A DNA stretch of 64,000 nt from a bacterium HR17 (GTDB taxonomy: Bacteria; Armatimonadota; Fervidibacteria; Fervidibacterales; Fervidibacteraceae), in NCBI GenBank assembly GCA_002898575.1, contig BEHT01000005.1:1-64000 (forward strand), written 5' to 3'. A program made the translations under genes and the position numbers. Positions within the stretch are counted from its first letter, which is position 1, and each line of letters starts with the position of its first letter. The notes beneath the pieces are model-generated. The model saw only the letters and a list, made by a program, of their open reading frames with translations. It had not been told where the DNA came from and ran no database searches. This document shows, piece by piece, positions 1 through 64,000 of the stretch.

Positions 1-177
<177 letters not shown>

Positions 178-191
178 AGTCAAACACCTCC

Positions 192-1028
192 CTAAGCAAG
201 GTCGTTTGGTGTCGCTTCCTCCTTAGGAGGAGCGGTTGACAAACGGACGACCAACTCTGGCTGCAGCAATTCTGTGCCTTCCGGTCTCACCCCCTTTTGC
301 AAAGATTCGTAAAGTTTCTGAACAGCACGGCGTCCCAGTTGCTCCACGGGTTGCCGCACTGTTGTCAAGGGTGGATCCAAAAATGCGGCTGATGCAGGGT
401 CATCAAATCCGACCAATGAGACTTCCTGAGGAACGGTAACACCACAGCGTCGCAAGGCTTGGAGGGTTATCAACGCCATGTCGTAAGTAGCGCCGAAAAT
501 TGCGGTGGGCAAGGAGATGTGGCTTAACAAGTGACTCATCCATTGAACAGCCGTTTCTGGTGAGCCACAAGGGAAAGCCGGGTGCAAGATTGCCCAGTAA
601 GGCTTCAGCAGCATGCCTTTTTCATCCATGAATTGCTGAAATGCTTCCCATCGCCGTAGGGGGTCACAACCGCTCAATGCCAAGTTAACGATAGCGATTT
701 GCCGATGTCCTAAAGACCAAAGGTGCTCCAATGCTTGTCGAACGCCAGCAAAGTTATCGGTGTCCACACAAGGAAGGTTTTCATCGGAGAACGAACAAGA
801 AGTTGCCACGAACGGAATTCTTGCCTGCCACATGGCGCGCAAAAAAGGCTCGTGAGCGACATATGGGGCTAAAGCAATTACGCCATCCACTCTTGTCGTT
901 TTTACAAAGTCGCCGATGTGGTCGGGAGGGCAATAGTGAAATAGCAACCTTATCTCCAAATCGGCTGCCGCGCAACTGATACCTCGCAGTAACGGTCCCC
1001 AATAGATGTTGTCTTGGGTCTGGTTCAT
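192..1028 (-). pseudogene. LacI-type sugar-sensor domain that has lost its DNA-binding domain
   Basis: The 278 residues align closely with residues from about 115 to the end of the regulator at 3767-4906. Both have DNIYWGPLLRGIS at the start, PCVDTDNF in the middle and VSLVGFDDPASAAFL near the end. This is the periplasmic-binding-protein-like effector domain of LacI/GalR regulators. The N-terminal winged-helix GntR domain of the paralogue is absent. The sequence just upstream instead reads, on the other strand, as the tail of an unrelated membrane protein. The reading frame is otherwise open and well conserved, so it may still make a free sugar-binding protein. I think a deletion removed the 5' end. 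A functional, deliberately short protein is the alternative. Confidence 0.75.
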
Positions 1029-1041
1029 ACCTCTTTGCCTT

Positions 1042-1140
1042 GCGCCGACTCAGTGGGGCGCATTGGCGGTCGCTATCGCGTGGGGCACTTACCTCGTCCT
1101 CGCCGTCATTTACGGTTGGCTCCTGATGAACGGGCAGTAG
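1042..1140 (+). pseudogene. 3' remnant of a membrane protein gene
   Basis: In one plus-strand frame this stretch reads as a hydrophobic helix (ALAVAIAWGTYLVLAVIYGW) followed by a short tail and a TAG stop. It has the look of the last transmembrane segment of an integral membrane protein. No start codon or ribosome site belongs to it, and it butts against the broken 5' end of the regulator at 192-1028. The likely reading is a deletion that joined two gene fragments in opposite orientation. The family cannot be named from about 33 residues, and a chance hydrophobic frame is possible. Confidence 0.35.
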
Positions 1141-1234
1141 AGTGAGTGCGGCGCGTTACATCCTTTCCGCGTGGCACGGTAAAGAATGAGAGATAGGATC
1201 ACCTTCCTGCTTTGGGGAAGGCGGTAACAAAGGT

Positions 1235-2506
1235 TTAAGCCCTATTTGCATGAGGCGTTCGGGAGAAGAAATGGGCCCTCTTCAAGCCCCTTTGCAGCGT
1301 GGAGTCGCTTGCCATCCAACGCCAAACCCGACCACTACGCAAGTTCTCTATCATGATGAGTGTGATACCTTGGTCAATGCCTAAAGTGTCTGTCGCCCAC
1401 CAGTTGCGGTCTAAGTTGAAGGCGTCCCGAAAGCCATAACGCCCCCAAAGGCGTTTGCTAAACCGCTCGCGGAAAAAGCGCAAAGCAGCAATGCATTCTT
1501 GAGGAGCGAAGGGGAGGGAACCTGCAGCGGCGCATGGTGCAACTGTGCCGTCATGCCAACCCTCCTTCGCTCCGTAGGCACGGTAACCGTCGGGACCGTC
1601 GCAGGCTGTCAAGCCCCATGAATTAGAGCCGTAACTTTTAAAGCGATCAGCGTGGTCAATGCAAAATTGACGGTTAGCCAAGGTTGCTTGGACAGCACTT
1701 TCCCAATAGTCGGCATAGCGGTCACGCCACTTCCGAAAATCCACAAAGGCATGGCTGTATTGGTGGGTAAAAAGGGGCGGACAATCCAAATAGCGGTAAC
1801 CTTTATATTCCGTCCAGTTGCGCTCCCAAGCGTCCCAACTTTCTTTGGGTAGGGAGAAAGTTGGAGAGCCTAACCCGATCAGATACATGAACATGTGCTC
1901 GGCATACTTATCCCAGCGGGCAGGCAAAAAACCTTCCTCAGGTGTCCAGCCCATCGTTAGAGTCAATTGCCCATCGCACATCCATCTCCAATCCACGCGC
2001 TCTTCTATTTGCTTTGCCAACTTTTGTATTTGTGGGTGGCTAGAGAAAGCCTCTTTAACGACTAAAACGCCCGCCAAAAGCCAGGCGGTGTCCACCGAAG
2101 ACAACTCGGACTTCCACTTTTCTTGGTAGCGCTCGCCCGTTCGGAAGTCAAGGAAGTGGTAGAAGAAGCCATGGACCTGTTCGGCTTCGTGGGCGAAGAA
2201 ACGCAGAGCGGCGAGGATGACATCAAGGGCTGCATCGGCTGAAACCCATTTACGGGCGGCAGCGATAGACCATGCCACCAAACCGAAACCGGTTGCAGCG
2301 ATGCTGGCAGGTGCGTCTGGTCGGTCACGGTCCCGCACCAGACCATTGCGAGGGTTAGTCTGTTCCACAAAGTAGTGGAAGGCAGATCGCTCCAGTTCGT
2401 CCAGAAACTCACCATCCGTGTAGGAAAGGCACCGGGTATTCCCAGCCGAACCGATCATGTTTGCCACTCCAACGGTTAGGTAATGCAAGAACACCCGGCG
2501 CGTCAT
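1235..2506 (-). CDS. Glucoamylase-like glycoside hydrolase (COG5368 / GH144-related), putative Tat substrate
   Basis: The 423 residues resemble the 'putative glucoamylase' family (COG5368, Pfam Glycoamylase), to which the GH144 endo-beta-1,2-glucanases belong. Typical stretches are DTAWLLAGVL, WTPEEGFLPARWDKYAE, FTHQYSHAFVDFR, SWGLTACDGPDGY and WATDTLGIDQG, which build an (alpha/alpha)6 barrel. The N-terminus has TRRVFLHYL, a close match to the twin-arginine export consensus, although the hydrophobic part is short. The start ATG has GGGGAGG nine bases upstream. It stands between two regulator and pseudopilin modules, which suggests sugar-controlled glucan degradation outside the cytoplasm. 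The substrate (beta-1,2-glucan or other) cannot be read from the sequence. Confidence 0.8.
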   Translation of the reverse strand: MTRRVFLHYLTVGVANMIGSAGNTRCLSYTDGEFLDELERSAFHYFVEQTNPRNGLVRDRDRPDAPASIAATGFGLVAWSIAAARKWVSADAALDVILAALRFFAHEAEQVHGFFYHFLDFRTGERYQEKWKSELSSVDTAWLLAGVLVVKEAFSSHPQIQKLAKQIEERVDWRWMCDGQLTLTMGWTPEEGFLPARWDKYAEHMFMYLIGLGSPTFSLPKESWDAWERNWTEYKGYRYLDCPPLFTHQYSHAFVDFRKWRDRYADYWESAVQATLANRQFCIDHADRFKSYGSNSWGLTACDGPDGYRAYGAKEGWHDGTVAPCAAAGSLPFAPQECIAALRFFRERFSKRLWGRYGFRDAFNLDRNWWATDTLGIDQGITLIMIENLRSGRVWRWMASDSTLQRGLKRAHFFSRTPHANRA

Positions 2507-2533
2507 TTCCTTGGACCTCCCCCCTTGGCGGTG

Positions 2534-2740
2534 CTATCTTCTTGAAGGCGCTATCCCTTGTTGCTTCTGTGGGACAGGGGGAAAGGGGCTGAACCGTTGT
2601 TTGGCTTCTGGCGGGAGTTGTTCTATAGTGACCATCTTTGGTCCGCCGAGCAGGCGACGCCCCCAAATCACGGCGATCAGCAGTAGCACGACAAGGATGA
2701 CACCGATGAAAACCGGCGTCGGGACCTCGCGGCGCAGCAT
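2534..2740 (-). CDS. Small single-pass membrane protein following the pseudopilin
   Basis: This 68-residue protein has one transmembrane helix (VFIGVILVVLLLIAVIWG) close to the N-terminus, then a basic patch and a Pro/Gln-rich tail with the local motif VTIEQLPPEAKQRF. It starts at ATG 2740, seven bases after a GGGAGGTG site that almost touches the stop codon of the upstream pseudopilin, so the two are surely one transcript. I do not recognise a named family. Its position suggests an accessory of the pseudopilin, for example an assembly or anchoring partner. Confidence 0.75.
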   Translation of the reverse strand: MLRREVPTPVFIGVILVVLLLIAVIWGRRLLGGPKMVTIEQLPPEAKQRFSPFPPVPQKQQGIAPSRR

Positions 2741-2755
2741 CACCTGTCACCTCCC

Positions 2756-3655
2756 TTATCGTCCAACACACCGCTGGGGAATGACGCTCTGATCGTCCTG
2801 AATGGAATACTCGTGAGGGCAAGCATAGCCCCATCGCATCGCTTTGGCGTGGCCGTCAGCGAAAGTGGCGTTGGTGGATCGCAGGAACGGCGCAAATTTA
2901 TCAGGGTCGGGGGGATTCATGTTGATCGTCCAGGCTAATTGTTGCGTCATGGGATAGGCGACAGTTGTAAACCCCCACTCAAATTGCCCGGAATCGTTGA
3001 AGATGTCCAACTCGCCGCCTGCTTTCAGGTTGGAGTCCACAGCGTTGACGATCGTTCGCGTTTCGGCAGGGCGGGCAATCATCGCAAGGTGTACGGGAGC
3101 CCGACCCGCTGCGATGTTCCAAGGGAAGCCCGGCATGAACGCACCAAACCAACCCCCACCTGGACCACACCAGCTATCAAGTGAGGCCGTCGTTCGCGGC
3201 CAACACCCAAACCATTCCGCTGAAACAGCGCCGTAAGAAATAGGCAAAGCCCGTTGCCCATCAGGTAACCGCATCACCAACGCCCCATGAGCTCCAAAAT
3301 GCACCCATTGGGCGGTATTCTCGTTCCACAAAAGGGCGAACTTAGGGGAGACAAATATTTGGGCGTTTCGGACATATGGCAAAAGTAAAGCCGGCCAATA
3401 AACGAGTGGACCGGGGTCCATGCCGAACCCCCACCCCCACCAACCGATGTTGCTGACACCCGGACAATGCACTTCGTCGTAATCTTGGTTGTATTGCATC
3501 GTCGCTAAGCCCATTTGCCGCATGTTGCTTAAGTCGCTGGCTTGGCGCGCCTTCTCGCGAGCCTGGCTGAACACGGGAAACAGAATGGCTGCTAGGATCG
3601 CGATGATCGCGATCACTACCAGCAGCTCAATCAAGGTGAACGCCTCCCGCTTCAT
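2756..3655 (-). CDS. Pseudopilin with prepilin cleavage motif and H-X9-DG type C-terminus (DUF1559-like)
   Basis: The 299 residues begin [19 protein letters not shown], a very short leader cut before Phe, followed by [18 protein letters not shown] large C-terminal domain ends with [15 protein letters not shown], the signature of the prepilin-type processing-associated H-X9-DG domain. The protein should be processed by PilD-type peptidase, N-methylated, and sit in the envelope. It is rich in Trp, Phe and Gly, which would suit carbohydrate contact, but that is inference. It lies downstream of the hybrid regulator and upstream of a 68-residue membrane protein, probably co-transcribed with the latter. 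Confidence 0.92.
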
Positions 3656-3766
3656 GACAGGACACCCCCTTAATAGTTTGGTTTGCGTCCTTTCAACGGC
3701 AGACGGCTTGCTGAGAAAAAGGCATAAGCCTCGTCACGGTGAAACACCTCCTTGAGGTCTTGAAGT

Positions 3767-4906
3767 TCAACTATCCCCCCGTGGTGGGGCAGTGGATGAC
3801 CGCACGACCAACTCTGGCGGCATCAACTCCGTCCCTTCAGGTATGACCCCTTCTCGCAAAGCCTCGTAAAGTTTCTGAACAGCCCGACGCCCGATGGCTT
3901 CCAACGGTTGACGGACGGTGGTCAGTGGGGGTTCCAAAAATGCTGCCGACGCTGGGTCATCAAAACCGACCAGCGATACCTGTTGGGGCACAGCAATCCC
4001 TTGCCGCTGGAGGGCTTTGAGGACAATCAGTGCCATGTCATACGCCGCTGCCACAATCGCCGTGGGCAACGGCACCGAGCAAAGCCACTCCTCCACCCCT
4101 TCTATCCAACGGTCTACTTCGCCCCAGCGGTAAGTCGTAGACAGGACTGTCCATCGCGGGTCAAGGGCAATGCCCGCTTTTCCCATCAACTCCTGAAAGG
4201 CTTCCCACCGCCGCAACAGATCAGTGCTCTGCAGCGCCAGATTAACGATGGCAATTTGCTTATGCCCCAGACCCCAAAGGTGCTCTAAGACCTGCCGAAC
4301 GCCCTCAAAATTGTCCGTGTCCACGCAAGGGAGACTGTCGTCTTCGTAAGCCGAAGAGGTCGCCACAAAGGGGAGACGGTCTCGCCGTAACTCGTTGAGC
4401 ACCGTTTCATCGTCCACATGGGGTGCCAAAACAATCAGACCGTCCACGCGTGCCTCGCGAAAGAGGTCACGGAAAGTGTCAGGAGGGCAATGGCGGAACA
4501 GCAACCGCACCTCTAAATCGCCAGCAGCGTAACTGATGCCCCGAAGGAGTGGGCCCCAATAAATGTTGTCTTTCGTCGTGAAAGCCCCTCCCCTTTGCGG
4601 TGTAGGGTGAGCCCAAACGACCGCAAAAGTTAGGGTTCCCCAAGTACGCTGCGCCTCTGGTTCGGCGACAAAGGTGCCCTTGCCTTTGATGCTGATAAGC
4701 CAGCCCTCTTTGACCAGTTCGGCGATGGCGCGGTCAACGGCAGGACGGTTGGTCCCCAACAAACGACACAACTCCAAACGCCCCGGCAGCACTTCCCCTG
4801 GCTTCAGGTCGCCCCGTTCTATGCTGGCTTTCAGCATCTCCTTAACCTGCCAGTAGACCGGCTTGGCATTCTGTCGGCTCACTCGTTGCAGTGTCCGCAA
4901 AGGCAT
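3767..4906 (-). CDS. Hybrid transcription regulator: GntR winged helix plus LacI-type sugar-binding domain
   Basis: Residues about 14-82 form a GntR-type winged helix (VYWQVKEMLKASIERGDLKPG, GTNRPAVDRAIAELVKEGWL, KGKGTFV). Residues about 110-379 form a periplasmic-binding-protein-like effector domain of LacI/GalR type, ending in LTTVRQPLEAIGRRAV. This arrangement is known from AraR-type repressors, where an arabinose- or other sugar-bound form leaves DNA. The likely effector is a sugar, perhaps released by the neighbouring glycoside hydrolase. The promoter region upstream is AT-rich and carries paired direct repeats and a palindrome, which fit autoregulation. A near copy without the DNA-binding domain is at 192-1028. 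Confidence 0.9.
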   Translation of the reverse strand: MPLRTLQRVSRQNAKPVYWQVKEMLKASIERGDLKPGEVLPGRLELCRLLGTNRPAVDRAIAELVKEGWLISIKGKGTFVAEPEAQRTWGTLTFAVVWAHPTPQRGGAFTTKDNIYWGPLLRGISYAAGDLEVRLLFRHCPPDTFRDLFREARVDGLIVLAPHVDDETVLNELRRDRLPFVATSSAYEDDSLPCVDTDNFEGVRQVLEHLWGLGHKQIAIVNLALQSTDLLRRWEAFQELMGKAGIALDPRWTVLSTTYRWGEVDRWIEGVEEWLCSVPLPTAIVAAAYDMALIVLKALQRQGIAVPQQVSLVGFDDPASAAFLEPPLTTVRQPLEAIGRRAVQKLYEALREGVIPEGTELMPPELVVRSSTAPPRGDS

Positions 4907-4922
4907 CTTGACCTACACCTTC

Positions 4923-5035
4923 CAACTTGCTAATTATATGCCTCAACTTGCTAATAACAGTGTAAATTACAGCCATAAGTTTGTCAATACTTGCTGTATT
5001 GTTGAAAACGGACAAAATTCTTGTAGAAACGGACA
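4923..5035 (-). promoter_or_regulatory. Control region of the hybrid regulator: -10 box, paired direct repeats and palindrome
   Basis: On the minus strand a TATAAT -10 box lies at 4933-4938; no good -35 is visible. CAACTTGCTAAT occurs twice, at 4923-4934 and 4944-4955, exactly 21 bp apart and bracketing the -10 box. Further up, AAACGGACA occurs at 5006-5014 and 5027-5035, again 21 bp apart. Between them CAATAC-TTGCT-GTATTG (4985-5001) is a perfect inverted repeat. Spacing of two helical turns suggests a dimer binding side by side on one face of the DNA. The region is much richer in A+T than its surroundings. That these are operators is inference. Confidence 0.5.
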
Positions 5036-5095
5036 TCATAGAAAAAGTGGGGCAGTAAAGGAGTTAGCGAGCGAGGGATAGAAGGCAGCAGGGGG

Positions 5096-6562
5096 TTAAA
5101 GGGTCAGCCATTCGCGCCCGTCCCGCTGCAGCAGGGCATCGGCTTCGTGCGGTCCCCAAGTGCCTGCCGCGTAGTTGGGAAAAGCAGGCGGGGGCAAAGT
5201 CTGCCAACGGCGCAAAATGGGCGTGACAATCCGCCACGCCGCTTCCACTTCGTCGGCGCGCATGAACAGCGTCTGGTCGCCCCGCATCGCATCCAGCAGC
5301 AACCGCTCGTAAGCGTCAGGGATGGGTGTGCCGAAGTCGGCGTAACGAAAGTCCAGCGGCACCGACCGCACTTGCATCCCCATCCCGATGACCTTCGCTT
5401 CAATCCGCAGGATGATGCCTTCATCAGGTTGAATGCGCAGTGTCAGCAAATTGGGCTTCAACTGCCCCGCTGTCTCTGGCGGGAACAGCAAATGGGGGAC
5501 AGGACGAAACTGGATGTGCACTTCCGTCACGCGTTTGGGCAAGCGCTTGCCCGTCCGCAGGTAAAACGGCACCCCTTCCCATCGCCAGTTGTGCACAAAT
5601 AGCCGCAGGGCGACAAAAGTTTCCGTCACCGATTGCGGGTGGACGAAAGGCTCTTCGCGGTAGGCGACGACTTTTTGCCCTGCGATTTCGCCCGCTCCGT
5701 ATTGCCCTCGCACGACATCTTCATCCACTTCATCAGGCTCAAACGGTTTGATGGCGCGCAGCACCCGCAATTTTTCGTCGCGCACTTCGTCGGCGCCCAG
5801 CGCGATTGGCGGCTCCATCGCCACCAGCGTCAGCAATTGAAACAGGTGATTGGGCACCATGTCCCGCAACGCGCCCGCCGCGTCGTAGTAACGCCCGCGA
5901 TGCTCCACACCGTCGCTTTCGGCGACCGTGATTTGCACATGGTCAATGTAGCGACGGTTCCACAGCGGTTCAAAAATCGTGTTGCCAAAGCGCAAGACCA
6001 GCAGGTTTTGCACCGTCTCTTTGCCGAGGTAGTGGTCGATGCGGAAAATGGCGCGCTCGTCAAACGCCGTCCACAGCAAACGGTTCAACGCTTTTGCGCT
6101 CTCCCAATCGTTGCCGAAGGGTTTTTCCGTGACGATGCGCACCCAACCGCTACTCTTGTTCAACCCACTTTCGCGAATGCCTATCACAAGGTCATCAAAC
6201 ACTTCGGGCGGCGTCGCTAAGTAAAACAGTCGGTTGCCGTCCAGCCGCCATCGTTCGTCCAATTGCCGAACGCATTCTCGCAACCGCTGCATGGACGCCG
6301 CATCACCGTAGTTACCTTGACAGTAGAACAAGCGTTCGCGCAACCACCACCACGCCACGCTTTGGGATGTGGCGTGCAATGCGTCTTGCAACGCGTCGCG
6401 AAACTGCTCGTCGTCCATGTTCGTGCGGGCAAAGCCCAAGACAGCAAAGCGCTCCGGCAGCAACCCTTGCTCTGCGAGACGCAACAGTGCGGGGGCTAAC
6501 TTCCGTCGCATTAAATCGCCCGATGCGCCGAAAATGACCAACAGATGCGGTTCTACGCTCAT
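5096..6562 (-). CDS. zwf: Glucose-6-phosphate 1-dehydrogenase
   Basis: The enzyme oxidises glucose 6-phosphate to 6-phosphogluconolactone with NADP, the entry step of the oxidative pentose phosphate route. The N-terminus has the nucleotide-binding FGASGDLMRRKL, and residues near 175 have the active-site signature RIDHYLGKETVQNL. Length (488) is normal. The start ATG has AGGTGAT five bases upstream. It is the last gene of a minus-strand run with an FGGY kinase and a mannonate dehydratase-like enzyme. No 6-phosphogluconolactonase or 6-phosphogluconate dehydrogenase is next to it. Confidence 0.96.
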   Translation of the reverse strand: MSVEPHLLVIFGASGDLMRRKLAPALLRLAEQGLLPERFAVLGFARTNMDDEQFRDALQDALHATSQSVAWWWLRERLFYCQGNYGDAASMQRLRECVRQLDERWRLDGNRLFYLATPPEVFDDLVIGIRESGLNKSSGWVRIVTEKPFGNDWESAKALNRLLWTAFDERAIFRIDHYLGKETVQNLLVLRFGNTIFEPLWNRRYIDHVQITVAESDGVEHRGRYYDAAGALRDMVPNHLFQLLTLVAMEPPIALGADEVRDEKLRVLRAIKPFEPDEVDEDVVRGQYGAGEIAGQKVVAYREEPFVHPQSVTETFVALRLFVHNWRWEGVPFYLRTGKRLPKRVTEVHIQFRPVPHLLFPPETAGQLKPNLLTLRIQPDEGIILRIEAKVIGMGMQVRSVPLDFRYADFGTPIPDAYERLLLDAMRGDQTLFMRADEVEAAWRIVTPILRRWQTLPPPAFPNYAAGTWGPHEADALLQRDGREWLTL

Positions 6563-6592
6563 CGCTTATCACCTGTGCTTGTGTGCTTGGCT

Positions 6593-8242
6593 TCAAAACT
6601 TCGCCATGCGTTCCCGTCGGCGCAAGTGCTCTTGATACATTTCGCGGTAGATGGCGAACTTGGTGCGGTGATACTCAAAGGTTTCGGGGCGCGGGCGCAC
6701 AATCTCACCCGTGTGGCACATCGCTCGCATCGCTGTCGGGATGTCGGGGTAGGCGCCTGCTGCGACCGCCGCCAGGATAGCCGTCCCTAACAACACCGCC
6801 TCGGGCTCCTTCGGCAGCCGAATTTCGCTTTCTGTGATGTCGGCGTGCTCCTGCAGCCACAGCGGGTTTTTTGTCCCGCCGCCCGTCGCATAGATGCGCC
6901 GCACGCGATGCCCGTGTCGGTTCATCGCCTCAATGATGTCCCGTGTCCCGTAAGCGACGGCTTGCACGGTGGCGTAGTAGAGTTTCGCGACGGCATACAG
7001 CGAAGTGTCCAAAGTCAGCCCGTCCACAACGCCTTTGGCGTAAGGGTCGGCATAAGGCGAACGGTTGCCGTGATGGAAGCCTAACACATGTAAATCACGG
7101 GTCAACCGCCATTGCAGCCCTGTCTCCTTTTGCAGCCGCTGCACAATGCCGTTGAGCACCCCGTAAACGGTCGTCTTTTGCTCCGCTGCCATTTGTTGCA
7201 ACTTCGCCGCTTGCGCGTTGTTGGTGACCACATAGTCAATCAACGCACCCGTCGCGCTTTGCCCGCCTTCCGTCAGCCACATATCTGGCACCATCGCCCC
7301 AAAATACGGTCCCCACACCCCCGGCACGAACTTCGGTTCGCGTGCGACGACCATATGGCATGACGAAGTGCCGCCGATCAGCGCCAACGCCGTTTCCAAA
7401 GTCTCCAACGGCGTTCCGTCCACACCTTCGTCTTCCCACACCGCACCGAGCAACCCGATGCCACCTGCGTGGGCGTCGATGATGCCGACGCCGACAGCCG
7501 TGTCCGTCGTTAAGCCTAAATGTTCCGCCGCTTCAGGTGTCAGGTTACCCGCTAAGGTGCCCATCGGGCGCACCTCATCGGTGACCCGTTCGCCGTCTAG
7601 CAGATCTGCTAAGCCAATTTGCTCGTAAAAACTTTTGTCCCACTGTCCTGCGTGCCCCAGATAAAGCCACTTGCACACGACCGTGCACAAACTGCGGACA
7701 TCGCGCCCTGTTGATCGGAAGACCATGAAATCGGCGAGGTCAAAAAACTTGCCCGCGTTGCGCCAAGTGGCAGGCAGGTTGTGTTTCAGCCACAGCAACT
7801 TAGGTGGCTCCATCTCCGGCGAGATGACGCCCCCCACATAACGCAAGACAGGATGTCGCGTCGCGTTGATGCGGTCGGCAAACTCCACCGCGCGATGGTC
7901 CATCCATACGATGATGTTCCAGCGCGGGTCACCTGTCGGTGAGACGGTAATGGGGCGAAAGTCTTTGCCCAGCGCCACCAGCGAACAAGTGGCGTCGTAA
8001 CTGATTCCGATGACCTCTTCGGGGCGCACACCTGCGTTGACGACGGCTGTCCGCACGGCTCGCCCGGTTGCGTCCCAAATGTCATCCGACGATTGCTCCA
8101 CAAAGTTTTCGCGCGGGTAGGCGATTTGGATGTTCTCAACGGCGTGCGCCACCATCGTCCCGTCCAGCGCGAACACCCCTGCCCGCACACTCAGCGTCCC
8201 GACATCCACGCCGATGACATACCCGGTCCGTTGCGCCGTCAC
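6593..8242 (-). CDS. FGGY-family pentulose kinase (ribulokinase-like)
   Basis: This is an ATP-dependent sugar kinase of the FGGY family, with the N-terminal phosphate motif GVDVGTLSVRAGVF and the C-terminal adenosine motif YATGGGTKNPLW. The stretches DATCSLVALG, WMDHRA and YVGGVISPEMEPPKLLWLK match the pentulose-kinase branch that includes D-ribulokinases. I choose GTG 8242 as start because GGGAGGTG lies six bases before it; an in-frame ATG ten codons earlier has no such site. That gives 549 residues. It sits between zwf and a sugar-acid dehydratase, so a role in pentose or sugar-acid use is likely; D-ribulose is the first guess for substrate. Confidence 0.88.
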   Translation of the reverse strand: MTAQRTGYVIGVDVGTLSVRAGVFALDGTMVAHAVENIQIAYPRENFVEQSSDDIWDATGRAVRTAVVNAGVRPEEVIGISYDATCSLVALGKDFRPITVSPTGDPRWNIIVWMDHRAVEFADRINATRHPVLRYVGGVISPEMEPPKLLWLKHNLPATWRNAGKFFDLADFMVFRSTGRDVRSLCTVVCKWLYLGHAGQWDKSFYEQIGLADLLDGERVTDEVRPMGTLAGNLTPEAAEHLGLTTDTAVGVGIIDAHAGGIGLLGAVWEDEGVDGTPLETLETALALIGGTSSCHMVVAREPKFVPGVWGPYFGAMVPDMWLTEGGQSATGALIDYVVTNNAQAAKLQQMAAEQKTTVYGVLNGIVQRLQKETGLQWRLTRDLHVLGFHHGNRSPYADPYAKGVVDGLTLDTSLYAVAKLYYATVQAVAYGTRDIIEAMNRHGHRVRRIYATGGGTKNPLWLQEHADITESEIRLPKEPEAVLLGTAILAAVAAGAYPDIPTAMRAMCHTGEIVRPRPETFEYHRTKFAIYREMYQEHLRRRERMAKF

Positions 8243-8278
8243 GGTGTTCACCTCCCTGTCAGGGGCGCACATTTTTTG

Positions 8279-9520
8279 TCAATAGCCGTGCACCGTTCCG
8301 TCAGCGCGCCGAATTTGTGGCATATAGGTCGGCACATACGGGAAGCGTTCTGCCAGAGCCTCGTTAAAGTCAACGCCCAAGCCCGGCGTTTCGTTGGGGT
8401 AAGCGTAACCGTCCCGCACCTCACAGGGCGTCGGAAACATGTCGCACAACACCGCAATGTTCCGAAAGTCCGTCCACTCCTGCACGCCGAAGTTGGGGAT
8501 GCTCATTTGCACATGCACCGCCGCCGCTTGGGAAATCGGACCCAAATCGGCAGCCCCGTGAAAGGCAGATTTAACCCCAAACGGTTCCGCCAACGCCATG
8601 ATTTTGCGGGCTTCCGTGATTCCGCCGACATGCAACGGGGCGATGCGGATGTAGTCAATCCAGCGGTTGATGAACAACGGCAGCACTTGCTCGCGGTCGC
8701 AAAAGATCTCACCGATGGCTAACGGCGTCGTCGTTTGCGAGCGGATGAACGCCAGCGCCTCTTTGTGTTCGGGCGAAACAGGGTCTTCAAGGAAAAAGAG
8801 CCGATACGGTTCCAACCGTTTCGCCAATTGTGCCGCTTCAATCGGTGACAATTGTTCGTGGACATCGTGCAGCAACTCCACTTCCATGCCCAACTCGCCG
8901 CGGAGATACTCAAAAAGTTGTGGCACCTCAATCAGGTAGCGGGTTGGCTCGTAATAAGTCGTGCCGGGCAACCCTTCCCGTTCAGGCGGCTCAAAACCCA
9001 ACTTGCCCGACCCTCCGTAACCGCCCATTTGTGCCCGCACGACCTTGTAGCCTTGCTCCAACCACTTGCGCACATTGTCCGCCACCTCTTTCGGGTCGCG
9101 CCCGTCCGCGTGCCGATAGACGAGCACACCTTTGCGACACGCTCCGCCCAGCAGTTGGTAAACGGGCATGTTCGCTAATTTGCCCTTGATGTCCCACAGC
9201 GCCATGTCAATGGCAGCGATGGCGGTCTTGAAAATCGGACCGCCCCGCCAGTAAGTTGCCCGATGTAAAAAGTGCCAAATGTCTTCAATGTTACGCGGGT
9301 CTTTGCCGACGAGCAACTCCTTCAAGTGGTTGAGCGCTGCGACGACTGCCAACTCGCTGGCGTGGAGTGTCCCTTCCCCGACCCCGTAAACACCCTCGTC
9401 CGTCAGCACCTTGACGACGACATAGTTCATCCCGCCCCGCCGATACAAATGCCCGATGCCCTCAAACTTTTCTGTCGCTGTCGGATTGACGACAAACACC
9501 CGCACCTCCGTGATTTTCAT
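8279..9520 (-). CDS. manD: Enolase-superfamily sugar-acid dehydratase, D-mannonate dehydratase (ManD/RspA) type
   Basis: ManD-type enzymes remove water from D-mannonate to give 2-keto-3-deoxygluconate, using Mg2+. The 413 residues have the enolase-superfamily layout: N-terminal cap domain, then a barrel with metal ligands in LLHDVHEQLSP, LFFLEDPVSPE and LAIGEIFCD, and a C-terminal SAFHGAADLGPIS. KITEVRVFVV is a typical N-terminus. I start at ATG 9520, which has a GGAGGTGG-like site; a longer reading to 9709 is not protein-like. Substrate range in this subgroup varies (mannonate, gluconate or little activity), so the sugar acid is uncertain. It leads the transcription order with the FGGY kinase and zwf. 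Confidence 0.88.
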   Translation of the reverse strand: MKITEVRVFVVNPTATEKFEGIGHLYRRGGMNYVVVKVLTDEGVYGVGEGTLHASELAVVAALNHLKELLVGKDPRNIEDIWHFLHRATYWRGGPIFKTAIAAIDMALWDIKGKLANMPVYQLLGGACRKGVLVYRHADGRDPKEVADNVRKWLEQGYKVVRAQMGGYGGSGKLGFEPPEREGLPGTTYYEPTRYLIEVPQLFEYLRGELGMEVELLHDVHEQLSPIEAAQLAKRLEPYRLFFLEDPVSPEHKEALAFIRSQTTTPLAIGEIFCDREQVLPLFINRWIDYIRIAPLHVGGITEARKIMALAEPFGVKSAFHGAADLGPISQAAAVHVQMSIPNFGVQEWTDFRNIAVLCDMFPTPCEVRDGYAYPNETPGLGVDFNEALAERFPYVPTYMPQIRRADGTVHGY

Positions 9521-9689
9521 CGCGCGTCCACCTCCGCACAGCAAGTGTAGCATGGTGACGAGAGGGCAATACCTCGGGCTGCTGGGAATCAAACATGGGC
9601 GGGATGTGGTGCGGCAAACGGCGATCACCGCAGGGGCGCAGCAACGCTGTGCCCTGATGGGGGCACACCCAAAAGCCGTTTCGCTTTCC

Positions 9690-10130
9690 TCAATCCAGCA
9701 GTGCCGCAAGGAAATCCGCCACTTGCTCCACCGTCACCAAAAATTGCGTCGGCTGGCGCTGCCCTCGGTCGCCGAGGCGTAACCGCTGGACGGTTAGCGT
9801 GGTGCTCGTTTCGTCAGCGCGCAGTTGCCCTTCCCAATAAGCGTCGCGGGAGATAGGTGAGCGAAAAAGGGCGCGCTTTTCCGTTTCGTCGTTTTCCACC
9901 AACGCCACCGCCCGATGGAGGATTTGCAAGGCGTTTTCGCAGCGGCGCAGCGTTTCCTGCCAATCAGTAGAAGGTTGCCATTGCACCGTCACTTGTTCGG
10001 CGGCACAGGAAAACTCGTCGTGCGCTCGCGCCGCTATGCGGATGAGAGCGTTTTCCGCGTTAGCGCACGGCGTCGCCTCCCCGCGTTGCAAAGCGTCCCA
10101 AAGGCAATGCGCCAATGAAATGGCGCTCAT
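9690..10130 (-). CDS. Unknown protein, last gene of the prkA-spoVR operon
   Basis: This 146-residue protein has no domain I recognise. It is helical and charged, has a central WQPSTDWQETLRRCENAL segment, and ends in FLVTVEQVADFLAALLD. No signal peptide or membrane segment is seen, so it should be cytoplasmic. I start at ATG 10130, six bases after GGAGGTGA; a TTG start overlapping spoVR is possible. It follows spoVR by 23 bases and is probably co-expressed with the stress operon. Confidence 0.7.
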   Translation of the reverse strand: MSAISLAHCLWDALQRGEATPCANAENALIRIAARAHDEFSCAAEQVTVQWQPSTDWQETLRRCENALQILHRAVALVENDETEKRALFRSPISRDAYWEGQLRADETSTTLTVQRLRLGDRGQRQPTQFLVTVEQVADFLAALLD

Positions 10131-10153
10131 CGTCGTCACCTCCGTTGAAGTGC

Positions 10154-11638
10154 TCAAAGCACTTCCTCTTGGACGCGGTCACGGTCCAAGACACTCAACC
10201 TCACCCGCCGCCCATTTTTGACCGTCTCCAAATGCACGGGGCGCTTCCAAAGGGCATGGATGTTTTTGAGCGTCTCCGCCGCAAAGTCCCAGCGCAAATC
10301 CACACCCTCATGCTGGTGCCACAGGTAAAGTTCGCCCCGGTTGCGATAGTTGCCGTCCGCGACCCAGATGATAGGGCGCCCGCAGTTGGTCAGCAAGAAC
10401 AGCAGTTTTTTCTTGACCGTTTCAAACTGACGGCTGCTGATTTCGTAGGCGCCTGTGTAGCGGTTGAAATCGTAAGTGAACAGTTTGTGCTTGCGGACGA
10501 ACTCTTCCGTCAGGAAGGTGTCGATGAAGGTGACATCGTTGTGGACGCGCCGCACCTCAAACAACTTCGCCATGCCCAGCCCTAAGTTTTTGTCCCACGC
10601 CTCTTTCAGCGCCAAGTCGTCGCATTCCTCGTATTCCTTGCCGAACCGCCCTTTGTCCCATCGCTCCTTGATGTCCCGCAGCAACTCCAAGCCCAGTTTG
10701 TAAGGGTTGAGCATGCCCGGCGCCGCTGCCGTCACCGCTGCGTGGCGGTCAGCGTAGTCAATCACTTCATCGTCCTTCAGCACGCGCTCCGTCATGATTT
10801 TGCTGTGCCAGAACGACGCCCAGCCTTCGTTCAGGATTTTTGTCATCATCTGCGGGGCGAAATAGTAACTTTCCTCGCGGACCATCGCCAAGATGTCCCG
10901 CTGCCACTCTTCAAGGGGGGCGTGTCGGATGAGAAAGAGCAGCAAATCTTTTTCGGGTCGGGGCGGGAACCTGCGCCGTTCCTGCTTTTTGCGCTGGCGG
11001 ATGCGCCGCAACTCCTCCAAAAACTCGGGCGGGTTGACCCACTTGTCCAAGTAGGACTTGCTGGGTAACTTGGGCACGGTCAAGACAGGCGCTTCAGGGT
11101 CTTCACCGTCTTCCGCTTCAGGTGCATACCGCTTCACATACGCTGCATGGTAGTCAATCATGTCCTCAATGGACAGGCACAGGTCAATGAAACTTTCCAC
11201 CCGTTCCTCCCCGTAGCGCTCAATGTAGCGCTGGATGCGGACGGCGTGATTCGCCATCTCGTCCAACATCTTGCGGTTGGTGTGGGCAAACCATTGGTTG
11301 TTTTTGAAAAAGTCGGCATGCGCATACACATGCGCCATGACCATCTTGTGCTCTAACAGCGTGTTGCTGGACAGTAAGTAAGCGTAGCATGGGTCGTTGT
11401 TGATGACCATCTCATGGATGATTTGCAAGCCGTAAGCGTAACTCTTGCGGATGCGCTCATACTCCATCCCCCAACGCCAGTGCGGGTAGCGGACGGGAAA
11501 ACCCGTGTAAGCAGCCAGTTGGTTCATCTGCTTGTAACTGACCAACTCAAAGACGACGGGGAAAAAGTCCAGCCCGTAATCGCGGGCGACCGCCTCTATC
11601 TCTGCGCGCACTTGTTCCAGTTCCGGTGGCAGGCTCAT
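10154..11638 (-). CDS. spoVR: SpoVR family protein
   Basis: SpoVR/YcgB proteins occur with PrkA and YhbH/YeaH in many bacteria that do not sporulate. In Bacillus the family affects spore cortex; elsewhere it belongs to a stress or stationary-phase system of unknown biochemistry. The 494 residues show the family pattern: DYGLDFFPVVFELVSY, GFPVRYPHWRWGMEYER, YAYLLSSNTLLEHKMVMAHVYAHADFFKNN and EGWASFWHSKIM. I start at ATG 11638, six bases after AAGGGTG; an ATG at 11644 is the alternative. It is separated from yhbH by a MITE-like element and a small damaged gene. Confidence 0.95.
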   Translation of the reverse strand: MSLPPELEQVRAEIEAVARDYGLDFFPVVFELVSYKQMNQLAAYTGFPVRYPHWRWGMEYERIRKSYAYGLQIIHEMVINNDPCYAYLLSSNTLLEHKMVMAHVYAHADFFKNNQWFAHTNRKMLDEMANHAVRIQRYIERYGEERVESFIDLCLSIEDMIDYHAAYVKRYAPEAEDGEDPEAPVLTVPKLPSKSYLDKWVNPPEFLEELRRIRQRKKQERRRFPPRPEKDLLLFLIRHAPLEEWQRDILAMVREESYYFAPQMMTKILNEGWASFWHSKIMTERVLKDDEVIDYADRHAAVTAAAPGMLNPYKLGLELLRDIKERWDKGRFGKEYEECDDLALKEAWDKNLGLGMAKLFEVRRVHNDVTFIDTFLTEEFVRKHKLFTYDFNRYTGAYEISSRQFETVKKKLLFLLTNCGRPIIWVADGNYRNRGELYLWHQHEGVDLRWDFAAETLKNIHALWKRPVHLETVKNGRRVRLSVLDRDRVQEEVL

Positions 11639-11751
11639 AACCATCACCCTTCTTAAGGTGAGATTAACTGTTTTCGCTTCCCTTCCCCAATGCGCTGCAC
11701 TTGCTGGGTGCGCTTTCAGGCAACTTGAGCGTCAAAGGTCTCGCAAGGTGC

Positions 11752-12035
11752 TGCTTCGTTGAATTTTTCCTTTCATGCCTCGGAGGGCGCATCTTTTGAC
11801 GCGCCGATTTTTTCGGCGGCTCAAGAGAGCCGCCCTCCGAGCAAGGCTTCAACCTTCGGAGGGCGCGTCTCCCGACGCGCCGCTTTTTCTCTTCGGCGGC
11901 TCAAAAGAGCCGCCCTCCGAGCAAGGCTTCAACCTTCGGAGGGCGCATCTCCCGATGCGCCGCTTTTTCTCTTCGGCGGCTCAGAGAGCCGCCCTCCGAA
12001 CAAACCCCATTAAACCCCGTTATTCAACGCAGCAG
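11752..12035. mobile_element. MITE-like element A (284 bp, three palindromic modules)
   Basis: The left end reads TGCTTCGTTGAATTTTTCC. The right end, read inward, is CTGCTGCGTTGAATAACGG. These match the two ends of element B at 13739-13871. It is flanked by CAAGGTGC (11744-11751) and TAAGGCGC (12036-12043), which agree at 6 of 8 bases, as expected of an ageing target duplication. Inside are three copies of an approximately 57-bp palindromic module, separated by GAGCAAGGCTTCAACCTT. It holds no gene, so a transposase would have to act in trans. It inserted into the 3' end of the small gene at 12020-12241. Confidence 0.75.
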
Positions 12036-12241
12036 TAAGGCGCCGTTCCCGCTAGGTCCGGGGAGCAGGTGCGCAAGTTATCTTCTGTCAACGGTTTGCC
12101 TATCGCCGCCAAATCAGCGGGCGCCTCGGCATTGGAGGCGACCACTAAGTCAATGTCGCCGTCGGGTTTAGCGTTTCCTTGAACCCTTATGTGATGCCGC
12201 CACTCCTCGCCTCTGATGGCAAGGGGCATAGTCACTGGCAT
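12020..12241 (-). pseudogene. Small gene cut short by MITE A
   Basis: The 73 residues contain RVQGNAKPDGDIDLVV, faintly like the metal-binding region of small nucleotidyltransferases, but the rest does not support that family. The last residues, YCCVE, and the stop are encoded by the end of element A. If the element and one 8-bp target copy are removed, the frame runs on in the flank below 11744 and ends GTAPYETFDAQVA, a natural-looking C-terminus of 76 residues in all. An AAGGTG site precedes the ATG. It follows yhbH by 29 bases in the operon. Function is unknown. Confidence 0.5.
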
Positions 12242-12270
12242 TGGTGTTCACCTTGATCGTCCATGGGCGG

Positions 12271-13437
12271 TCACGAGCGCCGTCGTCGGGGCGGGCGGTG
12301 TCGGGCGCCTTTATCGTTGTCAGGGCGTTTACCCAACAAATCGCGGATGGCATCCAAGATGTAATCCTTGCTGCGGATGTCTGCCAAGCGGAGGTTGTCA
12401 AATTCGTCCTCAAACTCGTCGGCGAGGTCGTAGAGAAACCGTCCCGTCCCCCAATGGCTGTAAACCTGCCCATAGCCGAACAAGTTAACTTGTGGGAGCA
12501 ACTTTTCGCCCAAAACAGTAAAGGCATCGGCATCGTCCTCTTCCCAGTTGTCGCCGTCGCTAAAATGGAAAGCGTAAATGTTCCACTCGGTCGGAGGGTA
12601 GTGCTCCTCTATCAACTTGGCGCACAGTTTGTAAGCGGACGAAATTTTTGTCCCACCGCTTTCACGCAGCCGATAGAACAACTCCTCAGGCACCTCACGG
12701 GCGGCGGCGTCGTGAACGATGTAATGGCGCTCCACACCTTGGTAATGGCGCTGCACCCACTGGTCAATCCAGAAGGCGGTGATGCGCACGATTTCCTTTT
12801 GCTCATCGCCCATGCTGCCCGACACATCCATCATGAAGAAGATGACGGCTTTGCTGTCAGGTTCTGGGACAAGTTCAAAACTGCGGTAGCGACGGTCTTC
12901 GCGGATGGGCACGATTTGCGGGTCGTCAGGCGTGTAAGTGCCACTAAGGATCTGGCGTTTCAATGCCTCACGGTAGGTGCGTTTGAAGTGCCGCAACGAT
13001 TCGGGACCGACGCGGCGGATGCTTTTGTAGCGGGGTTTAGTGGACACAACTTGCCCCGTGCTGCGCGGTTCCAAACGGGGCAACTCTAACTCCTCACCCA
13101 AAATTGCCACCAACTCGTCTAGCGCAATTTCTACCTCTACGGGGTGCAATCCCGGCAAAAAACCGGCGCCTTGTTGCCCTTCCCCTTCCTCGCCCTCCAG
13201 CCAAAGGATGTCACCTTCCTCACCTTCGCCTTGACCGACCCCCCCTGCGTCGCGCACGCGGTAGGTGAAGTGGGGCAGTTCCACTTGGGGCACAGGGATG
13301 GAGACAACCGTTTTTCCCTGTCGCCCGATCAACTCGGCGCTGGTGATGAATTTGCGCAAGTTTTGGCGGATCTTTCCCTTCACGATATCCCTGAAGCGAG
13401 CGACATCGCGTTCAATGCGGTCAACCATCTTGTCCAT
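12271..13437 (-). CDS. yhbH: YhbH/YeaH family protein (DUF444, von Willebrand factor A-like)
   Basis: DUF444 proteins are partners of PrkA and SpoVR in a widespread starvation and stress operon. The C-terminal part is a VWA-like domain with the MIDAS-type motif FFMMDVSGSMGDEQK, and later SAYKLCAKLIEEHYPP and YAFHFSDGDNWEEDD. The N-terminus IKGKIRQNL-like segment (DIVKGKIRQNLRKFITSAEL) matches the family start. I use ATG 13437 (MDKMVDRIER), which begins where the family begins, giving 388 residues; ATG 13527 would add 30 residues and has an equally weak ribosome site. Expected to act in the cytoplasm. Confidence 0.92.
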   Translation of the reverse strand: MDKMVDRIERDVARFRDIVKGKIRQNLRKFITSAELIGRQGKTVVSIPVPQVELPHFTYRVRDAGGVGQGEGEEGDILWLEGEEGEGQQGAGFLPGLHPVEVEIALDELVAILGEELELPRLEPRSTGQVVSTKPRYKSIRRVGPESLRHFKRTYREALKRQILSGTYTPDDPQIVPIREDRRYRSFELVPEPDSKAVIFFMMDVSGSMGDEQKEIVRITAFWIDQWVQRHYQGVERHYIVHDAAAREVPEELFYRLRESGGTKISSAYKLCAKLIEEHYPPTEWNIYAFHFSDGDNWEEDDADAFTVLGEKLLPQVNLFGYGQVYSHWGTGRFLYDLADEFEDEFDNLRLADIRSKDYILDAIRDLLGKRPDNDKGARHRPPRRRRS

Positions 13438-13510
13438 CCCGCCCGCACCCGCGGGCACTTGCTGCCCATCGGTCGGTTGTTGGTTCAAGGTGTTTCGCCT
13501 CCGGGCAAGT

Positions 13511-13978
13511 TTAAGGCGCGCCTGCATAACCCCCGGTCCTGTTCCAAACACTCGTCGGGAAAATACAAGCCCCCTTGCCAAAGCCTTCAGCCACGGCTGG
13601 GAGCAGCACACTGAAATACCCTTTTTGCGTGATGTTTACGACGAACCGGTTGTGTTTCAAGGGAACGCCCAGCCGTTGCGAAAAGGGGCAAGGGTGAACT
13701 TCTAACCTTGTGCCCAAAACTTCACGGAGCGTTGCGCCTTGCTGCGTTGAATAATGGTGGTTGGTCGGAGGGCGGCTCTCCTGAGCCGCCGAAAAATGGC
13801 ATGAACATCGCAAGGGCGCGTCAGGAGACACGCCCTCTAAAGCGCTGCCGAAAAGAAAATTCAACAAAGCAGTTGCGCCCGTTTCTCGCCTCTTGGCTTC
13901 CTCCACCTGCCGCATCACTTCAACGGCGTGCCACAATCGCTGCACGACTGCGGTTTGGGTCAGCGTTGTCGTTGCCAT
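13511..13978 (-). CDS. Unknown protein between prkA and yhbH, carrying an in-frame MITE insertion
   Basis: The gene starts at ATG 13978, eight bases after GGAGG, and reads 155 residues. Residues 1 to about 35 form a helix (VVQRLWHAVEVMRQVEEAKR). Then 47 residues are translated from MITE B and its extra target copy. The rest (LREVLGTRLEVHPCPFSQRLG and on) is again protein-like. Without the insertion the protein would be 108 residues, with ...RRETGAT joined directly to LREVLG.... No family is recognised. Its 3' end overlaps the possible long 5' end of yhbH. Whether the present product is functional cannot be told. Confidence 0.6.
   Translation of the reverse strand: MATTTLTQTAVVQRLWHAVEVMRQVEEAKRRETGATALLNFLFGSALEGVSPDAPLRCSCHFSAAQESRPPTNHHYSTQQGATLREVLGTRLEVHPCPFSQRLGVPLKHNRFVVNITQKGYFSVLLPAVAEGFGKGACIFPTSVWNRTGGYAGAP
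13739..13871. mobile_element. MITE-like element B (133 bp) with perfect 8-bp target duplication
   Basis: It is flanked on both sides by GTTGCGCC (13731-13738 and 13872-13879). The left end reads TTGCTGCGTTGAATAATGG; the right end, read inward, is TGCTTTGTTGAATTTTC. The ends are imperfect inverted repeats of each other and match those of element A. It holds a single palindromic module. Element plus one target copy is 141 bp, exactly 47 codons, so the host frame stays open. Confidence 0.85.
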
Positions 13979-14084
13979 GCAAAGCGCCTCCAAAGTTTAC
14001 TTGGGCGCGTTCCGACCAGACGCACGGTCGGGCGCTTCCGCTGCAAACGCCAATCATATCAGGGACAAGCGGAGACAGCGCCCG

Positions 14085-16190
14085 TCAGCGACGCGCTTCC
14101 TCGCGGTCTTTAATGTCGCCGCGCGCAAAGATGCTGGCGACATAAGTCAACACATCGGTCGCGCACACTTCGCAGTAGCCGTAGTCGCGGATGAGTCTTG
14201 CCTTGATGACATCAATCTTTTCCTGCGTCTCTTTGTCCACGACGCCCGTGGCGATAGCGCTCAAGCGGATGGAATCTTTTTGGTCTTCAAAGAGTTTCAG
14301 TTCCAACGCGCGCAGCAACCGTTCGTTGCTCTTGTAGTCAAACTGTTTGCCTTCTAGGGCAAGGCTGGCGATGTAGTTCATGATTTCGCGCCGAAAGTCA
14401 TCCTTGCGCGATTCGGGAATGTCAATTTTCTCCTCAATGGAGCGCATCAAGCGTTCATCGGGTTCTTCCAATTCGCCCGTGTAACGGTTGCGGACTTTTT
14501 CTCCACGCACATATGCCTTGACATTCTCAATGTAGTTTTGGCACAGGCGCTTGAGGGCTTCCTCGTCGGCGGTGATGGCGCGGCGGACTTCGTTTTTGAT
14601 GATTTCCTCGTATTCCTGTCGCACGACGGCGAGCAGCTCACGGTAACGCTTGCGCTGCTCCTCGCTGCTGACGAGGGAGTAGTGGTCCAGCCCTTCGTCC
14701 AGTTCTTTCATGACCATGAAGGGGTTAACGCAGTGGGGGTTGTCCTCGTTGACGAGCGCGTTGGAGATTTTGTCCATGATGTAGCGGGGAGAGATGCCGA
14801 ACATCCCCTCGCGGGGGGCTTCTTCGCGCAGTTCCAACACATGGTCTTCAGTGAACCCAGGTAACGCTTTGCCGTCGTAGAGTTTCAACTTTTGCATCAG
14901 CGTCAGGTGGAACTTTTTGGGCTCTTCCAAACGCGTTAAGATCGCCCACATCGCCGCAATTTCCAGCGTGTGGGGGGCGATGTGCTTGTTGCGCACCCGC
15001 TTGGGGTTGAAGAACTTCTCGTAAATCTTGACCTCGTCGCTCAACCGCAGCACGTATGGGATGTCCACCTTGATCGTGCGGTCGCGGAGGGCTTCCATGT
15101 ATTCGTTCTTTTGCAGTTTGCGGTACTCCGGTTCGTTGGTGTGGGCGACGATGACCTCATCAATATCGGTTTGCGCGAACTTTTTGGGTTTGATGACATG
15201 CTCTTGCGATGCGCCCAGCAGGTCGTAAAGGAACGCAACTTCCAATTTGAGCATCTCAATGAACTCAATGAGCCCACGGTTGGCGACGCAAAATTCACCG
15301 TCAAAACGGAAGGCGCGGGGGTCGCTGTCTGAACCGTAAATGGCGATGAGGCGGTAATCAATGTCGCCCGTCAACTCCGTGCTATCTTGGTTTTTTTCGT
15401 CTTTCGGTTGGAAAGTGCCGATGCCGACGCGGTCTTTTTCGCTAAAGACGACGCGGCGGACTTTGACGTGATTTTCCACGACCTGACGCCAATCGCCTTG
15501 GTATTTGCGCAGGAACTCGCGGAAGTAGAAACGGCAAAGGGGGCACAGGTCGCCTTCTACCCAAATTTGTTCGTCTTCCGCCTTACCCTCATTGAGGCGT
15601 TCCAAAAACTGGTGGCGTGTCTCTGCGGGGATAAGTTTCAGCGGCTCTTCGTTCAGCGGGCACGGTGTCACCGTGCCGTCTTCCAACACCCAACTGAACG
15701 AATAGAGTGCCCCTTCGGGGAGGCGACTGTAATATTCCAACCCTTTTTTGAGCAAACGCACGATCGTGCTCTTGGAACTGCCGACGGGTCCGTGCAGCAA
15801 AATGATGCGCCGTTCCGTGCCGTAACGGCGTGCCGCAGACTTGAAGATGTTTACCAGTGTCATCAACTGCGGGTCCAAGCCGAAAATGGCGTCTTCGCCG
15901 TTGCCAATGGGGTCGTCAAAGAAACGGTAGTGGATGAGTTTTTGTCTGTGGTGGGTGTATTCGGAGTAGCCGAAGTGCAAAATCATGTCGTAGACGCGCT
16001 GGTAAGCGCTGCGGGCGACTTTGGGGTTGCGGATGACGATTTCCAAATAATCGGAAAAAGAGCCTTCCCAGTGATACTCACGGTATCGTTGGGCGTCATG
16101 GGACGCCGCCAGTTCTTCGAGGAGTCGCTTACCCACCGCCCCATCGCCAAATTGTTGTGTGGCAAGCGTCGTCGCCTGTCGTTCCTGCAT
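14085..16190 (-). CDS. prkA: PrkA family serine protein kinase
   Basis: PrkA combines an AAA+ core with a kinase-like C-terminal domain and heads the prkA-yeaH-ycgB stress operon. From ATG 16190 the protein has 701 residues. The Walker A motif GPVGSSKST lies at about 134-142, followed by [11 protein letters not shown], a CPLC pair near 220, [23 protein letters not shown] and [13 protein letters not shown], all typical of the family. A longer reading to 16358 is not supported; the ATG used has a GGGGGCG site. A near-consensus promoter lies 130-170 bases upstream. Order after it: small unknown gene, yhbH, small damaged gene, spoVR, unknown gene. Confidence 0.96.
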
Positions 16191-16329
16191 AATGTGAACG
16201 CCCCCTTTGGGGTAAAAAATTTTTCCCCACCGTTGCTGATTTTCGGTTGGGGACATGCGGTTCTTGAGGGAGCCTTCGGCGCTTGCCGCCACGCTACCGC
16301 AACCTTGTGAAGGTGCATCGGCACCCGCT

Positions 16330-16381
16330 ATTTTAGACACAACGACGACCGATGTCAATGGCTCACGCCATCGGTTGACAT
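16330..16381 (-). promoter_or_regulatory. Promoter of the prkA operon, with overlapping dyad
   Basis: Read on the minus strand, TTGACA (16353-16358), a 17-base spacer and TAAAAT (16330-16335) make a near-consensus housekeeping promoter with a start near 16323. The -35 box is part of a dyad: ATGTCAA at 16352-16358 pairs with TTGACAT at 16375-16381, with an inner ATGGC/GCCAT pair around a TCAC loop. The dyad could be a repressor or activator site. Confidence 0.7.
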
Positions 16382-16413
16382 TTGTTGAACGACGATGCGA
16401 GGCGTCGCGACTT

Positions 16414-17784
16414 TTAGTGCGTTACCTTGGGCAAATAGGTGCTGTAGTTGAAGTTGGGGCTGTTGGCAGCATCGTGACACCGCACACAAATTTGCTCTGT
16501 AACCGTTTGAGTGGATGGGCGCTCGCCCGGACGCTGTCCGTGCAGGCGCGCCGTCGCCGGGTCGGCTAACTCGGTGTGACAATCAACACACTCCACGCCT
16601 CGTTTCTCCACCCTCGTCACGACACCGCGCATTTTGAACTCCAACGAGTGGCAGGTCAGGCACTGTTTGTCCATGCGGTTGGCTTTCTTAAGGGTTTCAA
16701 TGGCTTTGGCGTGTTTTGTCGTCAACCATTGGTCATATTGGGCTTGATGGCACGAACCGCAAAACTCGGGGGAGACATAGTCGCGTTTCTGGGCGACCGT
16801 CAGCAACTTTTGCATCTCTCGTTCCAACTTTTTCTGGCGCATGGTGTAATAGGCGTCCACGATCGCTTTGACTTGCGGTTCGGGCGATTGCCCGAAGGCA
16901 CTTAGGGTCATCGCTTCCACTTTTGTGGGGCTCGGCTCTTTGCCCTTCGCCCATATCATTAGCGAAAGCACCTGCGCACGGCTTTGCGGCAGCGAGGCTA
17001 ACAGCACTTTGCCGACGAACCGACCGGCAGGCAAATTCCCGTCTTCTACCATCCTCGCTCCGTTGGGATTGGGCAGGGCGTCATCTATCAACAGCGAGTC
17101 AACGACCCCGTTGAGGCGTTGTGCCAGCGCTTCAGCGGCGTTGCGGTCGGTGTAAGCGATAGCGACGATGACAGTGTGGGGGCGGCGCCACCTTTTCAGT
17201 TGCGTCGTCACCGCTTGCCAAAACTTTTCGTCACCCACCGACGGCGGTGCACCTAAGTTCACCACGATGACCGTCCAATCGCCCAACGGTAATTTTTGGT
17301 GGGGCAACGGTGCATGATTTTGATGGGGTGGCAGCAAAGCCATCTTGCCTGCGTGGACGCGGATTTGTTGGACCCGCTTGGCATCGCGCGGGCTAAGGGC
17401 AACGAGGCGGTAGCCCATCACCTGGTAGGCTTGCAGCAAGTAAGACAGCCCATCCGGTTCGCCGACAAAGTCGCCGCCTTCAATGAGGGCGACAGGCGTG
17501 CCTTGGCGGCGCGCTTGATCAACAGTGGATCGCAACAGTGCCGCGACGCGCGCCAAGTCCTCCGCCCGCTTGCCCGGACACCCGCACACCTCTAACTTGC
17601 CCTGGCGATTGGCGGTGAACAACAGCATGAGCGTGGCGGGTTCTTTGGGCAAAGTAATTTGTGGCGGCGCAGGGCGCTGCTGACGCAGTTGATGAACTAC
17701 GATGAAAGCGAAAAGGATGGCGAGGAAAAGGACACCCAACAACCCTAAGCGGTGCACCCGTTGCTGTGCGTTTTGTTGGGTCAT
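16414..17784 (-). CDS. Membrane-anchored four-haem cytochrome c fused to a phosphatase-like domain
   Basis: From ATG 17784 the protein has 456 residues. A signal anchor ([18 protein letters not shown]) lies near the N-terminus. The next ~270 residues resemble the 5'-nucleotidase/metallophosphatase-like domain that often precedes cytochrome c554-type domains; the conserved CGC motif ([17 protein letters not shown]) is present, but a full set of metal ligands is not evident. The C-terminal ~130 residues hold four haem sites: CGSCH, CLTCH, CVDCH and CVRCH. It should face outside the cytoplasm and take part in electron transfer. The ATG has GGTGAT four bases upstream. No cytochrome maturation genes are nearby. 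Confidence 0.85.
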
Positions 17785-17922
17785 GGCGATCACCGCACGA
17801 AAATTTAGCACGCTCTATGCAGCGTGGGTTGCGCGGCGATTAAGGCTGCCGCCTCACGGACAAATTTGCGGCGCTCGCCGTTCGTTATCCGACAACGGCG
17901 CGCTGACGAGACGGTTCCGAAC

Positions 17923-18567
17923 TCATTGTCCCGTGACGCTGACGACGGTCACTTGGGCGTCGGCTTTCAAGTTCCCGACACGCACGCGGACTTTACCCTT
18001 TCCGACGCGCGTCGCTGTGAACAGACCGTCGGCGTCAATGATACCGACTTTGCCGTGCACGGACCAAACCGGGCGCGGCGTCACCGTCGTCCCGTCGGTC
18101 AAAGCGCGGAACCGCTGTCGCTCTCCCAAACGCAGCGTTACGCTGTCAGGCACGATGCGCAACGACGGCGCTGCAGGAGGCGAGATGTCCAACGGCAACA
18201 ACGGGATGACGACATGCACTTCCTCGTCGTCCGCTTCCACTGTCACCGCCGCTTGCTGGAAAAGAACTGCCAGCGGTGCCGGTGGGCGCACGATGACCTT
18301 GAGTTCTTTGCCCTTTGGGACTTGCAAGACAAACTGACCGTTCGTGTCCGTCGTAGCAGACAAAGCCACATCGTCTGCAAGAATTTGCACGAGCGCGTCG
18401 GCGATGGGGACAGCGGGGTCGCGTTCGTCCACCACAACCCCTGTGATGCGGGCTGGCGCCGGATTACCGATGGGCACATTGCGCCCAGACAACCCGTTGC
18501 AACCGGCTAAAACTGCCCCGACCAACGCTAAAAGCGCTAAGAGCCACTGTAACGCCACGACCGTCAC
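17923..18567 (-). CDS. Lipoprotein with carboxypeptidase-regulatory-like and Big-2-like domains
   Basis: The N-terminus MTVVALQWLLALLALVGAVLAGC ends in a lipobox (LAGC), so it should be cut and lipid-modified by Lsp/Lgt. Residues ~38-120 form a carboxypeptidase regulatory-like beta sandwich (ITGVVVDERDPAVPIADALVQI, TDTNGQFVLQVPKGKEL). Residues ~135-214 look like a bacterial Ig-like (Big-2) domain (LRIVPDSVTLRLGERQRF, VGIIDADGLFTATRVGKG). The likely place is the outer side of a membrane, with a binding or structural role. It lies between the cytochrome gene and the HTH-TPR regulator, all on the minus strand. Confidence 0.85.
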   Translation of the reverse strand: MTVVALQWLLALLALVGAVLAGCNGLSGRNVPIGNPAPARITGVVVDERDPAVPIADALVQILADDVALSATTDTNGQFVLQVPKGKELKVIVRPPAPLAVLFQQAAVTVEADDEEVHVVIPLLPLDISPPAAPSLRIVPDSVTLRLGERQRFRALTDGTTVTPRPVWSVHGKVGIIDADGLFTATRVGKGKVRVRVGNLKADAQVTVVSVTGQ

Positions 18568-18588
18568 CCCGAATTCAGCGGTATCGCG

Positions 18589-20415
18589 TCAAGGCGTTTT
18601 GGTAGTCTTCTCCCACAGTTCCTGCAAGGGCAGCCATCCTGATTGTTCCACAAAGGCTTCCGCAGCAGGCACTCCTTCCGTCCGCTCAAGGCAACGGGCG
18701 AACAGCCAGCAAATGCGCACGCGCCATGGGTCTTCCAACCAAGTGTCTTCGTGTCCTTCATGCCGCCATTGTGCCCGCCACTGGTCTAGCATTGCCACCG
18801 CTGCCCGCAGCGGCACTGTCGCTGCGGCGACATCTCCATCGCTCCAATGCCACTCCCCTCGCGTCGCCAAACACCGCCACACAAGTTCTGCGTCGCCTGT
18901 CTCACGGGCGAGCCGCTCGGCTTCCGCAAGGGCGTTAACCGCATCGTCAACTCTGCCGGACGCACGGTCAATTTGTGCGCGCAACCACGCTGCCAGACCC
19001 GCGATGTGGCGGGCACCCTTTTCATCGGCTAAAGCCAAAGCGCGGGCAGCGTCCTGCGCCGCTTCAGCCAACTGCCCCAACTGCCACAGTGTCCATGCCC
19101 GCAGGCACAAGGCGTGGGCGTATTCGGTCGCGTGGCGCATGGTGTCTGCCAACTCCACCGCCTCCAGCGCGTGGTAACGGGCGTCGGCGGCGTTTCCTTC
19201 GCGCAAGTAAGTTTCGGCGAGGGCTTTGTGCGCCCACAGTTCTGCCTGCCGCGACCGCAACCGCAGTGCGGCGGTCAAAGCGTCTTTGCTTCTTTCCTTT
19301 GCTTGGGCGAAGTCGCCGACCACGGCAGCCAAATGCCCCAAAAGGGTATCGGCGACAGCGACCCGCTCGGCTTCCTCCGCAAATTGCGACAGCGTCCGCA
19401 CTTGTTGGGCGATGTCCCATGCCGTCGCCCATTCGCCCAAGTGACGCAAGCACACCGCTTGCGTCAACAGCGTCTCCAACTGCTGATCCCTGTCGGCAAG
19501 TTGCGCTGCCAGTTCCGTTGCGCGGCGCGCCAGTTTCAAGGCTTCGGCGAAATCGCCGCACGCCAAGTAAACATTGGCGCGGTTGGCGATGACGAACAGG
19601 TGAACGGTTTGGCGGGCGCGTTCGCTGGGGGCTTGTTCAGCGAGGGTTTCTGCGGCGTCCAAATGGACCATCGCAGCGTGAAAGTCGCCGACCCATTCCG
19701 TGACGGCGGCGAGGGCGACTTCGGCTTCCCAACGGTTGTGCCAATGGTCGCTTTGAGCGGCGCGGGTAAATTCGCGGACGGCGTCTTCTGGACGACCCAT
19801 CAACAACAAGGCGCGCCCAATGCTTTGCCGACATGCCAACGCGTAGGGTTGATCGCCGAGCCGTTCAAACAACGCCCGCGCCTGTTGAAGCGCCATCAAA
19901 GCGCCATCAAAGTCGCCTAACAACAGCCGCAAGTTGCCCAACCGAAATAGCGCCGCCGCTTCGGCGCGCTGGTCCCCTAACGCCCGCGCCAATGGCAAGA
20001 TTTGCTCGCAAGTGGACGCTGCCCCACGCCAGTCTGGCGGGGCGGCTTGGGCGTCGGCGAGAACCAAGAGGCTCTCTAACCGCTCGCGGAGCCGACGCTC
20101 CCGTTCCTCGGCTTGTTGGCGCTCCCATGCCGCTCGCTCACGGGCGAGCGCTTCGCGTTCTGCGCGCACTGCGTCTGGCTCTACCGCTGCGGCGCCGTAA
20201 AAAAACGCCAACGGCTTGCCTGTTCGCCGGGCAATCAGCGTCAATTTGTCCGGTTGGGCGAGCGTCGTGCCAGCGATGTATTGGTAAAGCAACGCCCGCG
20301 AACAACCGATGTCGCGGGCAACCTGCTCCACAGAGAGCCCTGCTTCCCTGATTGCCCGCAAAATCAATTCACCTTGCTTTTTGCGCCCCTCCGGGGTTGT
20401 CAAATCCATCTCCAT
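18589..20415 (-). CDS. HTH (XRE-like) regulator with long TPR array
   Basis: Residues ~10-65 form a helix-turn-helix (ILRAIREAGLSVEQVARDIG, CSRALLYQYIAGTTLAQPDKL) of Xre type. A charged Arg/Glu-rich stretch at ~85-115 is probably a coiled coil. From ~120 to ~600 there are about ten helical TPR-like repeats (for example AALFRLGNLRLLLGDFDGAL and AVCLRHLGEWATAWDIAQQV). TPR domains often bind peptides or partner proteins, so a peptide-sensing or scaffold role is possible. The start ATG lies beside palindromic repeat C. The target genes are unknown; the adjacent secreted-protein run on the other strand is one candidate. Confidence 0.85.
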   Translation of the reverse strand: MEMDLTTPEGRKKQGELILRAIREAGLSVEQVARDIGCSRALLYQYIAGTTLAQPDKLTLIARRTGKPLAFFYGAAAVEPDAVRAEREALARERAAWERQQAEERERRLRERLESLLVLADAQAAPPDWRGAASTCEQILPLARALGDQRAEAAALFRLGNLRLLLGDFDGALMALQQARALFERLGDQPYALACRQSIGRALLLMGRPEDAVREFTRAAQSDHWHNRWEAEVALAAVTEWVGDFHAAMVHLDAAETLAEQAPSERARQTVHLFVIANRANVYLACGDFAEALKLARRATELAAQLADRDQQLETLLTQAVCLRHLGEWATAWDIAQQVRTLSQFAEEAERVAVADTLLGHLAAVVGDFAQAKERSKDALTAALRLRSRQAELWAHKALAETYLREGNAADARYHALEAVELADTMRHATEYAHALCLRAWTLWQLGQLAEAAQDAARALALADEKGARHIAGLAAWLRAQIDRASGRVDDAVNALAEAERLARETGDAELVWRCLATRGEWHWSDGDVAAATVPLRAAVAMLDQWRAQWRHEGHEDTWLEDPWRVRICWLFARCLERTEGVPAAEAFVEQSGWLPLQELWEKTTKTP

Positions 20416-20445
20416 TCACTCTTCACCCCTACCTTTTCGGCAATG

Positions 20446-20547
20446 CCTCAAAGGGCGCGTCTCCTCACGCGCCCTTGCGGTTTTCATGTCATTTTTCAGC
20501 GGCTCAGGGGAGCCGCCCTCCGACCAAACCCCATCGTTCAACACAAC
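20446..20547. repeat. Palindromic repeat C (family 1, one MITE-type end kept)
   Basis: One family-1 module: an AGGGCGCGTCTCC arm with its partner, then CGGCTCAGGGGAGCCG and CCCTCCG. The right end has CCCCATCGTTCAACACAACA, a variant of the MITE right end. The left end keeps CTTTTCGGCA as in element B, but the terminal TGCTTTGTTGAAT has decayed. No target duplication is visible. Confidence 0.7.
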
Positions 20548-20624
20548 ATTCTGTCCCTCATTGTAGCGCAACACCCCTTGTCGTGATAAGTCTCACAAGA
20601 TTGATGTCTAATCAAATTAAACAG

Positions 20625-20654
20625 TTGAAAACTGAAGCGGGCGTGTGGTATAAT
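20625..20654 (+). promoter_or_regulatory. Strong housekeeping promoter of the secreted-protein run
   Basis: TTGAAA at 20625-20630, an 18-base spacer, and a perfect TATAAT at 20649-20654 preceded by TGG (extended -10). Transcription should start near 20661, about 40 bases before the first gene. Confidence 0.8.
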
Positions 20655-20700
20655 GCTGTTAGACGGTGCGGTGACAACTCAACGAGCGAGGGTGATGGTC

Positions 20701-21723
20701 ATGATGCGTTGGTCGGTTCGGCGCATTGTCGGCAGTTTGTTTGCTGCGCTGGTGCTCAGCGCGGTCGGATGTGGTGGCGGTGGTGGCACTGTCGGCGCTT
20801 CTGGCACACTGACGGGGAGCGTGCAAACGCTGCCGGGGCGTCAAGCCCTTGTGCCAGTCGCATCAGGCAGGGTGCAAGTTTATTTGAACGGTGCTCAGGT
20901 TGCCAGCGGTATCGTCGTTAACGGGCAATATCGGGTGACTGTTCCGCTGCCTTCAGATGCCTCGCAGGCGACGGTTGTCGTCGTCGCCAATTTTGTGGCG
21001 GGCAATATTGTTCAAGCGTGGCGGCATAAGACTGTTGCGGTCGTCCGTGCCGGGCAAACCCAGCAGGCGGACATTAACCCAACGACCACACTGGCGACGG
21101 CGGCGTTAGAGACTTCAACAAACACCGTTGCTGCTGATTTGGACATCGCTGCCTTCGCCCAAGTGCAGCAGAGCCTACAGGGGCAGGTTAACCCCACACA
21201 AGTAGACTTTTCCTCCGACGCCTCCATACAAAATGCCTTGCCCGTGATGTTGGTCGTTACCACAAACCCCAGCGGGGCTCAGGTGCGCCTGAACGACCAA
21301 TCGCAAGGCACAGCGCCTATCGTAATTCGCAGCGGCTTGCAAGGTGGTGGCTCGGTGACCCTTGCGGTGCGCCATCAAGGCGCAGTCGGTGACCAAAACA
21401 TCACGACCACCTTAAGCCGCACCGTGACCCTGAAAGTGCGCGGCAGCACGCCCGTGCATTTCAACTTTACCCCGCAAATCGTGAATCACCAAGTGAGCGA
21501 TGGGGCATTGACGCTGTGGGTGCGCAACGCTGGCAGCGTCGGCGAGAAGGTTGTCGTGCAATTTGGCAACGCACAAGCCGTTGTCGGCACGATTGCCGAT
21601 GTCGGCACCGACGGTGTGGCGACGGTCGCTGTCGCTATCCCGTCTGGGCTTTCGGGGCAAGTGGCAGTGCGCGTTCAAAACGCTGTCCGCACCAGCGCGC
21701 CTGTGACGGTGACGCTTCCGTAA
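20701..21723 (+). CDS. Lipoprotein with PEGA and IPT-like domains
   Basis: The protein starts at ATG 20701 or 20704 after a GAGGGTG site and has about 340 residues. A signal peptide (VRRIVGSLFAALVLSAVGC) ends in a lipobox, followed by a glycine run. Then comes a beta-rich region (LTGSVQTLPGRQALVPVASG), a PEGA-type domain around residue 195 (VVTTNPSGAQVRLNDQSQGT), and a C-terminal Ig/IPT-like domain (VGEKVVVQFGNAQAVVGTI). Expected to be anchored outside the cytoplasm. It is the first of six genes in a plus-strand run, all exported or membrane-bound. No catalytic motif is seen, so a structural or binding role is likely. Confidence 0.82.
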   Translation: MMRWSVRRIVGSLFAALVLSAVGCGGGGGTVGASGTLTGSVQTLPGRQALVPVASGRVQVYLNGAQVASGIVVNGQYRVTVPLPSDASQATVVVVANFVAGNIVQAWRHKTVAVVRAGQTQQADINPTTTLATAALETSTNTVAADLDIAAFAQVQQSLQGQVNPTQVDFSSDASIQNALPVMLVVTTNPSGAQVRLNDQSQGTAPIVIRSGLQGGGSVTLAVRHQGAVGDQNITTTLSRTVTLKVRGSTPVHFNFTPQIVNHQVSDGALTLWVRNAGSVGEKVVVQFGNAQAVVGTIADVGTDGVATVAVAIPSGLSGQVAVRVQNAVRTSAPVTVTLP

Positions 21724-21766
21724 GCCGCTTGCGGGCACGAAAAACCTTGCGAGGAGGTGCTGTGCG

Positions 21767-22459
21767 ATGACGCGACAGCGTTGGACAGCGATGTTGTTAG
21801 CAGGTGCCTTGACATTGCCGAGTTTGGCGCTCGCCCAGAACGAAGAGGGGCGACGCAATACGGCTATCGGATTGACCGCCGGCGCCATCTACGCCCTCTC
21901 CAAAGGCAAAGACACCTTAGGTCTGGGGTTGGCAGCCGGCGCTGCCTACGCATGGAAACGCTATTTGGACGCTAAGCAAAAGCGCGAGCGCCGTGAAGCG
22001 GCGGCGTCCGCTCTCCGTTACCGCACTGCACCCCGCACGACGACGAGGAGCCGTCCGGTTTATCGGTCAACGGTCTATCGCCGCAGCGCTGTGACGCAAT
22101 CGGGAGTTAGTCGTCCTGTATCTACCAGCACACAAGCGGAATTGGCGCGGTTGCGAGCGGCTCACGCCGCACAGCAAGCCCAGCAGCAACGGTTGCAGGC
22201 CCAACTGGCTACGCTGCAGGGGCAAGTCGCCGCACTAAAGCAGCAACTCGCACAACATCAGGAAACCGTCAAGCGGCTGACAGCGGAAAACAATGCCCTG
22301 CGGGCAGCGGCGCAAGAGCAGGAGCAACGAGCAAATAGCGCCCGCGCGGGCATGTTGGCGTCGTGGGGCATTTTGGCGTTGCTCGCTGGTTGGATGGCGT
22401 GGATGCAACTGCGCCGGTTCCGTATCCGTGTGGAAACCGTCGTGCCCCGTGAAGCGTGA
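21767..22459 (+). CDS. Exported coiled-coil protein with C-terminal membrane anchor
   Basis: A signal peptide (MTRQRWTAMLLAGALTLPSLALAQ) is followed by a glycine- and alanine-rich segment with a repeated pattern (TAIGLTAGAIYALSKGKDT and GLGLAAGAAYAWKRYLD), possibly two short membrane-associated hairpins. A basic Arg/Ser/Thr linker leads to a long coiled coil (~125-185, rich in Gln, Leu and Ala). A helix SWGILALLAGWMAWMQL near the C-terminus would anchor it. GAGGAGGTG precedes the ATG. No named family is recognised. It lies 43 bases after the PEGA lipoprotein gene and before a hairpin that may end transcription in part. Confidence 0.75.
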   Translation: MTRQRWTAMLLAGALTLPSLALAQNEEGRRNTAIGLTAGAIYALSKGKDTLGLGLAAGAAYAWKRYLDAKQKRERREAAASALRYRTAPRTTTRSRPVYRSTVYRRSAVTQSGVSRPVSTSTQAELARLRAAHAAQQAQQQRLQAQLATLQGQVAALKQQLAQHQETVKRLTAENNALRAAAQEQEQRANSARAGMLASWGILALLAGWMAWMQLRRFRIRVETVVPREA

Positions 22460-22489
22460 CACCCAGCCGCAACGCCATCACCGTAGTGC

Positions 22490-22530
22490 GTGGGGTCAGC
22501 TGGACCTGAGCCACTGACCCCACCCTTTTC
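22490..22530 (+). terminator. Possible terminator between the second and third genes of the run
   Basis: GTGGGGTCAG (22490-22499) pairs with CTGACCCCAC (22514-22523), followed by CCTTTTC. The loop is 14 bases and the U run is short, so termination is probably partial. Confidence 0.5.
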
Positions 22531-22566
22531 AAGTCGCGACGGTATAGGAAGGAGGGAAGAGTTGGG

Positions 22567-24369
22567 ATGGAGCGTCCATTGTGGGTAGTCGTTGTGCTCA
22601 GTGTTGCTGCAGCGGCGTTAGCCGGATGCGGTGGTGGTTCTAAGGCGCCCCTCAGCGGCGGCTCCTCCAGTGGCGGTGCGTCAACGGGCAGCGTCCAAGG
22701 GCGATTAGCCCTCCCCGGCACACGCCAAGCCCTCGCGAACCGTTTCGTCGCTCGCGTGCATGGCACGGACGATGAACAAGCGCTGGTCGTCCGTGTCAAC
22801 ACGGATGGCACCTTCCGCATTGATGGTGTGCCAGGCGGGCAACAAACGGTGACTGTTGAAGATGCGCAAGGTGCGCAAGGTGCGGTCGTCGTCGTATTTG
22901 TCCGCCCCGGTCAAATCAACGATGTCGGTGAAATTGTCCCACAGCCTCTAGGCAAAATCGCCGGCATCGTGTCGGAAGTAGATGCTAACGGGATGCCGGT
23001 GCGTCCCATCGCTCGCGCCCGCGTGCTGGCACACCCGCTGGCGACAGGGCAACAAGATGACCTGCAAGACCTTTCTGAGCGTCCCGTTTTCACAGCCCGC
23101 ACGAACGCCAGCGGCAGTTACGAGTTGCTCTTGCCGCCGGGCGACTACCTTGTGGAAGTGCAGCATCCCGATTACGAGCCAGCGGCGCAAACCGTGTCCG
23201 TGCAACGGATGAGCACGACGGCGTTGGATTTCGGGCTTCATCCCCGCCCGCGGCAAACGGGCACAGTCGTCGGCACCGTTAGCGCCCAAGTGAATGGGCA
23301 ACAAGTGCCGGTGCCCGGCGCGCTGGTCGTGTTGTTGCCTCGCGGAGCGCGACCGCAGCCGCTGAATGTCGGCAGCGTCATCAGTGCCCTGCAGCACGAC
23401 AAAGGGGATTCACGGCAGCACCCCCTGTTCACCTTCACCAAAGCCGATGGGTCTTTCATGCTTACGGGCGTGCCGGCGGGCGATTACACGGCGTTCGCCT
23501 TCAAAAAAGGCTTGGGGCAAGACCAAGCGGACATCACCGTGCAAGCGGACGCGAGCGTTGCGGTGCATTTCGTCTTACAAGCCCGGTTAGGGGTCATTCG
23601 GGGTAAAGTGACCGACTCAATGACGGGGCAGCCAATTGGCGGCGCAACGGTCATCGCCATCCGCGCTGGCGACCCCTTCTGGGATTGGGACGATTGGCGT
23701 GAGTCGGATGACCGCAAAGGCGGAAAGGGCAAGTGGCACCGTCCTTCCCGCCCGAAACCGAACGACACGCAGGCATCGCCGAACTTTCCACCTCTGCCAC
23801 CGTCGGAGCCACCAGTGCGCGTCGGCACATTGACCGACGCTGATGGAAACTACCAACTGGTCGTTCCACCTGGAACTTACTTCGTCGCAGCCGGTGCAGA
23901 CGGTTACGAATGGCAAGCGCAAGAAGTGACTGTCACTGTCGGCGCGACGGCAACGGCTGACTTCGCTTTGGTGCGAACGCAACTGGCATCGGTGCAAGTG
24001 CAACTGGAAGTAGAGCAGCAAGTCGTCGCTGGCGAATCGGTGACGATGCGGCTCAAAGTGGAAAACGAAGGGGCACAACCGGTCACTTTGACCTTCCCGA
24101 CCTCCCAACGCTATGACTTCATCGTCACGCGCACTGACGGCACAGTCGTTTGGCAATGGTCGCACGGTAAAAACTTCACCCAAGCCGTCGGCACGCTGAC
24201 GCTGGCGCCGGGACAAGAGGTGGAATTGCAGGAAGAATGGGATCAGCGCGGCAACGACGGCAACCTGGTGGCACCTGGTGACTATCAAGTGCGGGGCGTT
24301 TTGACCGTTAAACCGCCTATCGTCACCGCCCCAGAACCGCTCACCATTGCTCCCGCCGCCTCTCAGTGA
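22567..24369 (+). CDS. Large lipoprotein: carboxypeptidase-regulatory-like repeats plus BsuPI-like domain
   Basis: The 600-residue protein begins with a signal and lipobox (AAAALAGC). At least four beta-sandwich repeats of carboxypeptidase-regulatory-like type follow, marked by TDGTFRIDGVPGGQQTV, ASGSYELLLPPGDYLV, ADGSFMLTGVPAGDYTA and ADGNYQLVVPPGTYFVA. A charged Lys/Pro insertion lies near 375-410. The C-terminal ~110 residues (SVTMRLKVENEGAQPVTL, FPTSQRYDF, VWQWSHGKNFTQA) match the BsuPI family, first known as an intracellular proteinase inhibitor domain and found in many secreted proteins. It likely binds proteins or polymers at the surface. The ATG is preceded by GGAAGGAGGGAAG. Confidence 0.87.
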   Translation: MERPLWVVVVLSVAAAALAGCGGGSKAPLSGGSSSGGASTGSVQGRLALPGTRQALANRFVARVHGTDDEQALVVRVNTDGTFRIDGVPGGQQTVTVEDAQGAQGAVVVVFVRPGQINDVGEIVPQPLGKIAGIVSEVDANGMPVRPIARARVLAHPLATGQQDDLQDLSERPVFTARTNASGSYELLLPPGDYLVEVQHPDYEPAAQTVSVQRMSTTALDFGLHPRPRQTGTVVGTVSAQVNGQQVPVPGALVVLLPRGARPQPLNVGSVISALQHDKGDSRQHPLFTFTKADGSFMLTGVPAGDYTAFAFKKGLGQDQADITVQADASVAVHFVLQARLGVIRGKVTDSMTGQPIGGATVIAIRAGDPFWDWDDWRESDDRKGGKGKWHRPSRPKPNDTQASPNFPPLPPSEPPVRVGTLTDADGNYQLVVPPGTYFVAAGADGYEWQAQEVTVTVGATATADFALVRTQLASVQVQLEVEQQVVAGESVTMRLKVENEGAQPVTLTFPTSQRYDFIVTRTDGTVVWQWSHGKNFTQAVGTLTLAPGQEVELQEEWDQRGNDGNLVAPGDYQVRGVLTVKPPIVTAPEPLTIAPAASQ

Positions 24370-24406
24370 CGCAACGATTTTGAGGAGAGCAAAGGAGGTG
24401 CAGACA

Positions 24407-25084
24407 ATGCTTCGTCCATGGACGGTCGCGATGGTATTGGTGACGGTGCACTTCGCTGTTGCGCAGGGCGTTAGCCCCACAGTAGTAGCACAACAAAACG
24501 GATTAAAGTGGGAGGAAGCGGCGGCGGCAATTTTGCTTTCGCAGGTGTTCGGTGTTGACCTGTCAAGCATCTTAACAGCACGCAGCGAGGTCGGACAGCC
24601 CGTTTTCACGATGGCGCCGGCAATCGTTATCGTGTCCGCCAGCAAAAGGGATTTGCGCGAGATCCTTGCCCTGCGCCGCAAAGGGCGTGGCTGGGGGGTT
24701 ATCGCCCATCAGTTGGGCGTCCATCCCGGGGCTTTCAACAAGCGACGCGTGGCGCTAACGAAACTCAGCGACGCACAGATAGAAGCCGCTGTCTGGCAGC
24801 AAGTGTTGGCACAAATTTTCGCGGTTCCGCCGCCCCAAATTATCGTGTTGCGGCAGAAGGGACTCTCGTGGGGCGATGTTCTCGCTGCCTTGCAAGTCGC
24901 TGCTGCCGCCCGCATGACACCTGAGGCGGTGCTGGTCGTTTGGCGCAACGCCGGCAAAGATTGGGCGAAAGTGCGGGCGCACTACGGGGTGTCACCCGAT
25001 TGGTTACCACCAGTAAGCGGCATGGGCGAACTTAAGCCGGCTCCGTTAGGGTATGAGCGGGGTAAACATGGCAAAAAGAAATAG
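24407..25084 (+). CDS. Exported protein with repeated G-x-x-W helical motif
   Basis: From ATG 24407, with AAAGGAGGTG before it, the protein has 225 residues. A short signal peptide (VAMVLVTVHFAVAQG) is predicted. The mature part carries a repeated motif: GLKWEEAAAAILLSQVFGV, KGRGWGVIAHQLGV, KGLSWGDVLAALQV and AGKDWAKVRAHYGV, that is G-x-x-W followed by a short helix and a hydrophobic end. Such units occur in uncharacterised envelope proteins, but I cannot name a family. The C-terminus is basic (RGKHGKKK). It is the fourth gene of the run. Confidence 0.75.
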   Translation: MLRPWTVAMVLVTVHFAVAQGVSPTVVAQQNGLKWEEAAAAILLSQVFGVDLSSILTARSEVGQPVFTMAPAIVIVSASKRDLREILALRRKGRGWGVIAHQLGVHPGAFNKRRVALTKLSDAQIEAAVWQQVLAQIFAVPPPQIIVLRQKGLSWGDVLAALQVAAAARMTPEAVLVVWRNAGKDWAKVRAHYGVSPDWLPPVSGMGELKPAPLGYERGKHGKKK

Positions 25085-25135
25085 GCGGTGCCCAACGCCT
25101 GCCGAGAGGTCGCCGATTAAAAGGAGGTCGTGACG

Positions 25136-25552
25136 ATGATGCGCAAACGCGTAGTGTGGGGCGCTGTCGTCGCCGCTGTCGCGCTTGCAGGTGCTGCGCT
25201 GGCACAAGAGCAAATTCTCAAGGGCGTCGGGGCGATCCTGTTGACGAAAGCCGTCGCCAATCAGTTGAACAGAGGCATCAACGCCGTGATGGGACGCAAC
25301 GGGGTCAAAGCCCAATCCACTAAAGTCGTTCCTATCGTCAGCGTAGGCGAAGGCGTTCGCGTCGGCGCCGCCCAAGTCATGGGCTCGTCGTGGGTCGTCC
25401 AAAAGGTGGAAGCCGTTGCTCAGTTAGAAGCCAACCTGATGGGGTCGGCACGGGCGAAAATCCTCGTGCCCGTCTCCGACATCAATGTGACGCGCGGCAT
25501 CAAGCAAGTCACAGGTGTCGGCGTCTCGGCGATTATTGACCTGAAGTTGTGA
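25136..25552 (+). CDS. Small exported protein of unknown function
   Basis: The 138-residue protein starts at ATG 25136 after AAAAGGAGGTCG. It has a signal peptide (RVVWGAVVAAVALAGAALAQ) and a mature part rich in Val, Ala and Gly (GAILLTKAVANQLNRGINAVMG, VPIVSVGEGVRVGAAQVMG). It looks beta-rich near the end (ARAKILVPVSDINVTRG). No family is recognised. It lies 51 bases after the previous gene and is probably co-transcribed. Confidence 0.72.
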   Translation: MMRKRVVWGAVVAAVALAGAALAQEQILKGVGAILLTKAVANQLNRGINAVMGRNGVKAQSTKVVPIVSVGEGVRVGAAQVMGSSWVVQKVEAVAQLEANLMGSARAKILVPVSDINVTRGIKQVTGVGVSAIIDLKL

Positions 25553-25586
25553 GGGACAAAGGAGTGTGAAAGGGAAGGTGCAAGGT

Positions 25587-26018
25587 ATGCGATGGGTTTC
25601 CGTCGCCGTAGCGACGATTGCGGTGGTAAGCTTCTGTGGTGCGCAGCAAACGCCCAGCGATGTGGCGTTCGGGGGCGAATTCTTCTTCCGCTTTCGCGCA
25701 GCGGCTGGCGGGCTGTCACCTGAGGAGCGCGCCGGCGTCGTGCAAGAGCGGTTGACGCAAGTGTTCACGAACCTTTACGCGCGCGGCGCTTTACCGGCTG
25801 TCAGCACCCGATACCATGGCGGCTGGGCAACTGTTTGGGTGACCGGTGTTCTGTTTGCAACGGTGACCATCAACGATGCCCGCGCTAACGGCACGACCGT
25901 CCGCCACTTGGCGCGACAGTGGAGCCACCGCACTGCGCGGGCACTGCGGACAATTCTGCCGAGCCCAAAGTTGGCGCGGTCGTTAACCCGCCCGCTTTGG
26001 CTGGCGCAAGCACGGTGA
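25587..26018 (+). CDS. Small exported protein with an 'S-P-E-E-R-A' envelope domain
   Basis: From ATG 25587 (AAGGTG upstream) the protein has 143 residues; a GTG at 25566 is possible. After a signal peptide (VSVAVATIAVVSFCGAQ) comes FFFRFRAAAGGLSPEERAG, VVQERLTQVF and WATVWVTGVLFATVTINDA. The pattern 'SPEERA..V..RL....' followed by 'V..[LV]G..L.TVT..DA' resembles a domain that precedes the channel part in some MscS-like mechanosensitive channels; here it stands alone. That likeness is from memory of the pattern and is not certain. It ends the run, just before a strong hairpin. Confidence 0.7.
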   Translation: MRWVSVAVATIAVVSFCGAQQTPSDVAFGGEFFFRFRAAAGGLSPEERAGVVQERLTQVFTNLYARGALPAVSTRYHGGWATVWVTGVLFATVTINDARANGTTVRHLARQWSHRTARALRTILPSPKLARSLTRPLWLAQAR

Positions 26019-26053
26019 AAACTCGCCTCCCCTCCCCGCACCGTTAAGGCGTC

Positions 26054-26081
26054 AGGGGCATCGCCGCTTGGCGATGCCCCT
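26054..26081. terminator. Bidirectional hairpin between convergent genes
   Basis: AGGGGCATCGCC (26054-26065), loop GCTT, GGCGATGCCCCT (26070-26081) form a perfect 12-bp stem between the plus-strand run and the minus-strand ggt gene. Neither side has a good U run. Confidence 0.6.
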
Positions 26082-26090
26082 GCGCTATTG

Positions 26091-27701
26091 TTAGTCGGGT
26101 GAAAAGGCGGCGCCACCGCCTGCAGGGTCAGATGCACCGACCCAACGCCCGTCACGGTATTGAGCGACTTGCACCGAAGCGATGCCTCCGTAACTTTGCG
26201 GGAGTTTGACACAAGGTTGCCCTCGCCGCTGCACTTTGTCCAGCACCCATGACGGGATACGGGCGTGGCACTCAATCGCATGCAGTTGCGCATCAAAACG
26301 CGGCGCCGTTACCGCTTCGGTCGGGGTCATGCCAAATTCCACGATATTGAGCAGGACTTGGACGATGCCACTGACGATGCGGGCGCCGCCTGGTGCTCCT
26401 AACACCAACACGGGTTCGCCGTCCCGCAAGACGAAAGTCGGCGCCATCCCCGACACCCGCGCTTTGCCAGGGGCAATGGAGTTGGGGTGCCCAGGCAGAG
26501 GGTGGAACCCCACCATCGCGTTGTTGAGCATGAACCCTGTCCCGCGCGGAATGACCCCTGACGATGACCCCAGCGTGTGGGTCAAGGCGACGATGTTCCC
26601 GTCGGCGTCAATCACTGTCAGGTGCGTCGTCCCATGCGGGTCGTGACTGCCCCATCGGGGCACCGACAACACCTCGCCCGCGGCGATGCGAGCGCGCCAT
26701 TGCGCCGCCCATGCCTCCGAAAGCAAATCGTCCACTGGCACCGCGACAAATTCCGGGTCGCCGTGGTGATGGACCTTAGCGGTGAACGCCGCTTTGAAGG
26801 CTTGCGCGACGGTGAACAGGTAATCGGGCGAATTGTGCCCCATGCGCCGCAGGTCAAAACCTTCCAGAAGGCGCAATACCTGCGCAACAGTCACGCCGCC
26901 TGCCGGCAACGGGGCAGAAACGACTTCGTAGCCCCGATAAGGCACCCGCACTGGTGGGTGCCATCGCACACGATAATTGACCAAATCGGTGGGCGTGATG
27001 TGTCCGCCATGCGTTTCCAGTTCGGCGATAATGGCTGCAGCGACGCTCCCGCTGTAGAACTCTTTTGGACCTTGATCTGCCAGCGTCTGCAATGTCCGTG
27101 CCAAATCCGGGTTGCGCAGGGTTTCGCCGGCGTCGTAAGGGGCGCCGTTGGGTTTTAAGAAAAGCCGATGGGCTTCGGGGGACAATTGCAACCGTTGCAG
27201 CAAAGAGGGGCGTTCAGGATAGCGTTCGCGGGCTTTCCAACTGCGCGCCAGTTCGGCGCTGACGACGAAGCCTTCGGAAGCGATGCGAATCGCAGGTTCC
27301 AACACTTGCGCCCATGTCCATGTCCCGTAGCGTTCCAACAAAGCGTGCAATCCAGCCACTGTTCCCGGCACACCGACCGATGCAGCCCCCACATCGTTGA
27401 CAGCGTCGCGGAGGAAAAAGCCGAACCCGTCAGGCGCTTCGCGCAGCACGCGGTCAGCCCACATCGTTGCCGTTGCTTTGCTGCCGGCGCGGGCGTGGAA
27501 CGCTAAACACTCTATGCGTTTGCTGTGCGCCTCGTAAATCAACGCCACACCGAAGCCACCCAACCCGCACATTTGGGGGTCAATCACGCCTTGCACCAGT
27601 GCTGCGGTCACTGCGGCGTCAGCGGCGTTGCCGCCTTGCCGCAGCACTTTGACGCCTTCCTCAGCGGCAAGCACCTGTGGTGCGACCACTAATCCAGCCA
27701 T
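26091..27701 (-). CDS. ggt: Gamma-glutamyltransferase, apparently cytoplasmic
   Basis: The enzyme cleaves or transfers the gamma-glutamyl group of glutathione and related compounds after self-cleavage into two subunits. Cleavage is expected before Thr358 in DPHGTTHLTVIDADGN; that Thr becomes the nucleophile. Other family stretches are GGNAADAAVTAAL, MCGLGGFG, GSSSGVIPRGTGFMLNN and APGGARIVSGI. Length (536) fits. The N-terminus MAGLVVAPQVLAAEEG already corresponds to the mature part of periplasmic homologues, so no signal peptide is present. This lineage may act on cytoplasmic gamma-glutamyl compounds. It stands alone, convergent with the secreted-protein run. Confidence 0.94.
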   Translation of the reverse strand: MAGLVVAPQVLAAEEGVKVLRQGGNAADAAVTAALVQGVIDPQMCGLGGFGVALIYEAHSKRIECLAFHARAGSKATATMWADRVLREAPDGFGFFLRDAVNDVGAASVGVPGTVAGLHALLERYGTWTWAQVLEPAIRIASEGFVVSAELARSWKARERYPERPSLLQRLQLSPEAHRLFLKPNGAPYDAGETLRNPDLARTLQTLADQGPKEFYSGSVAAAIIAELETHGGHITPTDLVNYRVRWHPPVRVPYRGYEVVSAPLPAGGVTVAQVLRLLEGFDLRRMGHNSPDYLFTVAQAFKAAFTAKVHHHGDPEFVAVPVDDLLSEAWAAQWRARIAAGEVLSVPRWGSHDPHGTTHLTVIDADGNIVALTHTLGSSSGVIPRGTGFMLNNAMVGFHPLPGHPNSIAPGKARVSGMAPTFVLRDGEPVLVLGAPGGARIVSGIVQVLLNIVEFGMTPTEAVTAPRFDAQLHAIECHARIPSWVLDKVQRRGQPCVKLPQSYGGIASVQVAQYRDGRWVGASDPAGGGAAFSPD

Positions 27702-27785
27702 TTCGCTCGCTCCTTTCCCTGCGGTTCAGGGGCGCCTTTGACCCAAAAGGTTCGGCATAGCAGACGCAGCGTTGGGTGTCACCTC

Positions 27786-28763
27786 CTACCCAATGTCCCC
27801 TCTGAGGGCATCCCAGTTCAAAGCGTAAGTGGGGCGTTCCCCGTTCAATGCTTGAACGACTTGCTCCGCTACTTTACGGCGCAACTCCCAGAGCGCCTCT
27901 TCGGAATACCACGCCCAGTGGGGTGTGGCGACGATGTGAGGGTGAGCGAGCAGGCGTGGGTCAGGTGTCGGTTCGCCGTGAAAAACATCCAACCCCGCCG
28001 CTGCCACGATGCCTTCGTCCAACGCCCACAGCAATGCGGATTCGTCAACCAAACCGCCCCGCGCTGTGTTGACAAAAACGACGCCCCGTTTCATGCCCGC
28101 GAAAGCGGTGCGGTCAAAAATGCCCCGTGTTTCGGCGGTCAAAGGCGCATGGACGGACAGGGCATCGCTGCGCGCCAACAAGGTCTCAAAATCCACCTTT
28201 TCCGTCCCGTGCAATAACATTTCCTCGTCAGGCACATAGGGGTCGTAAGCGATCGGCTTGAACCCAAAAGGGTAAAGCAACTCGGCGACCCGTCGGGCAA
28301 TGCGACCGAACCCGAACAAACCGACAGTTTTGCCGACCGTGCGGTGAACGGGGGCTGCAGCGGTGTAGCGGAGCCATTCGCCCCGTTTTAACCCTCGGTC
28401 GCCGATGTGGACCTTTCTCCAACAGCACAACAACAACGCGACAGCGTGTGTGGCGACTTCGTGGACGCTGTAATCGGGCACATTGCAAACGACGATACCG
28501 TGTTCCGTCGCTGCCGCGATGTCCACATTGTCCACACCGACACCGTAGCGCACGATGACCCGGCAGCGCGCTAAACGCGCCATTGCCGCTGCTGTGATAG
28601 GACACCGGTTCGTCACGATCGCGTCGGCGTCCTTTGCCTGTTCGGCAACTTCATCGGGCGTTTGACAGGCACCGATCACTAACTCCAACCCATGCTGGGT
28701 AAAAAAGTCGCGCTCCCACGCAAAGTCATCAAATTCCGCATCGGTCACGAACACTTTCGGCAT
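27786..28763 (-). CDS. D-isomer-specific 2-hydroxyacid dehydrogenase (CtBP-like branch)
   Basis: The 325 residues have the two-domain layout of NAD-dependent D-2-hydroxyacid dehydrogenases. Key parts are VRYGVGVDNVDIAAA with the substrate-binding Arg, the NAD-binding TVGLFGFGRIARRVAELL, LTAETRGIFDRTAFAGMKRG, and the catalytic His region TPHWAWYSEEALWEL. PDYSVHEVATHAVALLL is typical of the C-terminal-binding-protein branch. Substrate is unknown; phosphoglycerate, glyoxylate and other 2-keto acids are the usual range. It is followed 78 bases later by a gene on the same strand only upstream, so it may be monocistronic. Confidence 0.9.
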   Translation of the reverse strand: MPKVFVTDAEFDDFAWERDFFTQHGLELVIGACQTPDEVAEQAKDADAIVTNRCPITAAAMARLARCRVIVRYGVGVDNVDIAAATEHGIVVCNVPDYSVHEVATHAVALLLCCWRKVHIGDRGLKRGEWLRYTAAAPVHRTVGKTVGLFGFGRIARRVAELLYPFGFKPIAYDPYVPDEEMLLHGTEKVDFETLLARSDALSVHAPLTAETRGIFDRTAFAGMKRGVVFVNTARGGLVDESALLWALDEGIVAAAGLDVFHGEPTPDPRLLAHPHIVATPHWAWYSEEALWELRRKVAEQVVQALNGERPTYALNWDALRGDIG

Positions 28764-28841
28764 TCACCGCTCACCCCGTCATTGCTGCCCCCTTGGAGGG
28801 CAGCGCCTGCCGCTTGTTGTCACGCTGAAGGCGCACATTGG

Positions 28842-29816
28842 TCAAGGCACCCTTTGGCGCAAGCGAGTCAGCAGACACATCATATCGTCGGGCACATCGG
28901 CTGTCACGGTGACGCGTTCGCCCGTGCGGGGATGGGTGAAACCGATTCGCCACGCATGCAAAGCGAACCCATTGAGGTTTTGTATCGCCTGCACCCAGTC
29001 TTCGCGTTTGTCGTCACGGGCGATCTGCAGGGCTTTAGCGCGCCCACCGTATGTCGCATCGCCGACGATGGGTAACCCGGCATGTTGCAAATGGACGCGA
29101 ATTTGGTGCGTTCGCCCCGTGATGGGACGCACTTCCAAAAGGGCAAACTTGTCGTAGCGTTCCCGCACCCACACTTCCGTCACGGCGTCCGCTGACCGCG
29201 CATCGCCTCGGCGGGCAACGGTGAAGCGTTCAGGGTCATTGGGATGGCGCTGTAACGGCGCTGCGATGATTTGGTGCTCGAAAGTCGGTGTGCCGACGAC
29301 GACGGCGAGGTAGCGTTTGTCCACGACATGGCAGGCAAATTGGTGCGCCAGATGAAGGTGCGCGAAATTTGTTTTTGCCACCACCATGACTCCCGAGGTG
29401 CCCTTGTCCAACCGGTGCACGATGCCGCGTCGGTCTGCGCCGGCGATGTCGGAGAGGGGCACACCTAACGCCAACAGCGCATGCACCAATGTGCCGGTTT
29501 GGACACCGGCGCCAGGGTGCACCACCATGCCGCGCGGTTTGGACACGACCAACAAGTCATCGTCTTCGTAAAGAACCGCGATAGGGATGGCTTCAGGGGT
29601 TAAAAGGGGCGGTGAAGGGGAGGGCAAACGGACGGTCACTTTTTCGCCACCTTGTAGCAACAAACTCGGTTTGGTCGCGATGCGCCCGTTAACTTGCACG
29701 CGCTGAGCGCGGATGAGCCGCTGGCATTGAGCGCGCGATAAATCGGGCAACCGTTGGGCGAGAAAGGCGTCCAAGCGTAGCCCAGCCGTCCCCACCAGTT
29801 CGGCGACATCGTCCAT
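28842..29816 (-). CDS. Pseudouridine synthase, RluA family
   Basis: RluA enzymes convert specific uridines in rRNA or tRNA to pseudouridine. The N-terminus is an S4 RNA-binding domain (RLDAFLAQRLPDLSRAQCQRL, VQVNGRIATKPSLLL). The catalytic domain has the family motif GIVHRLDKGTSGVMVVAKT, with the catalytic Asp, then YLAVVVG and RTHQIRVHLQHAGLPIVGD. From ATG 29816 the protein has 324 residues, typical of RluD-like members. Its start follows the stop of the upstream TPR-like gene by seven bases, so translation is probably coupled; the AGGAG site lies in that gene's end. Confidence 0.93.
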   Translation of the reverse strand: MDDVAELVGTAGLRLDAFLAQRLPDLSRAQCQRLIRAQRVQVNGRIATKPSLLLQGGEKVTVRLPSPSPPLLTPEAIPIAVLYEDDDLLVVSKPRGMVVHPGAGVQTGTLVHALLALGVPLSDIAGADRRGIVHRLDKGTSGVMVVAKTNFAHLHLAHQFACHVVDKRYLAVVVGTPTFEHQIIAAPLQRHPNDPERFTVARRGDARSADAVTEVWVRERYDKFALLEVRPITGRTHQIRVHLQHAGLPIVGDATYGGRAKALQIARDDKREDWVQAIQNLNGFALHAWRIGFTHPRTGERVTVTADVPDDMMCLLTRLRQRVP

Positions 29817-29823
29817 CGGCGAG

Positions 29824-30762
29824 TCACTGCTCCTTGCGTCGTCGGGGTGCGTGTCGTTCAGCCTTGCCGTTGTCGTTGACCGATCCTGCACCGTTTCTCT
29901 GAACGGCAGCGTTGAACGCGCGCATCAACTGCGTTTGCTCCTCAGCCGACACGGCTGCTTGGATAATTTGCCACGCCCGTCGTGTTTGTTTCGCCTGCAC
30001 CATTGTCGTCACGATCGCGGCGAGCGCCCATGTTCGTTCCTCTGGCAGGTCAATGGCGTGTGCGACCTGCAAAGCGCGTCGGAATTGGTTCGCCCGCGCC
30101 AACGCCGCTGCAAGGGCACAAAGCACCGTCGCCCGCTGATGCGGTGCGTCCACTTGACGGGCGATGTGAACGGCGCGGCGCAGGGTCGCTACCGCTTCGT
30201 CCCGCCGCCCTGCTGTGAGCAAGGTTTCACCCAACCCGCACAGCGCTAACGCTTTTTCGGCGGCAGTTTCTATGCTGTGGGCAAGTTGCGCTGCACAGTC
30301 TAGCATGCCTTTTTCTGCCATTGCTTGGGCGATGGCGGCGAGGGTTTTGGCGCGTTGCTCGCCGTCGTCCATCAGATGGGCGGCGCGCAACGCGACCTCA
30401 AATTGACCTGTTTCCCTTGCCTGCCGCGCAACGGCGTTCAGCACCTGCGCCTTCGTTTTGCCATCAGTGAGGGAATGCGCCGCGCCAAGCACAGCGTCCC
30501 ATTGCCCATGCGCTATCGCTGCCGCGACGACAGCGGAGACCGTGTTGCTGCGCTCCATGCGGTCGGTGATGTCTTCAGCGAGCGCTAAGGCGCGGGCGTA
30601 ATGTCCCAGTGCCGCCAGCCCGCGTGCCAATGTGTCCAGCAAGTGGGCGTGGCGCTCGTTGAGCACCCGCAGAAGCGGGCTGACCGCGTTGACGATGAGC
30701 CATAGAACGCCGATGCAAGTGCGTTGCAGGAGCGCTTTGAAAGCATCAGCGAATGGTGCCAT
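29824..30762 (-). CDS. Helical-repeat (TPR-like) protein
   Basis: The 312-residue protein starts at ATG 30762. A hydrophobic helix near the N-terminus (CIGVLWLIVNAVSPLLRVL) may attach it to the membrane. The remainder is a run of ~34-residue helical pairs, for example YARALALAEDITDRMERSNT, WDAVLGAAHSLTDGKTKAQ, FEVALRAAHLMDDGEQRAK and FRRALQVAHAIDLPEERTW. The repeats 'A..[AL]A..I.D..E[RK]' match TPR-like units seen in proteins that track cell stress or act as scaffolds. The tail is basic (RHAPRRRKEQ). It is upstream of and coupled to the RluA gene. Confidence 0.75.
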   Translation of the reverse strand: MAPFADAFKALLQRTCIGVLWLIVNAVSPLLRVLNERHAHLLDTLARGLAALGHYARALALAEDITDRMERSNTVSAVVAAAIAHGQWDAVLGAAHSLTDGKTKAQVLNAVARQARETGQFEVALRAAHLMDDGEQRAKTLAAIAQAMAEKGMLDCAAQLAHSIETAAEKALALCGLGETLLTAGRRDEAVATLRRAVHIARQVDAPHQRATVLCALAAALARANQFRRALQVAHAIDLPEERTWALAAIVTTMVQAKQTRRAWQIIQAAVSAEEQTQLMRAFNAAVQRNGAGSVNDNGKAERHAPRRRKEQ

Positions 30763-30854
30763 AGCGCCCTCGCCTCCCAAAAATACGCCATTCCATCTAT
30801 CGTCGCCCAGAACGGTGCAGTTAAAGGCGAGCCGCTGGCACCCTTTGGGGGTAG

Positions 30855-31952
30855 TTACCCTGCCAGCACTTCACGCAGCGCCGTCAAAAAACGCTCCGCT
30901 TGCTGCGGCGTGCCGACATCCACACGAAGGTGCGTCGGTAGCCCAAACACATCGCACGGTCGGACGATGATACCGCGTTGCAGCAGCGCGTCCGCAACGG
31001 TGCGGCAATCCCGTCCGACATCCATCAAGATGAAGTTCGTTTCCGTCGGGACATAGCGAACACCCAATTGTTCCAGCCCGTGATACAGCACGCGTTTGCT
31101 CGCCCAAACGGTCTTGCGGACGCGTTCCAAAAACCCATGGTCGTCCAGCGCGGCTTCAGCGGCGGCAGCGGCGATGCTGCTGACATTAAAAGGTTCGCGC
31201 ACTTTCAAAATGAGTTGCGCGATCTCAGGCGGGGCGATGCCGTAACCGACCCGCAAACCTGCCAGCCCGTAGGCTTTGGAAAAAGTGCGGAGCATCACGA
31301 CCGGGTAGCCGGCACGAATGTAATCCAAAGTGTTGGGGTAGTCGCGGGTTTCTACAAACTCCGCGTAGGCTTCATCCAGCACCAACAGCACGCCGCTGGG
31401 CAGATCGTCTATCAATGCCTGCACCGCGCGGTCGCGCACTACGGTGCCTGCCGGGTTGTTGGGGTTGTCCAGAAAGACCAGTTTCGTGCGCGGCGTGATG
31501 GCGTTGAGCAGAGCGCCGATATCGTGGACGAAATCGCGCAGCGGCACCTGGACTGGCGTCGCCCCCATCAGGGTCGTGACGATGCGATACATCACGAACG
31601 ACGGCGTGCTCATCACCGCTTCATCGGTCGGTTCCAAAAAGGTTTGGGCGATGTGCAGGAGCAACTCATCGGAGCCGCGCCCAAGTAAAATCCAATCGGG
31701 GGGCACTTGGTAGAACTCCGCCAACTTGTGGCGCAAGCGGTAGTAACTGTCGTCGGGGTAACGGTGTGCATCTTGCAACGCACGCGTCGCCGCCGCTACC
31801 GCACGGGGCGACGGACCGATCGGGTTCTCGTTAGACGCCAGTTTGACGACCTCCGTTAAGCCCAACTCCCGTTGCACTTCCTCAATAGGTTTGCCAGGCA
31901 CATACGGTCGGAGGCGGTGAACGGCAGGGCGTGCCCGCGATGCCCAATCCAT
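30855..31952 (-). CDS. hisC: Histidinol-phosphate aminotransferase
   Basis: A fold-type I PLP enzyme that makes histidinol phosphate from imidazole acetol phosphate and glutamate. From ATG 31952 (AAAGGAG nine bases before it) it has 365 residues. Landmarks are VVKLASNENPIGPSP, YPDDSYYRLRHKLAEF, LDNPNNPAGT, VLDEAYAEFV, the PLP lysine in RTFSKAYGLAGLRVGYG, and the C-terminal HLRVDVGTPQQAERF. No other his genes are present. HisC-like enzymes can also transaminate aromatic acids, which would link it to the DAHP synthase gene 8 kb away, but that is speculative. Confidence 0.93.
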   Translation of the reverse strand: MDWASRARPAVHRLRPYVPGKPIEEVQRELGLTEVVKLASNENPIGPSPRAVAAATRALQDAHRYPDDSYYRLRHKLAEFYQVPPDWILLGRGSDELLLHIAQTFLEPTDEAVMSTPSFVMYRIVTTLMGATPVQVPLRDFVHDIGALLNAITPRTKLVFLDNPNNPAGTVVRDRAVQALIDDLPSGVLLVLDEAYAEFVETRDYPNTLDYIRAGYPVVMLRTFSKAYGLAGLRVGYGIAPPEIAQLILKVREPFNVSSIAAAAAEAALDDHGFLERVRKTVWASKRVLYHGLEQLGVRYVPTETNFILMDVGRDCRTVADALLQRGIIVRPCDVFGLPTHLRVDVGTPQQAERFLTALREVLAG

Positions 31953-31993
31953 CCCGTGTCGCTCCTTTCCGTCCAAGATCATCCATGCCCATT

Positions 31994-32025
31994 TTGGCAC
32001 CATACTGGCGGTGGCGTGGCATAAT
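31994..32025 (+). promoter_or_regulatory. Probable promoter of the erpA-nfo genes
   Basis: An extended -10, TGG before CATAAT (32020-32025), lies about 34 bases before the erpA start. TTGGCA at 31994-31999 could be the -35, though a 20-base spacer is long. It sits in the gap between divergent hisC and erpA. Confidence 0.45.
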
Positions 32026-32058
32026 TTAGGCGGCATTCCCATAAGGAGGGATTAAACG

Positions 32059-32448
32059 ATGGCAGAAGCGACAACCGTTGCGCCCGTCGCACTGACAGAC
32101 AAAGCTGCTGAAATCGTCAAGGCGATTTTGGAGAAGAAGCAAAAGCCCAACGCCGTCCTGCGCCTCTTCATCGTTCACGGCGGTTGCTGCGGCTTCCAAT
32201 ACGGGTTGGGCATCACGGAAAAAGTGAACGAAGACGACGCAGTGTTTGAATCGCACGGCGTCAAAATCGTCGTTGACCCAGTGAGTTTGCCTTTCGTGCA
32301 GGGCTCGGTCATTGACTATGAAGACGACGATTTGATGGGCGGCGGGTTCCGTGTGGACAACCCCAACGCGGTGTCCGAGTGCGAGTGCGGGCATTCGTTT
32401 CGCGCCCCCGGTGCGCCTGAAGGGAAACCGTGCTGCGGCATGCGCTAA
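32059..32448 (+). CDS. erpA: Iron-sulphur cluster carrier/insertion protein, ErpA/IscA type
   Basis: A-type carriers hold or pass Fe-S clusters to target enzymes through three cysteines. Here they are in HGGCCGFQYG and in VSECECGHSF, near the end as usual; GVKIVVDPVSLPFVQGSVIDY is the family core. The 129-residue length is slightly above the norm because of a C-terminal tail with two more cysteines (GKPCCGMR). AAGGAGGG precedes the ATG. It is followed 12 bases later by nfo, probably on the same transcript. Confidence 0.92.
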   Translation: MAEATTVAPVALTDKAAEIVKAILEKKQKPNAVLRLFIVHGGCCGFQYGLGITEKVNEDDAVFESHGVKIVVDPVSLPFVQGSVIDYEDDDLMGGGFRVDNPNAVSECECGHSFRAPGAPEGKPCCGMR

Positions 32449-32460
32449 GGGGATTCGCCG

Positions 32461-33318
32461 ATGGGGTTATTGGGCGCTCACATGCCCACACGGGGCAACC
32501 CCGCTGCTGCTTTGGAAGCCGGCGCTGCCCTCGGTTGCCAAGTCGTGCAACTGTTTGTCAAGAGCCCGATGCAATGGACGGCACCGCCGCTGAGCGATGC
32601 GGCGGTGCTCGCTTTTAGGGAGGCACACCGACGCACCGCCCTCAGTTGCCTTGTCGCTCACGCCGCTTATCTCATCAACTTAGCCGCACCCGATCCCGAA
32701 GCGTTACGCCGTTCGCGCTTAGCGCTTCTGGACGAGTGGCACCGCTGCCAACTTTTGCAAGTGCCCTTGTTGGTCGTTCACGCCGGCGCCCATTTGGGGA
32801 GCGGTGAAGCCAAGGGCGTCCAACGGTTGCGCGATAGCCTCAACTGGCTGCTAGACCGCACGGACGGTGCCGTCTTCCCCGTCACGCTGCTGGTAGAAAA
32901 CACGGCAGGGCAAGGCACCTGCATCGGCTATGCGCTGGAACATTTGGCAGCAGCGTTGGATGGATTGCCCGTTGCGCGCGTCGGTGTTTGCTTAGACACC
33001 TGTCACCTATTTGCAGCGGGACGCGATTTTCGGACGCCCGACGGCGTGAATGCGTTGGCGCAGGACATTGCCGCGTTCGTGGGATGGCAGCGGGTGAGGT
33101 TAATCCACGCCAACGACGCTCGTCGCCCGTTGGGCAGCCGTGTCGACCGCCATGAGCACATCGGTGACGGACATATCGGTGCGAAAGGGTTTCAGCATCT
33201 CCTCACCCATCCCAAGTTCGCCACCGTGCCCGTCGTGATTGAGACGCCGAACGCTTTCCACATGCACGCGCAAAACCTGCAACGGTTACGAACCTTGTTG
33301 GTGACGCCACAATCTTAA
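32461..33318 (+). CDS. nfo: Deoxyribonuclease IV (AP endonuclease)
   Basis: Endonuclease IV cuts DNA 5' to abasic sites using three zinc ions, in base-excision repair. The 285 residues show the barrel landmarks: LLGAHMPTRGNPAAAL, VQLFVKSPMQW, LVAHAAYLINLA, LVVHAGAHLGSG, LLVENTAGQGTCIGY, VGVCLDTCHLFAAG, RLIHANDARRPLGSRVDRHEHIGDG and PVVIETPN. The N-terminus starts directly at the first strand. GGGGATT lies before the ATG. It is co-directional with erpA and may share its promoter. Confidence 0.95.
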   Translation: MGLLGAHMPTRGNPAAALEAGAALGCQVVQLFVKSPMQWTAPPLSDAAVLAFREAHRRTALSCLVAHAAYLINLAAPDPEALRRSRLALLDEWHRCQLLQVPLLVVHAGAHLGSGEAKGVQRLRDSLNWLLDRTDGAVFPVTLLVENTAGQGTCIGYALEHLAAALDGLPVARVGVCLDTCHLFAAGRDFRTPDGVNALAQDIAAFVGWQRVRLIHANDARRPLGSRVDRHEHIGDGHIGAKGFQHLLTHPKFATVPVVIETPNAFHMHAQNLQRLRTLLVTPQS

Positions 33319-33432
33319 CCGTGAAGACCGCGCATGTTGTTTTGATGGGTGTGCCTTTAGTGTGCCGACCAGCGCGCTGAAGAAACGGTCGGCGACGCTT
33401 TGACCACGCGCTGAACTGAAGGAGGCGGATGG

Positions 33433-34467
33433 GTGATGGCGCAAGAGACGATGCGGGTCGGCGTCGTGAGTCTGGCGCATGTCCATGCGCCGGGGTTGAT
33501 TCGGGCGTTTCAAGAGCACCCTCATGCCCAAGTGGTCGCGATCGCGCACGATGACCGCGAACGCGCTCAATCCCTCGCGGCGCAGTTGAATGTGCCGCGG
33601 GTTTACTCGGATGCCGCGACGATGGTAGAGAAAGAAGACCTGCATGCTCTCCTTTGTTGTGCCCCCAACGCCCAGCACGACGCCGTCGTGGAACTGGCAG
33701 CGGCGCGCCGACTCGCCGTGTTTGTGGAAAAGCCGATGGCGGCGACGACAGACCAAGCCCGGCGCATGGCTGCCGCCGCGCAGAAAGCCGGCATCGTGCT
33801 GATGGTCAACTACCCCAGCACTTGGAACCCTGCCTTGCATCAAGCCTATCAATTGCTGCGTGAGGGGGCGATTGGTCAACCGGTTTACTTCCGCTGGCGG
33901 GCGGGTCATCGCGGTCCGCTGGCACACCTCCCTCCTGACCAACAGGCACAATCGTGGTGGCACCAACGGGTCTGGGGTGGTGGTGCCTTGTTGGACTTTT
34001 GTTGCTACGGCGCTAACATTTCCCTGTGGTGGTTTGAGGAAATGCCACTGAGCGTCGTGGGTGTTGCCGACCGGTTAGCGAAGCCCTTCGGGGACGCCGA
34101 GGACAATGCCGTGTTGGTCGCCCGTTACCCGTCGGCTTTTGCTGTCTTGGAAGCCTCATGGAGTCAAGGCGGCGCCGTACCCGGCGGTCCAACGGTCATC
34201 GGCACAGAGGGAGCGTTGACCGTCACCCAGCGAAATGGTCAGCCGGGGGTCGTGTTAACGCGTGACGGGAGCGAAGAGTTCATTGCCGCTGTAGCGTTGC
34301 CGTCGCACTTGCAGAACGGCGTGGCACATTTCATCGCGGCGGTGCGGGACGGGACGCCGCTCCATGCCACTGTTTCGCCGTCGTTCAATGTCGCGGTCCA
34401 AGCGATTTTGGAAGCGGGTCTGAAAGCAGCACAAACCGGCACAGCGGTTAATCCCCGCCTGTTGTGA
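33433..34467 (+). CDS. Gfo/Idh/MocA family oxidoreductase
   Basis: An NAD(P)-dependent sugar or cyclitol oxidoreductase by family. The N-terminal Rossmann domain has MRVGVVSLAHVHAPGLIRAF and the family motif AVFVEKPMAATTDQAR; the C-terminal half has WHQRVWGGGALLDFCCYG in place of the usual GGG-LxDxxxH, with Cys where His is common. GTG 33433, seven bases after GGAGG, is the best start. Substrate is unknown. The substitution near the active site may mean an altered reaction. It is the first of several plus-strand genes of mixed function. Confidence 0.87.
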   Translation: MMAQETMRVGVVSLAHVHAPGLIRAFQEHPHAQVVAIAHDDRERAQSLAAQLNVPRVYSDAATMVEKEDLHALLCCAPNAQHDAVVELAAARRLAVFVEKPMAATTDQARRMAAAAQKAGIVLMVNYPSTWNPALHQAYQLLREGAIGQPVYFRWRAGHRGPLAHLPPDQQAQSWWHQRVWGGGALLDFCCYGANISLWWFEEMPLSVVGVADRLAKPFGDAEDNAVLVARYPSAFAVLEASWSQGGAVPGGPTVIGTEGALTVTQRNGQPGVVLTRDGSEEFIAAVALPSHLQNGVAHFIAAVRDGTPLHATVSPSFNVAVQAILEAGLKAAQTGTAVNPRLL

Positions 34468-34499
34468 CGGCGCGCAGGTTCAAAAGGGGTGCGACCGAG

Positions 34500-34973
34500 A
34501 TGACCAAAACGCCGACGACCGTCAATAAAACAGCGGCTTACCATTTGACTGCGCGATGGCGTTGGGGCACATCGCCGATGGCGCCGGTCACGGTGACAGC
34601 GGTTTACTTGTGCGCTGAGTGCCGGCAGCGGTTGCCGACAGTGCTGTGGCTCTTACAACCTGCGGCGCACGCGTTCCTCATCGCCCACGACCTTCGCCCT
34701 GCCAACTCGTTGGAGCGGCGTGAGCTGCACTGCTGCGTTTGCGCGGCTATTGCGATGCTCCCCGATGAATTTGCTTACTCGGACGAACTGGCAGCCGAAG
34801 CGGAACGCAGTTTTAAAGAGCACAAACGCGACAAACGGGAAACCCTTTTTGATGCGGTAGAGATCGCCGCGATGGAAGCCGCCTATCGGCTGGAAGTGTT
34901 GGAAACACTTGAGGGGTGGCGCATCCTTGATGTGGACGATTTGCGACGCGAGGCGTTTGAGGAACCGGCGTAA
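34500..34973 (+). CDS. Unknown protein with two cysteine pairs
   Basis: The 157-residue protein has LCAEC near residue 40 and CCVCAA near 80, spaced as in a zinc-binding knuckle. The C-terminal half is charged and helical (LAAEAERSFKEHKRDKRETL, VEIAAMEAAYRLEVLE). No signal peptide or membrane segment is seen. I start at ATG 34500; a weak GGGGTG lies eight bases before it. No family is recognised. It lies between an oxidoreductase and a MEMO-type gene. Confidence 0.7.
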   Translation: MTKTPTTVNKTAAYHLTARWRWGTSPMAPVTVTAVYLCAECRQRLPTVLWLLQPAAHAFLIAHDLRPANSLERRELHCCVCAAIAMLPDEFAYSDELAAEAERSFKEHKRDKRETLFDAVEIAAMEAAYRLEVLETLEGWRILDVDDLRREAFEEPA

Positions 34974-35005
34974 GCACTGGCAGCGCCTGCGGGGGGTGAA
35001 TCGGC

Positions 35006-35905
35006 ATGGTGCGTCCGATGTGTGTCGCCGGGCTGTTTTACCCGCAGGAACCCCGCGCGTTGCGTCATTTGCTGGAACAGTGTTTCACCCACCGGTTGGG
35101 GCCGGGCGAATTGCCTACCCTCAACGAACGGGGCGAACGCCGCATCGTCGGGTTGATCGTGCCCCATGCGGGCTATGTCTACTCAGGCATGACAGCGGCG
35201 CGGGCTTACGCCGCTTTGGCGAAAGACGGTATCCCCCAAGTCGCCGTCATTTTTGCGCCGGCGCACTACCGCCTCGGTGCGCCGTTTGCCGTGTGGACAA
35301 AAGGGGCATGGGAAACGCCGCTAGGCTCGGTGCGTGTCGCTGAGGAAGTGGCAGCAGCCCTCGTCGCTGCCGACGCTGGCTACGCAGAGGATTTCGCCCC
35401 ACACTTAGGGGCGCAAGGGCAATGGGGCACTTTAGGACATGGCGAACACAGCATTGAGGTGCAACTGCCTTTTTTGCAATTTGTGTTCGGCGACCGCACG
35501 CCAGCGGTCGTGCCCATCGCGGTGAGCAGTCATGACCTTGTGACATTGCAACGGGCAGGCACAGTGTTGGGCGAAGTCATCACGAACTTGGGCGTAGACG
35601 CCGTGCTCATCGCCAGCTGCGATTTCTCCCACTATGAACCTCACACGATCGCCGAACAACGCGATGGCGAGACTTTGAAACGCTTAATAGCGCTGGACAC
35701 CGACGGTGTATGGGAGGCAGTGAAGCGTTACCCCAGTCAGTCCGATGTCCTTGTGGCTATCCCCGTCGTGGAAGCCGCGAAGGTTCTGGGCGCCACCGAG
35801 GGCGTCATCTTGGGCTACAGCACTTCAGGACAAATCACGGGCGATTTAGGGCAGGTGGTGGGTTATGGCGCCGCCGCTTTGATGTGTTCGGCACGGCACT
35901 CTTGA
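35006..35905 (+). CDS. amrB: AmmeMemoRadiSam system protein B (MEMO1 family)
   Basis: The 299 residues match the MEMO family, related to class III extradiol dioxygenases. Landmarks are RPMCVAGLFYPQEPRAL, GLIVPHAGYVYSGMTAARAY, ETPLGSVRVAEEV, LGHGEHSIEVQLPFLQ, ASCDFSHYEP and YSTSGQITGDLGQVVGYGA. The metal ligands of the dioxygenase fold appear kept (PHAGY, EHSIEVQLP, DFSHY). In many microbes it is encoded with AmmeA and a radical-SAM protein; neither is in this window. Its biochemical role is still unclear. A GGGGGGTG site precedes the ATG. Confidence 0.92.
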   Translation: MVRPMCVAGLFYPQEPRALRHLLEQCFTHRLGPGELPTLNERGERRIVGLIVPHAGYVYSGMTAARAYAALAKDGIPQVAVIFAPAHYRLGAPFAVWTKGAWETPLGSVRVAEEVAAALVAADAGYAEDFAPHLGAQGQWGTLGHGEHSIEVQLPFLQFVFGDRTPAVVPIAVSSHDLVTLQRAGTVLGEVITNLGVDAVLIASCDFSHYEPHTIAEQRDGETLKRLIALDTDGVWEAVKRYPSQSDVLVAIPVVEAAKVLGATEGVILGYSTSGQITGDLGQVVGYGAAALMCSARHS

Positions 35906-35923
35906 CTTTTGGAGGGATTTGCG

Positions 35924-36763
35924 ATGCACTGGCTTAAATGGATTGCTGTGGTCGCGTTGGCGGGCGTCTTGGCAGGATGTGGACGCTTGCAGACCGATCA
36001 GACGACGGAGCGACCGTCCCGCCCGCGCCGTCAATTGGTTGCGGCGCAGGCAACACCGCCGCGACCTGCGGCGACGGTGCCGGGCGCACCGAGCGCGCCG
36101 AGCGCTCCTGCGCCAGCCCAATCACCTGCAACTCCCGTAACGGCATCTACAGCATCGCCATCGGTGCCCCCCTCCCCGCAGGTGCCAGCAGCCACTTCGG
36201 CACCCGCCGTTGAAGGCAAGTCGGCGGCACCGACCCCACCGTCAAAGCCTTTTTCGCTGGCGGATGAAGCCCGTAGCCTCCGCGCCGGTCTGGAATCGCT
36301 GCGGTCACAGTTTGACCAGTTAGCGCCTGAGGAAATCCGAACGCGGCTGTTGTTGGCGGCGCAGAGTTTGAGTGAGATTGAAACCCGCTCCCCTGCGTTG
36401 GTGCTTTGGCGGACGGCGTTACGGCTGGAAGCCTTGCACAAGGGTGCGACGCCGGATGTCGCCGTCGCTAAAGCGTGGCTAATGCGGGCGCGCCAATGGG
36501 TTGCAGAGGAAGGCACCGGTTTAACTGCGCTGCAGAGCGCTGAGAAAGCCTTAACCGCCAACCGATGGACAGACGCCGTTGCCGCTCTGCGTGAGGCAGC
36601 GGAGCGGCTCAACGCCACCGACCAACTGAACGCCTTAGCCCAAACGCGTGCCAGCCTGTTGAGCGCACTGGAAGCGATGGAGCGACATAAACCTGCTGTC
36701 GCGCGGGCAGAGGTCAGTGAGAGCCTGAAAGGCATAGACCGCTTTCTGGCGGCGATTCCGTGA
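35924..36763 (+). CDS. Lipoprotein with proline/alanine-rich linker and helical domain
   Basis: The signal peptide ends in a lipobox (VALAGVLAGC). Residues ~30-105 are a low-complexity Pro/Ala/Ser/Thr linker, long enough to span a cell-wall layer. Residues ~110-280 are helical with TPR-like flavour (ARSLRAGLESLRSQFDQLAPE, LVLWRTALRLEALHKGATPD, AEKALTANRWTDAVAALREA). No catalytic motif is seen. From ATG 35924 (GGAGGG upstream) it has 279 residues. It follows the MEMO gene by 18 bases and may be co-transcribed. Confidence 0.78.
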   Translation: MHWLKWIAVVALAGVLAGCGRLQTDQTTERPSRPRRQLVAAQATPPRPAATVPGAPSAPSAPAPAQSPATPVTASTASPSVPPSPQVPAATSAPAVEGKSAAPTPPSKPFSLADEARSLRAGLESLRSQFDQLAPEEIRTRLLLAAQSLSEIETRSPALVLWRTALRLEALHKGATPDVAVAKAWLMRARQWVAEEGTGLTALQSAEKALTANRWTDAVAALREAAERLNATDQLNALAQTRASLLSALEAMERHKPAVARAEVSESLKGIDRFLAAIP

Positions 36764-36894
36764 CCTCACCGTAAATTTGCGCTCCATCAAAACCTTTCAG
36801 GCAACGCAGTCTTAACCTTGATGAACGGAAACATGTGGGTTCGGTGATTGCCTGCTGAACCCCTGCGGCTGGCGTTTCGGAGGTGACGACACCG

Positions 36895-37425
36895 GTGAGC
36901 GCTGCACCGTTGCAGACGGTAGAGGAAGCCCGTCCGCGCCTTTATGATTTGGCGGCGCGCCTGACTGCCGACCGCGAATTGCGAGAGGATTTAGTCAGCG
37001 AGATGACCCTGTTTTTGCTGGAACGGTGGAAAGAGTTGAGCGACAAGCCCGACGCTTATATCTTCCGCGCCTGCTACCGTCACGCCATTGATGTCCTGCG
37101 ACGGGGCAAAAGCGTGGACAGTAAGCAGCGCAACGGCGTCATCGTGGAAAGTCTTTGTGCGTTGTGCGAACGGTTGGGAGTTGACGAATGTCTTCTCGCC
37201 TGCTCGTTGAACGGGAATGACGACCCTGAAGCCATCGTGACCGCGCGCTGTTTGATGCGCGAACTGTTGGCGCGTTTGACCCCGACACAGCGAGAGGTGT
37301 TGCTGTTGTTGATGGAGGGTTACCGTCCCGCAGAAATCGCCGCAAAACGGGGCGTGTCCAAGCCGACTGTGACGAAATGCTTGCGGGTCATCCAGCGCAC
37401 CCTCGCCGAATTGCGCAACGCGTGA
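36895..37425 (+). CDS. RNA polymerase sigma factor, ECF-like
   Basis: The 176-residue protein has a region-2-like segment (RLYDLAARLTADRELREDLV, YIFRACYRHAIDVLRRGK) and a C-terminal region-4 helix-turn-helix (LTPTQREVLLLLMEGYRPAEIAAKRGVSKPTVTK). Such factors redirect RNA polymerase to a small set of promoters. GTG 36895, eight bases after GGAGGTGA, is preferred to a GTG inside that site. No anti-sigma gene adjoins it; the upstream neighbour is a lipoprotein and the downstream gene is convergent. Confidence 0.85.
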   Translation: MSAAPLQTVEEARPRLYDLAARLTADRELREDLVSEMTLFLLERWKELSDKPDAYIFRACYRHAIDVLRRGKSVDSKQRNGVIVESLCALCERLGVDECLLACSLNGNDDPEAIVTARCLMRELLARLTPTQREVLLLLMEGYRPAEIAAKRGVSKPTVTKCLRVIQRTLAELRNA

Positions 37426-37473
37426 CCACTTCAAGCCCACGCAGTAACGACTGCAGTGCCCCCTCGCTTTTGG

Positions 37474-39474
37474 TCACTTGGTCGCGTTCAGGCGCAGAGT
37501 GCCGCGCCACCATTCCACAGTTTTCCCCATCGCTTGTCCCAACGGGCGTAACGGGAGAAAAGTGCGGTTGCCCAGCAAAAATGGAGCGATACTGAGCGGC
37601 ACTGCCTCACCGTTTACCTGTAACGCAGCATGTCCGATGGTCGCCGCGATGTGCCGTGGACCCAAAACGGCTATCGCCTGTTTGCGCGTGTTGTCCCAAT
37701 CGACGCTACCGCCGCTGGCTTCCACCACAGCCCGCAACGGTCCGACGACGGTGTCGTTGCGAATGAACGCCGGCAGCGGGCTCTGGACGAGCCGTCCGTC
37801 TACCCAAACTTTGACCGGTCGGGCAGGCACCCACAGCCGCTGTCCGATCCGCAGGGGCGCGTCAACCGGCAACTCGTTGGCGGACGCCAACGCATGGACA
37901 TCCACGCCGAACCGTTCCGCCAAATCCTTCAATGTGTCGCCAGCGATAACCGTGTAGCGAAATCCGTGCAATGGCTGCAGTGCGGGTTGAACCGAGGTTG
38001 AGTTGGACGCCGACCGTTGGGGAAAAGCGACCCGAGGTGGCATCGGATGGGGTAAAACGCGCTCGGGTTCTGGCGCTTGCGCCGCTATCCCTGCCTCCCT
38101 CTGCGTTGGCAAGACAGCGCGCCCGACAACTGAGGAGGCGACGACGGGTTGCAAAGTCCGCTGTTGTTCGTTGAAAGCAACGACCGGTGCAGGAAGAACC
38201 GGCACTGCCGTTTGTTCAGGTGTTAGCTGCTTCGGCAGCGTCGTGGCTACCGTTGGCGAAGAAGAGAAAGTCGGCACCGAGCGAGATATAGCCAACGCGT
38301 TAGCGACTTTCGGGACGGCGTTGAGGGGAGCAGTTGAGAAACCAACCTGTCGGCTAAGTGCGAAAGGTTCTTCTTGAGGAGTGGGGAACTGCAACGGGCT
38401 GCGCGCGGTGACCGACGGCGTCGCCCGCTGAGGTTGAGCGACTTCCGTGCTGGAGAGCGCCGATGGAGAACGGACGGGCACCGAAGACGGTGTGACCGAC
38501 GCGTCAACGAAACGCAGAGGCCATCGCGTTGCCGACGGCACAGCCACTGTCGGCGCACCGCTATCAAAACGCGTCGGGTAGGGGGTTAGAAGGACGCACA
38601 GCGGGGCAATCGGGACTGACGGCACCATCAGCCGATGCGCACCGGTAAGGACCGCCAAACCTGTCCCTAATGTGGCACCGCCACGCGGGGGTGGCGCTGG
38701 AGCCACTTGGGATAACACGGGTTGGGCGACGCGATTTTGAACGACGACCAACACTTCGTTGGAAAAAATGCGGTGCTTGTCTTCGTTCAAGACCCACGCC
38801 TGCAGCAAATAAACGCCGTCGGGAAACAGCGGTTCGCCTGTCTGCGGGTGAGTGCTGGTCGTGTCCCAAGCGACTTGCACTTCCACTTGTTGACCGTGCA
38901 GCGTGCCCGTGTAGATGGACTGGTCTCGCGCCGTGGCTTGTTCGCGCGCCCGCACGACCAAGCCCCGCAACCCTTTCTCGTCACGGGCACGGACGAAAAT
39001 CATCACTTTACCCCGCACCAATTCGCCGCTGCGCGGTTGCAGGATTTCCACTTGAGCGGGGCGTTCTCCGCGCCCTTTCACTAGCGTCAGCGTTCCACTG
39101 CCCTCGCGCCCTTTGGCGTCCACAGCGCGAACGGTGATCGTGTAAATGGCGTCTGGAAATTGGCGCACACCGCGCCAAACCATGGTCAGTTCCACTTGCG
39201 GGGCAGGGGGGTCAATGGGAATAGGGTCGTTGCCTGGGTGTCCGTTCACAAACGGTTGGTAACGCATTAGGTTGACGCCGTCGGGGCTGACGAGGCGAAA
39301 CCGAATGGTGACCGTCTCCGCATCGGCAGGAATGACCGTACCGTCTTGGGGTTCCAAAAAAGAGACAACAGGGGCTCCCGGCGCTTGCGCTTGTCCTAAA
39401 CTCCCTACCAACGCACATACTGCGCTCACTAACCAGCGACGCACCACACAAGCCCATCGGTCGTCCCGCCACAT
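37474..39474 (-). CDS. Exported LysM protein with Ig-like N-terminus and copper-amine-oxidase-like stalk domain
   Basis: From ATG 39474 (GGAGGCG upstream) it has 666 residues. A signal peptide (VVRRWLVSAVCALVGSLGQAQA) is followed by two Ig-like beta domains (VSFLEPQDGTVIPADAETV; VEILQPRSGELVRGKVMIF). A long Ser/Thr/Pro-rich low-complexity linker follows. A LysM domain then appears (YTVIAGDTLKDLAERFGVDV, LRIGQRLWVP), which binds peptidoglycan or similar glycans. Last comes a 'copper amine oxidase N-terminal' stalk-type domain (VKVWVDGRLVQSPLPAFIRN, GNRTFLPLRPLGQAMGKTVE). The protein probably sits on the cell wall. It is divergent from the DAHP synthase leader region. Confidence 0.88.
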   Translation of the reverse strand: MWRDDRWACVVRRWLVSAVCALVGSLGQAQAPGAPVVSFLEPQDGTVIPADAETVTIRFRLVSPDGVNLMRYQPFVNGHPGNDPIPIDPPAPQVELTMVWRGVRQFPDAIYTITVRAVDAKGREGSGTLTLVKGRGERPAQVEILQPRSGELVRGKVMIFVRARDEKGLRGLVVRAREQATARDQSIYTGTLHGQQVEVQVAWDTTSTHPQTGEPLFPDGVYLLQAWVLNEDKHRIFSNEVLVVVQNRVAQPVLSQVAPAPPPRGGATLGTGLAVLTGAHRLMVPSVPIAPLCVLLTPYPTRFDSGAPTVAVPSATRWPLRFVDASVTPSSVPVRSPSALSSTEVAQPQRATPSVTARSPLQFPTPQEEPFALSRQVGFSTAPLNAVPKVANALAISRSVPTFSSSPTVATTLPKQLTPEQTAVPVLPAPVVAFNEQQRTLQPVVASSVVGRAVLPTQREAGIAAQAPEPERVLPHPMPPRVAFPQRSASNSTSVQPALQPLHGFRYTVIAGDTLKDLAERFGVDVHALASANELPVDAPLRIGQRLWVPARPVKVWVDGRLVQSPLPAFIRNDTVVGPLRAVVEASGGSVDWDNTRKQAIAVLGPRHIAATIGHAALQVNGEAVPLSIAPFLLGNRTFLPLRPLGQAMGKTVEWWRGTLRLNATK

Positions 39475-39551
39475 AACGCTCGCCTCCTCAATCGTCAACC
39501 GGTGACCAACCAGTTTATGCCACATTAGGGAGACATTGTAAACGGTGCCCG

Positions 39552-39580
39552 TTGACAAAACACCGCCGCTGCGTCAAAAT
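39552..39580 (+). promoter_or_regulatory. Probable promoter of the leader ORF and DAHP synthase
   Basis: TTGACA (39552-39557), a 17-base spacer and CAAAAT (39575-39580) form a good -35 with a fair -10. Transcription from near 39587 would leave a very short untranslated leader before the AGGAGGG site of the small ORF. Confidence 0.5.
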
Positions 39581-39604
39581 GTCAGGCGCAAGGAGGGATC
39601 GCAA

Positions 39605-39712
39605 ATGGAAGCGGCGATAGGTGTGGTAGTGCCTAAATGCAACGGTCGTGCTACCCTGCGTGCTTTTGACTTTGTGCCTTTCGTCGGCACCTTGTATTTT
39701 TGGCGCCGGTAG
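39605..39712 (+). CDS. Putative leader peptide of DAHP synthase, rich in Phe/Tyr/Trp
   Basis: A 35-codon ORF starts at ATG 39605, seven bases after a strong AGGAGGG site (39591-39597). Its second half reads FDFVPFVGTLYFWRR: six aromatic residues in 15, with Tyr31-Phe32-Trp33 in a row, the three end products of the pathway that DAHP synthase opens. The UAG stop (39710-39712) lies in the loop of a perfect hairpin whose 5' arm begins at the Phe32/Trp33 codons. A ribosome waiting for charged tRNA at these codons would cover that arm. The aroF start is 125 bases downstream. This is the layout of ribosome-mediated attenuation; no database match was possible here. Confidence 0.55.
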   Translation: MEAAIGVVVPKCNGRATLRAFDFVPFVGTLYFWRR

Positions 39713-39725
39713 GCACCGGCGCCAA
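39700..39725 (+). promoter_or_regulatory. Perfect hairpin overlapping the end of the leader ORF
   Basis: TTGGCGCCGGT (39700-39710), loop AGGC, ACCGGCGCCAA (39715-39725): an 11-bp perfect stem. The next bases are CCCCTCACG, so there is no U run and it is not a classic intrinsic terminator. It could pause polymerase, expose RNA to Rho, or act in RNA processing. Confidence 0.6.
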
Positions 39726-39837
39726 CCCCTCACGATGACCCCACACGATTAAACCATCATGACGCAACTCTTGTCAAGTCGTTATGTGACTTTGTCCGTC
39801 AAAATTCCCCCAAGCCTGAAACGGAGGTGCAGTGCAT

Positions 39838-40911
<1,074 letters not shown>

Positions 40912-40921
40912 GAGCGGCCGA

Positions 40922-40937
40922 TGTTTCATGTGAAACA
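40922..40937. promoter_or_regulatory. parS-like site 2 (between aroF and topA)
   Basis: TGTTTCATGTGAAACA, 38 bp after site 1. It is the same sequence as site 1 in the other orientation, 15 of 16 bases of the ParB-binding consensus. Confidence 0.78.
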
Positions 40938-41091
40938 TTACAGCGCTGCGGTCGGCAAGCCCCACCGACCGCGGCGCTGTTTTTCGCTGGCGTGCGTCAA
41001 AATAGCCCGTGCTCGGACCGCAGTGACTTTTAAAGGCGAGCCTCTCGCTTGAGGCAGCACCCTCCGTTCGTCTGCAGGAGGTGAAAAAAGC

Positions 41092-43557
41092 GTGGCACGG
41101 TCCCGATCGTCCCGAGGGGACAAACGGTCTGAAGGCGCAAAAAAGGCGCAAAAAGCGGCAAAAGCGCCGCAGCGCCGCTCCGCCCCAAAATTGATCATCG
41201 TGGAATCGCCGGCAAAAGCGCGAACCATTCAGCAAATCGTCGGAAAAGAGTTCGCCGTGGAGAGCACGATGGGGCATATCATGGACCTGCCCGAACGCAA
41301 ATTCGGCGTGGATGTGGATAACGGCTTTGAGCCTGAGTATGTCGTCCGCCCGCAACGGAAAGAGGTCATCAAACGGCTGCGGGAGGTCGCGCGCCAAGCC
41401 GAGGAGATTTTCTTGGCTTCCGACCCCGACCGCGAGGGAGAAGCCATTGCGTGGCATGTCGCCCAGGTCGTCCGCCGTCCCGATGCCAAGCGCATTGAAT
41501 TTCACGAAATCACAAAGCCCGCTGTTTTAAGAGCCCTTGAGCACCCTCGCACGATTGACGAGAACCTCGTCAACGCTCAACAAGCCCGCCGTGTCTTAGA
41601 CCGCATCTTCGGTTACACCCTCAGCCCTTTGCTCTGGCAAAAGGTCAAAAGAAACCTTTCTGCCGGTCGCGTCCAATCAGTCGCGTTGCGCTTGGTCGTG
41701 GAGCGCGAGCGAGAAATCCAAACCTTCATCCCGCAGGAATATTGGACGATCACCGCCACCCTGACGCCTCAAGACGAGGAGGCACCGTTCACCGCGCGCC
41801 TCATTCAAATCGGCGACCGCAAAGTCACGACGCCCGAACGGACAGAAGATGCATCGGACGAGAATGTCGACCGCGCTACAACGGCTGTGGAAGACGATAA
41901 AGCCATCGTCATCCAGAACCAAACCCACGCGCAGATGGTGGTCGCTTTGTTGGAGACGGCGCGTTACGCCGTTCAACGCGTGGCGCGGGGCGAACGCAAG
42001 CGAACGCCACCACCGCCTTTTATCACTTCCACCTTGCAGCAAGTAGCGTCCCGACGGCTGGGGTTTTCACCGACGCGCACCATGCGCGTCGCGCAACAAC
42101 TTTACGAGGGCGTGGATTTGGGTAATGAGGGCACTGTGGGGTTGATCACTTACATGCGCACCGATTCGCCCCGCGTCTCTGATGTCGCCCAAGAGCAGGC
42201 GCGGGAGTTCATCCGCCAACATTTTGGGGAGAGTTTTCTACCGACCAAACCCCGCCAATACAAAGCCCGCAAATCGGCGCAAGAAGCCCACGAAGCCATT
42301 CGCCCGACTTCCGTGTTTCGCACGCCGGAGCAGGTGCGCCCTTACTTGGACGATGACCAATTTGCCCTCTACGCCTTAATTTGGCGGCGTTTTGTCGCCA
42401 GTCAAATGGCGGACGCTCTCTATGACACCCTCACCGTGGAAGTGGCTGCCCACGCGCAAAGCCCTACAGTCGCCGACGATTGCCCCAAATGGTTGCAGGG
42501 TGTGACGGACTTCCTATTGCGGGCAACGGGGCAGGCGCTGCGTTTTGCAGGGTGGTTAGCGGTTTACGGCAGCGACGAGGACGACTCGGAGGCAGAAGGA
42601 ATCAACATCCCTGACCTTGAAGAAGGGGAACTGCTGCGCTTATTGGCGCTGACGCCACAACAGCATTTCACTAAGCCACCAGCCCGCTACACGCAGGCGA
42701 CTTTGGTTAAAGCCTTAGAGGAATTAGGCATCGGGCGTCCGTCCACTTACGCCCCGACAGTGGACACGATTCTCAAGCGCGGCTATGTTGCCTTGCAGGG
42801 CAAACAACTGGTCCCGACCCCGTTAGGTGTTCTCGTCTGCGATCGTTTGGTGCAATTCTTCCCGAACTTGCTAAGCGTCGGGTTCACGGCACAAATGGAG
42901 GAGCGATTGGACGAAGTGGAAGAGGGCAAACGCGATTGGCGGGAGACAGTGCGTTACTTTTACGAACCCTTCAAAGAAGCCTTGGAGCACGCCCAACAGC
43001 ACATGGATCGGGCAGGTGACGCCCCGACGGACCAAAAATGCCCTTTGTGTGGGGCTACCATGCACCTTAAAGTCTCGGCATACGGACCGTTTCTTGCGTG
43101 CGCGCGCTACCCAGAATGCCGAGCGCTCCTCCCGTTAGAGGAGGGCGCGACAAAAACTTGTCCGCGCTGTGGGGGTGTCATGGTGCGGCGCGGCAACAAC
43201 CAAGGGCATTATTTCGTCTGCTTGCGTTACCCCGATTGCCCCTCAGTAGAAGCCGGCGACGGTTTCGCTTTGGTCAATTGCCCAGAATGTTCCGAAGGGG
43301 TCTTGCTACCCAAGACAGTGCGCAAGGGGCGGATGAAGGGGCGTGTCTTTTTCAGTTGTTCACGCTATCCCCAATGTCAGTTCGCCACTTGGGACCGTCC
43401 AACCGAACGCCCATGCCCCCACTGTGGCAGCCCGCTTGCCGAACGGCGCAGCCGAAACGGCGCTACGACCCTTGTCTGCTTGCGCCCTGATTGCGACTTC
43501 GTTCAGGACACCGAAATTGTAACGCACCAAACGCGAGAGTCGCCGTCCGAACCATAA
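41092..43557 (+). CDS. topA: DNA topoisomerase I with four zinc fingers
   Basis: A type IA topoisomerase that relaxes negative supercoils. The TOPRIM domain has LIIVESPAKARTI and the metal motif DPDREGEAIAWH. The active-site Tyr is Tyr354 in LITYMRTDSPRVS. GIGRPSTYAPTVDTI closes the core. The C-terminus has four Cys4 zinc fingers beginning CPLCGAT, CPRCGGV, CPECSEG and CPHCGSP. A basic Lys/Arg-rich tail of ~30 residues precedes the core at the N-terminus. The start is GTG 41092 after GGAGGTGA. Length (821) is normal. The gene is bracketed by two pairs of parS-like sites. Confidence 0.97.
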   Translation: MARSRSSRGDKRSEGAKKAQKAAKAPQRRSAPKLIIVESPAKARTIQQIVGKEFAVESTMGHIMDLPERKFGVDVDNGFEPEYVVRPQRKEVIKRLREVARQAEEIFLASDPDREGEAIAWHVAQVVRRPDAKRIEFHEITKPAVLRALEHPRTIDENLVNAQQARRVLDRIFGYTLSPLLWQKVKRNLSAGRVQSVALRLVVEREREIQTFIPQEYWTITATLTPQDEEAPFTARLIQIGDRKVTTPERTEDASDENVDRATTAVEDDKAIVIQNQTHAQMVVALLETARYAVQRVARGERKRTPPPPFITSTLQQVASRRLGFSPTRTMRVAQQLYEGVDLGNEGTVGLITYMRTDSPRVSDVAQEQAREFIRQHFGESFLPTKPRQYKARKSAQEAHEAIRPTSVFRTPEQVRPYLDDDQFALYALIWRRFVASQMADALYDTLTVEVAAHAQSPTVADDCPKWLQGVTDFLLRATGQALRFAGWLAVYGSDEDDSEAEGINIPDLEEGELLRLLALTPQQHFTKPPARYTQATLVKALEELGIGRPSTYAPTVDTILKRGYVALQGKQLVPTPLGVLVCDRLVQFFPNLLSVGFTAQMEERLDEVEEGKRDWRETVRYFYEPFKEALEHAQQHMDRAGDAPTDQKCPLCGATMHLKVSAYGPFLACARYPECRALLPLEEGATKTCPRCGGVMVRRGNNQGHYFVCLRYPDCPSVEAGDGFALVNCPECSEGVLLPKTVRKGRMKGRVFFSCSRYPQCQFATWDRPTERPCPHCGSPLAERRSRNGATTLVCLRPDCDFVQDTEIVTHQTRESPSEP

Positions 43558-43570
43558 CTGAGCCTCGGCA

Positions 43571-43586
43571 TGTTTCATGTGAAACA
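43571..43586. promoter_or_regulatory. parS-like site 3 (just after topA)
   Basis: TGTTTCATGTGAAACA, 14 bases after the topA stop codon; identical to site 2. Confidence 0.78.
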
Positions 43587-43614
43587 CTGCCGCGTCCTGC
43601 CCGCCCGACCGCAC

Positions 43615-43630
43615 TGTTTCATGTGAAACA
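43615..43630. promoter_or_regulatory. parS-like site 4
   Basis: TGTTTCATGTGAAACA, 44 bp after site 3 and ten bases from the end of the epimerase gene; identical to sites 2 and 3. Confidence 0.78.
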
Positions 43631-43639
43631 ATGCAACGG

Positions 43640-44629
43640 TTATGAAGACAGGACCGACGCTTTGTCCAAGCGGGCGCGTTCGTAGTCAATGACGCGGCGC
43701 AGGATTTCGTCCAGCGAGACAGACGGTGCGAATCCGATCGCTTGGCACAGTTTGGAAATATCGGGCACGCGGTAGCGGATGTCTTCAAAGTCGGGTCCGT
43801 AGGCTTGGTCGTAGGGCACATAGACGATTTCTGAGGGGCTTCCAGTCATTTCCTTGACCTTTCGCGCCAGTTCCTCTATGGTGATGGGCTCATCGTTGCC
43901 GACATTAAAAACCTCGCCTTCCAGCCCCGGCGTCTCCATTAGCCCGATGAGGGCTCGCACCGTGTCGCCGACATAGCAGAAACTGCGCACTTGCTTGCCG
44001 TCACCGTAAACGGTGATGGGATCGCCCTTGAGGGCTTGCCGAACAAAGCGCGGAATGACCATACCGTAGGCAGGGCTCTGACGAGGACCAACCGTGTTGA
44101 ACAACCGCGCGATCACAACCGGCAGCCCTTTCTGGCGCCAATACGCCCGCGCTAAGTATTCGTCCAACGCCTTGGAACACGCATAGCCCCATCGGAGAGC
44201 AACGCCCAGCGTGATGTCGTCGGTTTCACTGAATTTCGTGCCGTTGTGCGTGTCCTTGCCGTAAACCTCCGAGGTAGACGCCACGAGCACCTTGCAGCCC
44301 AACCGCAGCGCCCAGCGGAGGACTGTCTCCGTGCCCCGCACATTCGTTTCCAATGTGTGTAACGGGTCATCCACGACCAATTTAACGCCGACCGCTGCCG
44401 CCAAGTGGTAAACCTTGCGGCACCGCTTCATCGCTTCGGCTAAGACCGGCTCATCCAACACACTTCCTTCCACGAAATGGAAGCGCGGGTTGTCAAATAG
44501 GTGCCAGATGTTTTGCAAATTGCCCGTGGACAAATTGTCCAACACCCACACTTCCTCATCGCGTTCCAGCAAGGCTTCCACCAAGTGCGAGCCGATAAAA
44601 CCGGCACCGCCGGTCACCAAAACTGACAT
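43640..44629 (-). CDS. NAD-dependent sugar-nucleotide epimerase/dehydratase (extended SDR)
   Basis: The 329 residues start with the NAD-binding MSVLVTGGAGFIGSHLVEAL. The catalytic set is Ser/Thr in LVASTSEVYGKD and Tyr-Lys in YACSKALDEYLAR; ARLFNTVGPRQSPAYGMVIP and GDGKQVRSFCYVGDTVRALI are substrate-binding stretches typical of UDP-glucose 4-epimerases and UDP-glucuronate decarboxylases. The exact reaction is not resolved by sight. The ATG has AAGGAGGGA upstream. It probably provides a UDP-sugar for the surface polysaccharide made by the genes at 45-64 kb. Confidence 0.9.
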   Translation of the reverse strand: MSVLVTGGAGFIGSHLVEALLERDEEVWVLDNLSTGNLQNIWHLFDNPRFHFVEGSVLDEPVLAEAMKRCRKVYHLAAAVGVKLVVDDPLHTLETNVRGTETVLRWALRLGCKVLVASTSEVYGKDTHNGTKFSETDDITLGVALRWGYACSKALDEYLARAYWRQKGLPVVIARLFNTVGPRQSPAYGMVIPRFVRQALKGDPITVYGDGKQVRSFCYVGDTVRALIGLMETPGLEGEVFNVGNDEPITIEELARKVKEMTGSPSEIVYVPYDQAYGPDFEDIRYRVPDISKLCQAIGFAPSVSLDEILRRVIDYERARLDKASVLSS

Positions 44630-44713
44630 ACCTCCGTCCCTCCTTTAAGGAGTGTTTATCGTTTGAGACCACCAAATCCGTATCCTCGCCCCTTGGGTGG
44701 ACGACAATAAATC

Positions 44714-44778
44714 GGTAGCGTCCCCCCTCGTAGGCGACGATCGTTAAACGACCGTCGGGGACAAGCCCCGAGGCTACC
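44714..44778. repeat. Family-2 palindromic repeat
   Basis: GGTAGCGTC at the left pairs with the AGGCTACC end. Between them are an ATCGTTAAACGAC hairpin and a CGGGGACAAGCCCCG hairpin. A half unit (GTAGCGTCGTTCCTTG...) follows to about 44840. Together with the next entries it fills the gap between the epimerase and the WecA-like gene; no gene is seen there. Confidence 0.7.
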
Positions 44779-44831
44779 GAAATGACCTTCAACCGTAGCG
44801 TCGTTCCTTGCAGGTGACGATAGTCAAACGA

Positions 44832-44920
44832 CCCTCCGAATGTTTGGCGGCTCAGGAGAGCCGCCCTCCGAGAGTCATCCCGTTTTTCGTTCGGCGGGCG
44901 TATCTCCCGATGCGCCGATT
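44832..44920. repeat. Family-1 palindromic repeat (D), partly decayed
   Basis: GGCGGCTCAGGAGAGCCGCC with CCCTCCGA on each side, then a second, damaged copy with GCGTATCTCCCGATGCGCC. No MITE ends are visible. Confidence 0.6.
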
Positions 44921-44935
44921 GATTAAAACCTAATG

Positions 44936-45001
44936 GTAGCGTCGGGGTTTATCCCCGACGGTCGTTTGAAACGGCCGTCGCCCATAAAGGACGACGCTAC
45001 C
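44936..45001. repeat. Family-2 palindromic repeat
   Basis: GGTAGCGTCGGGG...CGACGCTACC outer pair, a CGGGGTTTATCCCCG hairpin, a CGTTTGAAACG hairpin and a GTCGCCC...GGACGAC pair. About 66 bp. Confidence 0.75.
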
Positions 45002-45025
45002 GAGAGCTACCTTGTTGTTTGCCGT

Positions 45026-45162
45026 TCGGAGGGCGCGTCTCCTGACGCACCGATATTTGGCGGCTCAAGAGAGCCGCCCTCCGAGAGTCACCTTGTTTGT
45101 CGCTCGGAGGGCGCATCTCCCGATGCGCCGATGTTTGGTGGCTCAAGAGAGCCGCCCTCCGA
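45026..45162. repeat. Family-1 palindromic repeats (E), two tandem modules
   Basis: Two modules of the form TCGGAGGGCGCGTCTCC...GCACCGATATTTGGCGGCTC...GAGCCGCCCTCCGA, separated by GAGTCACCTTGTTTGTCG. Arms differ between modules in paired positions (GCGCGTC with GACGCAC, a G-T wobble; GCGCATC with GATGCGC). Confidence 0.8.
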
Positions 45163-45215
45163 ACGAACCCAATGATTTGCACATTTTGCGATGGTGGTTT
45201 TTTTCGACCTCAATA

Positions 45216-45363
45216 CGGTAGCGTCGCCCCTTGTGAGCGACGGTCGGTCGCATCCGTCGGTGGACAAAACCCGACGCTACTGCAATGGCTCCCCAATCTG
45301 CAGCGCGCCCCTCGGGGGTGACGGCACTTTGAACGACCGTCGGGGACAAGCCCCGACGCTACC
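45216..45363. repeat. Family-2 palindromic repeats, two copies
   Basis: One copy from CGGTAGCGTCGCCCC to CCGACGCTACTG, then a second from GCGCCCCTCGGGGG to GGGACAAGCCCCGACGCTACC. Both keep an internal hairpin. The rest of the gap to 45402 holds nothing I recognise. Confidence 0.7.
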
Positions 45364-45402
45364 GAATAGTGGCAATGGTGGTCATCCTATTCTTCGCCGT
45401 CT

Positions 45403-46410
45403 TTACGGCACCACGCGCCACAATGCGGCAAATAGGACGAGAGCGATCAACAGGGCAATGAATAAAGTTATCGCCACTGCTAAGGGAGGTGCCAAAGCGA
45501 CAACCAACCCGCAAAGGCAAAACGCCGTTTGCAAACTGTAAAGGGCGAAGTTCGCCCGCCATTCGGACCGACCGAACCGCACGGCTAACCGGTGGCTGAG
45601 ATGGTTACGGTCACCTTTCATCAATGGCAGCCCGTGCGTGAGCCGCCAGAGGACGACGAAAGCCATATCCGCCCAAAAACTGCCGACCATCAACGCAGGG
45701 GCGAACAGGCGAGCGGCAATATGGGGATACTCCCCATGCGTCGCTGTAACTCCGAGAACCGCCAGCAAGTAGCCCAACAAGAGGCTACCCGTGTCGCCCA
45801 TGAAGACGGTCGCAGGGGGTTTGTTGAACAGCCAGAAACCGAAACTGCCGGCGGCGAGGATGAGCCCAGCGCCCGTTACCAAAGGGTTAGCGGTCAGAAA
45901 GCCTAAAAGGGCAAACCCAAGGGCGGCGAGGGTGACCAACCCGCTGGCGACCCCATCCATGTTGTCCATCATGTTCACAGCGTTCATCAAAGCCACCGCA
46001 CAAAATGCGGTCAAGGGCACCGAAATCCCGTCGGAAAATCCTGCCAAGCGGACGACTCCAAGGGCTGTAGCCACCCCAAGAATGAACTGCGCAAGCAACT
46101 TCAAACGAGCGGAGCAATCCCGCAAATCATCAACCAGTCCAAGCAACAACGCCCCAAGGGCGAAGGGCATCGCCCGCAGCCAAAGGGCACTGCCGTTCAG
46201 CAACGCCCACAACAGCAACGCGCTCAGGGTCCCTGCGGCGATACCCAAGCCGCCGCCGAGAGCGATGGTGCGAGGGTGCGGGTTAAACTTCGGCTCCCAA
46301 CGGTCGGATCGGGGGCGATAGATCCACCCCATGCCCACTGCCCATCGGCGCAGTTGGGCTACCGCGACAATCGTCGCCACCAACGCAATCAGCCCGACAT
46401 AACCGACCAT
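45403..46410 (-). CDS. Polyprenyl-phosphate sugar-1-phosphate transferase, WecA/TagO (MraY family)
   Basis: An integral membrane enzyme that moves a sugar 1-phosphate from a UDP-sugar to undecaprenyl phosphate, the first step of many surface polymers. About ten membrane helices are visible. Family motifs are GLVDDLRDCSARLKLLAQ, AVNMMDNMDGVASG with the Asp residues that bind Mg2+, and ATVFMGDTGSLLLGYLLA. A basic cytoplasmic loop has RSDRWEPKFNPHPRTIALGG. From ATG 46410 it has 335 residues. It is the likely initiating transferase for the polysaccharide locus 4 kb away, and lies between two repeat arrays. Confidence 0.9.
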   Translation of the reverse strand: MVGYVGLIALVATIVAVAQLRRWAVGMGWIYRPRSDRWEPKFNPHPRTIALGGGLGIAAGTLSALLLWALLNGSALWLRAMPFALGALLLGLVDDLRDCSARLKLLAQFILGVATALGVVRLAGFSDGISVPLTAFCAVALMNAVNMMDNMDGVASGLVTLAALGFALLGFLTANPLVTGAGLILAAGSFGFWLFNKPPATVFMGDTGSLLLGYLLAVLGVTATHGEYPHIAARLFAPALMVGSFWADMAFVVLWRLTHGLPLMKGDRNHLSHRLAVRFGRSEWRANFALYSLQTAFCLCGLVVALAPPLAVAITLFIALLIALVLFAALWRVVP

Positions 46411-46663
46411 GTTCCATCCCTCACAGTCTCTTGACCGCCTAAAACTAAACATGGCTTAAGAATTGGTAAAAAGTGGCGGCATGGTGTGAAGTAATTTTTT
46501 GTCCACGGTTGTGTGGGACTTCTATGACGGATGTCACTTTAAGCGACCGAAGGCAAATAAAATCTCAACGAGGCGTGCGGTGACAGGATCTGCCTTACCG
46601 CAGGATCACAGCACACATCCTTGCTCAACCTTTGAACAACATCGCCTAAAGAAAATCCTTAAA
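46411..46663. other. Gap upstream of the WecA-like gene, nothing recognised
   Basis: This AT-richer stretch has no supported gene, clear promoter or RNA motif on either strand. Confidence 0.5.
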
Positions 46664-46864
46664 TCGGAGGGCGCGTCTCCCGACGCGCCGATGTTCGGCG
46701 GCTCAGGAGAGCCGCCCTCCGAAGAGTTTGTCGTTCGGAGGGCGCGTCGCCCGACGCGCCGATGTTCGGCGGCTCAAGAGAGCCACCCTCCGAAAGTTTG
46801 CTGTTCGGAGGGTGCGTCTCCCGACGCACCGTTTTTTCGGCGGCTCAGAAGAGCCGCCCTCCGA
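46664..46864. repeat. Family-1 palindromic repeats (F), three tandem modules
   Basis: Three modules in a row, each TCGGAGGG - hairpin 1 - spacer - hairpin 2 - CCCTCCGA. Hairpin 1 arms are GCGCGTC/GACGCGC twice, then GTGCGTC/GACGCAC. Hairpin 2 is CGGCTC...GAGCCG (one arm has GAGCCACC). No MITE ends remain. It lies between the WecA-like gene and a lipoprotein gene on the other strand. Confidence 0.85.
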
Positions 46865-47182
46865 ACGCCCCCCCCAAATGCATGCACCAAAAGGGGGGAT
46901 CACAAAGTCATCCAAAGTCCTAAAAGTTTCCCCCCTCTTTGCCGATCACGATAACAGCACGCCACGACCCAACTGGTAAGTCTTGGGTCTTGGTGTTTGG
47001 CTTATGTTTACTTAACAAGGAAAGTAAAGGCGGTCGGGGCTTCCGACCGACCTGAGCTGCAAAAACCCAAAAGGAGGGATCAGCTGATGCGTCGGCTCAA
47101 AGTTTGCCGTATCGTTCATTGTCGCACCCACCAAAGCCTAGGGCGTGAAGCCCAGGGAAAAAATCAAAAGGAGGTGTCGTCT
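46865..47182 (+). other. Leader region of the small lipoprotein: hairpins and an extra ribosome site
   Basis: CGGTCGG (47031-47037) pairs with CCGACCG (47043-47049). Downstream, AAAAGGAGGG stands before an ATG at 47087 that is in frame with the lipoprotein gene; then CCTAGGGC-GTGAA-GCCCAGG forms a second hairpin, followed by AAAAAATCAAAAGGAGG and the true start at 47183. Two hairpin-A-run-ribosome-site units in a row suggest a regulated leader, but I match no known riboswitch. Confidence 0.4.
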
Positions 47183-47653
47183 ATGTTGCGCCTTGCAGGT
47201 TTTGGCGTCATCGCCACCTTAACGCTGCTGACCGCCTTCGGCTGCGGCGGGCATAGTGGCACAATGCCGTCCGTGTCAGACAACCAAACCTTTGCCTTTC
47301 CTCCTCGTGGGGGGCAGCCTCCGAGCGCACCTCAATTAATTCGCCCGAATGAGGTAAAGATTGCCTACATACGAGACGGGAAAATTCGCTTTGTCGTAAG
47401 GGCAACAGACCCCGAAGGTGACCGCTTGAAATACCGTATTGTTCTCAAGCAAAATGGAAATGTCATTGCTACCTTTGACCAAACTGTAGACCCAACAGGA
47501 TGGAGCAAACCTGACTACGGCAGCGGTGAATATGCCATTTTGGCAGTTCCTATCCCTGCAGGAAGTTATGAATGGAACGCCCAAGCCTTTGACGGTTCTA
47601 CATGGGGGGCGTTCCATAATACAGACGCAACCTTTATTTACGCTCCGAAGTAG
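47183..47653 (+). CDS. Small lipoprotein with Ig/fibronectin-like fold
   Basis: From ATG 47183 (AAAAGGAGGTG upstream) it has 156 residues. The signal peptide ends in a lipobox (LLTAFGCGG). After a short Pro-rich linker come beta strands of a cadherin- or fibronectin-like unit: APQLIRPNEVKIAYIRDGKI, VVRATDPEGDRLKYRIVL and VPIPAGSYEWNAQAFDGSTW. The ATDPEGDRLKY stretch is typical of Ig-like domains that bind calcium or polymers. Base use here is richer in A+T than the neighbours, as in the next gene, which hints at a different origin or age. It is convergent with a PEP-CTERM gene across a strong terminator. Confidence 0.78.
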   Translation: MLRLAGFGVIATLTLLTAFGCGGHSGTMPSVSDNQTFAFPPRGGQPPSAPQLIRPNEVKIAYIRDGKIRFVVRATDPEGDRLKYRIVLKQNGNVIATFDQTVDPTGWSKPDYGSGEYAILAVPIPAGSYEWNAQAFDGSTWGAFHNTDATFIYAPK

Positions 47654-47657
47654 TGAA

Positions 47658-47696
47658 ATGAGAGGGGCGGTCCTTTTAAGGATTCGCCCCTCTCAT
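47658..47696. terminator. Bidirectional terminator between convergent genes
   Basis: ATGAGAGGGGCG (47658-47669) pairs with CGCCCCTCTCAT (47685-47696): a perfect 12-bp stem, with a TCC/GGA inner pair. It separates the lipoprotein and the PEP-CTERM gene. Confidence 0.7.
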
Positions 47697-47710
47697 GCTC
47701 AATTTACCCA

Positions 47711-48451
47711 TCACTTTTTGCTTCGGCGTTGCCATACTAATATTCCCGCTAAGCTCGTGGCTAACAACATAAACATACCTGGCTCAGGTGAGGGAACTGG
47801 AACAGGTTCACCATAAGTTACGCCTCCCAAAGTTACCATACCCCACCAACTAGCACTATCTTGGGCTTTAGCTTCTCCATACGTTGGAGCGCGGGGGTCT
47901 ATTATGTAAAGCACCAAAGATTCCCTACCTAGCGAGATAGTGATCCCAGAGAGTGTGTATGAAACACTGTTTGGATCTGGAAAGAATGCATTGTAGTTTC
48001 CAAGATTACCCTGAGGCGTACCGCCAGGCTCAGTTTCTACTGATAGATTACCAAAATTCGTTGAATTATGCCCCGACCATAGGGGAGGGTTGTTTGCGTC
48101 TAAGTCTCCTGCCTTAATACCAATTTCGTCATTGTTTCCCTGAGCGCCGCCGTACTTCACATTAAAGGCTCGTATCCCACTTGACCCTGCAGTGTTCTCC
48201 AGTTGATACATGTAAACGAAAGAACCCGGATAGCCCCAAACCCCAACGGAATCGTATAAGACTATCCAGTCAACAGTAATGTAGTCAGTTGTGTTTAAAG
48301 GGTTCACCAGTTTGGACTGACCAGCTCTCATCTCTCCAGGCGCCCATGGACCACTTAAAGAGGGCAACGGCAAGGCGAACAACCTTACACTCATCGCTGC
48401 CAACAACCCTGCAATGGCGGTCGTCACCAACAAACTCTTGAATGCCCGCAT
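47711..48451 (-). CDS. PEP-CTERM sorting-domain protein
   Basis: The 246 residues start with a signal peptide (SLLVTTAIAGLLAAMSVRLF) and end in a PEP-CTERM tail: PEPG, the helix MFMLLATSLAGILVW, and a basic QRRSKK end. Such tails direct handling by an exosortase, which is encoded at 53779-55314. The middle is beta-rich with many Asn, Ser, Gly and Tyr, as in secreted surface proteins (YITVDWIVLYDSVGVWGYPG, NNPPLWSGHNSTNFG). Base use is more A+T-rich than the locus average. AAAGGAGG precedes the ATG. Ligand or structure is unknown. Confidence 0.9.
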   Translation of the reverse strand: MRAFKSLLVTTAIAGLLAAMSVRLFALPLPSLSGPWAPGEMRAGQSKLVNPLNTTDYITVDWIVLYDSVGVWGYPGSFVYMYQLENTAGSSGIRAFNVKYGGAQGNNDEIGIKAGDLDANNPPLWSGHNSTNFGNLSVETEPGGTPQGNLGNYNAFFPDPNSVSYTLSGITISLGRESLVLYIIDPRAPTYGEAKAQDSASWWGMVTLGGVTYGEPVPVPSPEPGMFMLLATSLAGILVWQRRSKK

Positions 48452-48523
48452 CTTCCTTCGTCCTCCTTTCAGTGCGTCGGGCTGATTTTCGCCCTCAGCA
48501 TATAATTACGACTTGGACGATAA

Positions 48524-48554
48524 ATTATAACCACCAACGGCAGCGGGGAGTCAA
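48524..48554 (-). promoter_or_regulatory. Probable promoter of the first PEP-CTERM gene
   Basis: On the minus strand, TTGACT (48549-48554) and TATAAT (48524-48529) with a 19-base spacer. The -35 touches the edge of repeat array G. Confidence 0.5.
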
Positions 48555-48726
48555 TCGGCGCGTCAGGAGATGCGCCCTCCGAACGACAAACTCTCGGAGG
48601 GCGGCTCTCCTGAGCCGCCGAAGAAAGAGCGGCGCATCAGGAGATGCGCCCTCCGAGCGACAAACTTTCGGAGGGCGGCTCTCCTGAGCCGCCGAACATC
48701 GGCGCATCGGGAGATGCGCCCTCCGA
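48555..48726. repeat. Family-1 palindromic repeats (G), tandem modules
   Basis: About two and a half modules in the opposite orientation to array F (GGCGCGTCAGGAGATGCGCCCTCCGA, then CTCGGAGGGCGGCTCTCCTGAGCCGCCGAA). A degenerate tail runs to about 48786. Confidence 0.8.
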
Positions 48727-48828
48727 AGGGCGAACAACCGGAGCCGAGCAAACGGCTGCGGCTCACCAGAAGGTTCGCCCTCCGAAGCGCAATTTATCCA
48801 TTCCCCCACCTATCGCTATTACCTTTGT

Positions 48829-49050
48829 CGCGTCGGGGTTTATCCCCGATGGTCGTTGATGGTCGTTTAACGACCGTCGCCCGCAAGGGACGACATTACG
48901 GATTTGGAGGTCATTGCGGTAGCGTCGGGGCTTGTCCCCGACGGTCATTAAACGACCGTCGCCCACAAGGGGCGACGCTACCGATTCATCATCGCCCGCA
49001 AGGGGCAACAATACGGAGTTTGTTACCGCCCACACAAGAGGCGACGGTTG
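48829..49050. repeat. Family-2 palindromic repeats, about three copies
   Basis: The best copy, 48917-48983, runs from CGGTAGCGTCGGGG to GGCGACGCTACCG and keeps all three internal hairpins (CGGGGCTTGTCCCCG; GGTCATTAAACGACC; CGCCCACAAGGGGCG). The flanking copies are partly decayed. No gene is seen in 48452-49059. Confidence 0.75.
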
Positions 49051-49059
49051 ATACCGGCG

Positions 49060-49800
49060 TCAAGCGGACATTTTTCGTCTCACCCAATTTCGTCTCACCA
49101 AAGCAGCCAATGTGCCGACAACGACCAACAAACCGGCAGCCGGTTCAGGGGTGTGCCAGACAGCATCGTGGGAGAAGGGGGCGAACCGATATTTGAACCG
49201 ACCACTGTTCTTCCCCTGCACATGGTTGTAAGCGTCAAAATGGACACCGCTGGGAAACCCTGAGATGGTGATCAAATATGCGTTAATTTGCCCCCGTTGG
49301 GGAAAGTTCGTCGGGAACTGGTTGGTAAAGTCGCCGATGGGTGAATCGGTAAGGGTGAAGTTGCCCAAGTTCCACTCGTAGAACCGAACATTTGGACCGT
49401 AGGCGTCATGCTTGGGTAAGGGGCTACCATCGCCCAACAACGGCAGAGCCCCAGGAGGCGATGGGAAATTGTCGGTCAGTGTCGGCGACGGAGGGAATGA
49501 AGGATCGCCGGGAGAGGGGAGAAGCCCTGGCGTCGCCGTTGACGGTTCGATGGTAATAGTGCCTGTTTCATCTGCTTTCACCGCCGCTGCCAACCGCACG
49601 TCGTGGATCGTCCCATATCGTCCGACATTGCCGATGACCCAGAGTTTCAACTCCCCGCCGGTCACGATACGCCAACTCTCTGTTGCTGGGTCGTAGGTAG
49701 CGCCCTCAATGTAAAGTTGCAGCGTTGGAATAGCGTGCAGGGGCATTGCGCTTAACAACGCAAGCAGAGCGATAAATGCAGCCCGCAGCCTAGCCGCCAT
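49060..49800 (-). CDS. PEP-CTERM sorting-domain protein
   Basis: From ATG 49800 (AGAGGT upstream) it has 246 residues. The signal peptide is ARLRAAFIALLALLSAMPLHA. The C-terminus has the sorting tail: PEPA, the helix GLLVVVGTLAALV, and a basic RRNWVRRKMSA end. The body is beta-rich (GGELKLWVIGNVGRYGTIHD, NLGNFTLTDSPIGDFTNQFP) with a Pro-rich middle. It should be exported, processed by the local exosortase, and released or linked to the polysaccharide surface. It shares no obvious sequence with the other PEP-CTERM protein outside the tail. Confidence 0.88.
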   Translation of the reverse strand: MAARLRAAFIALLALLSAMPLHAIPTLQLYIEGATYDPATESWRIVTGGELKLWVIGNVGRYGTIHDVRLAAAVKADETGTITIEPSTATPGLLPSPGDPSFPPSPTLTDNFPSPPGALPLLGDGSPLPKHDAYGPNVRFYEWNLGNFTLTDSPIGDFTNQFPTNFPQRGQINAYLITISGFPSGVHFDAYNHVQGKNSGRFKYRFAPFSHDAVWHTPEPAAGLLVVVGTLAALVRRNWVRRKMSA

Positions 49801-49852
49801 CTGACTCACCTCTAAAGGTTAGGCACCACAACGATGTGCCCAGATGTTTACT

Positions 49853-50102
49853 GCCGATGTTCGGCGGCTCAGGAGAGCCGCCCTCCGAGGGTGTTGGAGG
49901 GCGCGTTTCCCAATGCGCCGATGTTTGGCGGCTCAGAGAGCCGCCCTCCGAGGGTGTCGGAGGGCGCGTTTCCCAATGCGCCGATGTTCGGCGGCTCGGA
50001 GAGCCGCCCTCCGAGAGTGTTGGAGGGCGCGTCTCCCGACGCGCCGATGTTCGGCGGCTCAGGAGAGCCGCCCTCCGACCAAACCCCATTATTCAACACA
50101 GC
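49853..50102. repeat. Family-1 palindromic repeats (H), about three modules and one MITE-type end
   Basis: Tandem modules with joining TGTTGGAGGGCGCGTTTCC and TGTCGGAGGGCGCGTTTCC. Hairpin-1 arms GCGCGTT/AATGCGC (one G-T wobble) beside GCGCGTC/GACGCGC. The right end has CCCCATTATTCAACACAGC, the MITE right end; the left end is missing. 50103-50207 holds nothing recognised. Confidence 0.85.
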
Positions 50103-50207
50103 GAATGTATACAATACTCAGGTTGAACTTACGACAACGCAAAGCATTTGATAACCTTGCCCCTCGGCAGGGTGGCGCTTGACCTTTCCGCGCGGTGGTG
50201 GTGTGGC

Positions 50208-50735
50208 TTACCTTAAGGGCTCTAACAGATGGCGGAGGCGTTCTAAGATGCGGCAGAGCCGTTTGTGGACAGCGGGCTGGCTGATGCCCAATTCACGCGC
50301 CAGTTCGCGCTCAGTGGCGCCGTCCCAAAACTTGCGTTCAATGAGGTAGCGCTCTTCTTCAGACAGGCGCGAGAGGGCTTGGCGAATCACAAGGGCTACC
50401 CAAACTGTGTCACTTTCGTCTTCAGCGCCGATTGCCGCATAGTATTCCCAACTCTCAAGGTCGCTCTCACCGTCACCATCTTCACTACTGTCGCCGTTGG
50501 GTGTGACCCAACGGACGCCGTAGTTCCATTCGTCTCGGTAGCGGCGCATGAGGGCTGCCATGATGAAGCGGCGCAGTTCCGCTTCATCGCGAATGCCCTT
50601 GCTCAACCCCTCCCACAGCGCCGCCCAGGCGGTGGCAAGCAGTTCTTCCTGCCAATCGTCGGGCGACCAGTGCGGGGGCGTTCGCCACCGCTTCGCCCAA
50701 GCGAGGCATTGAGTTAAGAGATTGATGGTTTGCAT
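50208..50735 (-). CDS. RNA polymerase sigma factor, ECF-like
   Basis: The 175-residue protein has a region-2-like part with WSPDDWQEELLATAWAALWEG and LRRFIMAALMRRYRDEWNYG, an acidic linker (NGDSSEDGDGESDLESWEYY), and a region-4 helix-turn-helix (LSEEERYLIERKFWDGATERELARELGISQ). No ribosome site precedes ATG 50735 or the TTG at 50750, so the start is uncertain. It lies downstream of the exopolysaccharide/exosortase genes on the same strand and may control them or the PEP-CTERM genes. No anti-sigma gene is seen. Confidence 0.83.
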   Translation of the reverse strand: MQTINLLTQCLAWAKRWRTPPHWSPDDWQEELLATAWAALWEGLSKGIRDEAELRRFIMAALMRRYRDEWNYGVRWVTPNGDSSEDGDGESDLESWEYYAAIGAEDESDTVWVALVIRQALSRLSEEERYLIERKFWDGATERELARELGISQPAVHKRLCRILERLRHLLEPLR

Positions 50736-50754
50736 AGTGGTTTGGGGCAATTAG

Positions 50755-50850
50755 TTGCGCTGCGGTCGTGCGGCTATGTCGCCGTCGGGCAAGAGCCCGA
50801 CCCTCCAAGTGCCGTCATCTTACGGTCGGGTGGGTGCCCGCCCTTCCGAA
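50755..50850. repeat. Third kind of palindromic repeat at the 3' end of the glycosyltransferase-TPR gene
   Basis: GTCGGGC-AAGA-GCCCGAC followed after ~30 bases by CGGTCGGGTGGGTGCCCGCCC and TTCCGAAGG. The second half is translated as the last residues (SEGRAPTRP) of the gene that ends at 50820. Confidence 0.5.
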
Positions 50851-53150
50851 GGTTGCGGTTCTCCTTGCTTCTTTCCCGCCTTGCTGAGGTAGCGTTGGGC
50901 AAGGTCAACGCGCCCCAGTTCGGTGTAAACCATGCCGAGGTGGTAGTTGATTTCAGCATTGTCCGGCAACAGAGCGCAAGCGCGTTGAAGGCGCTGGAGG
51001 GCGCGGTTAAGCCGCCACCGAACGGCAGAGCGGTTCCCACTGGTCCGCCCCAACAGAAAATCCACCCAACCTGCTGTGTCCAAAATGTGCGCGAGGACAA
51101 GGGGATCGTTGGGCGCGCGTTCCAAGGCGTAGTTAGCCCACCGGTCCGCTTGGCGCAAGAAAAGCGTCGCTTGCCAGTCGTTGCCGGGTTGCCGTGCCAA
51201 ACGCTCGGCAATTTGCAAATAAACCCATGCCAAGTTGTTCGCTGCGGCGAAGAAACCGGGCGCTTCGCCCAGCGCGGCTTGAAAGGCGCGTGCGGCTTCC
51301 AGCCATCGTTCTCGTAGAAGCCAAACATTACCCAACGCGAAGAAAGTCCCTGCGTGAGGGTGCTGCTGCACAGCCGCCAGCGCCAAGCGTTCGGCGCGGG
51401 CGAAGTCCTTTTTTTGGAGGGCGCGGTCAATGTCTTTAAGCAACGCGCTGACAGGTTGATGTGTGGCGCTGTTTTGGACGGGTTGCCGTCCGTCCCGCAA
51501 GGGTTTTGGCGCGGCGATGAGAAAGGGGGTCATCGCAATCATTTGTTGCGCGCGCAGGGCGACCGGGTAGAAGCGGTTCATGAACGGGCGTCCAGCGACC
51601 AACGCCAGCCGCAACGCCCGGTCGGTTTCGCCGCCGACCTGTAACAGGGCACTGGGGCTGACCCAGAAATGGGTGACCTTGCGGTCTAAGCCCAGCCGTC
51701 GCCAGTCGGTCAGGTGGCATGGAAGCCACACGACCGGACGGCGCCAGTAGAAGGCAAACCAACGAGGCTCATCCGTCGCCAGCACGCCTTTGGACGGGAT
51801 GAACCGCGCGCCGAACAGCGCCGATTGCCCCGCCACATTGAACCGATCGGGCACCAAAGATTGCATCAAGCGCACCGCTGCTAAGCCCTGACCGCTCAGC
51901 ACCATCAACCCCACCAGTAAAGAACACGCCGACGGCACGAGGGTGCGTTGGACAGGGACACGGGTCAATCGCTGCCACAACGGGCGTGCGACTACCCACT
52001 CTACTGCTGCCAACGCGACCATGACGGTCAACACGCTCGCTAAGGGCGCGAAAAAAGTCGTCACGGTGGCATCCACGCGTGTGAACAAAAGGACCGCCAC
52101 GACGGTCGGCAGAAGGGTCAGCATGAGGGCGACGGGCAGGCGCTGTCCGAGCGTTGCCCAGCGTCGCCATAACACCCAACTGAAAAGGACACCGATGACC
52201 AACCACCAGCCCCAACTCGCCCCGACTTGGGGCAAACGCTGCAGATTTATGCGGCTTTTGCGCAGGATGTCGGGCAGGTGGTGCAAAGTCAACTGCAATG
52301 CCGATGGCGATTGCTCAAAAGTGTGCCGATAGATCGTGTCGCCGGGAAACGCGCGCGTGTCCAGCAAAAAGGCGTAAACTTTCTGAGGGGTGAAGGGGTG
52401 TCCCGCCCAGCGCCAGTTGCGCACTGCGACCGGCAGCAAAATCACCAACAGCGTGAGGGCAAAGAGCCACCGCGCTTTGGCAGGTTGCCAACGCCGGCTC
52501 AACAGCGCCACCGGCACAGCCGCTAAAGCCAGCCCTTGCGCCATCGCAGCCCCTCCCAGCAGAGCGCCGCTGAGGACAGCGAACCGTCCCGTCCATGGAG
52601 AGCGCAATGTCGCGACGGTGACCCAAAGCGTAAACAAGCACGCCGCCAAGGCTGCTGGGTGCCCCAGCCCGCTGACCAACAGAGCGACTGGGGTCGCAAA
52701 AACCAACCCTGCGGCGACAACGCCTCCCCAGCGGTTGGTCAACCGCGCCGCTAACAGTCCTGCCAAGGTCGCAGTCAAGCCCATCAATGCCCCTGCCAGG
52801 TAGGCGGCGTAACGCTCCGTGGCTTGCCCCAACGCGGCGAACACAGCACCCCAAACGAGCAACGGCAAGGGCGGATGGTAAAGGTCGGTCATCGGAGCCA
52901 TCGGGGTTTGAGCGGTCATTGCCAACGGGCGCAGGACGAAAGTGCGTAACCCTTTGCCGTCAGCGACATTCGCTGCCACTTGCAAAAAATCCAGCACTTC
53001 CAAGTTGTTCACCGCACCGATTTGGCGGACATGCATCCAGTGCGCGACACCGATACCGACCGCTGCCCCAAGCGCCATCAATAGGGCGCTAACGCCCACT
53101 GGCGCCCAAGTGGTCAGCCATGTCACCCAACTGCGCCATCGTCGGAGCAT
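50820..53150 (-). CDS. Membrane glycosyltransferase (GT39/ArnT-like) with C-terminal TPR domain
   Basis: The 776 residues begin with a dozen membrane helices of the GT-C type (VSALLMALGAAVGIGVAHW, AAYLAGALMGLTATLAGLLA, WLFALTLLVILLPVAVRNW) that use polyprenyl-linked sugars outside the cytoplasm. The acidic motif expected in the first loop may be near EVLDFLQVAANVADGKG. From ~590 on there are TPR units (ALQKKDFARAERLALAAVQQ, FFALGNVWLLRERWLEAARA, AEINYHLGMVYTELGRVDLA). GT39-TPR fusions are frequent beside exosortases. The last ~10 residues come from a palindromic repeat. The likely role is glycosylation of exported protein or polymer. Confidence 0.8.
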   Translation of the reverse strand: MLRRWRSWVTWLTTWAPVGVSALLMALGAAVGIGVAHWMHVRQIGAVNNLEVLDFLQVAANVADGKGLRTFVLRPLAMTAQTPMAPMTDLYHPPLPLLVWGAVFAALGQATERYAAYLAGALMGLTATLAGLLAARLTNRWGGVVAAGLVFATPVALLVSGLGHPAALAACLFTLWVTVATLRSPWTGRFAVLSGALLGGAAMAQGLALAAVPVALLSRRWQPAKARWLFALTLLVILLPVAVRNWRWAGHPFTPQKVYAFLLDTRAFPGDTIYRHTFEQSPSALQLTLHHLPDILRKSRINLQRLPQVGASWGWWLVIGVLFSWVLWRRWATLGQRLPVALMLTLLPTVVAVLLFTRVDATVTTFFAPLASVLTVMVALAAVEWVVARPLWQRLTRVPVQRTLVPSACSLLVGLMVLSGQGLAAVRLMQSLVPDRFNVAGQSALFGARFIPSKGVLATDEPRWFAFYWRRPVVWLPCHLTDWRRLGLDRKVTHFWVSPSALLQVGGETDRALRLALVAGRPFMNRFYPVALRAQQMIAMTPFLIAAPKPLRDGRQPVQNSATHQPVSALLKDIDRALQKKDFARAERLALAAVQQHPHAGTFFALGNVWLLRERWLEAARAFQAALGEAPGFFAAANNLAWVYLQIAERLARQPGNDWQATLFLRQADRWANYALERAPNDPLVLAHILDTAGWVDFLLGRTSGNRSAVRWRLNRALQRLQRACALLPDNAEINYHLGMVYTELGRVDLAQRYLSKAGKKQGEPQPSEGRAPTRP

Positions 53151-53212
53151 GGATCATCGCATCCTCAAAGGGTTGTTTTGAGCCGTTTTTGCCTGCGTCA
53201 TGGCTGCAGCGG

Positions 53213-53782
53213 TTATGGGTCAACGGCGTTGTTGAACCCTGCGATGAACCCATGTTCGTGCAGCCATGCCAACTTGGCGCAAGTGGCTCGTTTCAACGCC
53301 ATTTTTTCCGTCTCGGTCAGGACACTAAACCAATCGCAATAACACCACGCCGCTTCGGGAGCCAGCAAGTTGTGCCGCATCAAGTTGCCGCAGACCCGTT
53401 CCCAAACGCGCTCTGCGACTTGTGTGATGCGGGTCACCGTCTCCGGTGTCCAATCGGGCAAGGGTTCGTAAAACACCCAACGCCACATCCTGTCCTCATT
53501 GAGCGGAAACAGCAACGCGGCAGCCACTGAACCGGTTTTGGGCAGGTAGAGAGCGACAGGGATGGGTGAGACTTCCGTGCATTCCACTTGTGGCGGCAGC
53601 GCCCGTTGGGCTTGGCACCATTCCCGCACTCCCCGCACTTTCAGCGACCAGACCGAATCAGGCGGGCTGTCACGCAACATTTCGCTGGACTCCCAGAGCG
53701 TAACGACCTGCTCCAGCGCATCCAGCAAGCGTTGCCATGCCTGACCGTGCATGGTCAAGACAGCACGGTAATTGACTGTCAT
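53213..53782 (-). CDS. Unknown protein translationally coupled to the exosortase
   Basis: The ATG at 53782 overlaps the exosortase stop as ATGA, a strong sign of coupled translation. The 189 residues show no signal peptide or membrane helix. There are many Trp residues (WQRLLDALEQVVTLWESSEM, WSLKVRGVREWCQAQRALPP, MWRWVFYEPLPDWTPETV). No family is recognised. Its coupling suggests a cytoplasmic partner or dose-matched helper of the exosortase system. Confidence 0.75.
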   Translation of the reverse strand: MTVNYRAVLTMHGQAWQRLLDALEQVVTLWESSEMLRDSPPDSVWSLKVRGVREWCQAQRALPPQVECTEVSPIPVALYLPKTGSVAAALLFPLNEDRMWRWVFYEPLPDWTPETVTRITQVAERVWERVCGNLMRHNLLAPEAAWCYCDWFSVLTETEKMALKRATCAKLAWLHEHGFIAGFNNAVDP

Positions 53783-55314
53783 CGACGCCGACCTCCCCTC
53801 ATCTGAACCGGTTGTCCCGACGCTGCCAGCCATGTGTCCGTGTAGGCGACGAGGGCGCGTCCCAGCGCTAACGCTGTCGGCTCATCGCCGGCTGCGACAC
53901 CGACCGTCACCCAGGGGCGGGGGGCACCGTAAAGCAACTGCTCCCACATGCGCTTCAATCGGGCACTGACCGGCGAGGTCGCCGTTTTCGTCGGGTGCAA
54001 ATAGGTCACGGCGACGACGACACGGTCTCGCCCCTTCACAAAATACGCAAGTTGTAAGGGCACAGTTCCACGCGGCGCGGTAATCGTTTCGGTCTTAGTG
54101 CTCAGCAGTTCGTAACCCATGCCCAGCCACAAGTTCAAGAGGCGCTTGGGGCGCTTGACAGCGCTCAAGGGTAAGTGCAGGAACGCCCGTGCGGTGCGTT
54201 TGCGGTCGGGCGAGCGATACTCCGCGTGGTTGAACCATTCGCCGTCCTGGGCATCGTCATCGGTTGCAGAGACTTTCACCCAACCGTTGAGGCGTGGGGG
54301 AAATGTGGGGAGGGAATAGTGAGCCATTGCGCGTTGCCCTTGCCATACCAAAACGGTCGCGAGCGCAACCACCGCCCAAAGGGCTGCCGCCCACACCCAC
54401 AGCGGGCGGTGAATGGGCGTCGGCGGCGCCGGCGCAGTTGCGGTGAGATCCACCGATGTGGCGTTGGACATGCCCATCAAGCCCCTCATTAGCCCCAACG
54501 ACAACGCCAGAAAGTAGCCGATGCCCAGCAATTCGTGCCAAGGGGACTGTCCGACCCAATATTGCCCCGACGCCATGCCCAACGCGACCGTCGTCACGCG
54601 CAGCGTGTTCGCCAGCACCGCCAATGGTAACAGGAAGGGCAACACCCACAGCCACCGCCACCATCGGTCTGTATGGAGCCAATAAAGCAGGATCAAAAAG
54701 AGCCACGCGGCAGCGGAGAAGGTGTGCCAACCCGAACAGGCTTCGCTGACTTGGACGGCGTGCTTGCCGATGAAGAGGGTCACGCCAACCCGTTCTACCG
54801 GCACGCCCAGCACCCCGACCAGAAAAGTTGCCAACCGCGCGACGATGTTTTGCAAGCGAAACGCGATGGCGCCGACCAAATCCAACGGCAGCGGTGCCAC
54901 CGCCATCAGCAGCAAAATCGGGAACCAAAGGTGCGCTACCCACCGCCGCCCGTAGAGCCACCATACGGTGCCGGCGACGAGACAGGGCAGCGAGACCGCC
55001 AGCAAAAACCGCATGATGAGCCGATACCCCAAAAGCGCCAACACGGCGCCCAACAGCAGTAACCACAACCCCTGCGGGTCGGTGCGTCGGGGCGTGGCTT
55101 GCAAGACATGGCGGCGCTGCCACACCAGCCATGCCGCCAAAGCGAGGGCAAAAACGCCCAAACTTTCGTTGGTCTCACCGCTCAGCGGTACCGCCCACAG
55201 CGACGGCAGCAAGGGACGGTAGAGCACGCCCAGCGCCACTGCTCCCACTGTGAGCGGCACTGCCCATTGCCACGCCTTACTTTGTTGAAGCGCTTGCGTT
55301 TGAGCGCCTTCCAC
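53779..55314 (-). CDS. Exosortase fused to an EpsI-type domain
   Basis: Exosortases are membrane cysteine proteases/transpeptidases that sort PEP-CTERM proteins. Residues ~15-300 carry about eight helices and the catalytic set: Cys193 in SEACSGWHTF, Arg239 in LANTLRVTTVALG and His260 in SPWHELLGIGYF. Residues ~310-511 form the EpsI domain often found as a separate neighbour (FPPRLNGWVKVSA, YRSPDRKRTARAFLHLPLS, AVTYLHPTKTATSP). GTG 55314 is preceded by GGAGGCG. Substrates are likely the proteins at 47711-48451 and 49060-49800. It lies between BY-kinase and GT39 genes of the polysaccharide locus. Confidence 0.92.
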   Translation of the reverse strand: MEGAQTQALQQSKAWQWAVPLTVGAVALGVLYRPLLPSLWAVPLSGETNESLGVFALALAAWLVWQRRHVLQATPRRTDPQGLWLLLLGAVLALLGYRLIMRFLLAVSLPCLVAGTVWWLYGRRWVAHLWFPILLLMAVAPLPLDLVGAIAFRLQNIVARLATFLVGVLGVPVERVGVTLFIGKHAVQVSEACSGWHTFSAAAWLFLILLYWLHTDRWWRWLWVLPFLLPLAVLANTLRVTTVALGMASGQYWVGQSPWHELLGIGYFLALSLGLMRGLMGMSNATSVDLTATAPAPPTPIHRPLWVWAAALWAVVALATVLVWQGQRAMAHYSLPTFPPRLNGWVKVSATDDDAQDGEWFNHAEYRSPDRKRTARAFLHLPLSAVKRPKRLLNLWLGMGYELLSTKTETITAPRGTVPLQLAYFVKGRDRVVVAVTYLHPTKTATSPVSARLKRMWEQLLYGAPRPWVTVGVAAGDEPTALALGRALVAYTDTWLAASGQPVQMRGGRRR

Positions 55315-55389
55315 GATGTCGCCTCCGTCCCGTTTTCGGTAGTGGTGAAATAGGTGAGGGCATTTTAGCCCTTAGGCGAAAAAACCCGT

Positions 55390-55527
55390 TCGGAGGGCGG
55401 TTCTCCTGAACCGCCGAGAGAAAAAAAACGGCATGCAAGAACGGCGCATTCGGAGGGCGGTTCTCCTGAACCGCCGAAAGAAAAAACCGGCGTGCAAGAA
55501 CGGCGCATCGGGAGATGTGCCCTCCGA
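55390..55527. repeat. Palindromic tandem repeat (I), family-1 variant
   Basis: TTCGGAGGGCGGTTCTCCTGAACCGCCGA occurs at 55389 and again at 55449, each followed by an A-rich stretch and ACGGC(A/G)TGCAAGAACGGCGCAT. The hairpin is GGCGGTTC...GAACCGCC, a paired change from GGCGGCTC...GAGCCGCC elsewhere. It fills the gap between the exosortase and BY-kinase genes; no gene is seen there. Confidence 0.75.
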
Positions 55528-55580
55528 CTCCATCGCCTTTATACCCCGTTTCCGCCGCGAACGCTACCATAGCGAGGTCG

Positions 55581-57716
55581 TTAATCGGGCGCGCCATAGT
55601 AACCGTAATAGTCGTAGTAGCCCCGCATGCTCTTGCTCGTGACGCGATTGAGGACAGCACCCAACAGAGGGGCTTCTGCCAGTTCCATCTGCTCACGGGC
55701 TTTCGTTAGCGCAACCCGAGGGGTGTTGGTGGCAACGACCATCAGAAACCCATCCGCAATCGGCGCTAAAAGGATGGCGTCCGTAACGGCTAAGAGGGGT
55801 GGGGTATCCAACAAGACGATGTCGGCGCGCTCTCTGAGGGCGCCCAACAACTTTTGCATTGATGGGCTGTCCAGCAACTCCGCTGGCGTGGGCGGTGGGG
55901 TGCCAGCGGGCAACACCCATAGGTTTTGCATTGGACCTGACCGTAAGGCTTCGTCTAACGAGACCGTGCCCTCCAACACTTCCCGCAGCCCGATGCCGTC
56001 GGTGAGTTTAAACCGTTGGTGCAAACTCGGGTGGCGCAGGTCAGCGTCCACGAGGATGACGCGGTAACCGGCATGGGCGTAAGCCAACCCCAACGCAGCC
56101 GTCAAAAAAGTTTTGCCTTCGCCCCCCACCGCACTGGTGATGACCAGCGTGCGGAAGGGGCGTTTGCGCCCCAGAAACTTCAAGTTAGACCGCAGCGTCC
56201 GTATGGCTTCCGCCGCGCGGCGCTGGGAGTGCATCAGTTCTGCGACCTGCGTTTGGGTCAATGGGGTGTGGGTTTGTGGGACAATGCCCAGCACCGGAGC
56301 GTTCAGCAGGTGCCGGACTTCTTCCGTCGTCTCCACCGACGATTTGGACATCTCCAGCAACAATGCGGCGCCGATCCCTGCTGCCAACCCTGCCAACAGC
56401 GCCAACAAGGCGACACGAGGCAAGTTGGGGGAAACGGGGCGTTGCGGGACGGTCGCCACATCCGCGATCATAGCGTTGCCTAGCCGCGACGCTTCCCGAA
56501 TTTGCGCGTCTTGCAACCGTCCCAACAGGCTCGTGTAGGCTTGCTCCAGCACCTGCAGCCGTCGGTTGAGTTCACCGACACGGCGGCGGTCTTCAGGGAG
56601 CTGCTCAATCTGTTTCTGGGCTTGCTGCAAAAGGGCTAACAGCGCCTGCCGGCGGGCTTCCGCAGACAAGCGGCGCGTCTCCAAATCCATGAGGTGTTGT
56701 TGCAGAGTGGCGTAACTGGGGTTGGGAACGGTCTCGGCGCCTTTCACCACGCGCCCAACCCGCTGATTGATGGCGTTGCGCAACGCGTTCATGCGTTCGT
56801 CCACTTCTCTGACGGCGGGGTGGTCAGGGGTGTAGCGAGCCACTAAGTTGGCGCGATCCACCTCCAGCATCGCCAACTGCCGCTGTAACTCTTGGACAGT
56901 GGGGTCCTCTTTGAGGACTTGCACTGACATGACGGGTCCCTGCCGGGCAGCAGCTCGGCGCAACTGGGCGATGCTGGCTTGCAACGAACGCAGTTCCGAT
57001 TCTACGGTCATCAAATCTGTCGTGTAAGTGCGCAGCGATTCAATGAGGCTTTTAGTTTCCTCGCTGACATCAACCGAACGCAGTTGTCGGTAAACTTGCG
57101 CGATGGTCGTGTCCAATTGCCGCAGTTGCCCTTCAATCAGTTGCAATTGGCTTTCAATGAACCGGCGCTCGTTAGACGCCTCGGCACGGGTCTCACGGTT
57201 GAGCCGCTGGACAAAGGCTTCCGCCAACCCATTGGCGAGGGCGGCAGCGACCTCCGGGAGCGGGTGGTGAACGGTGATGCGCACCAAATCGGGTTCTATC
57301 GGAGCCGTTTTGGTCACTTGTAACACCTCTTGCGGGGAGAAAAGGCGCAAGTATTCGCGGGTCGTTCGGCTCAGCCGATCCCGCAACGGCGGTTTCTGCA
57401 GCAGATCCAATGCCTCTTGGGCTGTCAAATAGGTCATGACCAATTGAGCGGCAGTGTTCAGGTTCAGCATCTCTTGTTCTGGTGCCGGTTGCGTGCCGGT
57501 TCCGAACACTTGGACGGGCGTCGGTTTGCGCATCCGCACCAAACTGACGGCTTCGTAGGTCGGAGGGGTCAACCGCATGTAAGCGACGGCTCCGAGGGCT
57601 GCTAACACCAACATCAGCACGATCAACGGCCAACGGCGGGACACCGCCCAAAAGTAAAGCAGCAAGTCACTTTCGCGATGGGGGGAGGTGGTTTGTCCGG
57701 CAGTTCTTTGCATCAT
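55581..57716 (-). CDS. Polysaccharide co-polymerase/tyrosine autokinase (Wzz + BY-kinase)
   Basis: The protein sets chain length and controls export of surface polysaccharide. Residues ~10-100 are the Wzz domain with a first membrane helix (WPLIVLMLVLAALGAVAYM). A long coiled coil follows (~170-420) and a second helix (VALLALLAGLAAGIGAALLL). The kinase has Walker A SAVGGEGKTFLTAAL, Walker A' VILVDADLRHP and Walker B DIVLLDTPPLLAV. The C-terminus is a Tyr cluster, MRGYYDYYGYYGAPD, the expected autophosphorylation site. I start at ATG 57716 after GAGGAGG, giving 711 residues. It lies in the middle of the polysaccharide locus. Confidence 0.94.
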   Translation of the reverse strand: MMQRTAGQTTSPHRESDLLLYFWAVSRRWPLIVLMLVLAALGAVAYMRLTPPTYEAVSLVRMRKPTPVQVFGTGTQPAPEQEMLNLNTAAQLVMTYLTAQEALDLLQKPPLRDRLSRTTREYLRLFSPQEVLQVTKTAPIEPDLVRITVHHPLPEVAAALANGLAEAFVQRLNRETRAEASNERRFIESQLQLIEGQLRQLDTTIAQVYRQLRSVDVSEETKSLIESLRTYTTDLMTVESELRSLQASIAQLRRAAARQGPVMSVQVLKEDPTVQELQRQLAMLEVDRANLVARYTPDHPAVREVDERMNALRNAINQRVGRVVKGAETVPNPSYATLQQHLMDLETRRLSAEARRQALLALLQQAQKQIEQLPEDRRRVGELNRRLQVLEQAYTSLLGRLQDAQIREASRLGNAMIADVATVPQRPVSPNLPRVALLALLAGLAAGIGAALLLEMSKSSVETTEEVRHLLNAPVLGIVPQTHTPLTQTQVAELMHSQRRAAEAIRTLRSNLKFLGRKRPFRTLVITSAVGGEGKTFLTAALGLAYAHAGYRVILVDADLRHPSLHQRFKLTDGIGLREVLEGTVSLDEALRSGPMQNLWVLPAGTPPPTPAELLDSPSMQKLLGALRERADIVLLDTPPLLAVTDAILLAPIADGFLMVVATNTPRVALTKAREQMELAEAPLLGAVLNRVTSKSMRGYYDYYGYYGAPD

Positions 57717-57786
57717 CGCCAACGCCTCCTCGGCGGTGAAAGTGCGCAGCCGCGCGCCGCCGTGAGGGTCAAGCCATATTTGACCC

Positions 57787-58971
57787 TCACGCTTTGTCGT
57801 AAACGGCTTCTATCGCACGCACCATTTCATCCACGCTGAACCGCTCGTCCACGAAGGCTTGAGCGGCTTGTCCCATAGTTTGTCGTAACCGCGCATCCAC
57901 GAGCAAGCGCTCTAGCGCTTCGCTGAGGCTTTCGGGGTCGTTAGGGGGCACCAAAAAACCTGTTTTGCCGTCCATGACGACATCGGGGACACCGCCTACC
58001 TTTGTGCCGATGACCGGCACCCCAGCGGCTTGCGCTTCCAAAAACACCCGCCCCATCCCCTCCCAAAGGGTCGGTAGGACGAACAAATCAAAGCAGCCAA
58101 CCCACGCCGGCACATCGCTGCGCATGCCCGTAATAACCACGCGGTCTGCCACGCCCAACTCGCGCGCTAAGGCTTCCATGTGGGGGCGGTCTGGACCGTC
58201 GCCGACCCAAACGAGCACGAAATTATACCCTTTCGCTTTGAGCCGACGAGCGGCGTGCAACAGCGATTCATAGCCCTTTTCGCGCACGATGCGGGCGATG
58301 GTGCCGATAACCGGTTCGCCGTTCAGCGACAGTTCCCGCCGCTTGATGTCCCGAAAGCGCGGGCTTTCCCGAAACATCCGCAGGTCAATTCCGCTGGGGA
58401 TGAGCACATACTGGCTCGGGTCGCCGATGTTGTGTCGGCGCGCTTCTTCTATGAGGGCAGGCGAGATGAAGATGAGGGTGTCGCACCAACGGGCTGCGGC
58501 GCGCTCCAGTGCGATGTAGAGCCGCTTTTGCCATTCGGGAATGGGTGCCGTAAAAGCAAATCCGTGCACGGTGTGAATGACACGGGGCACTTTCGCCAGC
58601 CAGCCAGCCAGCCGTCCGACCAAGCCGGCTTTGGACGCATGGGTGTGCACGATGTCCGCCTTCGTCGCCCGATACAGCCGTATCAGTTGCCCGATGACTT
58701 TGCCGTCCTTGACAGGATGCAACTCCCGCACCAGGTCGGGAACGACCATGACGGGCACGCCGAGCGCTCTGGTCGCTTCAATCAGGCTGCCTTCCGCACC
58801 GGTTTGCGGTCCGCAGGCAAGAAACGGCACATAACGCTCACGGTTGAGCAACTTGACGGTGTAAAGCGTGTTCCACTCCGCGCCGCCGATAATCATGCGG
58901 GTGATGAGGTGTAAAACGCGGCGGCGCTTTGGTGGGCTGCTGCTACTGGGTGCGACGGTTTCGTGCGTCAT
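57787..58971 (-). CDS. Glycosyltransferase family 4
   Basis: A cytoplasmic GT-B glycosyltransferase of 394 residues. The N-terminal domain has VLHLITRMIIGGAEWNTLYT and VHTHASKAGLVGRLAGWLA. The C-terminal domain has PVIGTIARIVREKGYESLL, LVWVGDGPDRPHMEALAREL, DLFVLPTLWEGMGRVFLEAQ with the nucleotide-sugar Glu, and GTKVGGVPDVVMDGKTGFLV. The sugar transferred is unknown. Its start (AGGAGGGG upstream) lies inside the end of the acyltransferase gene, an overlap of 29 bases. Confidence 0.93.
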   Translation of the reverse strand: MTHETVAPSSSSPPKRRRVLHLITRMIIGGAEWNTLYTVKLLNRERYVPFLACGPQTGAEGSLIEATRALGVPVMVVPDLVRELHPVKDGKVIGQLIRLYRATKADIVHTHASKAGLVGRLAGWLAKVPRVIHTVHGFAFTAPIPEWQKRLYIALERAAARWCDTLIFISPALIEEARRHNIGDPSQYVLIPSGIDLRMFRESPRFRDIKRRELSLNGEPVIGTIARIVREKGYESLLHAARRLKAKGYNFVLVWVGDGPDRPHMEALARELGVADRVVITGMRSDVPAWVGCFDLFVLPTLWEGMGRVFLEAQAAGVPVIGTKVGGVPDVVMDGKTGFLVPPNDPESLSEALERLLVDARLRQTMGQAAQAFVDERFSVDEMVRAIEAVYDKA

Positions 58972-59581
58972 ATTCGCTCCCCTCCTCCGGCACCGGAATA
59001 CGCATCTTCAACACTTTGGCGGGCACACCGCCGACAATGGCGTAAGGCGGGACATCTTTCGTCACGACCGCACCGGCGGCGACGATGGCGCCGCGCCCGA
59101 TGCGCACGCCGCTGGTGACGACGACATTGGCGCCCAGCCACACATCGTCCTCCACGACGACATCGGCTTCCCGCAAAGGTTGCAGCATCATCGGCAAGTG
59201 CAATTCGGCGGAATGATTGGTCGCATGGATCCGCACGCCCGGTCCCATCAGGACGAAGTTGCCCAACACGATACGGCTGTTCGGTCCCGCCCAGAGGCAA
59301 CAGTCCCGATTGACATGGGAGTAATCGCCGATGACGATGTTATGCCCGTTGCGGAACGACGCGGTCGGGTGAATCCAAACGCCTTTGCCTTTGCGGATGT
59401 GCGGCACCTGGGAAACATGCTCGTGAATGTAATAGCCGACCCATCGCGCCAGGCATTTTAGGAAGGTGAGGGAAGCCAGCCATCGTAACACCCTTATGAT
59501 TTTCCGACCTTTGTCCCGTGCGTGGGGGACTTCCGTAACCGACGGAGCCATTGCCGCACGGGCAGATTTTTCAGGCACCAT
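58943..59581 (-). CDS. Hexapeptide-repeat acyltransferase (WcaF/NodL-like)
   Basis: The 212 residues carry a left-handed beta-helix of hexapeptide repeats (IVIGDYSHVNRDCCLWAGPN, IVLGNFVLMGPGVRIHATNH, VVVEDDVWLGANVVVTSGVR, IGRGAIVAAGAVVTKDVPPY). HATNHSAE contains the catalytic His, and GGVPAKVLKMR is the usual end. It probably O-acetylates a sugar of the polymer. The ATG at 59581 has a strong GGGAGGT site, which places it 88 bases inside the deacetylase gene; a later ATG at 59551 would reduce the overlap. Confidence 0.9.
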   Translation of the reverse strand: MVPEKSARAAMAPSVTEVPHARDKGRKIIRVLRWLASLTFLKCLARWVGYYIHEHVSQVPHIRKGKGVWIHPTASFRNGHNIVIGDYSHVNRDCCLWAGPNSRIVLGNFVLMGPGVRIHATNHSAELHLPMMLQPLREADVVVEDDVWLGANVVVTSGVRIGRGAIVAAGAVVTKDVPPYAIVGGVPAKVLKMRIPVPEEGSEYDARNRRTQ

Positions 59582-60375
59582 CCGTCAAACCTCCCTTCCA
59601 AAATCGCCCGAAAAGTCACAGGGTCGTCAAAGGGGTAGACATGGCAACGGCGCAGCAGAAACCGTTGCAGCGGTGGCAGGTTAACGCCGTGTAGCATCGT
59701 GAACGCGGCGGCGTAGCCGGCGCGTTCCACCATCGTCACATGCTCTTGCCCGAAATCGCCGGCGCGCCCCCATGGGTAAGAAAACGCCCGCACCTCATCG
59801 CCCAACAGGTCGCTCAACAGTTGCTTGGAAAGTGACACTTCTTTCCACGCTTCCTTGAGGGTGAGCAACGCTAAGGGGACATGCCACAGCCCGTGCGAAC
59901 CGATTTCGATGCCTGCGCGGTGCAAATCCCGCAACTGTGCCGCTGTCAGAAACGGCGCCTCGGGGTAATGGGCTTCGCTGTAGGTCTGCCCACGCTTGCC
60001 CACATATCGCGCCAACATGAAAATGCATGCTGGCATTTGAAACTCGCTGAGAAGGGGAGCCGCCCACTCGTAGAGGTCAGCGTAACCGTCGTCAAAAGTC
60101 AGCAAAACCGCCTTCGGGGGCAGAGGAGCGTTACCGTTCAAATGTGCCAGCACCGTTGAGAGGCTGACCACTCGCCATCCGCCATCGCGCAGGGTCGTCA
60201 GGTGCGACCGGAAGAGCGCGGGCGTAACGCTGCGCGGGTCGTCGGCGTCAGGGCGAACGCGATGGTACGCCAACACCCGCAGCCCGTTCGCCTTCGCCGG
60301 AGGCAACCACCGCGCCGCGGCACGGCGCAGCATCACCCGCACGAGGCTTTGTCGCCAGTCTTTCCGCGCTCTCAT
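59494..60375 (-). CDS. Polysaccharide deacetylase (NodB domain)
   Basis: Carbohydrate esterase 4-type enzyme. From ATG 60375 (GGGTGA upstream) it has 293 residues. Motif 1 is LLTFDDGYADLYEWA with the Asp pair; motif 2 is IEIGSHGLWHVPLALL with two metal His; motif 3 is SYPWGRAGDFG. A basic N-terminus with an amphipathic helix (LVRVMLRRAAARWLPPAKAN) might touch the membrane, but no clear signal peptide is seen. It likely trims N-acetyl groups from the polymer or its precursors. The last 88 bases overlap the acyltransferase gene in another frame. Confidence 0.9.
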   Translation of the reverse strand: MRARKDWRQSLVRVMLRRAAARWLPPAKANGLRVLAYHRVRPDADDPRSVTPALFRSHLTTLRDGGWRVVSLSTVLAHLNGNAPLPPKAVLLTFDDGYADLYEWAAPLLSEFQMPACIFMLARYVGKRGQTYSEAHYPEAPFLTAAQLRDLHRAGIEIGSHGLWHVPLALLTLKEAWKEVSLSKQLLSDLLGDEVRAFSYPWGRAGDFGQEHVTMVERAGYAAAFTMLHGVNLPPLQRFLLRRCHVYPFDDPVTFRAILEGRFDGWCLKNLPVRQWLRRLRKSPTHGTKVGKS

Positions 60376-60433
60376 CGTCCGTTCACCCAGATACCGTTTC
60401 AAAGGCGTTCCTTGCCCGTCCGTACCGAGCCGG

Positions 60434-61684
60434 CTAGGCTGCGATGTCGCCCGATGCCGCTACCAACCGCCAAACGCCCGCGCTCACTCCCGTCCAAAAC
60501 CAAAACGACTCTGCCGGGCGGATTGCCAGCAACGGGACGCCTGACAGACCAGCGATGAGGTAGGCGATAGTGCCTGCAAAGCAACCTTGCACGATGCCCC
60601 GCAGGTAGGGGTCGGTGGTCAGCGCCAGCGTTTCCCGTTGCATCCGCAACACGCCTACCAACAGCGCCACGAAAGCGGCTAAACCCAACAACCCTTCTTG
60701 GGCAAATGTATTGGCATACTGGTTTTCGTAGCGATTAAACCCGGCAAACCCCAATCCCTGCCCCGTGATGGGGTTGCGCGGCAGCGTTTCCTTCACCGCA
60801 CTGATGTAGCCGTTCAGCCGTTCCACTTTGAACCGTTCCCAAGACAGTTGCTCCATTCGTTTCTGGACGATGGAGGGGACGATGGCTGGGACGACAAAAT
60901 AGGCGATCAGCAAAAAGGGCATCCAGCGACGCTGAAAGACACCGACCAGCGCCACGACGCCCGCGCCCATCGCCGCCACCGCTGACCGAGAAAAGGCAAA
61001 CAAAATGGGCACGACCATCATGCCCGTCAACCCTAACGGCACCCATGCCGCGCGGCTGGGGAAAAGGCTCAACCCCAGCGCCAGCCCGATCAAAGCGTTC
61101 AAAACGAGATACTGGGCGTAGACATTGTTTTTCTCGCCAGGTGGACCCTTGACCTTGTAAGCGTTCCAGTGGACATCCTCGCGGGGCGGGTTGAGCCATT
61201 TTTGGTGCCAGCCGACAGCAGCGCTGAGGGCGGCGCCGACCATACCTGCTGTCGTCAGCCACCGCACATCTGCCCACGAACGGACGCAATCGGCGACGAC
61301 CCAAAACAGCAGCGCCAATTCCAACCGCTTGAGCCAATAAAACAGCCCGTTTTTTTCGGACGGGAGGGTGCCCAATACGCTGCCCAGCAGCACGGAAACC
61401 CCACCCGCAAACAACCAAAATACCCACAAGCGGTTGAGCGGCGTCGCTGGTACCAACGGTTCACGGTCGCGCAGTTTCCGCAACCCCCATGCGACGAACA
61501 CCGCCGCCATCACCAAGTCTTCTAAGCGCAAATTGCTCACTGTCTCAGTCTGAAACTCGGGGGAGATGCCGATGGAGACAGCGATAGCCGCCAACCCAAA
61601 CCGGACATCCCGCCAAGTCAGTAGGATGCCCAGCGCAGCTATACCGTAAAGGACCCAGTCGGGAAACGGAAAGCCTTGTCCCAT
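60434..61684 (-). CDS. O-antigen ligase/polymerase family membrane protein
   Basis: From ATG 61684 the protein has 416 residues and about ten to twelve membrane helices. The large outer loop and the Wzy_C-like features are HWNAYKVKGPPGEKNNVYAQ, ILFAFSRSAVAAMGAGVV and NPITGQGLGFAGFNRYENQY, with the Arg/Gly pattern common in WaaL and Wzy proteins. It either polymerises repeat units or joins the chain to an acceptor. Its ATG shares a base with the TAA of the upstream glycosyltransferase, so the two are coupled. Confidence 0.88.
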   Translation of the reverse strand: MGQGFPFPDWVLYGIAALGILLTWRDVRFGLAAIAVSIGISPEFQTETVSNLRLEDLVMAAVFVAWGLRKLRDREPLVPATPLNRLWVFWLFAGGVSVLLGSVLGTLPSEKNGLFYWLKRLELALLFWVVADCVRSWADVRWLTTAGMVGAALSAAVGWHQKWLNPPREDVHWNAYKVKGPPGEKNNVYAQYLVLNALIGLALGLSLFPSRAAWVPLGLTGMMVVPILFAFSRSAVAAMGAGVVALVGVFQRRWMPFLLIAYFVVPAIVPSIVQKRMEQLSWERFKVERLNGYISAVKETLPRNPITGQGLGFAGFNRYENQYANTFAQEGLLGLAAFVALLVGVLRMQRETLALTTDPYLRGIVQGCFAGTIAYLIAGLSGVPLLAIRPAESFWFWTGVSAGVWRLVAASGDIAA

Positions 61685-62859
61685 TATCGTTTTGCTCGCC
61701 CCCGCGTCGCCGGTTGCATGATCGCCGTCAATCGTTCCGCCGTGCGATCCCATGTAAACTCGCACAACACCCGTTGGCGCCCCGCTTCACCCAACCGTTT
61801 CGCGAACTCGGGGTCACGGAGCAATCGGCAGAGCGCCGAAGCGATGGCTCGGGGGTCGTGCGGGTTCACGACCAACCCCGTTTCGTCAGGCACGACAGCG
61901 TCAACGGCGCCGCCGACCGCACTGGCGACTACGGGCTTGCCGCATGCAGCGGCTTCCAAATAGACCAACCCGAACCCTTCTACATCGCCGCGCCGTTCCT
62001 CGCGTGTCGGCATGACAAAGACCTCGCACGCATGCAAGAAGGGGCGGACATCGGGCACCCGTCCCGTAAACGCGACGCGGTCTGCCACGCCCAAGCGCTG
62101 CGCCAGCTCTTCTAACCGCTGCCGATCAGGTCCGTCCCCGACGACCCAATAGCAAACATCGGGGTGCTCTCGCAGCACCAGCGGCAAGGCTTCAATGACC
62201 TTGTCCACACCCTTGCGGGGCACTAACCGACCGACAGTCAACAAAACGCGGTGCCCGTTATGTTTGCCGTTGCCGCTGAGGGGCAAATCCGTCGTTTGCC
62301 CGTTCAGAACCGTCTCACTTACGCCCAAATGGACGATGTGCACCTTTTCGGGGGCAAGCCCACGCTGCAGCAATTCTGCCCGGCTGGCAGAACTGATCGC
62401 AGCGACGCCGTCGGCGCGCTCGTAAACCCATCGGCACACACGCCATGCCACCGAACGCGGTTCAAACCGCAAGAACTCCAACGCGTGGGCAAAGACGATG
62501 AAGGGCACGCCTAACACTTGCTTAATGGCGACGGCAGGAAAACCTTCGCGAGTCACCCGCATCGCGATGACCCAATCGGGGCGCCAGCGGGCAGCCAGCG
62601 TTACGATGACGGGCGTCATGGGCACCATCCGCAGGAACCGCAGTCGCATCAGGGGCAACCGCACGGTGCGGTAGGGCTGCCCAGCGTCAACGGTGCGGTC
62701 GTCCTGCCCATAGCGAGGGGCGATAACCGTCACTGCCCAACCGTGCCGCACCAGCACCTTTGCCAGGTGCGCTGCCGCCGTCGCAATGCCTCCGGCAAAG
62801 GGCGGAAATTCACCGGCAAGGAGCAACAACCGTTTGGACGCAGAAGTTGTGGGGTTCAT
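61684..62859 (-). CDS. Glycosyltransferase family 4
   Basis: From ATG 62859 (AGGTG nine bases upstream) it has 391 residues. The N-terminal domain has LLLLAGEFPPFAGGIATAAA; the C-terminal domain has LLTVGRLVPRKGVDKVIEAL, YWVVGDGPDRQRLEELAQRL, VFVMPTREERRGDVEGFGLV with the catalytic Glu region, and ASAVGGAVDAVVPDETGLVV. These match GT4 enzymes such as mannosyltransferases of the PimB type. The donor sugar is unknown. It overlaps the ligase gene by one base (TAATG). Confidence 0.93.
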   Translation of the reverse strand: MNPTTSASKRLLLLAGEFPPFAGGIATAAAHLAKVLVRHGWAVTVIAPRYGQDDRTVDAGQPYRTVRLPLMRLRFLRMVPMTPVIVTLAARWRPDWVIAMRVTREGFPAVAIKQVLGVPFIVFAHALEFLRFEPRSVAWRVCRWVYERADGVAAISSASRAELLQRGLAPEKVHIVHLGVSETVLNGQTTDLPLSGNGKHNGHRVLLTVGRLVPRKGVDKVIEALPLVLREHPDVCYWVVGDGPDRQRLEELAQRLGVADRVAFTGRVPDVRPFLHACEVFVMPTREERRGDVEGFGLVYLEAAACGKPVVASAVGGAVDAVVPDETGLVVNPHDPRAIASALCRLLRDPEFAKRLGEAGRQRVLCEFTWDRTAERLTAIMQPATRGRAKR

Positions 62860-62985
62860 CTGCCTGACACCTTGCCCGTTGACTTTTGTGGGTTCGGAAA
62901 GCAGCACCCCGACACCGCCGATAGACATTCAGGGCTACAAAGGCGGCGTTTGGGGATCTGTCAACATGTCGCGGGAGATGCGCCG

Positions 62986-63885
62986 TCACGGTTCATAACG
63001 CGTCTCAAAAAATTGCCCGCGCAGATAGCCGACGGCGTAAACGACCTGCGCCAGCAACCGCACGGGTTGAAAGGTCACGACGCCCAGCAAAAACCGTCCT
63101 GCAAACCGCAGCACCCGGTAGGTTTTGCTACGCTTGGGCACATATTTGCCGTTCGGCAAAACGCCGTCGGGCGCTTCGTAGTCAAAGCCAGGAAATTGCT
63201 TGCGGTTGAATGCCGTCCATCGCCCTTTGTTGAACCATTCGCGCAAAACACCTTGCAAGGTCGCTGGCACCGGGTGATACGCCCAAGTGCGTGGGACGAC
63301 GACGATGCGATAGCCGAACTGACGCACTCGGTAGCGAAGGTCCACATCCGTGCCGCGCACGATGTGCTCGTTCTCCCACCCGACGGCTTTGTAAAGGTCC
63401 GTCGGGATGCACAAGCACATGTGCGTCACCATGTCGGTGTCAATGTAGTCGTCTACGATGGGGAACTGAGTGCGGGGCAGCTGTTTCGCCGCCCAGCGCT
63501 GAAACCGTGTCGCGTCTGGCGGTAGTTGTTGGGACGGACCCGTCATCCCGATGTGCCCGTTGCCTGGTTGCGTCCAGTCGTGCCCGCTGCGTTCCACATC
63601 CAGCAACGGGACAAGCAGGTTCTCAATGACCCGCTCGTGACCGAGGCGCACATCGTCGTCTATGCAGACGAGGTAGCGCCCTTTGGCTTTACGCACCCCT
63701 TCGTTGCGGGCTTTGCCGTTGGGCTTAATGCCGATGGGCATCAGGATTTCAAACTCTTGCATCGTTTGCCGCTCCAAGTCGTCCAGCAACTTCTCTACAT
63801 TGCCGCCTCGGCGCCCGTCCAGCGATGGGATGATGACGGAAACCAATGGGTTGGGGTGGGGTCGGATCGTCTTCACTTCGCTCAT
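62986..63885 (-). CDS. Glycosyltransferase family 2
   Basis: A GT-A transferase of 299 residues from ATG 63885. PLVSVIIPSLDGRRGGNVEK opens the fold, KPNGKARNEGVRKAKGRYLVCIDDDVRLG holds the metal-binding Asp motif, and NEHIVRGTDVDLRYRVRQFG is the acceptor-side ED-like region. The C-terminal helices (FLLGVVTFQPVRLLAQVVYA) may sit against the membrane. It is the first visible gene of the polysaccharide run; the locus continues beyond the window. Confidence 0.92.
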   Translation of the reverse strand: MSEVKTIRPHPNPLVSVIIPSLDGRRGGNVEKLLDDLERQTMQEFEILMPIGIKPNGKARNEGVRKAKGRYLVCIDDDVRLGHERVIENLLVPLLDVERSGHDWTQPGNGHIGMTGPSQQLPPDATRFQRWAAKQLPRTQFPIVDDYIDTDMVTHMCLCIPTDLYKAVGWENEHIVRGTDVDLRYRVRQFGYRIVVVPRTWAYHPVPATLQGVLREWFNKGRWTAFNRKQFPGFDYEAPDGVLPNGKYVPKRSKTYRVLRFAGRFLLGVVTFQPVRLLAQVVYAVGYLRGQFFETRYEP

Positions 63886-64000
63886 GCCCAATCACACCCT
63901 TCGTCGCATTTGGAGAGTTCGCCCCCCTCAAAAGCCGTTGACGACGCACCTTTACCTTTGGGGAACTTAGGCGTAAATCTCACGGCGCAATCAACATTGT

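What the first reader, a model, noticed from the sequence alone, without database searches (positions are those of the whole stretch)
39605..39725. Leader ORF with Tyr-Phe-Trp codons and an overlapping hairpin in front of DAHP synthase
A 35-codon ORF with a strong ribosome site lies 125 bases before aroF. Six of its residues 21-35 are aromatic, and Tyr-Phe-Trp stand together (codons 39695-39703). The 5' arm of a perfect 11-bp hairpin starts at these codons, and the stop codon is in its loop. A ribosome stalled for lack of any of the three amino acids would cover the arm and stop the hairpin forming; free-running translation would let it form. Sensing all three end products of the shikimate pathway in one leader would be unusual. 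Ribosome-mediated attenuators are well known (trpL, pheL, and a leader before aroF in Corynebacterium), but this hairpin has no U run, so the mechanism would differ from classic intrinsic attenuation. The 5' untranslated part would also be very short.
Basis: partly seen in the sequence, partly recalled or inferred. Interest (0 to 1): 0.8.

Follow-up and report, generated by a model that had tools for sequence, protein, structure and literature searches.

The report
Aromatic-sensing leader peptide before DAHP synthase
In a family of uncultured Armatimonadota-type bacteria, the gene that starts aromatic amino-acid synthesis is preceded by a tiny conserved gene ending in Tyr-Phe-Trp-Arg-Arg whose last codons also form an RNA hairpin, which looks like a switch letting a slow ribosome report shortage of phenylalanine, tyrosine or tryptophan, but without the U-run terminator of the textbook switches.

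Summary
A 35-codon ORF (39605-39712) with a strong ribosome site lies 125 nt before a DAHP synthase gene; it ends L-Y-F-W-R-R-stop, and codons F-W-R-R-stop make up the 5' arm and loop edge of a perfect 11-bp hairpin (39700-39725). The rest of the leader has drifted beyond recognition, and loop length and upstream sequence differ. In 1.26 Mb of this genome, 757 SD-preceded mini-ORFs contain one with F, Y and W within four codons and one with a hairpin over its stop: the same ORF. The hairpin occurs once per genome. Best reading: a ribosome-mediated attenuator of the only DAHP synthase found. It lacks a U-run and an anti-hairpin; U-run terminators are rare at this genome's gene ends, and Rho is present. 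How the hairpin lowers expression (U-less or pause signal, perhaps with Rho) is inferred. Relatives of the idea exist (C. glutamicum aroR, Acholeplasma uORFC-13-1), so this is a new variant of a known kind.

The parts
39552..39580 (+). predicted promoter: -35 TTGACA (39552-39557), 17-nt spacer, -10 CAAAAT (39575-39580)
   Evidence: the same element with 17-nt spacer (TTGACA/TTGACG...CATAAT) stands at the same place in three relatives
39590..39597 (+). ribosome-binding site AAGGAGGG of the leader ORF
   Evidence: sequence; AAGGAGGG also in G001 and G002, AAGGAAGG in G003
39605..39712 (+). leader ORF, 35 codons, ...TLYFWRR-stop
   Evidence: conserved C-terminus F-Y-F-W-R-R-stop in G001-G003 with open frames of 29-35 codons
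39695..39703 (+). sensor codons Tyr-Phe-Trp (TAT TTT TGG)
   Evidence: invariant at amino-acid level in four genomes; the only change is TTT/TTC, synonymous
39700..39725 (+). perfect 11-bp hairpin, arms 39700-39710 and 39715-39725, loop AGGC; the 5' arm is the coding sequence for (F)-W-R-R-stop
   Evidence: once per genome in four genomes, always before aroF
39726..39820 (+). C-richer, G-poor, untranslated spacer without U-run terminator; candidate Rho-loading region (weak here)
   Evidence: C 33%, G 15% here; 41/7% in G001, 36/4% in G002, 30/18% in G003
39823..39827 (+). ribosome-binding site GGAGG of aroF
   Evidence: sequence; GGAGGTG kept in relatives
39838..40911 (+). aroF, type I-beta DAHP synthase (357 aa), the only DAHP synthase found in the genome
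   Evidence: NF006421 and TIGR01361 above cut-off; the second homologue is KDO-8P synthase; no class II enzyme

Best explanation
A ribosome-mediated attenuator of aroF. Transcription starts about 7 nt after 39580 and the leader ORF is translated at once. With enough charged tRNA-Tyr, tRNA-Phe and tRNA-Trp, the ribosome reads to the stop and leaves; the 39700-39725 hairpin folds behind RNA polymerase and most transcription ends before aroF. If any of the three runs short, the ribosome waits with TAT, TTT or TGG in its A site; its leading edge (about 12-15 nt ahead) then lies on the hairpin's 5' arm, the hairpin cannot form, and polymerase reads on into aroF. This is a two-state switch (hairpin or ribosome) with no antiterminator. 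Shown: ORF, codons, hairpin, promoter match, their conservation, one DAHP synthase found. Inferred: translation, starvation response, and the last step, in which a hairpin without U-run reduces expression, most likely as a U-less or pause-type termination signal helped by Rho on the untranslated spacer.
For: Four genomes in two genera share promoter, SD, open leader frame, F-W-R-R-stop and hairpin before aroF. Only TATTTyTGGCGCCGGTAr and CCGGCGCCA form long invariant blocks in the leader; codons -9 to -30 share no residue in all four. Differences inside the sensor are synonymous (TTT/TTC) or stop-to-stop (TAG/TAA). The Phe wobble base pairs with the 3' arm in two forms (T-A here, C-G in G003), and loop length varies 3-7 nt with the arms kept, as for an RNA hairpin. 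The sequences upstream of the promoters do not resemble one another. The hairpin is single-copy in each genome; the ORF is unique among 757. The hairpin stays stable at 60-75 C (-14.7 and -10.7 kcal/mol). One DAHP synthase found, so one enzyme would feed all three amino acids. U-run terminators are rare at gene ends (7 of 473, against 9 of 57 in E. coli by the same scan), and Rho is present. Another Armatimonadota family (G055) has an unrelated aromatic leader (GGYWAWRFYF) with canonical U-run terminators before a DAHP synthase.
Against: No U-run after the hairpin in this genome; of the relatives only G002 has a T-rich stretch there (TTCTTATGC). No conserved alternative structure and no change in aroF SD accessibility. 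The C>G spacer is strong only in G001 and G002, and a ribosome stalled on the sensor would not cover it. Only four genomes, three of them of one genus and two of them 61-63% complete. No expression data; C. glutamicum aroR does not respond to Tyr (PMC11802643).
Confidence: 0.75

Rival explanations
1. Rho-centred attenuation: the hairpin is secondary (pause or 3'-end protection) and the real signal is the untranslated, C-rich spacer where Rho loads once the leader ribosome has left, as in tna or as proposed for mycobacterial cys leaders.
For: Rho present in all relatives; U-run terminators rare; spacer strongly C>G in G001 and G002 (fraction of own intergenic windows as extreme: 0.000); Seliverstov et al. 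proposed the same for cys leaders without terminators (PMC1262725).
Against: Spacer bias weak in the window's genome and in G003 (0.09 and 0.17). Does not by itself explain why the hairpin arms are invariant, nor how a ribosome stalled before the spacer would keep Rho away.
Confidence: 0.35
2. Nascent-peptide arrest: the conserved C-terminus (FAFYFWRR) stalls the ribosome in response to a free aromatic amino acid, as TnaC does with Trp, instead of sensing charged tRNA at codons.
For: The last residues are conserved in order, including the Arg-Arg that carry no sensor role.
Against: W-R-R is already fixed by the hairpin arm it encodes; in this genome the preceding residues differ (VGTL where the relatives have YFAF or FFAF); an arrest by end product would turn a biosynthetic gene on at the wrong time.
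Confidence: 0.08
3. The DNA palindrome is an operator for a repressor (TyrR- or TrpR-like) inside the transcribed leader, and the ORF is incidental.
For: Arms are perfectly conserved and palindromic (GGCGCC core).
Against: One site per genome, no regulon; centre spacing varies by 4 bp among relatives, which a dimer operator would hardly tolerate; ORF frame, SD and aromatic codons conserved.
Confidence: 0.04
4. The leader only raises aroF translation (re-initiation) or stabilises the mRNA 5' end; no amino-acid sensing.
For: Leader ORF plus strong hairpin; re-initiation has been proposed as a general role of leader genes (PMC4833913, abstract only).
Against: Stop-to-start distance is 82-125 nt and aroF has its own strong SD; gives no reason for Y-F-W conservation exactly where a stall would cover the arm.
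Confidence: 0.07

Closest known systems
aroR leader before aroF, Corynebacterium glutamicum (Neshat et al. 2014, as reported in PMC11802643; PMC4046766)
   Same: short leader ORF with an aromatic cluster (Phe-Tyr-Phe) before a DAHP synthase gene; ribosome-mediated attenuation reported, responding to Phe
   Different: no Trp reported in the cluster; Tyr has no effect there; C. glutamicum has two DAHP synthases, one found here. Its sequence was not compared here.
uORFC-13-1 motif before aroF, Acholeplasma (PMC8632094)
   Same: uORF with promoter, RBS and Phe codons before DAHP synthase
   Different: there an adjacent intrinsic terminator; here no U-run, hairpin overlaps the last codons, and Tyr and Trp are added
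pheL, pheM, trpL attenuators of E. coli
   Same: sensor codons in a short leader ORF, hairpins after it
   Different: those have a U-run terminator and competing antiterminator; each senses one amino acid (established knowledge)
ilvB leaders of Actinobacteria (PMC1262725)
   Same: runs of regulatory codons overlap the hairpin itself; several amino acids of one pathway in one leader
   Different: those hairpins are followed by poly-U; branched-chain instead of aromatic amino acids
mycobacterial cys leaders with proposed Rho-dependent attenuation (PMC1262725)
   Same: sensor codons near the stop, no U-run terminator, possible Rho sites after the ORF
   Different: no conserved hairpin there; here a strictly conserved one
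G055 (another Armatimonadota family) DAHP synthase leader, found here
   Same: aromatic leader with sigma70-like promoter before DAHP synthase
   Different: peptide unrelated (YWAWRFYF), followed by two canonical hairpins with U-runs

Membership tests
Ribosome-mediated transcription attenuator (trpL/pheL class) | short leader ORF with SD between promoter and biosynthetic gene | tested here: met
   in four genomes
Ribosome-mediated transcription attenuator (trpL/pheL class) | clustered codons for the pathway's end products, conserved in frame | tested here: met
   Y-F-W invariant, synonymous changes only
Ribosome-mediated transcription attenuator (trpL/pheL class) | intrinsic terminator (hairpin plus U-run) between leader and gene | tested here: not met
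   hairpin present, no U-run; one search lists only weak terminator-like sites inside the leader ORF, at about chance number
Ribosome-mediated transcription attenuator (trpL/pheL class) | mutually exclusive antiterminator structure | tested here: not met
   no conserved alternative fold when the 5' arm is blocked
Ribosome-mediated transcription attenuator (trpL/pheL class) | expression rises on starvation and depends on the sensor codons | not testable with these tools
   needs an experiment
uORFC-13-1 (Acholeplasma aroF uORF) | adjacent intrinsic terminator stem | tested here: not met
   no U-run hairpin
uORFC-13-1 (Acholeplasma aroF uORF) | match to the published consensus | not tested
   consensus model not held; Rfam gives no match above chance
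C. glutamicum aroR | sequence homology to the aroR leader | not tested
   aroR sequence not held; only its Phe-Tyr-Phe cluster is reported (PMC4046766)
T-box riboswitch | T-box/specifier architecture matching Rfam | tested here: not met
   only a chance-level hit (FsrA, E 1.2) in the region
TnaC-type arrest leader | peptide-dependent arrest on free amino acid | not testable with these tools
   needs toeprinting
TnaC-type arrest leader | Rho-loading region after the leader stop | tested here: inconclusive
   strong in two relatives, weak in two genomes; Rho present

The most novel reading that the evidence does not exclude
A minimal two-state attenuator that senses all three aromatic amino acids at once (any one of three adjacent codons suffices, because only those codons place the ribosome edge on the hairpin arm) and that works without a U-run, through a U-less hairpin and Rho, in a lineage where U-run terminators are rare genome-wide.
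Probability: 0.4. Interest if true: 0.7.

Novelty: new variant of a known kind. Interest (0 to 1): 0.57.

Why it matters
Full-text search found no paper that treats leader-peptide attenuation in Armatimonadetes. If true, one leader would read out all three end products of the shikimate pathway for the single DAHP synthase found, where E. coli uses three isozymes with separate controls. It would also show how attenuation can work in a genome with few U-run terminators, which touches the open question of what ends transcription in such lineages. The hairpin arm being made of the sensor's own codons is about as compact as an attenuator can be, and so attractive as a biosensor part.

Tried and rejected
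Chance ORF and hairpin: rejected by four-genome conservation and uniqueness. Repeat element or regulon operator: one copy per genome. Known RNA family or riboswitch: only an FsrA chance hit, E 1.2. Translational switch by sequestering the aroF SD: SD accessibility hardly changes between states. Antiterminator: none conserved. Secondary promoter after the hairpin: none in three genomes, one weak match in G002. Same leader before other genes of the genome: pattern found once. trpE upstreams in this family, read by eye, showed no aromatic leader. Aromatic leaders in 177 DAHP synthase upstream regions: only this family and G055. Other amino-acid leaders in 40% of the genome: three weak candidates with Ser or Arg clusters, not pursued. 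Laying the whole genome in the Python box was not available, so 1.26 Mb was sampled instead. The Mtb Rho/uORF paper was not held.

Full report
OBSERVATION. The window carries, on the + strand, TTGACA-17-CAAAAT (39552-39580), AAGGAGGG (39590-39597), an ATG ORF of 35 codons (39605-39712) ending TLYFWRR-stop, a perfect hairpin TTGGCGCCGGT-AGGC-ACCGGCGCCAA (39700-39725), a spacer, GGAGG (39823-39827) and a DAHP synthase gene (39838-40911). The gene product passes the NCBIfam cut-offs of NF006421 and TIGR01361. The only other homologue found in the genome passes the cut-offs for KDO-8-phosphate synthase, and no class II enzyme was found, so one DAHP synthase was found; a distant type I-alpha enzyme was not searched for with its own model. 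Rho is present.

CHANCE. In 1.264 Mb of the same genome (40%), 757 mini-ORFs of 10-50 codons with a strong SD were found. One has F, Y and W within four codons, one has a perfect hairpin of 9 bp or more over its stop codon, and both are this ORF. The palindrome GGCGCCGG-N2-9-CCGGCGCC occurs at one place in this genome and at one place in each of the three other held family members; the reversed control pattern occurs nowhere. The energy of the whole leader fold is ordinary, so the case rests on the local hairpin and on conservation.

CONSERVATION. The nearest genomes held are G001 and G002 (same genus), G003 (same family; its contig matches isolate SKYB36, JANXBO010000029.1) and G004 (same order, other family). 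Upstream of aroF, G001 has MSSAADRKCIALKGNLSGAVFRSAFYFAFYFWRR, G002 MGSDKNDDGRTISLPICFNFYFAFYFWRR and G003 VLSGMVGADQKDSLVAGQVAPAFFVAFFAFYFWRR. Each has an SD, a promoter-like element with 17-nt spacer ending 14-31 nt before the start codon, and the hairpin at the stop. The DNA alignment keeps TATTTyTGGCGCCGGTAr and CCGGCGCCA as the only long invariant blocks of the leader. From the stop backwards, codons -2 to -6 are invariant as amino acids (R, R, W, F, Y), the only nucleotide change being TTT/TTC; codons -9 to -30 share no residue in all four. The stop varies TAG/TAA. Loop length is 4, 7, 7 and 3 nt. The Phe wobble base pairs T-A here and C-G in G003, and is unpaired in G001 and G002. The sequences upstream of the promoters do not resemble one another: by eye, G003 has a tRNA-like gene and G001 a pilin-like gene there, on the other strand (not annotated). 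G004 has neither ORF nor hairpin within 450 bp.

BREADTH. Of 177 DAHP synthase upstream stretches (60 relatives across 29 families, plus named GTDB genomes from other phyla), only this family and one other genome, G055, showed an SD-preceded ORF with an aromatic cluster and a promoter. The G055 leader, MSTRQLRQVGGYWAWRFYFASGAHRLA, is unrelated in sequence; it has TTGACA-17-TATAAT and is followed by two hairpins with U-runs, a textbook attenuator. So aromatic leaders before this enzyme seem to have arisen at least twice among these relatives.

GEOMETRY AND MECHANISM. Tyr, Phe and Trp codons begin at 39695, 39698 and 39701; the 5' arm is 39700-39710. A ribosome reaches about 12-15 nt beyond its A-site codon (established for E. 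coli), so a stall at any of these three codons puts its edge on the arm, while a stall at the earlier Phe codons of this leader (39665, 39671, 39680) would not. The conserved trio is therefore the set of codons where a stall can melt the hairpin. This is inference from anatomy. The hairpin is stable at 60 and 75 C (-14.7 and -10.7 kcal/mol). No alternative fold is conserved when the arm is blocked, and the aroF SD is about equally accessible in both states, which speaks against a translational switch.

THE MISSING U-RUN. By the same scan, 7 of 473 gene ends in this genome carry a hairpin with a U-run, against 9 of 57 in E. coli K-12; after hairpins the mean T count in 8 nt is 1.76 against 1.65 expected here, and 3.09 against 1.95 in E. 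coli. A stricter count gave 5 of 473 against 2 in shuffles. Genes were called as longest non-overlapping ORFs, so this is approximate, and single cases exist: the stretch after aroF (about 40943-40985) ends in TTTTT. U-run terminators thus look rare here and their absence in the leader is in keeping with the genome. The spacer is C-rich and G-poor in G001 and G002, beyond all intergenic windows of the window's own genome, but only weakly so here and in G003. I therefore favour hairpin-dependent pausing or U-less termination, possibly finished by Rho, and mark this step as inferred. A Rho-only model is the main rival; it explains the hairpin less well.

KNOWN RELATIVES OF THE IDEA. C. glutamicum aroR is a leader with Phe-Tyr-Phe before aroF that responds to Phe but not Tyr (PMC11802643; PMC4046766). 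Acholeplasma aroF has uORFC-13-1 with Phe codons and an intrinsic terminator (PMC8632094). Actinobacterial ilvB leaders have sensor codons overlapping a U-run hairpin, and mycobacterial cys leaders lack terminators and were proposed to use Rho (PMC1262725). A search for Armatimonadetes with leader peptide and attenuation found no paper. The element works like a ribosome-mediated attenuator but fails two defining features of the classical class (U-run terminator, antiterminator). I call it a new variant and do not file it as a member of the trpL/pheL class.

LIMITS. Four genomes, two of them 61-63% complete; no expression data; the three-amino-acid response is predicted, and the Corynebacterium precedent warns that not all codons need act.

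Noticed in passing
window 40884-40899, 40922-40937, 43571-43586, 43615-43630: Four exact parS-like 16-mers TGTTTCAYRTGAAACA (0.08 expected with up to 2 mismatches), in two pairs around the end of aroF and after topA; the first lies inside the 3' end of aroF. Probably ParB-binding sites.
   Followed up: partly
L147 (G055:C749:9350-9950, minus strand): A second, unrelated aromatic leader (MSTRQLRQVGGYWAWRFYFASGAHRLA) with perfect -35/-10 and two canonical U-run hairpins before a DAHP synthase in another Armatimonadota family.
   Followed up: partly
own genome sample of 1.264 Mb (window, L158-L177, L232-L271): Hairpins at gene ends show no U-run enrichment (mean T 1.76 vs 1.65 expected), unlike E. 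coli with the same scan, so canonical intrinsic terminators seem rare in this genome.
   Followed up: partly
window about 40943-40985: One of the few canonical-looking terminators: GC-rich hairpin followed by TTTTT after aroF.
   Followed up: no
L172 at 305, 577, 13779, 13981; window 49942-49966: Repeated 10-bp hairpin CGCCCTCCGAACCTCGGAGGGCG and variants, several copies within 14 kb; looks like a dispersed palindromic repeat.
   Followed up: no
L173 5963-5988 and 15380-15403, L175 1950-1971, window 20451-20476: Another repeated palindrome, AGGGCGCGTCTCCTGACGCGCCCT and variants, with GGTTTTC a few nt away; could be a dispersed repeat or a family of terminator-like elements.
   Followed up: no

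Follow-up and report, generated by a model that had tools for sequence, protein, structure and literature searches.

The repeats at 46664–46864 of the window (the whole 64,000-nucleotide stretch of bacterium HR17 DNA that was analysed) are best explained, with a probability that we put at about 0.78, as the core of a miniature non-autonomous transposon (MITE), a core that amplifies in tandem between fixed ends. The three modules recognised in the earlier note exist, although with lengths of 59, 59 and 60 bp rather than the ~57 bp given there, and element ends were not recognised on either side of this array. The window holds eight module clusters, one fewer than the nine places counted originally. 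The array at 46664–46864 is built as follows:

46664–46722, forward strand: module 1, 59 bp; A half at about 46664–46689 (head TCGGAGGG and hairpin), a linker, and the B half on the opposite strand at about 46697–46722
46723–46734, forward strand: spacer between modules 1 and 2, AGAGTTTGTCGT, of a type that recurs in distant arrays
46735–46793, forward strand: module 2, 59 bp, with a T-G in the stem of the B half
46794–46804, forward strand: spacer between modules 2 and 3, AAGTTTGCTGT
46805–46864, forward strand: module 3, 60 bp, hairpin A with the paired change GTGCGTC/GACGCAC

The other seven clusters are:

11753–12033, forward strand: complete element, with the left end at 11753, modules at 11780–11840, 11856–11920 and 11936–11999, and the right end reaching 12033
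13741–13870, reverse strand: complete solitary element of 130 bp with one long-linker module, flanked by an 8-of-9 duplication, GGCGCAACT/GGCGCAACG
20448–20547, forward strand: degenerate solitary element, right end at 20529–20547
44845–45162, forward strand: array of two modules and extra halves, ends not recognised, with a GTAG-headed repeat interleaved (44935–45001)
48556–48785, reverse strand: array of two modules and extra halves, ends not recognised
49862–50102, forward strand: three-module array, right end intact at 50084–50102, left end missing
55390–55527, reverse strand: long-linker module and a half with the GGTTC/GAACC hairpin, ends not recognised

A module consists of two related half-elements, A and B, in inverted orientation, and each half is made of the head TCGGAGGG followed by a hairpin with 8-bp arms and a pyrimidine-rich loop. 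Read from the head, the A half is GGCGCRTC-loop-GAYGCGCC and the B half GGCGGCTC-loop-GAGCCGCC. The 807,310 bases of the genome that were parsed contain 495 halves (248 A and 247 B), which form 217 modules, every one of them an A-B pair; in a smaller first sample this held for 132 of 134 modules, the other two having one untyped half. The head reads TCGGAGGG in 283 of 319 halves, and the window contains this motif 36 times, where shuffled sequence has it 1.79 times on average and 6 times at most. Matches to the A pattern number 336 in the 3.15-Mb genome, and 60 relatives have none; a second pattern matches 238 times in HR17 and not once in 290 other genomes of the phylum, with both same-genus genomes in these sets only 61–63% complete. 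Many contigs (C1, C2, C5, C6, C8, C9, C10 and C12 among them) terminate in or beside arrays, and given this the true copy number is probably higher than counted.

The flanks of the clusters are conserved too, with GCTTTGTTGAATTTTCCTTTCGGCAGTGCC before A and CCAAACCCCATTATTCAACACAGC after B. The left end GCTTTGTTGAAT... and the right end ...ATTCAACACAGC are inverted repeats of each other (consensus GCTTTGTTGAAT and GCTGTGTTGAAT), and solitary elements mostly measure 117–134 bp. In a census of clusters not selected by their ends, 62 could be evaluated and 4 more ran off contigs: 32 have both ends, 6 just the left one, 5 just the right one, and 19 lack both, at least one conserved end being found in 43. 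Ten of the 19 end-less clusters hold no complete module. Pairing of ends across the genome yields 28 elements of 117–983 bp.

Target-site duplications were sought around 33 elements with both ends, 18 of them from general stretches and 15 fetched by their ends (not by their outer flanks). At fixed offset the flanking 9-mers match at 4.33 and 4.27 of 9 positions against 2.35–2.44 when permuted (0 of 1000 permutations), and the excess covers nine positions. When small offsets are allowed, 16 of the 33 elements carry a duplication of 8–9 of 9 (permuted mean 0.47, maximum 3), while 13 match at 6 of 9 or fewer. These duplications of ~9 bp surround solitary and arrayed copies alike, and at one locus (L098) AGCCGCATC stands on both sides of a 12-module array. 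The elements are thus short, non-coding by themselves and bounded by terminal inverted repeats and target-site duplications, as expected of a MITE. The earlier note had touched on this larger element only as "MITE cases".

Arrays stand between the same two ends as solitary modules do, with 12 modules in 983 bp at L098 and a 948-bp element at L099, while another locus (L054) has about 16 B tails in 1162 bp. The number of cores therefore varies from one to about 16 with the ends constant, in the manner of a BOX-like composite. The linker within the module is 23–28 nt long in 24 of 28 solitary modules and 6–16 nt long in 182 of 189 arrayed ones, and spacers are common to the modules of one array and also to distant arrays. 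Such a pattern would be expected if a core with shortened linker duplicates locally in tandem and arrays exchange modules. An origin of the spacers from fused element flanks was suggestive for some but failed for the GAGTTTGTCGT type, and was set aside: only 6 of the 51 distinct spacers tested gave a match expected by chance less than once in 100. At another locus (L097:504-1343) two array-bearing copies bracket a sequence that looks tRNA-like by eye, and the whole can also be read as one 840-bp element.

A gene caller based on codon usage puts 42 of the 52 module clusters in intergenic DNA, 6 inside genes and 4 partly inside; of 5000 random placements, 643 fall between genes. A cruder caller using open reading frames only gives 27 of 52 against 277 of 5000. 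One cluster inside a gene (L050) is a five-module array with a perfect 9-of-9 duplication, inserted in a gene for a 1268-residue Eco57I/MmeI-like methylase of a restriction-modification system (L050:627-4433, forward strand), where the array occupies 1341–1797 in frame. The element, the offset and one copy of the duplication add up to 468 bases, a multiple of three, the frame stays open, and the array adds a 25-residue peptide repeat (SEGGSPEPPKSGASKDAPSE...) to the methylase.

We propose that the dispersing unit is a ~130-bp element with the left end GCTTTGTTGAATTTTCC..., one A/B inverted pair with a ~24-nt linker, and the right end ...CCCCATTATTCAACACAGC. Its insertion left the ~9-bp duplications; the putative enzyme would be a DDE transposase of the IS903 group. 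In many copies the core, with shortened linker, is observed head-to-tail several times between the fixed ends. Slipped replication or unequal exchange at the hairpins may multiply it, and modules would also be traded between arrays. Arrays without ends, such as 46664–46864, would be eroded or recombined copies. The hairpins would stay mostly self-complementary as complementary variants are copied or corrected, so that a maintained three-way RNA fold would be unnecessary. Several observations speak against the transposon reading: a partner element was not found, 13 of 33 elements match at 6 of 9 or fewer in the duplication test, 19 clusters, that at 46664–46864 included, have no ends, the core pair sits inside a different element in the same genus and order, and fused flanks account for few of the spacers.

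The likely identity of the mobilising enzyme comes from the ends. IS903B is described with GGCTTTGTTGAATAAATC at both sides and a 9-bp repeat, CTCAGATGC (PMC10569121), and in plasmid Rts1 we read directly the same IS903 ends and a 9-bp duplication, GACACAACG. The HR17 element has ends like GGCTTTGTTGAATAAATC, the left one identical to the IS903 group (IS5 family) over GCTTTGTTGAAT and the right one, by eye, one base off, and it shares the 9-bp duplication. It differs in having no transposase gene, and no IS903-type transposase was detected in the genome. From sequence likeness, we infer that a DDE transposase of the IS903 group, IS5 family, moved the element. The PF01609 profile found no match in the HR17 genome in a search whose control worked, whereas the PF13737 profile matched neither there nor, in its control, anywhere. 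The IS903B transposase is likewise absent from HR17 and from 58 of 60 relatives, the matches in the other two being one partial and one weak. The earlier note had suggested looking for a full-length insertion sequence with the same ends, and among the genome-wide end pairs there is no single element of 1–3 kb; more generally, no autonomous partner with these ends was found in the 96% complete assembly, where many contigs end inside arrays and the gaps could hide one. Viral, phage and plasmid collections gave no match.

How, then, should the paired substitutions be understood, which the earlier note took as a sign that a three-way junction is maintained or was copied as a fold? The stems listed there, GCGCGTC/GACGCGC, GCGCATC/GATGCGC, GTGCGTC/GACGCAC, GGCTC/GAGCC and GGTTC/GAACC, were all found; GCGCGTT/AATGCGC is present as well (49894 and 49957), but contains a G-T and so is not fully paired. 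Pairing of substitutions is borne out for hairpin A, although unpaired combinations, GCATC..GACGC (11780 and 48558) and GCGTC..GACGCAC (45026), had gone unmentioned. Neither as DNA nor as RNA did any of 200 shuffles fold as well as module 1 (z about −5 to −7). Among 135 distinct modules, the three-way fold is the minimum for the A-to-B strand in 85 as DNA and in 59 as RNA, and an alternative fold is favoured by 2 kcal/mol or more in 22 (DNA) and 53 (RNA). Because its two halves are related and inverted, a module can also form a single long hairpin, which is the RNA minimum of module 1 on both strands; the long hairpin was rejected as a conserved fold, its covariation not exceeding shuffles.

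In an alignment with a single module from each cluster (36 in all, each with 4-nt loops and a short linker), 17 cells show paired change against 7.3 after shuffling (0 of 500 shuffles), all confined to two pairs of hairpin A, and none falls in the outer stem or in hairpin B. Across 217 modules, 51 substitutions in the heads have no compensating change at all, and a maintained outer stem was therefore rejected. Thus two hairpins, with hairpin A paired beyond chance, are supported, and maintenance of the three-way junction as a whole is not. Over all halves, A pair 5 is GC in 116, AT in 103, AC in 13, GT in 13 and otherwise in 3, and outside this pair 40 departures on both sides preserve pairing against 132 others, counts to be read with a parsing of halves that favours consensus-like ones. 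When changes are counted on the supported branches of a tree, both sides of A pair 5 change together in about 5 of 6 independent pairs, with a median sign-test p of 0.06, which does not reach 0.05. Comparison of 138 neighbouring modules within arrays gives 87 stem changes on one side only, 16 that are paired and 3 further double changes, and 13 of the 16 paired changes accompany a different linker, as expected from the copying of a ready-made subfamily. Much of the pairing in hairpin A is copied variation. The two findings that the earlier note had said would count against it, pairing broken as often as kept and paired changes traceable to a few copied subfamilies, are thus both seen in part.

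Hairpin-templated correction, known as quasipalindrome repair, is a mechanism that restores complementarity. There is a real chance, if somewhat short of even, that the paired changes are mutational in this sense, with quasipalindrome repair or conversion between modules restoring complementarity; this would account for the covariation only and is compatible with the transposon reading. Single-sided changes dominate among array neighbours and yet paired states dominate A pair 5 overall (116 GC and 103 AT against 29 others), which is what such correction would produce, and one module (in L101) has a flipped loop (AAGA) and a paired change with its linker unchanged. On the other hand, the 13 of 16 neighbouring paired changes that bring other differences are explained equally well by subfamily copying.

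The relation of the core to its ends bears on a second alternative. The A-B pair is also present in another genome of the genus (G002, one copy) and in one of the order (G004, seven copies), in a repeated element of roughly 170 bp (L129–L136) that carries the pair with paired changes. As in HR17 there is an A-B pair, with T-A for C-G at one stem position in the B half and in most A halves; the difference is a conserved 3' part of ~95 bp (in 5 of 8 copies) and no IS903-like ends. Because the core pair sits there inside a different element, the A-B core has a history separate from the IS903-like ends. A scan of genome contigs, which may omit records near the HR17 genome, returned seven stretches: Geminisphaera colitermitum TAV2 accounts for six, and the seventh lies on a contig binned as Flavobacteriales. 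This contig (47% G+C) is 80% identical over 116 bp to an HR17 copy and has the left end too, so that other species than that of HR17 probably contain the element. It is conceivable, but in our judgement unlikely, that the element has two engines. A REP heterodimer, of a kind moved elsewhere by a REP-associated tyrosine transposase (RAYT), would have been captured in this lineage by at least two unrelated miniature elements; the IS903-type ends would provide long-range mobility, and the hairpin pair would drive amplification in tandem on the spot, chiefly in its short-linker versions.

We regard it as improbable that A and B are themselves REPs, with a head of GGAG type, which a RAYT spreads in the form of inverted dimers by working on single-stranded hairpins. 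The head beside a perfect palindrome, the inverted heterodimers, the tandem groups and a copy number above 100 do agree with published descriptions (PMC3733652, PMC8266576), and a Y1 transposase of G. colitermitum TAV2 is flanked on both sides by a very similar palindrome, GGAGGGCGGGTC-tccc-GACCCGCC, which differs by one base pair from A and from B. However, the modules lie within a second set of ends with target-site duplications, and IS200/IS605-type elements are said not to make such duplications (PMC2817692). No GTAG or CGTC tetranucleotide stands beside the palindrome, the head being neither. The earlier note had also proposed searching for a REP-associated transposase; none with these ends was found in HR17, and the sole Y1_Tnp match in its genome (C41) is flanked by GTAG-headed repeats of another family, a RAYT flanked by the same repeat being seen for the similar Geminisphaera palindrome only. 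RAYT-driven REPs were rejected as the main reading on account of these outer ends and duplications and of the other repeat family beside the sole Y1 transposase, while a REP-like origin of the core is possible.

Several related repeats were seen on the way. The second HR17 family has GGTAGC heads, forms inverted heterodimers and lies on both sides of the only Y1 (RAYT-like) transposase (L051:1021-2960); it is found in the window at 44935–45001, 45217–45363 and 48918–48982, and together with the transposase it is likely an ordinary REP/RAYT system. Y1 transposases of G. colitermitum TAV2 (L091, L092, L093 and L096) are flanked on both sides by palindromes, with GGAG-like heads at three loci and a GTAG head at one. 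The passages of the REP literature consulted make no mention of a GGAG-tagged class, and publications on the head sequence, on IS903-like MITEs with tandem palindromes and on REPs of the phylum yielded nothing on this family among the matches listed.

That the three-way fold is itself under selection, as a structured RNA or DNA element such as an mRNA stabiliser, a terminator or a protein-binding site, is very improbable: folding far above shuffles, the excess of paired change in hairpin A and the co-change at A pair 5 favour it, but the outer stem is never compensated, hairpin B shows no paired change in the 36-module alignment, the sign test at A pair 5 misses 0.05, A-C and G-T are equally common there (13 and 13) so that neither RNA strand is favoured, orientation relative to co-directional neighbouring genes shows no clear bias (18 against 9), and the window has no Rfam match.

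The transposon reading, if correct, suggests that a DDE-type miniature transposon can carry a REP-like palindrome pair as cargo, and this would blur the line between two classes usually regarded as separate. It also carries a caution, since most paired changes between neighbours in HR17 arrays travel with copied subfamilies: a selected fold need not lie behind paired substitutions in palindromes of high copy number. Compared with REP/BIME and REPIN sequences, the HR17 repeats share the head and palindrome, the inverted heterodimers, the tandem groups, the mostly intergenic position and the hundreds of copies of a short palindrome, but they are spread inside larger ends with duplications and flank no RAYT. 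The closest parallel in architecture may be BOX of Streptococcus pneumoniae, boxA-(boxB)n-boxC, also a composite miniature element, in which the two ends are fixed and the number of tandem cores varies; its ends have been proposed to resemble those of a resident insertion sequence, and BOX can form part of reading frames (PMC3049150, PMC10969869). BOX, which we compare by its description and not its sequence, differs in that the HR17 core is an inverted palindrome pair, the ends are IS903-like and the duplications are visible. HR17 would thus offer a BOX-like composite from outside the streptococci, whose passage from a single core to many can be followed at individual loci while the duplications are still present.
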